Made by a program: the position numbers and the translations under genes. The notes beneath the pieces were generated by a model. That model was not told the DNA's origin and searched no databases. It saw only the letters and a program-made list of their open reading frames with translations. From the IMG/VR virus record IMGVR_UViG_3300045993_000281, positions 1 to 33,090 of that record: a DNA stretch of 33,090 bases. One strand, written 5' to 3'. The stretch comes from a virus. Of this stretch, positions 1-33,090 are shown piece by piece. The first letter of the stretch is position 1; every line of letters begins with the position of its first letter.

Positions 1-163
1 ACCGCTTAGCATTGTCTGCCAAGTACTTCTTGTAGAACCTTTCAATGTTATCCGTGAGATACACCACCAACTGAGCCGCGCTGGTTCTGCTGTGTATCTC
101 GCGTGTAAGTACCAGCGTCATCTTGATTTTCGAATCATTTATTGTTGCAGTTATCTTTTGCAT
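1..163 (-). CDS. Partial hypothetical protein (C-terminus beyond left edge)
   Basis: The reading frame opens with ATG at 163, six bases after the stop of the GIY-YIG gene, and stays open to the window edge (54 residues seen). It starts MQKITATIND and is rich in charged and beta-branched residues, with a helical stretch near residues 34-50 (VVYLTDNIERFYKKYL). The ribosome-binding site is weak (AAGTGA just upstream, inside the end of the previous gene), so translational coupling to the upstream gene is likely. I do not recognise the family. The tight spacing and the fact that the next gene upstream stops only here support a real gene; the rest is outside the window. Confidence 0.55.
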   Translation of the reverse strand, partial: MQKITATINDSKIKMTLVLTREIHSRTSAAQLVVYLTDNIERFYKKYLADNAKR

Positions 164-168
164 TTTAT

Positions 169-819
169 TCACTTATATTTGATTTGCGTTGCCATACACA
201 TCATGTGTAGACGATCCTTGTGTTTCTGTGTTATTGGTTCTTTTACAACCCATGAGACCTTGTTCACTAACAAATTGTACCACATATGCCGGTTGACAGG
301 CGACTCCACATGCATCAAACTCCATGTTTCGGCGTAACTGACAGCACCTTTTGAGCGATATTGCTCAATTGCCACGAATTCAAAACTATCCTTTCCATTC
401 GTCTTAATTGATGCGCTGAGTTCCTTTGAGCTTGAGATATACCATCGCCAGTTAGAATCCTCCCCTTTGTTTTCCCTTCCAAGCCCTTTAAACTGCTTTT
501 TACCGAGATAGAGCTTTTCATTTAAAATATCCCTTATCACGTAAATGAAACCGACTTGCTTGTCGGTCCCAAGAGGTTCATCAAACTGCCAATGTCCGTT
601 TCCACGATACTTAGTCGGGTCTACACGACTGCCTACTTTTCCCTCCAGAGATACTCTCGTTACCCTAGGTAGAATAGTAGGAGTGGCGACAAGAGGACTA
701 ATATAAGTAGTACCAATAAGATGCGCTGGGAACTCGAACTTGGGATTATCATCCAATGGGGCTTCATTCTTTGCTACTTCCTTTTTGGGAAAGTTAAACT
801 TAAACTTTTCATCATCCAT
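169..819 (-). CDS. SegE-like GIY-YIG endonuclease
   Basis: Probable site-specific endonuclease of the GIY-YIG fold, most like the SegE-type free-standing nucleases of phages. The GIY half is GFIY at residues 90-93 and the YIG half is YLG at 104-106, followed by KKQF. Downstream come the family-typical W-x2-Y-x-SSSKEL (residues 124-134), GKDSFEF (142-148) and a glutamate at 164 (AETW) that would be the metal-binding Glu. Residues 1-85 are an extra N-terminal arm rich in Lys, Phe and Pro that I do not recognise; it may help bind DNA. SegE-type enzymes are homing nucleases in T4-like phages, but here the gene is free-standing and not inside an interrupted gene. It sits at the downstream end of the replication genes. 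The fold is well supported; the biological role is inferred. Confidence 0.78.
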   Translation of the reverse strand: MDDEKFKFNFPKKEVAKNEAPLDDNPKFEFPAHLIGTTYISPLVATPTILPRVTRVSLEGKVGSRVDPTKYRGNGHWQFDEPLGTDKQVGFIYVIRDILNEKLYLGKKQFKGLGRENKGEDSNWRWYISSSKELSASIKTNGKDSFEFVAIEQYRSKGAVSYAETWSLMHVESPVNRHMWYNLLVNKVSWVVKEPITQKHKDRLHMMCMATQIKYK

Positions 820-825
820 AATCTT

Positions 826-1128
826 TCATCTAAGTGAGGAGTATATTTCAAACTCTGAGGTACTCATTCTTTCTAGCCATTCTAGGTCATGATGATTTAG
901 TGAATCCAAGCGTTTTCTAATGGCGGCTAGGCTAACATCTTCCGCTAACGTCACCGTTACATAAACCATGTTATGAACGTATACAACCAATCCGGTTTTA
1001 CCTACATACAGGCCTGTGGCTATATGTTTAAGACCGACGGCAAAAGTGAATTGTTCGTAATGCTTGTCCAAAAACTCGTTCATTTCGTGCTTGAACTTCT
1101 TTGCAACCAATCCAGTTTCTGCGCCCAA
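826..1128 (-). CDS. Hypothetical protein, 100 aa, TTG start
   Basis: I do not recognise this protein. It is an alpha/beta-looking small protein with a hydrophobic strand-rich middle (VGLKHIATGLYVGKTGLVVY) and a charged C-terminal helix. I chose TTG at 1128 because GGAGG sits six bases upstream, and an in-frame stop lies just before that site, so no longer start is possible. The next in-frame ATG is residue 16. It ends six bases before the start of the GIY-YIG gene, consistent with one operon. A possible 50-codon gene (1080-1232) overlaps its first 16 codons in another frame. Confidence 0.6.
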   Translation of the reverse strand: MGAETGLVAKKFKHEMNEFLDKHYEQFTFAVGLKHIATGLYVGKTGLVVYVHNMVYVTVTLAEDVSLAAIRKRLDSLNHHDLEWLERMSTSEFEIYSSLR

Positions 1129-1232
1129 AGTACGCCTCCATCATGCCACGTTGTTGTCGGCGAACCGACTGAGAGTGCTCCCTGATGTCGGTAATGGCTC
1201 ACTTTTTTCGTGGGCGCAAAAACCAACGTCAT
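1080..1232 (-). CDS. Possible 50-aa microprotein overlapping the exonuclease stop
   Basis: The ATG at 1232 overlaps the TGA of the exonuclease gene (ATGA), the arrangement used between many other genes here. The frame then runs 50 codons and covers the only gap (1129-1228) in this stretch. It reads MTLVFAPTKK at the start and has no recognisable domain. Against it: no clear Shine-Dalgarno sequence, and it overlaps the first 49 bp of the next gene. It may be a real coupled gene, or chance. Confidence 0.3.
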   Translation of the reverse strand: MTLVFAPTKKVSHYRHQGALSVGSPTTTWHDGGVLWAQKLDWLQRSSSTK

Positions 1233-2221
1233 GTTGCGTTTGTTGTATCTTCTTTCTTACCCCAATCGTCGCCGACTGAGGGTGGTGTTCCTACCATCGC
1301 AATTGGCGGGGCAGGAATGTAAATACCAGATGTGTTGTCAGTCAGTACTCCGACTGTGAAATCTGGTCTTACCGCCTTGATGGTTACCTTTTTAACGCCT
1401 TTCGCAGGTTTTTCAACTACTACAGGTTCCACGTAGGGGACATCCGGCCACCCGTCGATGCTAAACTCATCATCCATCGTTTTCTTCAGGTAGATAAGGT
1501 TACCATTTAAAATCAATTCTTTTTTCCAGTTCTCTTCACCAAAGGCGTTTTGATATTCTTTCTGGACAACAACCTGAAATTCTGCCTCTGTGTTCGCTTC
1601 TGCGAGATAGGCCTTTGCCTTCACATCACCGACTTTTGGGATACCCTTTATGTTATCTGTAGGGTCACCTTTTAGCAATTGCTCGTAGTAAAATCGCAAT
1701 GCAAAGTCTGGTGTTACATCTAGAAACTCGTTCTTGTGCATCAGATAATGTCTACCTGCCATGCACTTCAGATCCTTGTCGATAGAGCACACAATAGTAT
1801 GTTCACCCGCGAGGGTTGCTTCGTGATGCCACATACGCATCAAATCATCTGCCTCCATGTTATGGGCAAACGTAGCCATTCCCCGCTCGACAGCGCGCTT
1901 ACGAATAGGCTCTACGAACGGATTGCGCCGACGTGGGTCAGCATGCCTGTTCGCTTTATAAGCCGGATACATATCCAATCTAAAATTTCCCTCACCCTTT
2001 ACAGCCATCTTGTACGTATCTGTAAAGCACAACTCACATAAATCCTTGATAATCTCTTGAAAGTTTAGCCAAGACTGCTCCATATAGAGCGCATCCTGCT
2101 CAGGTGTAAACTGAGGAAACATGTTAGGGTCGGTTACTAATGTCCGCCCAGCCGAGTCAAGATAACGACTCTTACAGCACATGTACGCTACAACATCCCC
2201 ATCGATAATCGCAATTGTCAT
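1229..2221 (-). CDS. T7 gp6-like 5'-3' exonuclease (FEN/PIN fold)
   Basis: This is a 5'-3' exonuclease of the T7 gp6 / T5 D15 / Pol I N-terminal family. Such enzymes remove RNA primers and degrade host DNA, acting with the family A DNA polymerase encoded upstream in the same direction. Visible motifs are IDGD (residues 6-9, metal-binding aspartates), a YPAYKANR arch-type motif (85-92), EADD (123-126), SIDKD (146-150) and the helix-three-turn-helix segment with GDPTDNIKGIPKVG (185-198), which binds duplex DNA behind the cleavage site. At 330 residues it is slightly longer than T7 gp6 (300). The extra length is a Pro/Val/Lys-rich C-terminal tail after about residue 260. Its ATG overlaps the stop of the preceding gene (TAATG). 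The family assignment is firm. Confidence 0.93.
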   Translation of the reverse strand: MTIAIIDGDVVAYMCCKSRYLDSAGRTLVTDPNMFPQFTPEQDALYMEQSWLNFQEIIKDLCELCFTDTYKMAVKGEGNFRLDMYPAYKANRHADPRRRNPFVEPIRKRAVERGMATFAHNMEADDLMRMWHHEATLAGEHTIVCSIDKDLKCMAGRHYLMHKNEFLDVTPDFALRFYYEQLLKGDPTDNIKGIPKVGDVKAKAYLAEANTEAEFQVVVQKEYQNAFGEENWKKELILNGNLIYLKKTMDDEFSIDGWPDVPYVEPVVVEKPAKGVKKVTIKAVRPDFTVGVLTDNTSGIYIPAPPIAMVGTPPSVGDDWGKKEDTTNAT

Positions 2222-2412
2222 TAATGTACCTGTGGTATTGGCATGTCATCGCATGCTTTTCGTATAAATTGAATGGAAAGCTTTTGTAATTCTGGCGGAA
2301 ACTGTTTGATTAAGCTGAACAAAACAGCTGTAAGGGCAGACGTCCCATCAATCATGGTTTCACCATCAACTACTTGTAGAAGACGCGCTTCTATTTCACT
2401 AATTTCAGACAT
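2221..2412 (-). CDS. Hypothetical protein, 63 aa
   Basis: Small predicted all-helical protein (MSEISEIEAR start, an amphipathic C-terminal half around LFSLIKQFPPELQKLSIQFI). I do not recognise it. GGAG lies about five bases before the ATG, and its TAA overlaps the exonuclease ATG by one base, so the two are probably translationally coupled. The coupling makes an accessory role in nucleic acid metabolism conceivable, but nothing in the sequence proves it. Confidence 0.65.
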   Translation of the reverse strand: MSEISEIEARLLQVVDGETMIDGTSALTAVLFSLIKQFPPELQKLSIQFIRKACDDMPIPQVH

Positions 2413-2414
2413 AC

Positions 2415-2726
2415 TTACTCCGGTGATTCAAATGACGCAACATGCGTAGCCCAACCTGGCTCCACACTACCTGGACCTACCAAATGATTTGGCGAGTAAC
2501 CCTTGTCATTAGCGTACCAGTTACAACTATCGTGAAACATTATGAAGCCTTGACTAACAGCCTCTTTGAAGGCGTCCAGTGTGTAGACTTCCTCTACTGC
2601 GTGTAACGGTAACAGTCTCTTAGGCGCAAATATATTATCGAAGCCGTCTCGATATGCGTCACTGTTCGGCTTTGACTGTAACTTTTCGCCTGTATGAGGA
2701 TTCCTATCCGTCATCTTTTTACTCAT
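2415..2726 (-). CDS. Hypothetical phage protein, 103 aa
   Basis: Unknown function. Its N-terminal part, TDRNPHTGEKLQSKPNSDAY followed by RDGFDNIF, looks like a segment I have seen at the start of several small phage proteins next to replication genes. I place the start at 2726 rather than at the ATG three codons upstream. There the ATG overlaps the stop of the preceding 40-codon gene (ATGA), and AAGG sits about ten bases upstream. The longer start would leave only one base between AAGG and ATG. Confidence 0.65.
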   Translation of the reverse strand: MSKKMTDRNPHTGEKLQSKPNSDAYRDGFDNIFAPKRLLPLHAVEEVYTLDAFKEAVSQGFIMFHDSCNWYANDKGYSPNHLVGPGSVEPGWATHVASFESPE

Positions 2727-2845
2727 GGTTGCCATACCTTCTTACAGAGCTTACAGGTAAAAACCTTATACGCACCTTGGAACCATTCATGTTTCATCCC
2801 TGGCAGACATTTCTTAGGCGGGTCTGCTTCGTAATGATTTGTCAT
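2723..2845 (-). CDS. Zinc-ribbon-like microprotein, 40 aa
   Basis: An ATG at 2845 preceded by AGAGGAT (good Shine-Dalgarno spacing) opens a 40-codon frame that ends in an ATGA overlap with the next gene. The protein has Cys13, His19, Cys31 and Cys34, the last two in FTCKLCKKVW, which is the C-terminal knuckle of many small phage zinc-ribbon proteins. It probably binds one zinc ion and may bind nucleic acid or a protein partner; the function is not known. It overlaps the end of the DUF1289 gene by 32 bp in another frame. Ribosome site, overlap and cysteine pattern together make it a convincing gene. Confidence 0.72.
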   Translation of the reverse strand: MTNHYEADPPKKCLPGMKHEWFQGAYKVFTCKLCKKVWQP

Positions 2846-3011
2846 TCTTTATCCTCTTTCTATCACGTCCTGCTTGTTTGATTTGTACAATCGTTCTACC
2901 GCAGCCGGTACAAATTCCAGATTCAAGTAAACATCTCTGGACACATCCTGTCGCGGCATTGACCACAGATTGATCGGCGGCAGTATCAGGTCTGGCCAGT
3001 TGATCATTCAA
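2814..3011 (-). CDS. DUF1289-family small cysteine protein, TTG start
   Basis: A 65-residue protein with the DUF1289 pattern: Cys23-x3-Cys27 then SGICTGCGRTI (Cys34, Cys37), matching the usual CxxxC...G-x-CxGCGRT of that family. The family is small, probably zinc-binding, and of unknown function. The usual Trp after the second pair is absent. The start is TTG at 3011: it overlaps the previous stop (TTGA), and GGGAG lies five bases upstream. Two cysteine microproteins in a row (this one and the 40-aa one) are notable. Confidence 0.72.
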   Translation of the reverse strand: MNDQLARPDTAADQSVVNAATGCVQRCLLESGICTGCGRTIVQIKQAGRDRKRIKNDKSLRSRPA

Positions 3012-3217
3012 TCTGTCTCCCTTTTAACGTTTGAACCGGCGAATAATAAAACCATCGATCCAACTGGAAACCCATTTGAATTACTGAATCGCGACCGCAT
3101 GTTCTCTTCTTTTGCCTCCAAACGGCGTTGAAGCTTCTTCTCCTCTGCGATCACTTTGAGAGCAATGGCGTGATCGTAGCGTTGTTCTTTTGTTCCTCTT
3201 CTCCTAGCCTGACCCAT
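3008..3217 (-). CDS. Basic helical phage protein starting MGQARRRGT, 69 aa
   Basis: A small basic protein beginning MGQARRRGTKEQR followed by a charged helix (AEEKKLQRRLEAKEENMRSR). Proteins with an MGQARxRGT start are common in phages and have no established function. I take the ATG at 3217 because AAAGGAGGTGGT precedes it directly, a near-perfect Shine-Dalgarno sequence; the ATG seven codons upstream would place that site inside the gene. It is the first gene after a short gap and is coupled to the DUF1289 gene. Confidence 0.7.
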   Translation of the reverse strand: MGQARRRGTKEQRYDHAIALKVIAEEKKLQRRLEAKEENMRSRFSNSNGFPVGSMVLLFAGSNVKRETD

Positions 3218-3247
3218 ACCACCTCCTTTTGAAAACAATATACCCCC

Positions 3248-3382
3248 TTACAGAAAATTCAGCAGAGGTGCACTACATTGTCTTGCGCACTGCGCACTGC
3301 CTAATCTCTCCTGAGAATCACTTGTCATGATATTACTTTCGTTCGTATTAAACATTTGTGAAGTACCCATTGCTCTACACAT
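3248..3382 (-). CDS. Possible 44-aa microprotein
   Basis: The 208-bp gap between the MazG-like gene and the MGQARRRGT gene holds a 44-codon frame with ATG at 3382, preceded by GAGGG with suitable spacing. It is Ser/Asn-rich and carries three cysteines, two as QCARQC near residues 31-36. An internal ATG at residue 5 or 19 could also start it. I do not recognise it. Filling an otherwise empty gap in a compact operon, with a ribosome site, is the main support. Confidence 0.45.
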   Translation of the reverse strand: MCRAMGTSQMFNTNESNIMTSDSQERLGSAQCARQCSAPLLNFL

Positions 3383-3425
3383 AACATTTTCCCTCAAATA
3401 CGTTTAGATGGTGATTCAGATCAGT

Positions 3426-4001
3426 TTACTCTATGGTGCCCGCAACGTTACGCGAAATATCGGTGTACTTCTTATAACGTGCGTTCTTCTCTTCCATTGC
3501 TCTTGCACTTACAACGCCTACTATTCGATGTTCCTTGACCCTGGAGTTCAATAAGTCGGCATCATACATTTCTGCGGCTAAATGGTCTTCGTTCACTACG
3601 CCTGTAATAGGGTTCACGAATTTCGGACCAAATCGTAACATCTTACTACACGCCTGGATGACCTCCGCGTGTTCCTCCATACAACAAATTAATGAATACT
3701 GCGCTGCAGACAACCGGACAAATTTGGCGTCTAGGTCAGCCACGGTGTAAAGCTTGTGAAACGTTGAATCTTTCAAAATAGTCAGGCCGCGAATAGGGTC
3801 TTTTACTAACCAATCGCCGACTCGCGCTACGTGTATTTCTTGCGACACTTCGTTGTAAACCTCCAAATGCCTTTCATGGCTTGGGAGTCGTGTGCCTTTA
3901 ATCGAACCAGAACACCAATTCTCTATAACGTCTTGATTGTCTTCTGTAAATCTCATGGCCGAAACTGCGGCCAGCCCTTCTTGTGTAAGTGTATAATTCA
4001 C
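3426..4001 (-). CDS. Two-domain protein: PGDYG-like region plus MazG-like region
   Basis: The N-terminal half has VARVGDWLVKDP and DSTFHKLY (about residues 59-85), typical of a small phage domain that reads x-PGDWLVK...F...Y. The C-terminal half has MEEHAEVIQACSKMLRFG (108-125), then NEDHLAAEMYDADLL, resembling the EExAEx2Q...KxxRFG...N...LxxExxD pattern of MazG-like nucleotide pyrophosphohydrolases. Such enzymes hydrolyse NTPs or dNTPs to the monophosphate, and phage versions may adjust nucleotide pools or (p)ppGpp. The metal-binding set is E109, E110, E138-type acids and D142; not all canonical acids are obvious, so activity is uncertain. The start is GTG at 4001 with GAGGA six bases upstream. 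Confidence 0.62.
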   Translation of the reverse strand: MNYTLTQEGLAAVSAMRFTEDNQDVIENWCSGSIKGTRLPSHERHLEVYNEVSQEIHVARVGDWLVKDPIRGLTILKDSTFHKLYTVADLDAKFVRLSAAQYSLICCMEEHAEVIQACSKMLRFGPKFVNPITGVVNEDHLAAEMYDADLLNSRVKEHRIVGVVSARAMEEKNARYKKYTDISRNVAGTIE

Positions 4002-4021
4002 TCTATTCCTCGTTATTAAAT

Positions 4022-4438
4022 CTACTGAAGTGTTCCTTCGTGTCCTACTGCTTTTCCACCAGCATCAGGGAAGATAGATGCATGAAGCGCCTTGATCATC
4101 TTTAACTGAAGCGCTGGCATGTCTTCACTTGGGTCGTCAAATATAGAGAAGAGAACCGTAATAGTTTTGTAAAAGTCAGATAATTTTTTGTCTTCTACAA
4201 AAATGTACAGTGCATCTATTGTGTTCTTATGCAGACAGTTGTCAATTGCTGTTACTGCCTTTTCAAACGCATATCGATTCTCTTTTCGAACAATTGAAGC
4301 GAATTCATGTGTCATTTGAAACACAAAGCCGTCTTCAGGACCTCTTGACATTACGTCTTCCCAATGCTTTCGAAGGTGCGGCGGAACAACTTTCATTCTC
4401 TTTGCAATATGCGCTTTTACGGCATCCGGGTCTCTCAT
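4022..4438 (-). CDS. Hypothetical protein, 138 aa
   Basis: Unrecognised, predicted mostly helical (MRDPDAVKAHIAKRMKVVPP start; acidic loop DDPSEDMP near residues 101-108). It has no signal peptide, membrane segment or obvious catalytic motif. It starts from ATG at 4438 with a modest AAGAAAGA upstream and lies 25 bases from the gene before it, so it is part of the same unit. No function is assigned. Confidence 0.6.
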   Translation of the reverse strand: MRDPDAVKAHIAKRMKVVPPHLRKHWEDVMSRGPEDGFVFQMTHEFASIVRKENRYAFEKAVTAIDNCLHKNTIDALYIFVEDKKLSDFYKTITVLFSIFDDPSEDMPALQLKMIKALHASIFPDAGGKAVGHEGTLQ

Positions 4439-4463
4439 TGTGATCTTTCTTAAGTTTGGTTAG

Positions 4464-5378
4464 TTACGCCGCCATCGCGTAGTCTTTGAATATCTTACCG
4501 CCGACTCCGGCATTGACGACCATAGGGTTGATCCAAATTTTCTTGCCATTCTGCAGCCGTCTTACATGACCGCGTCTGAGGTGTTCTCTTGCAGGACGCC
4601 TGTCAGTTTGCTGCTCTGATAACGTCAATGCAGCACCGGAATCGCTATTAGTGGTTCGTACGATTAGCGTATGGTACTCGTCTTCCTTCTTTGCAGATAG
4701 ACGTTCACCTTTTTTGATCTTTTGATTCGGAACCTTTTCAGGAAATACGTTACTACAACTCAGGGCTTCTAATAGTCCAAATAATACAAAAGCAGCAACC
4801 ATTAGATTTCCTTTGAGCCCCACTATTGCTTTATCGTCTTTAGTCACGTCTGCGCCGTAAATCTTATGTAACTCCGGCGACAGAAAAAACAATGGCGTTA
4901 AGTTTGGGATAAGCACTCTGTCTTTTTGCTTATCTACAATAGGGATAAAGTCTACTTCAGTTTCTGGAATTTGTAAGAAACCAGGCACGAGTTGCCAATA
5001 ATTAGACATACCCCTGTCTAGGTATCCGAAACAAATACGAATTACCGGAGCGCCATTATCAAATGCCTTTCTTGCCAATACGACATTCTTGAGTGGGAAC
5101 CCGAATCCTTCTTTATGAACACCAACGCCGCCAACCCCATCCGAAAAGAATTCTATCGCAATGGAGTCGTATGGCAGTCTTATGGCGCCAAGCCCGTTCA
5201 AATCATCGTCTATTATCTTGCCATTAACAGGCAATACGAATTTCATTGAAGCTTCCGACTGTTCTATGAATTCTCGAACGAATCTGGCGTAAAGTGGACA
5301 ATTCAATTTTCTGTATTCAGACGCTAGCTTAACAATATGCTGCGACTTAAACTCTCTGATGTAATTTAATTTTTCCAT
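4464..5378 (-). CDS. Conserved phage protein with RREHxRRGHxR motif, 304 aa
   Basis: Function unknown. The C-terminus carries PAREHLRRGHVRRLQNGKK then IWINPMVV...GGKIFKDY, a segment found at the end of a widespread group of phage and prophage proteins next to replication genes; I recall no biochemical role for it. Residues about 190-212 (IVGLKGNLMVAAFVLFGLLE) are hydrophobic but helical-amphipathic rather than a clear membrane span. The basic C-terminus suggests nucleic acid contact, which is inference. The start is ATG at 5378 with AAGAGGCGAAA before it. It is transcribed just after the tRNA, whose 3' end is 24 bases away. Confidence 0.68.
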   Translation of the reverse strand: MEKLNYIREFKSQHIVKLASEYRKLNCPLYARFVREFIEQSEASMKFVLPVNGKIIDDDLNGLGAIRLPYDSIAIEFFSDGVGGVGVHKEGFGFPLKNVVLARKAFDNGAPVIRICFGYLDRGMSNYWQLVPGFLQIPETEVDFIPIVDKQKDRVLIPNLTPLFFLSPELHKIYGADVTKDDKAIVGLKGNLMVAAFVLFGLLEALSCSNVFPEKVPNQKIKKGERLSAKKEDEYHTLIVRTTNSDSGAALTLSEQQTDRRPAREHLRRGHVRRLQNGKKIWINPMVVNAGVGGKIFKDYAMAA

Positions 5379-5401
5379 TTTCGCCTCTTAGATTAATAGA
5401 A

Positions 5402-5473
5402 TGGCCCCAACTGGATTCGAACCAGTGACCAAAGGATTATGAGTCCTCTGCTCTACCGCTGAGCTAAAGGGCC
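5402..5473 (-). tRNA. tRNA with CAU anticodon (Met, or Ile2 for AUA)
   Basis: A 72-nt cloverleaf folds well. Acceptor GGCCCTT pairs with TGGGGCC with only the last pair (T7:T66) mismatched. The D stem is GCTC/GAGC. The anticodon stem GAGGA/TCCTT holds the loop CTCATAA, and the T stem ACTGG/CCAGT holds TTCGAAT. The discriminator is A and CCA is not encoded. The anticodon CAU alone cannot separate elongator Met from the isoleucine tRNA whose C34 is changed to lysidine by TilS. The pairs C4-G69 and C5-G68, which are known TilS determinants in E. coli tRNA-Ile2, are both present, and overall similarity to E. coli ileX is high, so Ile2 reading AUA is a serious option. It lies seven bases after the gene ending at 5481. 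Confidence 0.95.
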
Positions 5474-5480
5474 GTACTCT

Positions 5481-5747
5481 TTAATGCATTAAGCTGGGCG
5501 GCACCGGCACACCAACTTCGCCAGCCAACTTAATAATACTATTCTTTGCTTGTTCAAGAGTGATACCATCTCGTTTCATAAGGAACGCCAGGTTCTCTGG
5601 TGTAGCTGTTTGGCAGACTAACGAGTAAACTCCGTCGGGTTTGCCTGTTGCCGGATTCACGTACAAGTGTGATTCCAACTCGGCCTGTGGCATCGCCGAG
5701 AGTTTATCCCACGCTTCTTTCGTGCTCATGCGAGTTTGATCGTTCAT
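5481..5747 (-). CDS. Hypothetical protein, 88 aa
   Basis: Not recognised. Helical N- and C-terminal parts flank a middle NPATGKPDGVYSLVCQTATPEN. No membrane segment. The ATG at 5747 overlaps the stop of the preceding 56-codon gene (ATGA) and is preceded by AGAGGAAA. It is the last protein gene before the tRNA. Confidence 0.62.
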   Translation of the reverse strand: MNDQTRMSTKEAWDKLSAMPQAELESHLYVNPATGKPDGVYSLVCQTATPENLAFLMKRDGITLEQAKNSIIKLAGEVGVPVPPSLMH

Positions 5748-5914
5748 TTTCCTCTACTACCTCTTTTGACAGTTTTCACAGTAGCCGGTTGGCCTCTGCG
5801 AACGTTAATAAACTCACTCTTCGTCTTCTCGCTAGGCCTTGGTTTAACATTAAAGGGTTGGTTCGAAGGTGTATTCGCAAAGTCTGCTACGCCTGTTTTC
5901 TTGACTTTGTTCAT
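5744..5914 (-). CDS. Basic microprotein, 56 aa
   Basis: A 56-codon gene that exactly fills the gap between its neighbours and shares ATGA overlaps with both (start at 5914 over the upstream stop, stop over the downstream ATG). The product is very basic (13 Lys/Arg) and low in hydrophobic residues, beginning MNKVKKTGVADF and ending VKTVKRGSRGK. It is probably disordered and may bind nucleic acid. The double overlap is strong structural evidence for a real gene, even though the family is unknown. Confidence 0.7.
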   Translation of the reverse strand: MNKVKKTGVADFANTPSNQPFNVKPRPSEKTKSEFINVRRGQPATVKTVKRGSRGK

Positions 5915-6387
5915 TTCAGCTCCGTCGTCTTAGTTATATCAACTGATGCAGACATAGCCGTCGGGGTGCCGTAGTTGGTGTTCGGCTGCGAAACGCCAGC
6001 TGGAAGGAGTCCTTTTAGGGTTTCGTGTATAACAGGCGCCCTAAATATCGTCCTGACGAGTTCATAGATTGCGCCAGTGCTCTTGTCGCGTTCTGCCAGC
6101 CTGTACGTCAATTCTGCAACCTTCATATCCCTTTCTTTGTGATCAAGCTGTTCAGTCCGCGCCGCCAGGGATATTTCTCTGTCTCGAAGCGCCTCTTGGT
6201 CGACAATCTGTTTTGATAGTTCGCCGATACGATTTGATTGCGCAAACGATACAGAACGCAAACCTGTTATTTCGTCACGAAGAACTGCCAATGTCTGAAG
6301 CTCTCTCTGTATAACATCACCAACCAGTTTCGGGAGTTGTTCACGGATTGCCTTGTCAATATCCGCTTGGAGCACTTCTGTAGTCAT
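5911..6387 (-). CDS. Coiled-coil hypothetical protein, 158 aa
   Basis: Residues about 30-105 are strongly charged and heptad-like (for example SNRIGELSKQIVDQEALRD and EQLDHKERDMKVAELTYRLA), so the protein should form a coiled-coil oligomer. The C-terminal 25 residues (LLPAGVSQPNTNYGTPTAMS) look disordered. I do not recognise a family. The start ATG overlaps the stop of the small membrane-protein gene, and the stop overlaps the next ATG, so the genes are translationally coupled. Confidence 0.65.
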   Translation of the reverse strand: MTTEVLQADIDKAIREQLPKLVGDVIQRELQTLAVLRDEITGLRSVSFAQSNRIGELSKQIVDQEALRDREISLAARTEQLDHKERDMKVAELTYRLAERDKSTGAIYELVRTIFRAPVIHETLKGLLPAGVSQPNTNYGTPTAMSASVDITKTTELK

Positions 6388-6557
6388 TTATTTTCCTTTG
6401 AAATTTCGTAGACACCGTACATTGCCACTAGAAAGAAACCCGTGGACCATAGCGGCATGATCCACCAGGGGCGATACCCGATATACGTCAGGAAGGGCAA
6501 TATCCACACAGAGGCAGTCATGTACAAGCCTAGGATAAACCATCTAATGGATTTCAT
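6384..6557 (-). CDS. Small two-helix membrane protein, 57 aa
   Basis: Two hydrophobic segments, WFILGLYMTASVWILPFLTY and WWIMPLWSTGFFLVAMYGVY, separated by a short GYRP turn, indicate an inner-membrane hairpin. The N-terminus is basic and the tail SKENK is charged. It overlaps the end of the DNA polymerase gene by 14 bp if the ATG at 6557 is used. A GTG at 6584 would add nine residues; I prefer ATG, although neither has a strong ribosome site. The function is unknown; its place right after the polymerase is curious but says little. Confidence 0.6.
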   Translation of the reverse strand: MKSIRWFILGLYMTASVWILPFLTYIGYRPWWIMPLWSTGFFLVAMYGVYEISKENK

Positions 6558-8421
6558 ACCAATCTTTTCCAATCTTACCTCCACCGTCCATTATTGTAAC
6601 GCCGAAAAGTTTCGGCCCTTCTTGAAACGCCTTTACACCTAACTCCTTTGCCCGTTCCGCATGTTCTTCCGGAACCATAAAGTCTAGCTCATCGTGCATG
6701 AATATCAGCGGTCTGTATGGAATCCCCTCTTCCTCTAAGTACTGCATAAGGAGCATACAAGCGCCAGCACAAGTTGCCTTCTCACAAGCTTGCAACAAAT
6801 ACACTAGTAATTTATGAAAGCTATCGCAATAAATCTTGTTGCCAGCGATACCTTCAATATATCCAGCATTACCGAATTGCCGCGTCTTTGCAAACATGGC
6901 TTCCAGCTTTTCTACCAGAGTCTTGAATCCTGGCACTGCCTTTGTAAAGCCTAGCTTCAGGCGTTTACCTTTTTCGCTATCGATTTTTCCGAAGATGTAA
7001 CTCCACAACTTATCTCCAGATGCTCCAAAGAGGAAGGCGTACAGAATCCTTTTCGCAGCGGATCGAGGGACTACATAATCAATCCCCATCTCTTTCAGTA
7101 CAGCCGTGAGCGCGTTAGCATTATACTGGTGAATATCTCCGTGCAGTAGTTGATGTGTAAACTCTGGGGATTTCAGATAGTGCGCCAAGCCACGTGCTTG
7201 GTTACCTGCGCTATCGCAACCTATCAGTTTCCATCCAGGTAGGCATCCAAATAGACCACGCATTTCTTTCCCCCACACACTATCCGCGCTAGGAACATTC
7301 ACGATGGTAGTATGCGTAGCCCTCATAGAAGGTGTACCGATGGTGAAGCACTTTCCGTGTAACATACCCTCAGAGTCGCAGTTAGCCAGCCACCCTTTCA
7401 GGAGACCATGTCTTGACTTTGTGGTAAGAAAGTCACAATACATCTTACCATCACCGTCCATGCATTCTAGACTGTCTTCTGTGATCTTTGGTGATGTCTT
7501 TACCTTTCTCGTACGTTCACTGCCCTCGATTGGCTCTTGCTTAGTGTTCCATTCAGTTGGAACCCAACCATTCCTGAAAAGGAATATCTTTACATCAGCT
7601 ACACTATCCAAATCTAGCATTTCGAATGTTACACGGCTATACTCACCTTCAACTAATCGATTCAAATCCTGCCCTGTTTCAGGCAGTATACCGAACCAGT
7701 TTGCTGTGTGTAAATTATAATCGCCATTCTTGATCCATTTCGGAATCTTTGGTTCAACTACACCTAGCTTCTTATCGACGGCAATTGTCTTACTCCCAAG
7801 ACGCGGCAGTAACTTATCCCTGACAGCGTTCATCTCAGCTTCCATTAATTCGAACAGAGCGTTCCCTGCTTCTCGATTAAATGGCCATCCGCCAATTTCA
7901 GCGTCAGTGCACCATTTAGATGTAGCGTGTTCTGCAAGCATATAGTCAGCAATCTGTGGTCTACGTTCAAACAGTGTAGTGAATTCACTAAAGAGACACT
8001 TGTAGACTTTTGTGGTTAGCACTAAGTCTTGCTGCCAGTATATCCACATTTCTTCCGAATACTGGGAAAAATCTTCGAACTCTAACTTAGGACAACACAG
8101 GAATTCACCCCAACGCGCTAAGCCATGTCCATCAGCACCGAACCTTTTATAGTTAAGTATCTGGGACATGATCATAGTGTCGTGGAGTTTTGTTCCTTTC
8201 TTAGGCGCCCATTTGAATAGCTTCTTGAGCACTGGCAAATCGAAGCCGATAATATTGTGGCCGACAATCAGCTTCATTTTATCGAATTCCTCCATCCAAC
8301 CTAGATCACCATCGAGCCATGTCTTTATCTCTCCGGTGTCCAAGTCGCGATATCCAATAATCCAGCATCTCGTGCATTCATGCAGCAGCCCGTCAGACTC
8401 TACGTCCACGACACCTCTCAT
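6544..8421 (-). CDS. Family A DNA polymerase with 3'-5' exonuclease (T7 gp5-like)
   Basis: Replicative DNA polymerase. The proofreading domain shows Exo I DVES (D6, E8), Exo II GHNIIGFD (N56, D61) and Exo III YWQQD (128-132). The polymerase domain shows MRATH (366-370), motif A CDSAGNQAR (D403, R410), motif B RSAAKRILYAFLFGA with R453, K457 and Y461 at exactly the T7 spacing, and motif C HDE (576-578). Tyr at 461 matches T7 gp5, not E. coli Pol I. At 625 residues it is about 80 shorter than T7 gp5 (704). Part of the difference is before motif A, so a full thioredoxin-binding insertion cannot be assumed. ATG at 8421 follows TGAGG at good spacing. It likely works with the SSB and 5' exonuclease of this operon. 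Confidence 0.96.
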   Translation of the reverse strand: MRGVVDVESDGLLHECTRCWIIGYRDLDTGEIKTWLDGDLGWMEEFDKMKLIVGHNIIGFDLPVLKKLFKWAPKKGTKLHDTMIMSQILNYKRFGADGHGLARWGEFLCCPKLEFEDFSQYSEEMWIYWQQDLVLTTKVYKCLFSEFTTLFERRPQIADYMLAEHATSKWCTDAEIGGWPFNREAGNALFELMEAEMNAVRDKLLPRLGSKTIAVDKKLGVVEPKIPKWIKNGDYNLHTANWFGILPETGQDLNRLVEGEYSRVTFEMLDLDSVADVKIFLFRNGWVPTEWNTKQEPIEGSERTRKVKTSPKITEDSLECMDGDGKMYCDFLTTKSRHGLLKGWLANCDSEGMLHGKCFTIGTPSMRATHTTIVNVPSADSVWGKEMRGLFGCLPGWKLIGCDSAGNQARGLAHYLKSPEFTHQLLHGDIHQYNANALTAVLKEMGIDYVVPRSAAKRILYAFLFGASGDKLWSYIFGKIDSEKGKRLKLGFTKAVPGFKTLVEKLEAMFAKTRQFGNAGYIEGIAGNKIYCDSFHKLLVYLLQACEKATCAGACMLLMQYLEEEGIPYRPLIFMHDELDFMVPEEHAERAKELGVKAFQEGPKLFGVTIMDGGGKIGKDWYEIH

Positions 8422-8428
8422 GATTGCC

Positions 8429-9046
8429 TCAACTCAATAACTTATCTATTTCTTCTACTCGTATGGGCTTGTTTCCGTTCTTTATGTATGCAGCAAGGAA
8501 ACGAATGTACCATACAGATTTTAGCAACTCCTGAACGTCATTGTCTTTCTGCCCAAGTCTGTCCAGATACTTTCGTGCCTGTAATTCGACAGATGCTTTG
8601 AAGCAATCAGGATCACGGAAACGTGGAAGATACTGCATAACCTCCAACCATTGCATATCTTTCACGTATCCTTGATAGTGTGATGGATTAATCGGGTCAG
8701 GCTTTTTGATAAAACCAGGTTCACCGACTTTGGAATAATGCGCAAAGAAACCGTCACCTGCAGTTAGCCCTTGATTCAGATGAATACCAGTCTCAGATTC
8801 ATCGAATGGTTTCCAAGCAAAATTCCTTTCCAGCGTCTGGCGCCATTCCATCACGTCCTCAGGTGTATGTAACTCTCTGGAACTATGAACATCTACCCCA
8901 TCACTAATATTTACCCACGGTGTGCCGCCATCTGATCTTATTGTAGCTACAGCAGCTTCCACTTGGTTAAAATTATCTGTCGTATCCTTTCGAATACGCC
9001 CAGAATACACATCATAGGTGTATCTCATGCTGTCTATCTTAGCCAT
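8429..9046 (-). CDS. DUF3310 domain protein, 205 aa
   Basis: The C-terminal third is a DUF3310 domain: INPSHYQGY at about 129-137, then ARKYLDRLGQKDNDVQELLKSVWYIRFLAAY at about 157-187, matching the PSHY...KYLxRxGxK...DLxKAxWY pattern. DUF3310 proteins are common next to phage replication genes and are sometimes annotated as nucleotide-kinase-like, but no activity is established. Residues 1-125 are unrecognised and include GIHLNQGLTAGDG. It overlaps the previous gene by eight bases and lies seven bases before the polymerase start, so it is co-transcribed with replication functions. Confidence 0.75.
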   Translation of the reverse strand: MAKIDSMRYTYDVYSGRIRKDTTDNFNQVEAAVATIRSDGGTPWVNISDGVDVHSSRELHTPEDVMEWRQTLERNFAWKPFDESETGIHLNQGLTAGDGFFAHYSKVGEPGFIKKPDPINPSHYQGYVKDMQWLEVMQYLPRFRDPDCFKASVELQARKYLDRLGQKDNDVQELLKSVWYIRFLAAYIKNGNKPIRVEEIDKLLS

Positions 9047-9272
9047 GATCGTACTCGCTCTGCACCATTGAAGGTGTTATATGTTTCCTGTAAATTTCCT
9101 GCTTTGCACTCTCAATAGCCCCAACCGCTTGATTGGGGCTGCCGCCATGTTTGATCATATACTGCTTTGTCAACAATAGTATGGCATATGTTAATTCATG
9201 GTCAGATTCGAGAACACAAGCGCTGACTGGGCTGCTATCAATAGCGTCCCTAGCTCTTTTGTTGATTCTCAT
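9039..9272 (-). CDS. Hypothetical protein, 77 aa
   Basis: A small helical protein with SACVLESDHELTYAILLLTKQYM near the middle, which resembles conserved phage hypotheticals of similar size next to SSB or polymerase genes. No function is known. The ribosome site AAAGG lies ten bases before the ATG, starting right after the SSB stop. It overlaps the next gene by eight bases. Confidence 0.63.
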   Translation of the reverse strand: MRINKRARDAIDSSPVSACVLESDHELTYAILLLTKQYMIKHGGSPNQAVGAIESAKQEIYRKHITPSMVQSEYDHG

Positions 9273-9281
9273 ATCTAGCCT

Positions 9282-9833
9282 TTAAAATTTGCTGGTATCA
9301 ACTGCCCTAGCAGGTGCGCCACTTGGCTCGCTACCTTCTGCTACCTCATCATCGTCCGGTGGCAAGACTTCGGTCTCTGCCTCTTCGAACTCTTCCATGG
9401 GTTTCGGTATATACAACTTGTGTTTTATCAACTGCACAGCCATCAATACACTCGAGATTCCTGTTTTGCCTTCGAAAGTGTAGTTGTGCTGAAAGATACG
9501 AATACTTGCAATACTGCCATTTCCGATTGAATTTGGATCAACATCCGCGCCCTTGCCGTCTACGACTTGTACTGGTGCTGTAGGTTCAAATACGTCTTTG
9601 CTGACTTCCTTGAGGCTCTTCTTTTTCAAATTGACGCGGTAATAATCCAAGTTGTCATCTTTGTCCATTACTGGCTTAACCTTCAGATTAAGCGCTTCCC
9701 AGGACTTCTTGACTTCCTTATCTTTCGTGCGAATTTGAAGCTCCCAAGTTGGATTCTTGGGACTGAACTTCTTAGCAGGCCTTTTTGGGTCAAGTTTTGT
9801 AAACCAGATTTCAGCGTTTTTAATAATAGCCAT
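9282..9833 (-). CDS. Single-stranded DNA-binding protein, T7 gp2.5-like
   Basis: Predicted OB-fold ssDNA-binding protein. The N-terminal 145 residues are beta-rich and basic (KRPAKKFSPKNPTWELQIR; NLKKKSLKEV), suited to a DNA-binding cleft. The C-terminal 35 residues are acidic (EEFEEAETEVLPPDDDEVAE) and end in Phe (DTSKF), the hallmark tail by which T7 gp2.5 contacts its polymerase and helicase. The length, 183, is shorter than gp2.5 (232). The gene sits between small genes and upstream of the DNA polymerase, and has its own leader of 96 bp carrying a promoter-like repeat and a hairpin, so it may be transcribed separately at a high level. The start is ATG at 9833 with AGGGA upstream. Confidence 0.82.
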   Translation of the reverse strand: MAIIKNAEIWFTKLDPKRPAKKFSPKNPTWELQIRTKDKEVKKSWEALNLKVKPVMDKDDNLDYYRVNLKKKSLKEVSKDVFEPTAPVQVVDGKGADVDPNSIGNGSIASIRIFQHNYTFEGKTGISSVLMAVQLIKHKLYIPKPMEEFEEAETEVLPPDDDEVAEGSEPSGAPARAVDTSKF

Positions 9834-9858
9834 TTGTTATCCCTATATGATTTTAAGC

Positions 9859-9874
9859 GCCTCACCTTTGAGGC
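9859..9874 (-). promoter_or_regulatory. Leader hairpin before the SSB gene
   Basis: GCCTC/GAGGC stem with a six-base loop lies in the 5' leader, between the promoter-like repeat and the SSB ribosome site. There is no U-tract, so it is more likely an mRNA-stabilising or processing hairpin than a terminator. Confidence 0.35.
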
Positions 9875-9886
9875 ACCGTTGTAACA

Positions 9887-9904
9887 TTAATTTAACGGGG
9901 TCGC
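9887..9904 (-). promoter_or_regulatory. 18-bp intergenic repeat, copy 1 (candidate phage RNA polymerase promoter)
   Basis: On the plus strand it reads TTAATTTAACGGGGTCGC. Another copy with one change lies at 24961-24978. Both are in real intergenic gaps, both upstream of a minus-strand gene that needs strong expression. The phage encodes a T7-type RNA polymerase, whose promoters are about 20 bp, so a promoter is a natural reading. No transcription start is visible from sequence alone. Confidence 0.45.
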
Positions 9905-9929
9905 TGAACAATCATACCTACTTTTGTTA

Positions 9930-10127
9930 CTACTCTTCTTTCCACAACTCATCCCACTCTTGTGCAGGGATTCCACTTAGTATAAACTCGCGCTCTGCTG
10001 GTGACAAATTTGGCATGGCGACTTGGATAAACGTGCCGCTTGCAAAATCGTCCAATTGCGCTTGCGTTACATCGATTTCTATTTCATTCACTACACCGCT
10101 AAGCGGGCTTGTCTTTTTGATTAACAT
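9930..10127 (-). CDS. Conserved phage protein, 65 aa
   Basis: It reads KTSPLSGVVNEIEIDVTQAQ then LDDFASG, followed by LSPAEREFILSGIPAQEWDELW. This KTSPLSG...DVTxxQLxxF...G...FP/MPxLxxxEREFIxxGIxxxEWDE layout is shared by many small phage proteins of unknown role. I start it at ATG 10127, where GGGAG sits four bases upstream, rather than at a codon 14 residues earlier. It overlaps the end of the previous gene by 29 bp. It is the last gene before the SSB leader. Confidence 0.68.
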   Translation of the reverse strand: MLIKKTSPLSGVVNEIEIDVTQAQLDDFASGTFIQVAMPNLSPAEREFILSGIPAQEWDELWKEE

Positions 10128-10611
10128 TTGACTCCCAAAAGCCTTTTGTGGCATTGATGGACGCGGCAACGTTCATGCACTGGTTTGCAACGTCCTTTGG
10201 TATAAAGTACGCTGGACCACCTGAATCGTTCCATATCATTACCAAAAATACCATCGCGTTGTCAGGAAACATCCATTCGCATACATCGAAGGAATCTGCG
10301 GCTTCATACAAACTAAGCCACCGATCTCCAGCGGCAGTCGATATGCTCGTCGATATCTCTTTTAGGTCTTCGACTGTTTCACACAAGTATACATTGCCAC
10401 CAAGATGACTCGAAAATGAGTTCAGTGATATCTTCGCACCAAACAAATCATCTCTGAATATCTTGCGCATCTTGCCCAAGTCCATCGGACGTTGTAATTC
10501 ACATGCATCATTGAAGTAGATGTATGAGATATACATGAGAATGTCCTCAGGACATTTGTGGTCGAAGTGCAAGTCCCACATCTCTTTAAGATTGTCCCCA
10601 AGTTTAATCAT
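10099..10611 (-). CDS. Hypothetical protein, 170 aa
   Basis: Alpha/beta protein with GGNVYLCETVEDLKEI (about 71-86) and a conserved-looking WNDSGGPAYFIPKDVA (about 127-142). The latter resembles segments of phage hypotheticals that read NDxGGPxYFIP. No catalytic motif is evident. It begins in an ATGA overlap with the previous gene at 10611. Function unknown. Confidence 0.63.
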   Translation of the reverse strand: MIKLGDNLKEMWDLHFDHKCPEDILMYISYIYFNDACELQRPMDLGKMRKIFRDDLFGAKISLNSFSSHLGGNVYLCETVEDLKEISTSISTAAGDRWLSLYEAADSFDVCEWMFPDNAMVFLVMIWNDSGGPAYFIPKDVANQCMNVAASINATKGFWESNVNQKDKPA

Positions 10612-10916
10612 TTCTGCTCAAACATTATCTGTTCTGCTGCACGTAGTTGCATCGTGTTAAACTTATACTTCATGAGAGCCTTCTGGGGTATTGTGTGTAA
10701 TGAAACATACGAATACTCGATCAGCAGCGGTCGGTTAGTTGTTATACTGCTACTGTACCTAAACCAATTTCCACGACGCCTCTCGATGAAAAGATAGATC
10801 GCTAATCGCGTTACTCCGTTAGTAGAACGGGTAGTTTTAAATAGGCGATAGACCTCACGTAGTGTGTCTGCTGCTACTTGATTCAGCTTCCAAAACTCTT
10901 CTTCGTGCTTGCTCAT
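10608..10916 (-). CDS. Hypothetical protein, 102 aa
   Basis: Basic and helical, with an Arg-rich centre (IERRRGNWFRYSSS). Not recognised. Both ends are ATGA overlaps with neighbours, which shows tight coupling within the operon. A nucleic acid-binding role is possible from charge but not shown. Confidence 0.6.
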   Translation of the reverse strand: MSKHEEEFWKLNQVAADTLREVYRLFKTTRSTNGVTRLAIYLFIERRRGNWFRYSSSITTNRPLLIEYSYVSLHTIPQKALMKYKFNTMQLRAAEQIMFEQK

Positions 10917-11278
10917 ATGATTGGTCCTCTAGTTGCAAAAGAATAGTTATTTAATTCACTTGGGGAAAGGCCAGCAAGAAAAACTTCAACAGCTAGCCCA
11001 TCCTCATGCAGTGCCTTGAAATGCTCTGCGTTTCTACCAGATATGTCGTAGTGCTCACCGTCGAACATAAGCCAATAGTGTGTCAGTTCTCGAGAGTACA
11101 GTACATGCGAACCTGGGATCAATTCTTTCAATGCAAAAGCGAGATTACCACAATTACCATTACTAAATACTTCAATGATAATCCCAGAAGCACCATCTGC
11201 CTCATTTTCAGGCCCAAGATCATACATTACGCCACGTAGTAGCGCAATCGCCGCTGTTATTTGTTCATGCGAATGCAT
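10913..11278 (-). CDS. Hypothetical protein with CGN...H...D pattern, 121 aa
   Basis: Contains GNCGNLAFALKEL (Cys43), then LTHYWLMFDGEHYDISG with His66 and a downstream Asp78. A Cys at the start of a helix followed by His on a strand and Asp one strand later is the order of the papain/transglutaminase-like catalytic triad. I have seen similar CGNxAxAL...H...DxxG proteins in phages without known function. This could be a small thiol hydrolase or a related inactive fold; that is inference. The ribosome site is weak. Confidence 0.6.
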   Translation of the reverse strand: MHSHEQITAAIALLRGVMYDLGPENEADGASGIIIEVFSNGNCGNLAFALKELIPGSHVLYSRELTHYWLMFDGEHYDISGRNAEHFKALHEDGLAVEVFLAGLSPSELNNYSFATRGPII

Positions 11279-11280
11279 AT

Positions 11281-11880
11281 TTATACTGACATTCCTCTTA
11301 GATCCACTGTAATCAGTGGGATAGGTGGCCCAATTACTTTTTTACAACCACGATGCCATGTCTCGTCATTTGTCGTTGATGGTGTTCGTTTCACTTCGCC
11401 TCGTTGCCTTAATGGTTTTAATATATGTTCATTCTTCTCAAACATACAGGCCGGAGGCAGTCTGAATCGCATCTCGCCATTGCTGAAATAAACACTTGAC
11501 AGAATTTTCAATCCACTCTCATCCACTTCTTGTGGGCCGAGTTCTTTGATCGAACAACGAAACAGAGTGGGGAACTGAATATACCCAGCATCTGTTAATT
11601 TATAACCTTCGCGTATATAGACTTTTTCGCCTTTATGTGTATGCCAACCGAATGGGCCCGGCCACATATAGAACAATCCATCTTCCCGCATTTCACCAAC
11701 GAAACGCATAATATCGTCATCGGCGTAATTGAAGTAACTACGCGCAAACTCGATGGTGGCCTTACTAAGTGTTGCACCTAAATAACCGCATAACATTTTT
11801 GCCTTACTTCCATTAGCAAGTATACGATTCCTTAAAGACCGGTTACGACTGAACACAGCACTGACTTCCATTTTTTCCAT
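11281..11880 (-). CDS. Hypothetical protein, 199 aa
   Basis: Located five bases after the RNA polymerase gene. It has NRSLRNRILANGSKAKMLCG then KATIEFARSYFNYADDDIMRFV, suggesting a helical N-terminal half, and a beta-rich C-terminal half. No known motif. The first ATG (11880) lacks a good ribosome site; an ATG three codons later has GGAA five bases upstream and may be the true start. Early position next to the polymerase suggests an accessory host-takeover or regulatory role, but this is only positional. Confidence 0.6.
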   Translation of the reverse strand: MEKMEVSAVFSRNRSLRNRILANGSKAKMLCGYLGATLSKATIEFARSYFNYADDDIMRFVGEMREDGLFYMWPGPFGWHTHKGEKVYIREGYKLTDAGYIQFPTLFRCSIKELGPQEVDESGLKILSSVYFSNGEMRFRLPPACMFEKNEHILKPLRQRGEVKRTPSTTNDETWHRGCKKVIGPPIPLITVDLRGMSV

Positions 11881-11885
11881 TTGAT

Positions 11886-14180
11886 TTACGCGAATGCGTA
11901 CTCACTGTCTAAGATTAGATTAATATCGAGATTCCCCATTTCTACTTTTGAGACGTCACCATTTATGTCGCGCATGATAGATGTAAGCGGATCATGCGAG
12001 TACAACTCTACAAAGGACTCCCGTATGATTACAAATAAATCTGCCATATCGCCAAGCAAACAACCGAAACTATCATGAATGGTAGTCACTGGAAAGTCTG
12101 CTCTATTTACTGCTATCGTCAAATGCGCAGCATCAAGGCTGTGTATTGCATTTGGACTTGCCCCTTGGCTTTGTTTCTTCTTACTTAATTGTGTGGTTTC
12201 CAGAAAACATATAGCTAGTTGAAATGTGTTTTCATAGTAGCCTGTCGAATTACGGATGCCTACTGGTGGGCCATATTGCACCCATATCTTCTTAACCGTA
12301 CCTTCGGTGTAGTGTTGCGTGACAGGGAAGCCTGTTCCAGGAACCTTCCATGATAGGAATTGTCCGGCAGTTTCTGCAGCCTTACCAGCAGCTTCAAATA
12401 CACTTAGGAGTTGCATGGGCCTCTTTAAAGATACTCGGCAGTCTTCATAGACTTCACGCCCCATATAGGAACCCCATTTGTGTTCCATGGCAAACAACTG
12501 CTCAATGCCGTGTTTTCTAGCATCATCAATCTGCTGCTGACCTAGCCCATATGCTGTTCCGCCGTAGGGCAGCGTCATGATGTTTCTCTTTACTATCTTT
12601 CGCCTATGCTTCCCATCTTTGATTCTGTTCCAATAAACAGGGCATGCCATTGCAATCAAATCTATACGACTCTTTTTGAACGCCATTATCTCTGTTATTA
12701 ATTCTTTTCTCCTGTCGCTCTTAAGGGGTGCTTCTGATATTTGGCGTTTGAAATCCGCCAGATTATCAATCAAATTTTCGCAGTCTTCCACATCAGTTGC
12801 CGACATTTCGCTTACAGCCAATTCAATCCTACGCCACACATGGTCTGCTACGTACTTATACAAATCGCCAGGTAATGGACTCGGCACGAGGTTAACGTGA
12901 GGTGCAGTTACTTCGTCCCTTGTAAGTGCCGATAAGTGTTGGCTACCGTTATTACTCCCATCGATATAACACTCAAGATGCGACTCGTAATTGTATAGAA
13001 GCAAGTCCCAATCATCGCTATCAGTTGGGTCTACTTCTCTTAATTGATGTACGTGAGCATCTTGCCACTCTCTCAATTTCTTTAGTTCCATGCATGCCGA
13101 CAAGAACTGCCAAGGCTTATCAGCTTGCATCCAACCTTGATTAACCTTTGGCGACTCGGCATAAGACAGTATTATTTCTTCATTGTCTAGCACCCAATAG
13201 ACTCTGTCATTGAGGGGGATTTTATCAGTCTTGTAGCCATCCAATCTCCCCGCGTCGCCAGCCCAATTCGATGCAATTGAGATAAGTAGCCAGAAGTAGC
13301 CCTGCTCTCCAATGGACTTGCTATCAGCACGGAGTAGGAGTCCTTTGGCGAGGTCCGTTCCTTGTTCATGAAGGTAAGCCGTAGCTGGATACTTTCTCCC
13401 ACGAAAGTCGTAGTAATAGAGATGAAAGAATACTTTACCAATAAACCTGCTAGCGATGCTACCAATAGCCTTTGCTTCCCGAATCTTCGACTGCTTGGCC
13501 TCGGGATTGTGCATTTCCCAGATGTCTGCGAAGGCGTCTGTTTTGTTTCTAAGGGCCCACGTATAGATAGGGTAGATGTCTTCATTTATTTTCCATCCAA
13601 CAGCTTGCGCTTTATTTAAACAATTAAATACCAATGGATGTGTTTCTGGTGTAAGTTCTTTCAACACATCCTTGCTTGAAGTTTTTACCATAGTAACACC
13701 TGTGACATGTTTAGTGTCAGTCCAGGGGCAGTATGGGGTTTCGCTGGGCAATTTTTCAGTTTTGTTTAGGTGTAAGCTATCCCACATCTTGGATAACTCT
13801 TCCTCATTAATAATCTCTATGACATACGTTTGGTGGCCATTGCCAGCTTTTCCGAGTATGACCTTTATAATTTCAAAAGCCTCGAAAGAGTATAGAACAA
13901 ACGCTCCTGCTTTTGCGGCAATCGCACTGTCCTTTTTTAGTTTATACTTAGTCCTCACACCATGACCAATAGCACTAATAACCTCCGTCATAAGTACCAT
14001 CTTCTTATCCACACCACGCCCAGTACGTGAGTATAAATAGAGGATGCCTACGGAGGCGTCTACTAAATCCTCTATGTTTACCATAGGGTCTGCTAGAAAC
14101 TTCACCGGATTTTGTGGTGCAATTTCAGATGCAATTCTTTGCATTAAGGATGCGATTAGTTTTTGTTTTATCGTTTCCAT
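11886..14180 (-). CDS. T7-type single-subunit DNA-directed RNA polymerase, 764 aa
   Basis: Transcribes phage genes from specific promoters, bypassing host RNA polymerase. Catalytic elements in order: YYYDFRGRKYPAT (256-267, T7 DWRGR region), IDGSNNGSQH with Asp407 (T7 D537), VKRNIMTLPYGG with Lys531 and Tyr539 (T7 K631, Y639), PNAIHSLDAAH (676-686) and IHDSFG with Asp703 (T7 D812). The C-terminus SEYAFA resembles the T7 DFAFA foot. It is 764 long against 883 in T7. The DFRGR motif is at about 258 instead of 421, so the N-terminal promoter-opening domain is some 160 residues shorter. There is about 30 extra residues between the DGS and KRN motifs (around 450-505, charged and helical). A DNA recognition loop probably lies around 612-665. 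Confidence 0.96.
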   Translation of the reverse strand: METIKQKLIASLMQRIASEIAPQNPVKFLADPMVNIEDLVDASVGILYLYSRTGRGVDKKMVLMTEVISAIGHGVRTKYKLKKDSAIAAKAGAFVLYSFEAFEIIKVILGKAGNGHQTYVIEIINEEELSKMWDSLHLNKTEKLPSETPYCPWTDTKHVTGVTMVKTSSKDVLKELTPETHPLVFNCLNKAQAVGWKINEDIYPIYTWALRNKTDAFADIWEMHNPEAKQSKIREAKAIGSIASRFIGKVFFHLYYYDFRGRKYPATAYLHEQGTDLAKGLLLRADSKSIGEQGYFWLLISIASNWAGDAGRLDGYKTDKIPLNDRVYWVLDNEEIILSYAESPKVNQGWMQADKPWQFLSACMELKKLREWQDAHVHQLREVDPTDSDDWDLLLYNYESHLECYIDGSNNGSQHLSALTRDEVTAPHVNLVPSPLPGDLYKYVADHVWRRIELAVSEMSATDVEDCENLIDNLADFKRQISEAPLKSDRRKELITEIMAFKKSRIDLIAMACPVYWNRIKDGKHRRKIVKRNIMTLPYGGTAYGLGQQQIDDARKHGIEQLFAMEHKWGSYMGREVYEDCRVSLKRPMQLLSVFEAAGKAAETAGQFLSWKVPGTGFPVTQHYTEGTVKKIWVQYGPPVGIRNSTGYYENTFQLAICFLETTQLSKKKQSQGASPNAIHSLDAAHLTIAVNRADFPVTTIHDSFGCLLGDMADLFVIIRESFVELYSHDPLTSIMRDINGDVSKVEMGNLDINLILDSEYAFA

Positions 14181-14189
14181 GATCTTTAC

Positions 14190-14318
14190 TTAGTTTTGTT
14201 TTCGCTTGTTACATATCCAGACAAAGATACACAAGCCAATTATTATTGAAAGGTCAATTGGTAGATGGGTGACAACTCTTACCAACGTACAGATTAAAAC
14301 AAATTGGAATACTTTCAT
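14190..14318 (-). CDS. Membrane microprotein upstream of the RNA polymerase, 42 aa
   Basis: ATG at 14318 with AGAGAG four bases upstream opens 42 codons ending nine bases before the RNA polymerase ATG. Residues about 2-19 and 23-37 (IIIGLCIFVWIC) are hydrophobic, with a basic tail NKRKQN, so an inner-membrane hairpin with the tail in the cytoplasm is likely. It is the first gene after a strong terminator, hence the leader gene of the polymerase transcript if a promoter lies close. Function unknown. Confidence 0.6.
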   Translation of the reverse strand: MKVFQFVLICTLVRVVTHLPIDLSIIIGLCIFVWICNKRKQN

Positions 14319-14341
14319 CGTACTCTCTTGTGGTTGCTACG

Positions 14342-14401
14342 AAAAAAAAAAAAAAATATACGACAGAGACCACTAAACCCGTGGGGGAGTAGTGGTCTCT
14401 G
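14342..14401 (-). terminator. Strong intrinsic terminator before the RNA polymerase unit
   Basis: An 11-bp perfect stem CAGAGACCACT/AGTGGTCTCTG (14364-14374 with 14391-14401) encloses a 16-nt loop. On the minus strand it is followed, seven bases later, by 15 consecutive T (14342-14356). That is a classic host-type terminator for transcripts coming from the right. The loop also allows a short CCC/GGG pairing. Confidence 0.8.
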
Positions 14402-14412
14402 CAGTAGAGGAT

Positions 14413-14733
14413 TTAAAGTATTTCGTAGTTAACAACGCCAATCAACTTCTGTAATCTCGCTACTTTTTCCTCTTCGATGAAGAACGGAATGTTATCACTG
14501 AAGTGCGCTATGCCACGCACGTAAGTCGGATTATACCAAGAACTCGGCGCTGCCCATGATATCCGTATAATGCTAGTTACGAATAAATTCTTCGCAACAA
14601 ACTTTCGGACTGAGGGAGTGAAACTTGAAGGCAAGACCAGACTAGACAATGTACTGTCCAAATCTACTTTGTCTTTTACAGCTGCACGAGCTTCAAAAAA
14701 GAACCCGTGTATTACAACCTCCTTATGTGACAT
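14413..14733 (-). CDS. Hypothetical protein, 106 aa
   Basis: Unrecognised mixed alpha/beta protein (MSHKEVVIHGFFFEARAAVK start). I place the start at ATG 14733 because GGAGG is five bases upstream; an in-frame TTG 18 codons earlier lacks such a site. It ends 11 bases before the terminator stem and is therefore the last gene of the small-gene region. Confidence 0.6.
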   Translation of the reverse strand: MSHKEVVIHGFFFEARAAVKDKVDLDSTLSSLVLPSSFTPSVRKFVAKNLFVTSIIRISWAAPSSWYNPTYVRGIAHFSDNIPFFIEEEKVARLQKLIGVVNYEIL

Positions 14734-14858
14734 ACCGGCCTCCACGCTCGATAAACGCAAATGAATGGACACGTAATTACTGCCCAAACAGTCTTGATCA
14801 CATTTGCAGTATGCGCAGCCGATACTCGTAAATCTTGAATATCGGCTGCAGTCAGCAT
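14712..14858 (-). CDS. Doubtful 48-aa membrane-like frame
   Basis: An ATG 11 bases after the previous stop opens a 48-codon frame with a hydrophobic stretch (VIKTVWAVITCPFICVY). It spans the whole 136-bp gap and overlaps the next gene by 22 bp. No ribosome site precedes it, and it contains a 10-bp hairpin, so this gap may be regulatory instead. Confidence 0.25.
   Translation of the reverse strand: MLTAADIQDLRVSAAHTANVIKTVWAVITCPFICVYRAWRPVCHIRRL
14815..14849 (-). promoter_or_regulatory. Perfect 10-bp stem-loop between small genes
   Basis: GCAGCCGATA/TATCGGCTGC with a 15-nt loop. No T-run follows on the minus strand, so it is not a canonical terminator. It may be an mRNA processing or stabilising element, or an attenuator ahead of the gene at 14733. 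Confidence 0.45.
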
Positions 14859-14869
14859 TTGTTTCGAGT

Positions 14870-15349
14870 TCACACAGTTACCGGTGATACGTTGCTGCCG
14901 AAGCCACCGAAACCATTACCGCGTTCCGTATGCTGTGCATTCCAGTCACGACCAACAGCTTGCTCACGTGATGCAATTGTGTAAGCCAACTGAATACGGC
15001 CAAGCATGAAACTGACTGTGTAGCCAATCGCAGCGTATACGATCACAGCGCTAACCACCAACGACACCAACGTCGATGTCGGGATGAAGAACAGCACGAA
15101 TGCCGATGCGTTATAGATCGAGTAACCCGCTGCCAAGCCGCCTGTCAATGCAAATGCGATAGGTAGAATAACAGCTTTGTTCAACGCATTGTACTTCGCG
15201 ACAGTGTTCAGTTCTTCCGTCGTGAAACCCGCGCCTGGATTCAAAGAGCGCGAGATACGCGCGCGCAATGTATCCGTAGCACGCTTGAAACCGTTAGCAG
15301 TTGAATCACTAACTTTTTTTGCTGCGCTTTTGATGTCTTTGACGTTCAT
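14870..15349 (-). CDS. Multi-pass membrane protein, 159 aa
   Basis: After a charged 50-residue N-terminus (KSAAKKVSDSTANGFKRATD) come hydrophobic segments at about 59-78 (VILPIAFALTGGLAAGYSIY), 80-95 and 97-118 (SLVVSAVIVYAAIGYTVSFM). The C-terminal tail is Gly/Asn-rich (ERGNGFGGFGSNVSP). This suggests two or three inner-membrane spans with a soluble N-terminal domain. Codon choice looks more GC-rich than its neighbours. It is flanked by hairpins, so it may be regulated separately. Its role is unknown; holin, superinfection exclusion or membrane remodelling are all possible. Confidence 0.65.
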   Translation of the reverse strand: MNVKDIKSAAKKVSDSTANGFKRATDTLRARISRSLNPGAGFTTEELNTVAKYNALNKAVILPIAFALTGGLAAGYSIYNASAFVLFFIPTSTLVSLVVSAVIVYAAIGYTVSFMLGRIQLAYTIASREQAVGRDWNAQHTERGNGFGGFGSNVSPVTV

Positions 15350-15409
15350 GTTGAAACTCCTCTATACAGGATTAACAGCAGACGAAATTGTCCGCTGGGT
15401 GCTACGAAA

Positions 15410-15616
15410 CTAATCTAACGTACATATTTTGTAGTCGCCCATGTCTTTCAGACGTTGCCCAGAATGCGCGCATATTTGTCTCTGTTGCTCTTCTAACAAG
15501 ATCGCTTGCGCTGTAACTAATGCTGCATTGAATTTGCGTTCCTTGTACTCACTGTATTCGGCTTGCCCAAAGTAAACTAGTAAGCCAAACACAATTACCG
15601 CGACGAACAATTTCAT
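15410..15616 (-). CDS. Signal-anchored small protein, 68 aa
   Basis: MKLFVAVIVFGLLVYFGQAE is a clear N-terminal membrane anchor or signal peptide, followed by a charged helix (EYSEYKERKFNAALVTAQAI) and two cysteines (QICAHSG, YKICTLD) that could form a periplasmic disulfide. ATG at 15616 has AGAGGAG six bases upstream, better than an ATG five codons earlier. No lipobox is present. Function unknown; an envelope role is likely. Confidence 0.65.
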   Translation of the reverse strand: MKLFVAVIVFGLLVYFGQAEYSEYKERKFNAALVTAQAILLEEQQRQICAHSGQRLKDMGDYKICTLD

Positions 15617-15648
15617 TTTGGCTCCTCTCATTTAATTATAAAGATATC

Positions 15649-15678
15649 ACACAAGGACACTCCTCAGTACCCTTGTGT
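15649..15678 (-). promoter_or_regulatory. 8-bp stem-loop with AT-rich tail
   Basis: ACACAAGG/CCTTGTGT encloses 14 nt. On the minus strand it is followed by CTTTATAATT, which is both a poor U-tract and a perfect TATAAT at 15635-15640. It could be a weak terminator or a promoter -10 element for the next gene; no convincing -35 is seen. Confidence 0.4.
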
Positions 15679-15684
15679 AAATCT

Positions 15685-15750
15685 TTACCTTACTGGAACC
15701 CATCCTTGACGTGTTTGTTTCCAAAAACGGCCATCGACGAATATCAGCAT
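15685..15750 (-). CDS. 21-aa microprotein with strong ribosome site
   Basis: AGGAGAAACAA directly precedes ATG at 15750, an optimal Shine-Dalgarno arrangement. The 21-residue product starts MLIFVDGRFWKQ and ends GWVPVR, with two Trp and several Arg/Lys. It is far below usual gene-calling limits. The strong ribosome site, the location between a 41-codon gene and a hairpin, and the non-random amphipathic composition support translation. Function unknown. Confidence 0.5.
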   Translation of the reverse strand: MLIFVDGRFWKQTRQGWVPVR

Positions 15751-15802
15751 TTGTTTCTCCTAGTTGGTTGATCAAGCCTACTGTTACAGGACGTACGTGG
15801 TG

Positions 15803-15928
15803 CTAATGAAACCTGTTGAGAGCCTTTAGCGTCCTCATCAGACCGACGCTTGAACGTTCACGTCCGACTAGTAAGGATGAGATCTCATACAGAACATCTA
15901 ACAAGGCCTTACGGTACTCTTCGGACAT
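15803..15928 (-). CDS. Microprotein, 41 aa
   Basis: AGAAGGAGAG six bases before ATG at 15928 is a very strong ribosome site. The product MSEEYRKALLDVLYEISSLL continues with a basic, Ser-rich amphipathic helix and is probably a single long helix or helical hairpin. I do not recognise it. It lies directly downstream of the copy of a 32-bp repeat shared with the endolysin leader. Confidence 0.62.
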   Translation of the reverse strand: MSEEYRKALLDVLYEISSLLVGRERSSVGLMRTLKALNRFH

Positions 15929-15962
15929 GATACTCTCCTTCTAAAAGATTGAGGGACGTACG

Positions 15963-15998
15963 GGGGTATTCATATAAGATACCCCGTTTTGCGCAAAT
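15963..15998 (-). repeat. Palindromic 32-bp repeat, copy 1 (leader of the 41-aa gene)
   Basis: Plus-strand core TATTCATATAAGATACCCC followed by G then TTTTGCGCAAAT matches 17295-17326 at 31 of 32 positions. It holds a hairpin (GGGGTAT/ATACCCC, 9-nt loop) and the palindrome TTTGCGCAAA. It begins exactly at the stop of the 28-codon gene and lies upstream of the 41-codon gene. Read on the plus strand it looks like a terminator (hairpin then TTTT); on the coding strand it does not. Confidence 0.75.
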
Positions 15999-16084
15999 TA
16001 CCAGGTGATACTTGATAGTATTACGATGATAACGAATACCACTGAGACTACATTTTCACGAGACAGCCACTTATTGTCGTTCAT
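15998..16084 (-). CDS. Single-span membrane microprotein, 28 aa
   Basis: ATG at 16084 follows AAAGGAGATTCAA, a strong ribosome site. The 28-residue product has a polar start (MNDNKWLSREN) and a hydrophobic span VVSVVFVIIVILSSITW to its end. This is a typical tail-anchored phage micro-membrane protein. The frame is open further upstream to a TTG at 16207, but the ribosome site points to the short form. It could be a small holin-like or regulatory peptide; unproven. Confidence 0.62.
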   Translation of the reverse strand: MNDNKWLSRENVVSVVFVIIVILSSITW

Positions 16085-16302
16085 TTGAATCTCCTTTGTT
16101 AACCTACTCTCCAATACTATCCTCGCTACATCTACGAAGTCACGACAACCGTTCCCATTGAAGGGACGTACGACCTCACTAAACAAGGATACACGTTCCA
16201 GGCGCAATCGCCTTGTCTGTACTGCCAGCTGGAACCGGCAATACCAGATAGTACTGGAGAGTAAGCCCTCTCATGATGAAAAGGCTTACTATTTCTAAGA
16301 AT
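16085..16302 (-). other. 218-bp stretch without a convincing gene
   Basis: It holds a hairpin at 16260-16290, a second possible fold with outer arms GTACT/AGTAC around TGCC/GGCA (about 16218-16254), and one copy of the GGACGTACG motif (16164-16172). Only weak short frames without ribosome sites are present. It is probably an untranslated leader or a small RNA region. Confidence 0.4.
16260..16290 (-). promoter_or_regulatory. 8-bp stem-loop after the 85-aa gene
   Basis: AGTAAGCC/GGCTTACT with a 15-nt loop, without a following T-run on the coding strand. It lies 13 bases past the stop of the 85-residue gene, where a terminator or 3' stabiliser would be expected. Confidence 0.4.
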
Positions 16303-16560
16303 TCAACTACCATTTGCTGGGTTAGCCGACATGACTGCCTTCATCATGCCCGTCATTGACGCCGATTCACCGCGATCAAAACCTGCATCGTATACAGTTC
16401 TCAATACCGTCTTGATTAGGTCGGGCTGCGTAGCTTCAGGTATCATGCTAATCAGAAAGCTAATGGCAGGGTTTTTTAGCATCTCTTCGAACCCTTCCTT
16501 TTTGTTTTCTGCTATTTCCTTGAATGTCTTCTCTGCAATTTCTTTCATGTCACGTGCCAT
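16303..16560 (-). CDS. Hypothetical helical protein, 85 aa
   Basis: An all-helical, charged protein (MARDMKEIAEKTFKEIAENK) with a hydrophobic middle (AISFLISMIPEA) and a Met/Ala-rich C-terminus. AGGAGATCGCA precedes the ATG at 16560. It is the first gene after the lysis-operon terminator, so it is transcribed by readthrough or from a promoter I cannot identify. Function unknown. Confidence 0.65.
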   Translation of the reverse strand: MARDMKEIAEKTFKEIAENKKEGFEEMLKNPAISFLISMIPEATQPDLIKTVLRTVYDAGFDRGESASMTGMMKAVMSANPANGS

Positions 16561-16581
16561 TGCGATCTCCTATGTTGGATT

Positions 16582-16608
16582 AAAAAGGCAACCCAAGATG
16601 GGCTGCCT
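16582..16608 (-). terminator. Intrinsic terminator after the lysis cassette
   Basis: A 9-bp stem (one G-T pair) AGGCAGCCC/GGGTTGCCT with a five-base loop, followed at once by TTTTTAA on the minus strand. It sits four bases after the last lysis-region gene and 22 bases before the next start, so it is well placed to end the late transcript. Confidence 0.85.
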
Positions 16609-16611
16609 ATG

Positions 16612-16794
16612 CTACGAAGTTGCTTTACTGTAAAACCTACAAATACTAAATGGGTGTACCGTCTCACGCTTCACGCTACATTTCAAGCTAAGTTTCTCTC
16701 GCACGGAATTATTACATGTTCCGCAGTTTCGATTCACTTTTACGCCAGGCGGGAAGGTAACAACAGTATTTGAGTCGAAGTGACGAACCGCCAT
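16612..16794 (-). CDS. Four-cysteine microprotein, 60 aa
   Basis: Cys24-x2-Cys27 (NCGTC), Cys39 and Cys52 (SICRFY) form a four-cysteine zinc-knuckle-like pattern. Similar small phage proteins read CxxC...C...C-x-F/Y near the end and have no known function. The protein is basic and may bind nucleic acid. ATG at 16794 has AGGAT just upstream, which also ends the endolysin gene (TAG). It is the last gene of the late transcript. Confidence 0.65.
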   Translation of the reverse strand: MAVRHFDSNTVVTFPPGVKVNRNCGTCNNSVREKLSLKCSVKRETVHPFSICRFYSKATS

Positions 16795-16797
16795 ATC

Positions 16798-17277
16798 CTA
16801 GTCCTTGTAAAAGACGTGGTCTCCAATTGTAACTGTTCTTGTAAACACTTTAGACCAATATGGTTTTACGTAGGTCGCGTGGAAATACATCGCGCCGTCC
16901 GTGTTATCCTCTTGTGTAACCATCGCTTCGATAGCAATCTCTTTTGATTTCTCGAAAGCGGTTAGATCGCGGATTCGTTTAGCAGTACCATCATACCAGG
17001 AGAACTGAGCGGGTTCTCGTATTATCTCACAAACGGTCTTAGATCGCGCCTTGGCACGGTTCAAGACTACGTGAGCAACGGCTAGTTTGCCAGCATCAGG
17101 TTCACCTCTGGCTTCGTGGTAGATATTCTCTGCCATACATTGAAGGGCATTTGCGGATATAGAAACTATCTTAACTGTTTCCAAAACTGCGGTCGGCATT
17201 ACATCGACCACCACGGTTGTGCTAACAAGAGCGGCCGCCATGATGTATAACAAAATTGAATTACGTAGAATTTTCAT
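16798..17277 (-). CDS. SleB-type (Hydrolase_2) endolysin with N-terminal signal
   Basis: Cell wall hydrolase of the SleB/CwlJ family. The diagnostic core is CMAENIYHEARGEP (47-60, Glu50 and Glu55, one of which should be the catalytic acid), then LAVAHVVLNRAKA, VCEIIREPAQFSWY and DGAMYFHA, with KVFTRTVTIGDHVFYK at the end. It cleaves peptidoglycan during lysis. Residues 8-27 are hydrophobic but rich in Ala, Ser and Thr, so the enzyme is probably exported by the Sec system as a signal-anchor-release or signal-peptide endolysin. Cys47 and Cys83 may form a disulfide. AAAGGAACGTGA precedes the ATG. Its leader has an unusual SD-pairing hairpin and a repeat. Spanin genes lie just upstream. Confidence 0.9.
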   Translation of the reverse strand: MKILRNSILLYIMAAALVSTTVVVDVMPTAVLETVKIVSISANALQCMAENIYHEARGEPDAGKLAVAHVVLNRAKARSKTVCEIIREPAQFSWYDGTAKRIRDLTAFEKSKEIAIEAMVTQEDNTDGAMYFHATYVKPYWSKVFTRTVTIGDHVFYKD

Positions 17278-17289
17278 TCACGTTCCTTT

Positions 17290-17326
17290 GGGGTTATTCA
17301 TATAAGATACCCCTTTTTGCGCAAAT
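17290..17326 (-). repeat. Palindromic 32-bp repeat, copy 2 (endolysin leader)
   Basis: The same element as at 15963-15998 with one change in the 32-bp core, and a looser hairpin because of one extra T in the left arm. It ends 13 bases before the endolysin ATG, so it is certainly in the endolysin mRNA leader if transcription comes from the right. Confidence 0.75.
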
Positions 17327-17329
17327 AAT

Positions 17330-17358
17330 TACCTCCTGAAAGGGTATCCCAGGAGGTA
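17330..17358 (-). promoter_or_regulatory. Hairpin pairing a perfect Shine-Dalgarno with its complement
   Basis: On the minus strand TACCTCCTG pairs with CAGGAGGTA across an 11-nt loop. The right arm is a full AGGAGGT ribosome site followed six bases later by TTG. The arm is hidden in the stem. It lies between the spanin stop and the endolysin start and is therefore a candidate translational switch or a terminator-like structure. Confidence 0.5.
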
Positions 17359-17368
17359 TGTTTCTATT

Positions 17369-17929
17369 CTACTTTGCCTTCTTCAATGCTTCTATTACTG
17401 AATAGACGGATTTATACTCGGCAGCGCAAGAGGCAAGGAGGGCTTCGGTTTCGAAGTACTTTGCGTAATTACGACTGACGACACTGGCTGTTTGACTTGC
17501 TCCAATTCCGCTTTCCGCTCCAACCACAGCGGATTCGGGGGTTGGATATTGATTTGGGTTTCCATTGGTGGCGGCAAGGTTGTGCCAGCGCACCCAACCA
17601 ACGCTAACAGGGAAACGTAGATCAGCTTCTTTGGTAACATACTTGATCACCTCTTTCTCGCGAATCTCTAAATTAGTCTTGGTCGTCATCCGAGCAATAC
17701 CTAATTCAGTATCAGATTCTTTTTTGTTTGCTGCAATTTCGCTAGAAGCATCGGCAATAATCTTGGCTTGTTGCTGCTTAGCCTCAGTAACCTCTTTATC
17801 GCGCTTAAAACGATCCTGCTGGACTGCGTCCCATCGTAACCAGAAGACTCCTGCTACGACTCCAATTGCAGCCCACACCCGCCAATCCCGAAGGACTGGC
17901 ATAAGGTAGATGAGGGCGGACGTTAACAT
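17369..17929 (-). CDS. Rz-like inner-membrane spanin (i-spanin), 186 aa
   Basis: The inner-membrane subunit of the spanin pair that fuses the two membranes in the last step of lysis of Gram-negative hosts. Residues about 17-31 (VWAAIGVVAGVFWLRW) form an N-terminal membrane anchor, followed by a charged coiled-coil periplasmic region (KRDKEVTEAKQQQAKIIADA and ELGIARMTTKTNLEIREKEV). A nested out-of-frame lipoprotein gene (17395-17640) inside its C-terminal half is the lambda Rz/Rz1 architecture. The start overlaps the stop of the EF-hand gene by one base. Confidence 0.85.
   Translation of the reverse strand: MLTSALIYLMPVLRDWRVWAAIGVVAGVFWLRWDAVQQDRFKRDKEVTEAKQQQAKIIADASSEIAANKKESDTELGIARMTTKTNLEIREKEVIKYVTKEADLRFPVSVGWVRWHNLAATNGNPNQYPTPESAVVGAESGIGASQTASVVSRNYAKYFETEALLASCAAEYKSVYSVIEALKKAK
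17395..17640 (-). CDS. Rz1-like outer-membrane lipoprotein spanin, nested in Rz
   Basis: MLPKKLIYVSLLALVGCAG is a lipoprotein signal peptide with lipobox LVGC (Cys17 the lipidated residue). The mature part is Pro-rich (TLPPPMETQ; KPKPSLPLALP), as usual for o-spanins. GAGGTG lies eight bases before the ATG. The gene lies wholly within the Rz gene in another frame. The product should be anchored in the outer membrane and contact the Rz coiled coil. Confidence 0.88.
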   Translation of the reverse strand: MLPKKLIYVSLLALVGCAGTTLPPPMETQINIQPPNPLWLERKAELEQVKQPVSSVVITQSTSKPKPSLPLALPSINPSIQ

Positions 17930-18123
17930 TACACGAAGCGCCTAACGAGGAAGCAGACTAATTCGTAAACAACAATAACGCATGCAGCTTGTACAATTGC
18001 GTATACAACATTGCTTACAAATGCTTTCTCAATCTTTATAATAACCTTTGCAGCCTCGGACGCGGAGATCTTTCCATCGCCGTCGGTATCCGCTTCTGCT
18101 AAAAACTTCTCTGCTATAGACAT
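17929..18123 (-). CDS. EF-hand membrane microprotein, possible holin
   Basis: Residues 12-23, DTDGDGKISASE, are a canonical 12-residue EF-hand loop: Asp at 1, 3 and 5, Gly at 6, Ile at 8, Glu at 12. After a short helix (AAKVIIKIEKAF) comes a long hydrophobic segment VVYAIVQAACVIVVYELVCF and a basic end LVRRFV. So this is a 64-residue protein with a single EF-hand and one (perhaps two short) membrane span. It stands between a DUF5675 gene and the spanins, where a holin is common, and a Ca-binding head would be unusual. AGGAGACAGTT precedes the ATG. Holin role is inferred from context. Confidence 0.72.
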   Translation of the reverse strand: MSIAEKFLAEADTDGDGKISASEAAKVIIKIEKAFVSNVVYAIVQAACVIVVYELVCFLVRRFV

Positions 18124-18132
18124 AACTGTCTC

Positions 18133-18561
18133 CTATGGGTTAATAAATTCGATCCATACTTCTTCATTCCGCGCCCACACTAATGAGATCAGACTGAACA
18201 ATGCATCGAATGCTAACTTGCTCTTTCCTATCGAACCGTCGAGGTCTACATTACCTACTAGTAGACAGCCCTCTGTGTCGGCGATTTTATTGCCCACATG
18301 AATCAATATGTCGCTGTATCCTGGTACATCGACAATATGTGGCATGATGCAACCGAAATGAGGACTCTCCTTCGGCAGTACTTGGTAACGTCCCTGCGGT
18401 GTTGCTGTCTCGCCTTTGATCTTCCAAGACTCAACAGGCATACCTGGGACTTCTCTTATTGCATCCTCTAGCGTAAACATCAAGAGGGAGTCCCCTATGA
18501 AGAGACCCCCTTCTGTGACATTGTTTACGGTAGGGCTTCTGTGAACTTTTAAGTCTAGCAT
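18133..18561 (-). CDS. DUF5675 family protein, 142 aa
   Basis: The FTLEDAIREVPGM...WKIKGETATPQGRY (about 29-58), DVPGYSDILIHVGN (78-91) and DTEGCLLVG (94-102) segments give the DUF5675 pattern. This family is common in phage lysis and tail regions. Its H...DTEGC arrangement recalls the His/Cys active site of L,D-transpeptidase-like folds, so a peptidoglycan role has been suspected; it is not proven. His88 and Cys98 are the candidate residues. The ATG overlaps the previous stop (TAATG). Confidence 0.82.
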   Translation of the reverse strand: MLDLKVHRSPTVNNVTEGGLFIGDSLLMFTLEDAIREVPGMPVESWKIKGETATPQGRYQVLPKESPHFGCIMPHIVDVPGYSDILIHVGNKIADTEGCLLVGNVDLDGSIGKSKLAFDALFSLISLVWARNEEVWIEFINP

Positions 18562-18914
18562 TATTGTACCTTTGGAGGTTCTGGCAGAGCAGGTTGTTTA
18601 GATCTAAGATACGAGCTATACATTCCGACACCACCTAAATATGCCAAGCTTACGCCTAGCAACGCTGCAAGACCTATTGGATCTACTTTGTCGCTATCTG
18701 CGTACATATAGGGGCATGCAAAAGCTAGGAATACACCTACTGTTTGCCCTAACTTAGTCACGTCCCCTCTCTGGCTCCCTTGCGCGTCTTTGACCGATAG
18801 AAAGTCTGCCCATATAATGGCTGTCTTATCGTTATGCACAACACGAATTAATATCCATACAAGCAATAACAAGATCAGTAGACGCGACGCTACATCTATT
18901 GTTATTCCGAACAT
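18561..18914 (-). CDS. Holin-like membrane protein, 117 aa
   Basis: Three hydrophobic segments: about 8-24 (ASRLLILLLLVWILIRVV), 57-72 (GQTVGVFLAFACPYMY) and 82-101 (LAALLGVSLAYLGGVGMYSS), with a Pro-rich charged tail (LPEPPKVQ). A loop WADFLSVKDAQGSQRGDVTK resembles that of small phage membrane proteins placed next to endolysins. It is the first gene of the lysis cassette, with AGGAGCAAAC before the ATG at 18914. Class I or II holin is the likely role, inferred from position and topology. Confidence 0.68.
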   Translation of the reverse strand: MFGITIDVASRLLILLLLVWILIRVVHNDKTAIIWADFLSVKDAQGSQRGDVTKLGQTVGVFLAFACPYMYADSDKVDPIGLAALLGVSLAYLGGVGMYSSYLRSKQPALPEPPKVQ

Positions 18915-18922
18915 GTTTGCTC

Positions 18923-20953
18923 CTATAAGAATGATACATGCGTCCCTTCGCAGGAAATCTCGCTCGTGGCGCCGCCCTGCCCTTGTATCTTGAAAGTAAT
19001 GGCTGCGGTGTCTATGTTTGTCAGAGAGCCTTGTCTAGCTAATGATTGCATCTGAGTGTCGTCTCCTGAATAATTGCTGAGGTAGCTCATTACGTATTTC
19101 TGAGTACTGGCCCCTGTCCTGAACACTTTGACCTGGATAGACCAAAAGACCGCTTGTCCACCGGACGCTCCGTTGGTGATAGCCCATGTACCAAGTGTAG
19201 TAGCCCCCAGTACAACACGTATAGTCTTAGTGCTGATTGCAGTGTAATACCCCCAAGCATGTAGTTCCAAACCGCTGCCGTTCTCAAATAAGCTGTTTGC
19301 AGGAAGTGTGTACGACACTAAGTCCGTATTGCCTGTACCGATGCAAACCGCAGAATTAGTTTGGACGAAGAGTCTACCACCAACCACAGGTTGTGCCGTA
19401 CTTGTTCCTGCACCTGCCAACACCTTTCCACGTAACGTAGTCTGTGTGATTGCGCTATTGCCTATTACCGCAGTATTAGAGCCTGTGCCTGCCGCGTCCG
19501 TCCCTATGACGATGCTATTATTATCAGTTCCAGCTGCACCGACAGTCCTACACCCAATAAACACATTGTCATAACCCGTTGTGTTCTGAAAGCTTCCAGT
19601 GGGCGGGGCGCCCGCATAAGAGCCTAAGAATGTGTTCTGAATGCCAGTGGTTATATTAAAACCAGCTCGTGCACCTATTGCAGTATTGTGTTCACCAAAC
19701 GTGCTTGAAACAAGCGCTGCGTAGCCTACTGCGGTACAGCTGGAACCACTCTTTAGGTTAAGAAGCGCGTTGCTGCCAAGCCCAACATTCTCAATTATAA
19801 ACCCTTGGACCGTTCCAGTCCCTGTCGGAACTCCTGTACATACAAACTCTACACCGACTGTGTTTGACGCTGCGCCTACTAGGGTATAATCTGTAGTGCC
19901 TACAGTGACAATCCTATAGGTGCGTCCCGTCATACTTACAAGCTCCACAGCTGAGATTACCTTTCCGGCAGAGCCCATTGCGGTGTAGCCTAAGGCAGTG
20001 CAGTTATTCGCATAGCCTGTTTTTGCCAAAGCGCCCGCTCCAACCCCCGTACAGAACCCTGTGAATTGAATGCCAACCCCGTAAGTCTCAAGCTGTGAGA
20101 GAACCCTATTGCCGATTGCTAAATTGTTACTAGATTCAATTGTATTTTGCAGCGCAGCATGCCCTACCGCTAAGTTGGCTAATGTACGGTTAGCAATGCT
20201 CTTAAGTGCGTTATGGCCAATAGCGATAGCGCCGTCAGAGGGTCTAACTGCCCTCCCCGATGGGAATCCGTTAGTAAGCGGAGGGGTAGCTACGAATACG
20301 GTGCCCACTGTGTTTGCAGCCGCACCTACAGCAGTGAAGTCACTTGTGCCAGTAGAGATAATCGTGTAAGTTTCTCCCGGGATTACATTAACCTGACTCG
20401 CAGCATCATATGTCTGGGTTACAGTGCCCGTCCCTATGGGTATCGTAGCACTTTGTACGTAAACCTCTCCTACTGTATTTGACGTCGCCCCACAGAGTGT
20501 GAAGTCCGTAGTCCCTATAGAGACTATTCTGCAAGTTTGTCCGTTCTTTACAGATGTGGCGGCAACAACACCTACGTAGGAAGAGAGCGCTTTTGAGCCC
20601 AAGGCCACGTGATAATTACCCCAAACTGTAAGCGCCATAGCAGAAGCGCCTACAGCCACGTTATCTGTCTGAGTAATATTCGCAGCCAACGCACCATTGC
20701 CGAAGGCCGTATTACGTAGGCCTCCAGCAATAGCAGTTAAGGCGGACTCGCCAAAGCCTGTATTAGTGGCACTTGCATCGTCTGGCCCCCGATAGTTAAG
20801 AGCGGCGACCAAACGCCCACCAGCATTAATCTCTACCTTGTATCTGTTAAGGTTAATAAGGTTTGCATCTAGCTGCGCATACGACAGCTCACCACCATTA
20901 TTTGTGACTGTAGGTGTCGCATCTGACGTCTGCCGCGTAGTGATAGCTGTCAT
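18923..20953 (-). CDS. Tail fibre with YadA-like repeats and C-terminal jelly-roll-like domain
   Basis: A fibrous host-recognition protein. Residues 65-510 are built of repeats of the type N-x-A-x-G-x-x-A-L (for example RNTAFGNGAL, DNVAVGASAM, NNLAIGNRVL), as in the head of trimeric autotransporters. Three related inserts interrupt them (about 128-180, 188-228 and 332-383), each with G-x-T-Y-x-I...GTTDFT...GAxSNTVG. The last 140 residues (from about 537: TDLVSYTLPANSL) look like a compact C-terminal beta domain that could bind receptor. AAGGAATAAT precedes the ATG. It is transcribed after the other distal tail genes and before the lysis cassette. Confidence 0.82.
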   Translation of the reverse strand: MTAITTRQTSDATPTVTNNGGELSYAQLDANLINLNRYKVEINAGGRLVAALNYRGPDDASATNTGFGESALTAIAGGLRNTAFGNGALAANITQTDNVAVGASAMALTVWGNYHVALGSKALSSYVGVVAATSVKNGQTCRIVSIGTTDFTLCGATSNTVGEVYVQSATIPIGTGTVTQTYDAASQVNVIPGETYTIISTGTSDFTAVGAAANTVGTVFVATPPLTNGFPSGRAVRPSDGAIAIGHNALKSIANRTLANLAVGHAALQNTIESSNNLAIGNRVLSQLETYGVGIQFTGFCTGVGAGALAKTGYANNCTALGYTAMGSAGKVISAVELVSMTGRTYRIVTVGTTDYTLVGAASNTVGVEFVCTGVPTGTGTVQGFIIENVGLGSNALLNLKSGSSCTAVGYAALVSSTFGEHNTAIGARAGFNITTGIQNTFLGSYAGAPPTGSFQNTTGYDNVFIGCRTVGAAGTDNNSIVIGTDAAGTGSNTAVIGNSAITQTTLRGKVLAGAGTSTAQPVVGGRLFVQTNSAVCIGTGNTDLVSYTLPANSLFENGSGLELHAWGYYTAISTKTIRVVLGATTLGTWAITNGASGGQAVFWSIQVKVFRTGASTQKYVMSYLSNYSGDDTQMQSLARQGSLTNIDTAAITFKIQGQGGATSEISCEGTHVSFL

Positions 20954-20961
20954 ATTATTCC

Positions 20962-21450
20962 TTAAGCTGCGGTGAAGTTAATTTTCCAAGTAATAGCCAT
21001 GCTATCACCTGCTGCCTTAGTAACAGTGCCAAACACAGTACGGGCAAACGCGATACCTACAGCGTTCGTTCCGCTGTTGAACAAGAACGCTTCTTGAATA
21101 GCGCCTGTGCCTACACCTGGCGCAAATGTGCATTGGTATGTTACGTTATCGTTTGCGGATACGGTAGTGCCCTGAGCTGCTGCAGGGCTTAGCGCAACTT
21201 TAGAACCAATCATCGTAGCAACGCAACTCGCTTCATTATTACCTGTTGCAGCAGCGGTGCCGCTTGTGCCTACACCCATATGGGATATAACAGCCTGCGC
21301 TACACCTATCATACGCGATGTAATAAAGTCTTTGCCGAGGAGCAGAACTAAGTTTTTCTCCTGACGAAACTCTTTAGTGATGCCTGTAGCGAAGTCCCAT
21401 ACATGTATGTCCAACTGGCCGCTAACAGCCAAGCCATCAATAGATTTCAT
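20962..21450 (-). CDS. Phage tail-associated protein, 162 aa
   Basis: It resembles a family of prophage tail-region proteins with NLVLLLGKDFITSRM near residue 33, HMGVGTSGTA near 57, and FAPGVGTGAIQEAFLFN near 109. It is beta-rich, Gly/Ala-rich and has no signal peptide. Such proteins lie next to fibre genes and may be fibre-attached or decoration proteins; the exact role is unknown. AAAGGAAACAA precedes the ATG. Confidence 0.65.
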   Translation of the reverse strand: MKSIDGLAVSGQLDIHVWDFATGITKEFRQEKNLVLLLGKDFITSRMIGVAQAVISHMGVGTSGTAAATGNNEASCVATMIGSKVALSPAAAQGTTVSANDNVTYQCTFAPGVGTGAIQEAFLFNSGTNAVGIAFARTVFGTVTKAAGDSMAITWKINFTAA

Positions 21451-21465
21451 TTGTTTCCTTTAAAG

Positions 21466-24189
21466 TTATAGTAAAGCTGAGTAGCCTGAAGGTGGTGAAT
21501 AAGTAAATGTCGGACCAAAGTTTGCGGTAGCAGCGGCAGCATTCTGATATAGGCATACAATAGGGAACCAAGTACCAGTGAGTCCGGTAGTCGCAGTCCC
21601 TAACGATACATTGTTCTTATATATTGTAAGAACGCCGGTATCCATATCCAACGCCATTCCTATAGTCTCGGTGCTGTAACTTGTAGAGTAACCTGTACCG
21701 TAGCCGTATATTGTACCTCCATTCTGGTATATAGAAAAGCCATTTGGCCCAGTAGTGTATGTTGTCAATGATTGTGTCGAGTTTGCGATACCTACCATAC
21801 AATCGCCACCGCCTGTGATCACAACTTCCCAGTACCACTTCCCAGAAGATTTGCCGATTGTTGCGCGTACATTATTAAATACAAAGGTGACCGTATTTGT
21901 AGCTACCAAGTTTGCAGAAGATAATGTAAGATTCGCACCCTTGTCTGCAGGGTTCCATGTGGCGTATACTGGGGTAGTTTTGATATAGGTCAAAACGTCT
22001 GCCAAAGACACAGCTTCTGAGTATGTAGGTCCAAATACATATTTAGCCGACAATACATCTGTCATACTGATAGCCTCTGTTTTTCCAGCTGGAACCACAC
22101 TTACGCCAAAATTTTCTGATACGTATACCGCATATTTAGGTGTAGCGTAACCACTAGTAACGTAACCGCTTGCAACGTAACCCATAACATCTGAAGGGTC
22201 TTTTCCAATTGCTAAATCTTTAGCGTCGGTGATGCCTGCAGCTTCATTAAATAATTGGCCGAAAGAAATCAAGTAAGTCAATGCGTCAGTTACGGAAACA
22301 GCTTCATTATAAGGCCGTGCGTAGCTCGCCAAATATGTAAACGCGTCGGTTAAAGACACAGCTTCCGGAAGCTGCCTGTCATACGATGTTATAGAGGTCA
22401 GAACATCGGTTATAGAGACAGCTTCATTGTATGGGCGGTTATAATTGACAATTGCGGTGAATAGATCTGTAACAGAAACTGCCTCAAAATAGGGCCTGTC
22501 GTATGCAACAAGATACGATAACGCATCTAGTAAAGAAATCGCCTCTGCGTAAGGTCTGTCATATGCGCATACCGCAACAAGCACGTCGGTTAACGAAAGG
22601 GCTTCATTTATAGACTTTGAAGTTGTAAATGCAGCTGCGTCCGTTATTTGCAAATCGCGTATTGTGTAGTTTCCTGCAACATATCCTTCTGTTACATACA
22701 GATCTGTTGCGGACTTTGCGAACACATTTGTGTAGGCGTCGGAAATGGATAACGCTTCATTTGCTTCTTTGTAGAGAATGCTAAGAAGTGCATCCACCAA
22801 GGTAATTGCCTCTGTGTACGAGCCACTCCCAGAGATTATCATAGTAAGGATATCTGTGAGAGACACGTCCTCTGTATAAGGACGATTGTAACTATATACT
22901 GCAGCGAACGCATCCGTTACATTAACAGCCTCTGCGGAAAATTTGCTTACCACCATCTCAGCCAAGTCTGCAAGAGACATTGGACCATCGAACGGTCTGT
23001 CGTAACTTGATAGTAAACTCAGAATATCAGCAATAGACACAGCTTCTGTCAAAGAGAGGCTAGAGGCGCCGCTCATTGCGTACGAGAAATTATCAGTAAT
23101 ACTAACAAATTCTGCAAACGGGCGTGCGTATGCTATTACGCGGGTTAGGACATCTGTGATCACCATTTCAGCTAGCGTATAACCGCCTGAAACGTACCCC
23201 TCAGTGACATAGATGTTGGAAATAGATTTAGCAATTGCGTTAGTCGTAGCGTCTGTTGTGCTAACAGCGTCAGCACTCCCCTTTCCTACTAGCAAATTTG
23301 TCTGATCAACTACGGCTACAGCCTCAGCCAATACCTGTCCATACACGTAAAGGAATGTCAAAATGTCTGTTATCGACATAGTTTCTAATGACATCTTACC
23401 CATTGTCACCGCGCTTATGTCAGAGACAGCCACACCGCCGCCCTTGATGTACCCTGCAGCTACAAACCCAGACGCTACGTAGCCGTCTTCTGAAAGGATA
23501 GGTTTACTAAAGTTGTTTGCGTAGGCATCCGACACAGTTAACGCGTCGTCCGTAGCCTTAAGAGATACAAAAAGCAGAGCCTCATTTATGGATATCTCTT
23601 CAAGTAACGCCTTTGCTAAGTTCAAGAGCGCCGCATCCGAAATTATTACAGGCTCAATTTTGAAAGAACTAAAATCAATATAAGTCTTACTGAATACATT
23701 AAAGTTTTCAAAGAGATTACTATAATCAGTAATAAAGTCGTAGTAAGTCGGAAATCCAATTACATCGATTGTTATCTCGGAAGCAATGTTTGCTATAAGC
23801 GCAGGACTGCTAACACTCGCAATTATCTGCGGGGTAGCGATCGTAAGAGCAGCTTGTATGCCATTTCGGATACTTGCTACTATATTCGAAGTGGCTACTG
23901 TAGCGGTATTCTGCGAAGTATCAATTCCTGCAACCACCTGGCTGTGAGGAATCGAAACAACAGGTACACCATTATTTGTCAATGTTATGTTCGGGGTAGC
24001 TGCACCCACTGCTATAACCGGAATAGCGTCAGTCGTAACAGTCGGGTTAGTTGTAGTTATATTTACCGCTTTCGCAGTTGCATCAGTAGCAGCATTAACC
24101 GCGCCTACAGCTATACTGGCTACGATAGATTTCGTGCCGACGGTAAGTGTAGGCTTGTTATGCTTTACCGTAACTTTCCGTCTGGCCAT
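21466..24189 (-). CDS. Repeat-built tail protein with C-terminal SPRY domain, 907 aa
   Basis: Likely a receptor-binding tail protein. Residues 1-150 are Ala/Thr/Val-rich with short beta repeats (TLTVGTKSIVASIAVG). About 200-735 consists of roughly twenty copies of a 20-residue repeat ending in YxRPYxEAVSxTDxL. It is interrupted four times by GYVxxGYxxxxY-type inserts (for example LYVTEGYVSGGY). The last 160 residues form a SPRY/B30.2-like domain: WNPADKGANLTLSS, GKSSGKWYWEVVITGG, MVGIA, IGMALDMDTGVLTIYKNNVS, LGTA, and ANFGPTF...PPSGYSALL. CCTAAGGATTAAC leads to the ATG. SPRY domains bind protein or glycan surfaces; host-receptor binding is inferred from location. Confidence 0.82.
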   Translation of the reverse strand: MARRKVTVKHNKPTLTVGTKSIVASIAVGAVNAATDATAKAVNITTTNPTVTTDAIPVIAVGAATPNITLTNNGVPVVSIPHSQVVAGIDTSQNTATVATSNIVASIRNGIQAALTIATPQIIASVSSPALIANIASEITIDVIGFPTYYDFITDYSNLFENFNVFSKTYIDFSSFKIEPVIISDAALLNLAKALLEEISINEALLFVSLKATDDALTVSDAYANNFSKPILSEDGYVASGFVAAGYIKGGGVAVSDISAVTMGKMSLETMSITDILTFLYVYGQVLAEAVAVVDQTNLLVGKGSADAVSTTDATTNAIAKSISNIYVTEGYVSGGYTLAEMVITDVLTRVIAYARPFAEFVSITDNFSYAMSGASSLSLTEAVSIADILSLLSSYDRPFDGPMSLADLAEMVVSKFSAEAVNVTDAFAAVYSYNRPYTEDVSLTDILTMIISGSGSYTEAITLVDALLSILYKEANEALSISDAYTNVFAKSATDLYVTEGYVAGNYTIRDLQITDAAAFTTSKSINEALSLTDVLVAVCAYDRPYAEAISLLDALSYLVAYDRPYFEAVSVTDLFTAIVNYNRPYNEAVSITDVLTSITSYDRQLPEAVSLTDAFTYLASYARPYNEAVSVTDALTYLISFGQLFNEAAGITDAKDLAIGKDPSDVMGYVASGYVTSGYATPKYAVYVSENFGVSVVPAGKTEAISMTDVLSAKYVFGPTYSEAVSLADVLTYIKTTPVYATWNPADKGANLTLSSANLVATNTVTFVFNNVRATIGKSSGKWYWEVVITGGGDCMVGIANSTQSLTTYTTGPNGFSIYQNGGTIYGYGTGYSTSYSTETIGMALDMDTGVLTIYKNNVSLGTATTGLTGTWFPIVCLYQNAAAATANFGPTFTYSPPSGYSALL
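22246..22545 (-). repeat. Five clean 60-bp in-frame tandem repeats
   Basis: Each unit encodes 20 residues of the form EAVSxTDxLTxLxxYxRPYN. The units are divergent at DNA level but exactly equal in length. More degenerate units with inserts continue to about 23620. The periodic Glu-Ala-Val-Ser and Arg-Pro positions suggest a stacked fibrous shaft. Confidence 0.8.
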
Positions 24190-24197
24190 GTTAATCC

Positions 24198-24833
24198 TTA
24201 GGGGACAGGTACAATATTAGTTGGGCTGTATAGCATTTCTACCATACCCCGCATAGGTTTCCAGGTTCGTTGGTAGCGACCGCCAGTAGGCTCAGTTACT
24301 CTCAACTCGAAGAATCCGTAAGTATTATATTGTGTATTAGGCTGAACAGCCCACGTGCTGCTAAGCGCCAGCGGAAACTGTATATGAACTTGATTAGGCT
24401 CGTACAGTTCCCAATTAATAGCGTCTAGTTCCGGCGCCACAATCGAAGTCAGATTGCCAATCGATTTACGCTTATAGTATAGATTATTTGCTGGGGCTCG
24501 CACAAGTTCTAGCGCAGTATAGATAGTACTTCCAATCCAGACGAGCCCAGCTGCGTTGATTGTAGGGTGCCAAACATCCAGTGTAGTGTCTATCCTTGCC
24601 ACTGCTTTCGCGGTAACAGGTGGCACTATTTGGCCGACCACATTTTCTGCTTCCATCACAACAGCCTCGAAGGTATATGGATTTCCACCACTATTGCCTA
24701 ATCCACTTACGTTTGCGATGAAGTCTAACGTGACAGGAAACTCAAGTTGCTCCCCCTGCACGATTGACCATAAAACACCTCCAGAATCGTCCTGAAGGCT
24801 AGTACCTGTACTTGTTATCAAAGATCGCGCCAT
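24198..24833 (-). CDS. Hypothetical tail-region protein, 211 aa
   Basis: Beta-rich, neutral protein with no known motif (MARSLITSTGTSLQDDSGGV start). It shares the MAR start of the SPRY protein downstream. It is the first gene after the 305-bp gap, so it opens the distal tail unit. Gln/Asn/Pro-rich segments (WAVQPNTQYNTYGFF) fit a virion structural protein, possibly a fibre adaptor. AAGGCGG precedes the ATG. Confidence 0.6.
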   Translation of the reverse strand: MARSLITSTGTSLQDDSGGVLWSIVQGEQLEFPVTLDFIANVSGLGNSGGNPYTFEAVVMEAENVVGQIVPPVTAKAVARIDTTLDVWHPTINAAGLVWIGSTIYTALELVRAPANNLYYKRKSIGNLTSIVAPELDAINWELYEPNQVHIQFPLALSSTWAVQPNTQYNTYGFFELRVTEPTGGRYQRTWKPMRGMVEMLYSPTNIVPVP

Positions 24834-24960
24834 GTTAACCGCCTTATTTGTGAATTAATTGATTGTTAATATTGAATAATAATGATAACTATAACCCATA
24901 AGATGATTGGTTGGGCTGGTTATATAGTCCCTATATTACAGGGGGAGGGCGCCCTTATCT

Positions 24961-24978
24961 TTAATTTAACGGGTTCGC
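24961..24978 (-). promoter_or_regulatory. 18-bp intergenic repeat, copy 2 (candidate phage RNA polymerase promoter)
   Basis: TTAATTTAACGGGTTCGC on the plus strand, 17/18 identical to 9887-9904. It is about 130 bp upstream of the distal tail unit. On the transcribed strand both read GCGA-(A/C)-CCCGTTAAATTAA, then diverge. Confidence 0.45.
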
Positions 24979-24996
24979 CCATCCATTATGATGCAT

Positions 24997-25026
24997 ATTA
25001 TCACATTAGAAAAAGCTAAGCGTTAA
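24997..25026 (-). promoter_or_regulatory. Possible host sigma-70 promoter
   Basis: Minus-strand TTAACG (25021-25026), 18-bp spacer, then TGTGATAAT with an extended -10 (GATAAT at 24997-25002). The -35 box matches four of six consensus bases. It points to the distal tail genes and lies just upstream of the 18-bp repeat. Support is by pattern only. Confidence 0.3.
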
Positions 25027-25138
25027 GCCGAACTTTTTCCATTGTCATAACGGTTTTAAAAAGGCCAGCCTTGACGACCATCATCGACCACTTTTTTCGT
25101 GGCCGCTATGATCGTCCTGACATGCCAGTGGGTACTTC

Positions 25139-25597
25139 TCAACGCGAAGCGTGCGACGTTCGCCAGACTGCGATATGTCCTCGCGATTGCCAGCCACGTT
25201 TCTCCAAGATACGCACCATAACTCTTGTAGGATCCATATGTGAACCTTGCGTTATACAGTATGGAATTCTGTTCTCTTCAGCAAATTTTATCATTTCGCC
25301 GTGAGCACATAGTACTGCTTTTGCGGCTGAAATGCCTTTAAAAATAGAAGTATAGAACTGCTGATTAATAGTTCTATAGTGCGCAAACTTAGAGACAGAT
25401 ACATCGCACACTAGCCAACCGACTATTTCGTCTTCGTCTTCCATTACACGAATAAACTGCCCCGTACGCCAATGTTTCTCAATATTGACGTACGAAGCAC
25501 GCTTATCGGTTGGCAGAAAGGTCTCGTCATTTTGCGCCAAATACATATCAACGCATTTCCTGAGTTCAACAATACTCTCTGGTTTCCGCATATACAT
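25139..25597 (-). CDS. GNAT-like acetyltransferase-fold protein, 152 aa
   Basis: The layout FIRVMEDEDEIVGWLVCDVS (about 49-68), a middle helix (AAKAVLCAHGEMIKFAEENR) and ILEKRGWQSRGHIAVW near the end follow the GNAT order of strands and helices. The usual acetyl-CoA loop Q/RxxGxG/A is not clear. GNAT-like proteins of this size occur inside phage tail modules, where they may be virion-associated or modify proteins. The start ATG overlaps the previous stop (TAATG). Confidence in fold is moderate; activity is uncertain. Confidence 0.6.
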   Translation of the reverse strand: MYMRKPESIVELRKCVDMYLAQNDETFLPTDKRASYVNIEKHWRTGQFIRVMEDEDEIVGWLVCDVSVSKFAHYRTINQQFYTSIFKGISAAKAVLCAHGEMIKFAEENRIPYCITQGSHMDPTRVMVRILEKRGWQSRGHIAVWRTSHASR

Positions 25598-26196
25598 TAA
25601 ATCACACTATACCAATTAATGGCATCCGCTTCGGCTACAGTTGTTGCTTTGTTAATCAGACCTCTCAGTTGTCCCGCTCTTGCATGCATGGCCACAGCGC
25701 GTATATCCTGCATTTCTGCAGCACGCTTTAGCATCATGCTTGAGATGATTGTGATAGAGTTGTCCGCTAACGTCCATTCAAAACTGCCACGATCGGCATG
25801 AGACAGCGCGTAAGACATCATGGCTGGGTTATAGTCAAATGTCATTCCATCGCATGTGAACGGCTTTACTTTTTCTATCTCGCGGTTCTTCTTTATCTCA
25901 CGCCATTTAGCCGTTTGTGCTTGCGCTAATATACGGTTATCCACCGCAATCCGTTCTGGCATTTTCCAAGACCATCCTGGGTTGCTTAGGCAGAATTGGA
26001 TGGCTGTCAGCTCCGCTTCGGTATATGCAATAACCTCTCCGTCCTTGTAGTAGTGGCGCCCTGGTAAACAACTCTTGTCCGTCAACACCATAACAGTACC
26101 TACGGGGGTATTATCGGCCATGCAACTCTCTTGGCAAAACCCTGCATTTACAATTTCACCGTTATCTCGAACGGTAATATAGCTTACATTTTTCAT
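25597..26196 (-). CDS. DUF4376-like tail protein, 199 aa
   Basis: The C-terminal half has AKWREIKKNREIEKVKPFTCDG then MTFDY, later FEWTLADNSI and AVAMHARAGQLRGLINKATT, matching the DUF4376 layout (W-x2-IKxxRE...FxxDGxxFD...A-x2-HxxxLR). Proteins with this domain often follow a tail tip or fibre gene and resemble tail fibre assembly or attachment proteins. The N-terminal 90 residues are beta-rich (ITVRDNGEIVNAGF). Its ATG overlaps the stop of the J-like gene (ATGA). Confidence 0.7.
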   Translation of the reverse strand: MKNVSYITVRDNGEIVNAGFCQESCMADNTPVGTVMVLTDKSCLPGRHYYKDGEVIAYTEAELTAIQFCLSNPGWSWKMPERIAVDNRILAQAQTAKWREIKKNREIEKVKPFTCDGMTFDYNPAMMSYALSHADRGSFEWTLADNSITIISSMMLKRAAEMQDIRAVAMHARAGQLRGLINKATTVAEADAINWYSVI

Positions 26197-29100
26197 CGCT
26201 TTGCACCTGTTAAGAAAATAGAACTACTGCCAGCGTTATTTGCACCGCCAGAACTACCTGGATTGCGCCGAAGATACAACGTATACGTCTTTGAGCCTGT
26301 GGTTGGGATAATAGTTCCTTGCACCGCAACAGTTCCCCCAAACCCGCTAGAAAAACTATATCCAAACTCTGAGGTCGCACCATCAGAAGAACTTATATAA
26401 CAATCTATCTGGTATGGTCCATCACTCCCGAGCGGCGCTACTTGACACATACCACTGACGTACGCCCTATCGGGTAAGTCTGTAACGCTACTACCAAAAT
26501 TAAAGCTAGTTGACACAACAGGTAGCCAGCTTGTCGTTAAGGAACCGCCAGAGCCTGTATTCGCATTTACCCCAGTAATGGCGTTCCCAGCTACCTTTAA
26601 TGTACCAATAGACGCATCCGCAATCTTTGCACTGTCAATTGCAGCGTCAGCTATCTTGGCCGTAGTTATAGTAGCTTCCGCAATAAATGCAGCCTTCATA
26701 TACACCCCTACAGGGTAATACACGCCGTCTACATCAGTACCTGGTGTTGTCCGAACAACAAATGGTAAAGCCGGAGGCACCCCTGGGCCAGCTGGAGAAG
26801 CAATATAAAACTCATCTGCACGGATTGCAAAAGTACTGTATGGTACAAATGGAAAGCTAAGACCTGCATGGTCTCCTGCCCCAATTACTGGAGCAACACT
26901 TGATAGGCCAAATCCTGAAACATAACCATAGTTATCGATCTTAACAGACCATTGATTCTTCAGATTATTGGTAGTTTCAACTAACGAGCCTACGCCTGTC
27001 CCAACACGAGTTCCTAAGGCCGTATAGAACTGGCTTTCGGTTATTTGACTCGTAAGTGATGTCAGTAAAGTAGATACGTCCACACCGGACGTAGCTGCGG
27101 AGTTTCCCCCACAAATAGTCGAATTCGCCCCGACATCCTGATCTCTTGATACCCATTTTACGTACACCCACCATATTCTAGCAGGGTCTGTTGGAAACGT
27201 AAACACACTGTTAGTAGTAGAGCCCATGTCAATCCAACCACCAGTGGCTGTAGTCGGCGCTGCACCTGAGTAACCTAATGGTTGACTCCACGCAAAGACT
27301 TCTGTGTGGTGGTAACCGCCATGTTCTGTATAATTACCTACAGGGATTCCAGTAACAAACACATGGGTTATAGCTGCGTTAACAGCAAAACTTCCAGGGG
27401 TAGGTGTATTTGCACCACCTGAGTTCACGACACGGTTATCTTGTGTCAGAACCGTAAGAGAACGATTATACGTGTTTCCCTTATACACAGCCCTTAACAC
27501 AACACTACCGGACGCTGCCGTTAATGCTGTCAGAACGTACCGTCCACGATTTGTCGGAGGAAGAGCATTATCCATCGTAACCGTACAATTGATAGCACTA
27601 TTGAACGAAAATGTCACTTGGTCGGTATGACTTTTGTCAATACCGCTGTCTAATATCGTAAAATCTCCGAAGAACAGAGGAACACCACCGCCATCAAGTA
27701 GGACGGGGACATTAGTAGTAGGATTTTGTGATACAATAAACGTATTCTTACTTATTGCAGCAACAATTTGGCCGTTGTTGCCGACCAATGTGATATCGAG
27801 TAGCGGCCAACGTGAGCCTGTAGCTTCGCTTAATTCTGGCGCAGTCTTTCCGGCAGCTGTTTGCGCCACAACAGTGAAGGTATAATTACCACGGTCTATT
27901 GAAGGTAACTCAAAACGTAAATCGCTTGTTTGCCCAACTTCTATCCAAGCTGTGCCTCTTTTGACCTCAGTTGCAGCTGTGCTAGTAAACTTAATGATAT
28001 AGTTAACAACACGCGGATCAGGCGATTTAGCCCATGTTAATACGCCAGAGGTAAAGTCCTGCAATTGGCTCGTATCGCTAAAGAATAGATTAGACGCTTG
28101 CGCGACTTCCATTAGATATATGTTACGCGCTTGTACATATTCAGTATCCGCTGCATTCCAAGCAAGATTCCTACAATCATACTTTATAGCCTGTACAATT
28201 GCATTACCTGCGTCAGATACTTTGACTTCCTCAATCTGTAACAATTCCCCTGGGTCAATGCCGAGTACAATACTCGTTATCTTGATAATATCACCAGGTT
28301 CCAGTCCTGCGTATTTAGTACGCAACGCAAATTTATAAATAACCTGCGCGCGGGAACTTCTAACACGTTCTTCTGCAACAGCCTCCGCATGGAATGAGTC
28401 AGAACAGCCTACTTGTGTTATTTCTGATTCTAGCGGCAGATCATTATCTTGAAAACGATACAACTCATACAAGTTGTGTGTACTACCAATACCGCCTGTA
28501 GAGTTGTATATCTTAGGGTCATTTTTAGAAGGCCATGAGACAGAATTTTCAGCAAAATCTTCGGATTCGTCAGAAAATTTGACTGTACAATAATTCAACC
28601 GTTCTTGGCTACTAGGCCAAATTGTTCCAACAGCTTCGTCACGAACGATATCGTTGTCTGTAAGATACGCAACTACCACATCATCTGTCCAATTAGCATT
28701 TCCTGGGGCTGGTAGAGAGCCTGTAGTAGAAGCCGCTGCCCTATACAAAGATACGTCCGTAGTGTATCCGGCGGGGTATTGTACGACATCCCCGATCTGA
28801 TATACTGACCCTGGCCCATGGGAAATGTATTCAGTGGGGTATACTAGACTTAGCTTATATTTTCCATCGCTCCAGATAAGCTCGGCGCCTTCCATTGTTC
28901 CTAGGATTAGCTCAATATTATCACGAATCGGCCTTGAAGTATCAATCATGAGATTACATTCAAACCGACTAATATTTCTATTATTTACTTTGCTAATTTC
29001 CGTCCATAGTTTGCCATTCACTGGCGCTGAGGATATTACGCGATAATCACAAAACTGTTTTGCCCTATAGAAGGATAACCAATCAATCTGAGAGCTTGCC

Positions 29101-30269
29101 AAGCCACGACCATAATCTGCATTGGTAAGATAATCTAGTAATACCTCGGCAGGGTTGTTAGTATACGTAGTAGTTGCACCCCACAACGAGACATCCGGCC
29201 CTGTCAATCTTTTTACCTTTTGGCCCTCGACATAAAATGTTACACTAGGCACACCTGTATAAGCCGGATTATCTCTATCCAATCTGAATACCATAGATGC
29301 ATGGGTACACCCATTAAAAGCAGCATAATTACGTGCAGAATCATTTCCCGAAACCAATGGATCGACTACACTGTCAGTGTAAACGTGGATTCTATGTCCT
29401 GTCACCCTGTTGTTTTCACGGTAAGCAGCATCATTATACGATCTATCGTTGACGTCTACAAACCAAACTTTGCTTATACCTGCGCGGCAGATAGCTTGCT
29501 GCACAAAAAGGAATTCATGCTTAGTGCCGGTAACGTTGTCAGTAAGCGCGCCTGTACCAATGGCTATGGACGCGTTTTCAGTTGGAATATTAGCTATTAT
29601 TTGGCCAGTGGAGTTATTATAGGAGACCAAAGAGTATGTTACAGTAACTATCGCCGTGTCCGTATTAGGGTCATACCCTCCGGAAAATATATCATTTTCT
29701 GTCACGGTGAATAAAAATCCCGCTTTCGCAGAACCTACTCCAAATACGTTAGAGTAGCCAGGCTCGCCAGTAAAGGTTATTTGCGTAGATGTAAAACTGG
29801 CGGACGGCCAGCTGCTGCTCCACGTATTAATATAATTAATTCTTGCCACGCTGACTGTTCCGTCTGTGTTCAATACTTCGGGTACAGTCGCTCTAATTTC
29901 CAAAATGGTTGCAGCGCTCTTAGAGTTGAATACGGTACGGCCATCACCAACACTAGTGAATACAAATGCCTTATTTAGCGCTAACATACTGGAATCCGCA
30001 TTCGCGTATGTGTAGTCAGAAGCTACCCTATGATAAACGCGGTTTCCACCCACTTTATTTCTGCCGTAAGCAACAGGCAAGCTGGTAGATTCACCTTCTG
30101 TTACAATTCTAAAACCCTTTTGTCTGTCTGCTTCTGCCGCCGCCTTTGACGCTAATTGTTTTTGGCGCATACGTTGATATAGAATCGATGAGACTGTAAG
30201 TGCCGCCATTATAGCGGTACTCCATAACATCTCAAAGATAGTGCCAACTAATGCTGTGATTAGTCCCAT
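26193..30269 (-). CDS. Tail tip attachment protein, lambda J-like, 1358 aa
   Basis: A central host-specificity protein at the tail tip. Residues about 1-30 are hydrophobic (MGLITALVGTIFEMLWSTAI), then RIVTEGESTSLPVAYGRNKV (about 56-75) matches the start of J-like hub domains. The middle has GVPSVTFYVEGQKVKRL and NNPAEVLLDYLTNADYGRGL, typical of J homologues. The region after 700 has fibronectin-III-like beta repeats (VNYIIKFTSTAATEVKRGTA). Near the end, TITTAKIADAAIDSAKIADA gives the usual J C-terminal coiled segment, followed by a small beta domain. The ATG at 30269, preceded by AAAGGAAATATA and overlapping the previous stop (TAATG), is better than one six codons earlier. Confidence 0.88.
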   Translation of the reverse strand: MGLITALVGTIFEMLWSTAIMAALTVSSILYQRMRQKQLASKAAAEADRQKGFRIVTEGESTSLPVAYGRNKVGGNRVYHRVASDYTYANADSSMLALNKAFVFTSVGDGRTVFNSKSAATILEIRATVPEVLNTDGTVSVARINYINTWSSSWPSASFTSTQITFTGEPGYSNVFGVGSAKAGFLFTVTENDIFSGGYDPNTDTAIVTVTYSLVSYNNSTGQIIANIPTENASIAIGTGALTDNVTGTKHEFLFVQQAICRAGISKVWFVDVNDRSYNDAAYRENNRVTGHRIHVYTDSVVDPLVSGNDSARNYAAFNGCTHASMVFRLDRDNPAYTGVPSVTFYVEGQKVKRLTGPDVSLWGATTTYTNNPAEVLLDYLTNADYGRGLASSQIDWLSFYRAKQFCDYRVISSAPVNGKLWTEISKVNNRNISRFECNLMIDTSRPIRDNIELILGTMEGAELIWSDGKYKLSLVYPTEYISHGPGSVYQIGDVVQYPAGYTTDVSLYRAAASTTGSLPAPGNANWTDDVVVAYLTDNDIVRDEAVGTIWPSSQERLNYCTVKFSDESEDFAENSVSWPSKNDPKIYNSTGGIGSTHNLYELYRFQDNDLPLESEITQVGCSDSFHAEAVAEERVRSSRAQVIYKFALRTKYAGLEPGDIIKITSIVLGIDPGELLQIEEVKVSDAGNAIVQAIKYDCRNLAWNAADTEYVQARNIYLMEVAQASNLFFSDTSQLQDFTSGVLTWAKSPDPRVVNYIIKFTSTAATEVKRGTAWIEVGQTSDLRFELPSIDRGNYTFTVVAQTAAGKTAPELSEATGSRWPLLDITLVGNNGQIVAAISKNTFIVSQNPTTNVPVLLDGGGVPLFFGDFTILDSGIDKSHTDQVTFSFNSAINCTVTMDNALPPTNRGRYVLTALTAASGSVVLRAVYKGNTYNRSLTVLTQDNRVVNSGGANTPTPGSFAVNAAITHVFVTGIPVGNYTEHGGYHHTEVFAWSQPLGYSGAAPTTATGGWIDMGSTTNSVFTFPTDPARIWWVYVKWVSRDQDVGANSTICGGNSAATSGVDVSTLLTSLTSQITESQFYTALGTRVGTGVGSLVETTNNLKNQWSVKIDNYGYVSGFGLSSVAPVIGAGDHAGLSFPFVPYSTFAIRADEFYIASPAGPGVPPALPFVVRTTPGTDVDGVYYPVGVYMKAAFIAEATITTAKIADAAIDSAKIADASIGTLKVAGNAITGVNANTGSGGSLTTSWLPVVSTSFNFGSSVTDLPDRAYVSGMCQVAPLGSDGPYQIDCYISSSDGATSEFGYSFSSGFGGTVAVQGTIIPTTGSKTYTLYLRRNPGSSGGANNAGSSSIFLTGAKR

Positions 30270-30883
30270 TATATTTCCTTTCCCCATAGCAACTGGACGC
30301 CTTTCGAACCAACAAAAACTTGGTCGAAAGACGTATCAGTTGCGCTACTTGGTCTTTGTCTAATACTTTCTCTATTAGTTAAGAAAGACCTAACAAGACT
30401 TAATTGACCCAATGGTGACGCACACTCTACCGTAACCATTACCGCACCGTCTAAATTAATATCGTATGAGGCCCTGTCTACAGCGCCACTGTATGCGAGA
30501 ATAGTGTCCGTAATAGATAAGAATGGCGAACCAGGAGACACACCTGAAATAATAGTCTCTGTGGTATTTATAAAGCCCATGCGTACATTTACAGTGTAGC
30601 CTATCCAACCAGCTTCAAAGTATGGTCTAAACTCAAAGTCAGGATCTGTAAACTTCAGTGTATATACTTGGCGGTCAACTACCTGTGTAATTTTAGGGGG
30701 GTCTACACTCACTAGCTTAGACCCACCGAAATAAGTATCCCCGTCAACGATAACATTATGCGCTAACGTACACTGTCTTCGCATAGGAGTTGCTGTGCCA
30801 TTTCCCTGCATAGACATTATATAAAAGTATTGTATTAGCTGTGTATTTAGCAGGGTCTGTATATTTGCACTAATCGCGCGCAT
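30269..30883 (-). CDS. Tail-tip-associated minor tail protein, 204 aa
   Basis: A protein between the distal-tail gene and J, the place of small hub proteins. The C-terminus has ECASPLGQLSLVRSFLTNRE then DTSFDQVFVGSKGVQLLWGK, resembling minor tail proteins of this position that read SPLxxL...R.x(T)...DxxF..V....WG. It is beta-rich with several DxxxDG loops. GGAGGCGATATA precedes the ATG. The name is based on position and pattern, not a proven homologue. Confidence 0.68.
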   Translation of the reverse strand: MRAISANIQTLLNTQLIQYFYIMSMQGNGTATPMRRQCTLAHNVIVDGDTYFGGSKLVSVDPPKITQVVDRQVYTLKFTDPDFEFRPYFEAGWIGYTVNVRMGFINTTETIISGVSPGSPFLSITDTILAYSGAVDRASYDINLDGAVMVTVECASPLGQLSLVRSFLTNRESIRQRPSSATDTSFDQVFVGSKGVQLLWGKEI

Positions 30884-31491
30884 TATATCGCCTCCACTAG
30901 TTTAATTGAACCTGGGTCTTGCAGCATACCATCTGAGTATATCATACCGGATACCGTGTCGGTGTCGTAGTATGCCTCCATCGTAACCCAACCGCCGCGC
31001 ATAATTATAGACGTCGAGGGTGTATTGGCTAACAGTCCCGGAAATATTTCGATAACACCGGCGGCTAATATCTTTTTAACCATATGAACTTTCGCGCTTG
31101 TATTAAACTTAATAAACTCACCAACAACATGCGTACCATTGGATGTAATGCTTGTGTTGCTAGCCACCGCATTAACCAGGACCATCGAAGTACTCCCTGG
31201 AATAGCCTGTATCGCAGGTGTAACCGGTTGTGGCATACGAACGTATATCTTATTGAAATGTCCATTAAGAATACTATTCATCATGAAGTCTACAGAATCG
31301 TTCGTAGGCGCAATCCTCGCTTCAATTTCCCAGCGCTGTGCGGCTTGTCCTGCAACAAATCTTTTCAGGGATAATGTATCCGATACAAATACCGGCACAT
31401 TAGATTTCAATTGTAATGGGGCGGCAAATACGCCAGCCAACTGGTTATCCCATCCGTAATTAGTAGCGTCTTTTAGAATACCGTATAACAT
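30883..31491 (-). CDS. Minor tail protein, 202 aa
   Basis: Lies right after the tape measure gene, where distal tail proteins are encoded. Contains VGEFIKFNTSAKVHMVKKIL then VIEIFPGLL (near 125-155 in the short form) and a final DTVSGMIYSDGMLQDPGSIK. These resemble distal tail proteins that carry a repeated IKF...KVxxV...I.P.L fold. I start at ATG 31491, with AAGGAGAAATTC upstream. A GTG 17 codons earlier would include a very stable hairpin in the coding region. Confidence 0.7.
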   Translation of the reverse strand: MLYGILKDATNYGWDNQLAGVFAAPLQLKSNVPVFVSDTLSLKRFVAGQAAQRWEIEARIAPTNDSVDFMMNSILNGHFNKIYVRMPQPVTPAIQAIPGSTSMVLVNAVASNTSITSNGTHVVGEFIKFNTSAKVHMVKKILAAGVIEIFPGLLANTPSTSIIMRGGWVTMEAYYDTDTVSGMIYSDGMLQDPGSIKLVEAI

Positions 31492-31518
31492 GAATTTCTC
31501 CTTGTCGAATAATGAGAG

Positions 31519-31542
31519 GTAAGCACTCCGAAGAGTGCTCAC
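31519..31542 (-). promoter_or_regulatory. Hairpin with cUUCGg tetraloop between tail genes
   Basis: On the minus strand GTGAGCACTC-TTCG-GAGTGCTTAC: ten pairs with one G-U, closed by C(UUCG)G, the most stable known RNA tetraloop. It starts seven bases after the tape-measure stop and is not followed by a T-run. It may protect the 5' end of the downstream tail mRNA or set the ratio of tail proteins. Confidence 0.55.
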
Positions 31543-31548
31543 GACTCA

Positions 31549-33090
31549 TTACTGACGAATGTTGTTTTCGTAATTGTGTCTGTTGACACCCGTGGCAATA
31601 TTTGGGATCATCTTTTGGATCTCCGACCTTGTTTGCCTTGAAACATCTCCAGTAATATTAATGTTAAACACTTGTTGTTCTTTTGCGGGTGCTCTAGATG
31701 CCATTATATCTTTCATGGCAACAAAGTCGTTTCTTCCGGTGGTAAACGCAGGTGTACCCGCAATACCACCCATCGCGTAATGCGCCAAAGAGCCATTATT
31801 TATTTGGCCCAGCAAATGTGCATAACGTTGTGTAGACTTAGCATTGACTACAAATTCCCCATTTGACAGCATCGCAGGTATAGAATCAGACAAGCTACTG
31901 CCCAATCCCTTAACAAAACCACCTGAAGCGTAACCGCCACCATCCCATACCATTGCGCCAGTGCCAGCTGAACTTCCACCAACACCGCCACCGAAAAAGG
32001 AGGTTGCTATCTTAGCAATGGAGAAGAATTGCCCCCATCCGTCCTTGCTGCCACCGCCACTAAACATACCCAGAAGCCCCTGAAACATACCGCCTAGACC
32101 ACCCAAAAGTGCGGATAGGCCACCACCAAAGATGGAGCCGAGACCTGCAAGGCCGCCACTTAGACGTTCCGTCATGGTCATGTTAGCGTTAACAAATACA
32201 TCACCAAGCTGACTGAACCCACTTTTCATGGTTTCAAGTCCTGCATTTGCTGACATTCCAACCTTCTTCTGACCTGATACTGGATCAAATGCTGTCGGAT
32301 CTTGATTATCACCAAGCTGTATTACACCACCGTTAGCTTCGCCTTTTAGAGCTTGATTTGGGGTATTTAGTGAAAGATCAGTTCCACCGCCGAACCCTAG
32401 AGCAGAGGTAAGTTGCTGAATAGCTACAGTCAACTCATTCATGGCCAGTACTTGGTAGTCCTTTTCGTTATTACCGCCAAATAATCCCGCAGCCTTGCCG
32501 AATAGACTTTCACCAAGGCTTCCGAACAGATTGCTAAACAGGCCGCCTTTCTTCGTAACGGCACTCATCATACCGTCTACAAAAGTGTCTATTATGCTGC
32601 TCGTTAGCGTATCCATTACACTTGTTAAAAAGCCCTTGAACGTGGTTTTACCTTTGGCGAAGTCCTTGATGCCAGTGGAGATGGAGTCCCTCATCTGTTG
32701 CATCATGTTCTGGCCAGCGCGATAGGCTTGCGTATCGGTACGCTTCATTGTTGCAAGCGTCAAAATCTCAGCCAGTTTCTCGTCAAGCAATACGCGTGTT
32801 TCAGCCGCAGCAATCCTTACGGACTTCTCTATTGCAGGGTTTTTCATCACTGTGTCAGCATTCTTCATCTGAGCAGCAATGTCTTCAAAGATAGCTTCCA
32901 TGCCTGGACGGATTAATTCTGCACCGTCGATTTTAGCACCTAGCCCTCTAAACATATCGAGGTACTCCGAACCATTCGTCCTGAATCCACTGATATCCCG
33001 CCCTAGATTTACCTTGCGAGCCTCAATACGTGCCTCTGTCGCAGCCTTTTCTTCCGGTGTAAGGTCCACAAGAGCTCTTCGCGGTGCACC
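31549..33090 (-). CDS. Tape measure protein, C-terminal part (5' end beyond right edge)
   Basis: The frame is open from the right edge, so at least 513 residues are the end of a longer protein; the first visible GTG at 33069 is not needed. Features are an amphipathic helical N-terminal part (about 1-150), Gly/Phe-rich hydrophobic stretches (GGLFSNLFGSLGESLFG; GGLAGLGSIFGGG; LLGGLGGMFQGLLGMF), and the tape-measure C-terminal motif GGYASGGFVKG...SDSIPAMLSNGEFVVNAKST. This protein sets tail length and leaves the tail during DNA ejection. The C-terminal VFNINITGDVSRQTRSEI is also typical. Confidence 0.85.
   Translation of the reverse strand, partial: GAPRRALVDLTPEEKAATEARIEARKVNLGRDISGFRTNGSEYLDMFRGLGAKIDGAELIRPGMEAIFEDIAAQMKNADTVMKNPAIEKSVRIAAAETRVLLDEKLAEILTLATMKRTDTQAYRAGQNMMQQMRDSISTGIKDFAKGKTTFKGFLTSVMDTLTSSIIDTFVDGMMSAVTKKGGLFSNLFGSLGESLFGKAAGLFGGNNEKDYQVLAMNELTVAIQQLTSALGFGGGTDLSLNTPNQALKGEANGGVIQLGDNQDPTAFDPVSGQKKVGMSANAGLETMKSGFSQLGDVFVNANMTMTERLSGGLAGLGSIFGGGLSALLGGLGGMFQGLLGMFSGGGSKDGWGQFFSIAKIATSFFGGGVGGSSAGTGAMVWDGGGYASGGFVKGLGSSLSDSIPAMLSNGEFVVNAKSTQRYAHLLGQINNGSLAHYAMGGIAGTPAFTTGRNDFVAMKDIMASRAPAKEQQVFNINITGDVSRQTRSEIQKMIPNIATGVNRHNYENNIRQ

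Follow-up and report, generated by a model that had tools for sequence, protein, structure and literature searches.

Repeated directional elements as probable promoters in phages that encode two single-subunit RNA polymerases

We analyzed two near-identical elements in a 33,090-nucleotide stretch of viral DNA (hereafter the window; positions 1 to 33,090 of IMG/VR record IMGVR_UViG_3300045993_000281) and conclude that they, and the related elements here called class B, are very probably phage promoters. We read them in this way because of their tie to a phage RNA polymerase (RNAP), their restriction to one strand, their position, and the ribosome-binding site and start codon that lie downstream. 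The best explanation of the whole data set, which we favor with moderate confidence, is that the elements serve phage single-subunit RNAPs: a polymerase fused to a MuF domain would read class B, and a free, non-virion polymerase (nvRNAP) would read a second motif, class A.

The two elements, at 15967-15998 and 17295-17326, are identical at 31 of 32 bases, in agreement with an earlier note on this DNA. When they are extended to 15962-15998 and 17290-17326, the identity is 35/37 and the edges are sharp, the sequence beyond the 37-bp repeat being at background (5/20 and 7/20 identical in the flanks). The same note correctly placed the perfect 10-bp palindrome TTTGCGCAAA in both copies and a minus-strand gene after each, the endolysin in one case and a 41-codon gene in the other. 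All main genes of the window are on the minus strand, and the features relevant to our argument are as follows.

15962..15998, minus: class B copy 1, with its core GCGCAAAACGGGGTATCTTATATGA at 15994-15970 and +1 placed by alignment at the G at 15971
17290..17326, minus: class B copy 2, with its core GCGCAAAAAGGGGTATCTTATATGA at 17322-17298 and presumed +1 at the G at 17299
15803..15928, minus: 41-codon open reading frame (ORF) with a Shine-Dalgarno sequence, first gene past copy 1; no family match
16798..17277, minus: endolysin / cell wall hydrolase (Hydrolase_2, by domain match), first gene past copy 2
11886..14180, minus: nvRNAP, a free non-virion single-subunit RNA polymerase, T7-type, 764 aa, with DGS...YG...HDS motifs
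17330..17358, minus: terminator-like 12-bp hairpin directly upstream of copy 2, closing the preceding unit
15998..16084, minus: possible hydrophobic ORF, 28 aa, whose stop codon abuts copy 1 on its upstream side; it shares its frame with ORF 15998-16207
9883..9900, minus: class A motif CCCCGTTAAATTAATGTT, the second promoter-like motif
24957..24974, minus: class A motif ACCCGTTAAATTAAAGAT, within the gap that precedes the tail-region gene 24198-24833

Transcription from class B would begin at or near the G of TATATG(A/G), leaving leaders of 22 nt before the ATG of the endolysin gene and 43 nt before that of the 41-codon gene. The nvRNAP gene lies 3 kb downstream of both elements, and terminator-like hairpins are found between copy 2 and this gene at 16608-16586, 15680-15647 and 14330-14430. 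The last of these is very strong (-39 kcal/mol on the coding strand), is followed by a run of about 15 T residues and sits just ahead of the polymerase gene region; it probably terminates or attenuates transcription between the promoters and the polymerase.

The record is classed as linear. Since its first 243 bases (window 1-243) match its last 243 at 97% identity, it probably represents an entire genome of about 96.85 kb, and it is therefore meaningful that it holds only two strong copies of the element. A genome-wide search of the 97,090-bp record for the 18-bp core, with up to three mismatches allowed, returned exactly these two places, on the same strand. A matrix built from the motif in relatives scored copy 2 at 45.4 bits and copy 1 at 42.5 bits, where the top site in 30 random 97-kb sequences reached 5.6 bits. 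A weak third resemblance (548-512, minus strand, 8.7 bits against this random maximum) lies within a GIY-YIG endonuclease ORF and was left uncounted. Recent duplication without function, which the earlier note had entertained, was rejected: the flanks are unrelated, and dozens of relatives bear the motif at many positions.

A search among annotated phages recovered no relatives at the nucleotide level. Relatives were gathered through the window's RNAP and scanned with the 37-bp sequence, which gave many partial matches whose common part was only GCG(C/G)AAA and GGTATCTTATATGA. Class B is accordingly defined as GCG(C/G)AAA-N4-GGTATCTTATATGA, a motif of about 25 bp with fixed spacing on the coding strand: in all 62 cores with both parts, among 73 examined, CGnAAA and ATCTTATATG are 13 nt apart. 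The logo of 180 sites comprises an A/T-rich lead, GCG, C or G, AAA, four loose positions, GGTATCTTATATGA and an A-rich tail; its core is inflated by loci fetched via exact core matches, and the loci found through the RNAP, with mismatches allowed in the search, show the same core. There is little information outside it. Comparison with relatives thus bears out the element as a whole, at its fixed spacing, but neither its palindrome nor the arms of its GGGG/CCCC stem, which are not conserved. The motif is present in 1-5 copies per contig, all on one strand in every motif-bearing contig searched. A ribosome-binding site and start codon follow 161 of the 180 sites at a median of 42 nt, and the endolysin family is the commonest first gene after class B in relatives (11 sites). 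Copies inside one genome share the leader as well as the core, as if homogenised.

Class B is confined almost wholly to phages with this polymerase system, a conclusion that is well supported by searches from both directions. Starting from the motif, we found 97 stretches among 2.9 million viral contigs. A free RNAP homologue is encoded by 23 of the 24 long contigs selected in this way, most full-length homologues being 50-67% identical, against 3 of 24 control contigs chosen for the 14-mer core alone; of these 3, at least L123 carries the full motif as well. Starting from the RNAP, class B was found in 16 of 20 contigs, always on one strand, and a reversed-pattern control gave none; in a further 24 contigs it was present in 23, again on one strand each. 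Its position is equally constrained. Of 88 sites in 33 genomes, 71 are found no more than 10 kb upstream of the gene for the free RNAP, where 12 would be expected, and mostly at 1-8 kb; every genome has such a site, the nearest at a median of 1.7 kb.

Class B therefore displays what is expected of a promoter: it is directional, lies before genes on the strand that is transcribed, and occurs where a polymerase is encoded. It also diverges with the polymerase lineage, as seen in the diverged version of the cultured phage DSS3_VP1 described below and in the fourth core position, where the GCGC/GCGG state clusters on the RNAP tree (5 changes versus 11.1 in shuffles, 0 of 500 being as low).

Some free polymerase genes are themselves irregular. 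In G033, G038 and G041 (loci L380, L383 and L381) there is an in-frame insertion near residue 538, beside the YG motif, which is intein-like and in one case contains a stop codon. Longer genes also occur in L024-L028, L032 and L034, and in G036 and G037 the gene is split, with stop codons, in an intron-like arrangement. Both ends of the G039 contig (positions 1-300 and 76,780-77,325) carry tandem repeats of about 132 bp.

Other functions can be proposed for a palindromic repeat near gene starts. The earlier note had suggested a binding site for a repressor or a polymerase, and it is the polymerase half that is strongly supported. That a repressor or other regulator binds TTTGCGCAAA as an operator would account for the perfect palindrome in both window copies; we regard it as the least probable of the readings considered, given that 4 of 156 sites have the palindrome in perfect form, that GCGG is commoner than GCGC (84 vs 48), and that the conservation is directional and extends to TATCTTATATGA. 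It is also improbable, though slightly less so, that the elements are sigma-70-type promoters of the host or sites at which an activator or sigma factor encoded by the phage acts with the host RNAP. Such a view could draw on the TATAT or TATAAT-like sequence close to the presumed start, and on the DSS3_VP1 core, which includes TATAAT. However, there is no sigma-70-type site at either element, the TTG at the -35-like place is not conserved (ACG 46, TTG 42, CTG 29 and ATG 18 of 156), and a near-invariant core that follows a phage lineage exceeds the needs of sigma-70. An N4-type hairpin promoter was likewise rejected, as there is no conserved inverted repeat near +1 and the stem arms are variable.

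A further set of proposals treats the element as acting at the RNA level only, as a 5' mRNA stem-loop, a processing site, a plus-strand terminator or a leader peptide. The hairpin described for each copy can form but is weak on the coding strand (copy 1, -11.5 kcal/mol, z -2.5; copy 2, -9.0, z -1.8). The claim that it is a terminator on the strand without genes was not reproduced: the scan called none at either element on either strand, and the G+C-rich hairpin with a T run of an intrinsic terminator was not seen there. A block to plus-strand transcription is likewise at odds with the lack of a plus-strand terminator and with motif copies that all lie on one strand per contig. The frame from TTG to TGA encoding MRK(T/K)GYLI does exist, but a start codon (ATG/GTG/TTG) and an open frame are both present in only 45 of 156 sites, and the leader peptide was discarded. 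What does speak for an RNA structure is the folding of leaders from +1 to +30, which is more stable than that of shuffled sequence (mean z -1.32, standard error 0.16), compared with a mean z of -0.08 from +31 to +70 (both at 124 non-redundant sites). The shuffles were mononucleotide, which makes the downstream windows the better control. Many class B copies thus probably have a real tendency to form a stem-loop near the start, variable in sequence, and the GGGG/CCCC stem of the window may be an unusual case of this, because its left arm would sit upstream of the presumed start. With a stem that varies in sequence and a core that does not, it is very unlikely that RNA structure is the whole function of the element, and we retain the promoter reading.

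These genomes encode a second polymerase that must be considered as a reader. A 1535-aa protein at 45,770-50,377 of the record, minus strand (L116:12770-17377), carries a MuF domain in its N-terminal part and, at residues about 560-1535, a C-terminal RNAP domain of the single-subunit type, matching Phage_Mu_F and RNA_pol, both above the Pfam cut-offs. The fusion is present in 34 of 38 contigs, and also in DSS3_VP1 and EBPR siphovirus 1. Its polymerase motifs A (D.SSSG.Q), B (K....TFYG) and C (HDA) are retained in 31 of 31 genomes. As expected of a virion RNAP, the polymerase is joined to a virion protein and its catalytic motifs are intact; we regard it as a candidate virion RNA polymerase that is presumably packaged, judging by its MuF domain. 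The gene is split in several relatives. An AlphaFold model of the polymerase domain (mean pLDDT 45.8, 8 sequences) was too poor for use. The literature that we searched, with incomplete coverage, yielded no description of a MuF-fused single-subunit RNAP or of these motifs.

Class A, the second motif, is intergenic and has the sequence CCCGTTAAATTAA, with copies at record positions 9,898, 24,972, 64,381 and 82,995. This motif (GRMCCCGTTAAATTAAWGATAA) is conserved, with lineage-specific variants, in 33 of the 40 contigs searched, mostly relatives; CCCGTTAACTTAA is found in all four G023 copies and CCCGCTAAATTAA in G001. Between 2 and 8 copies occur in most relatives, almost always on the coding strand, and in some of them class A and class B adjoin. 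A further match at 48,562-48,574 of the record was discounted, as it lies in the MuF polymerase coding sequence (IPVKLKRR), and so were those at G010 46,468 and G001 36,046, which are probably coding sequence of the same gene. Because these matches lie in coding sequence, we gave up an initial view that class A stands ahead of the MuF polymerase gene.

Co-occurrence cannot decide which enzyme reads which motif, because both polymerases accompany class B. Nor does the GCGC/GCGG state discriminate between them, as it fits both polymerase trees equally (6 and 6 changes). More informative are five genomes that have free-polymerase sequence without class A (G015, G024, G033, G037, G039). Across 16 conserved columns of the nvRNAP specificity loop, whose limits were taken from its spacing to the HDS motif in T7 and not from a structure, all five carry 3-13 changes against a median of 0 in the others (p=0.0001, or p=0.012 after division by whole-protein divergence), a comparison that rests on about four lineages, G024 and G039 being sisters. 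The changes include a 12-residue deletion in G024 and G039. In these five genomes the MuF polymerase shows nothing unusual in the equivalent region (p=0.13), and class B is canonical in all of them. Contig G029 has class B and the MuF polymerase but neither a free RNAP nor class A. Since the loop is altered where class A is absent while class B is unchanged, class A can be assigned to nvRNAP, which by elimination leaves class B to the MuF polymerase. Provided that the elements are promoters, we consider this assignment likely, on a small and partly non-independent sample.

The converse, that class B comprises nvRNAP promoters in the style of T7, with the host RNAP making nvRNAP and nvRNAP then transcribing the lysis and replication genes, is a less likely alternative. 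Class B strictly co-occurs with nvRNAP, which is the nearer relative of T7 RNAP, and its core (GGT...C..TATAT-G) looks T7- or SP6-like. Yet the MuF polymerase co-occurs with class B just as well, large changes in the nvRNAP loop such as the 12-residue deletion leave class B unchanged where class A is lost, and a site upstream of the nvRNAP gene is the place expected for the promoter of an earlier enzyme.

Under our preferred assignment, the MuF polymerase would enter the cell with the DNA and start at class B (15,971 and 17,299, minus strand). This early set would yield the endolysin-like hydrolase and small proteins. Read-through, which the hairpins between the elements and the polymerase gene would need to allow in part, would carry transcription on into the genes of the free polymerase and the replication enzymes. 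The free polymerase would then read class A as a later set, in the structural region and elsewhere. Counting against this scheme are the endolysin, which is an odd early gene, these same hairpins, and the relatives in which class A and class B adjoin. Two class B sites in a 97-kb genome are few for a main promoter class, though expected of an early set.

Among named phages, the closest counterparts are DSS3_VP1 and DSS3_PM1 (Naomviridae), which resemble the present phages in gene order, in both polymerases, in a diverged class B and in a second repeated motif; they differ in the motif sequences and in an RNAP only about 35% identical. DSS3_VP1, with 35% identity in its RNAP, has the same order of tape measure, polymerase and replication genes. 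Its version of class B, AAAAGTGAGAAAACTAAGGCATCTATAATGA, is found at two strong places between the tape measure and polymerase genes (L345:5796 and 6243), ahead of the early region, with partial ones besides; another intergenic motif, AATAGGTTACGTTAAAGAGG, is repeated 8 times in the structural half (L348:2241-29395). Its MuF-fused polymerase (QGH74596.1) is annotated only as minor head protein-like. The uncultured relatives L031 and L033 carry a third version of its class B-like motif. Neither motif is convincing in Kolga, which has one RNAP (29% identical), and class B was not seen in the partial record of EBPR siphovirus 1. The literature searched, again with incomplete coverage, contained no promoter description for DSS3_VP1 or DSS3_PM1.

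Known systems offer partial parallels: the nearest is P23-45 in logic, N4 in enzyme family, and the mined T7-type promoters in promoter form. P23-45 encodes a free RNAP alongside another that is fused to a structural protein, and has two promoter motifs, the early one sitting upstream of the free RNAP gene (PMC10770324). The arrangement here is alike in each of these respects. However, the enzymes of P23-45 are two-barrel RNAPs, the virion one fused to the tape measure protein, whereas here both belong to the single-subunit T7/N4 family and the fusion is to a MuF head protein. N4 shares with our phages a virion enzyme of the single-subunit family and a few promoters leading to the genes of a second phage RNAP. 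Its virion RNAP promoters require a DNA hairpin, formed by inverted repeats around a GC-rich heptamer at -11 (PMC4496689), in contrast to class B, which has no conserved hairpin. Experimentally defined T7-type phage promoters (T7, SP6, Syn5, KP34, CD23823; PMC12272871) are, like class B, directional motifs of about 20-30 bp with fixed spacing, T/A-rich just before the presumed start and repeated before genes on one strand, in phages with a polymerase of this kind. Class B differs from them in sequence, in placing GCG(C/G)AAA at about -23 to -17, upstream of T7's usual -17 limit, in having 1-5 copies per contig, and in that the enzyme reading it is probably not the T7-like one.

Collectively, our sequence comparisons turn an anonymous repeat into a testable transcription program for a large group of uncultured phages. 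The fuller picture, about which our confidence is evenly balanced, is of a widespread long-tailed phage lineage in which an injected, MuF-fused RNAP of the T7/N4 family would read early, non-hairpin, double-stranded promoters and give way to a free T7-type RNAP with a later set, a cascade like that of N4 with a new virion fusion partner. The two promoter motifs can be used for operon prediction in these genomes, and the two new single-subunit polymerases with their candidate cognate promoters could be useful as orthogonal enzymes for in vitro transcription. The cultured relative DSS3_VP1, which grows on Ruegeria pomeroyi, makes direct tests possible: if our reading is true, early, rifampicin-resistant starts would be found at CATCTATAATG and late starts at GGTTACGTTAAAGAGG sites. 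A MuF-fused candidate virion polymerase would add to the known means of delivering a phage's own polymerase to the host cell.
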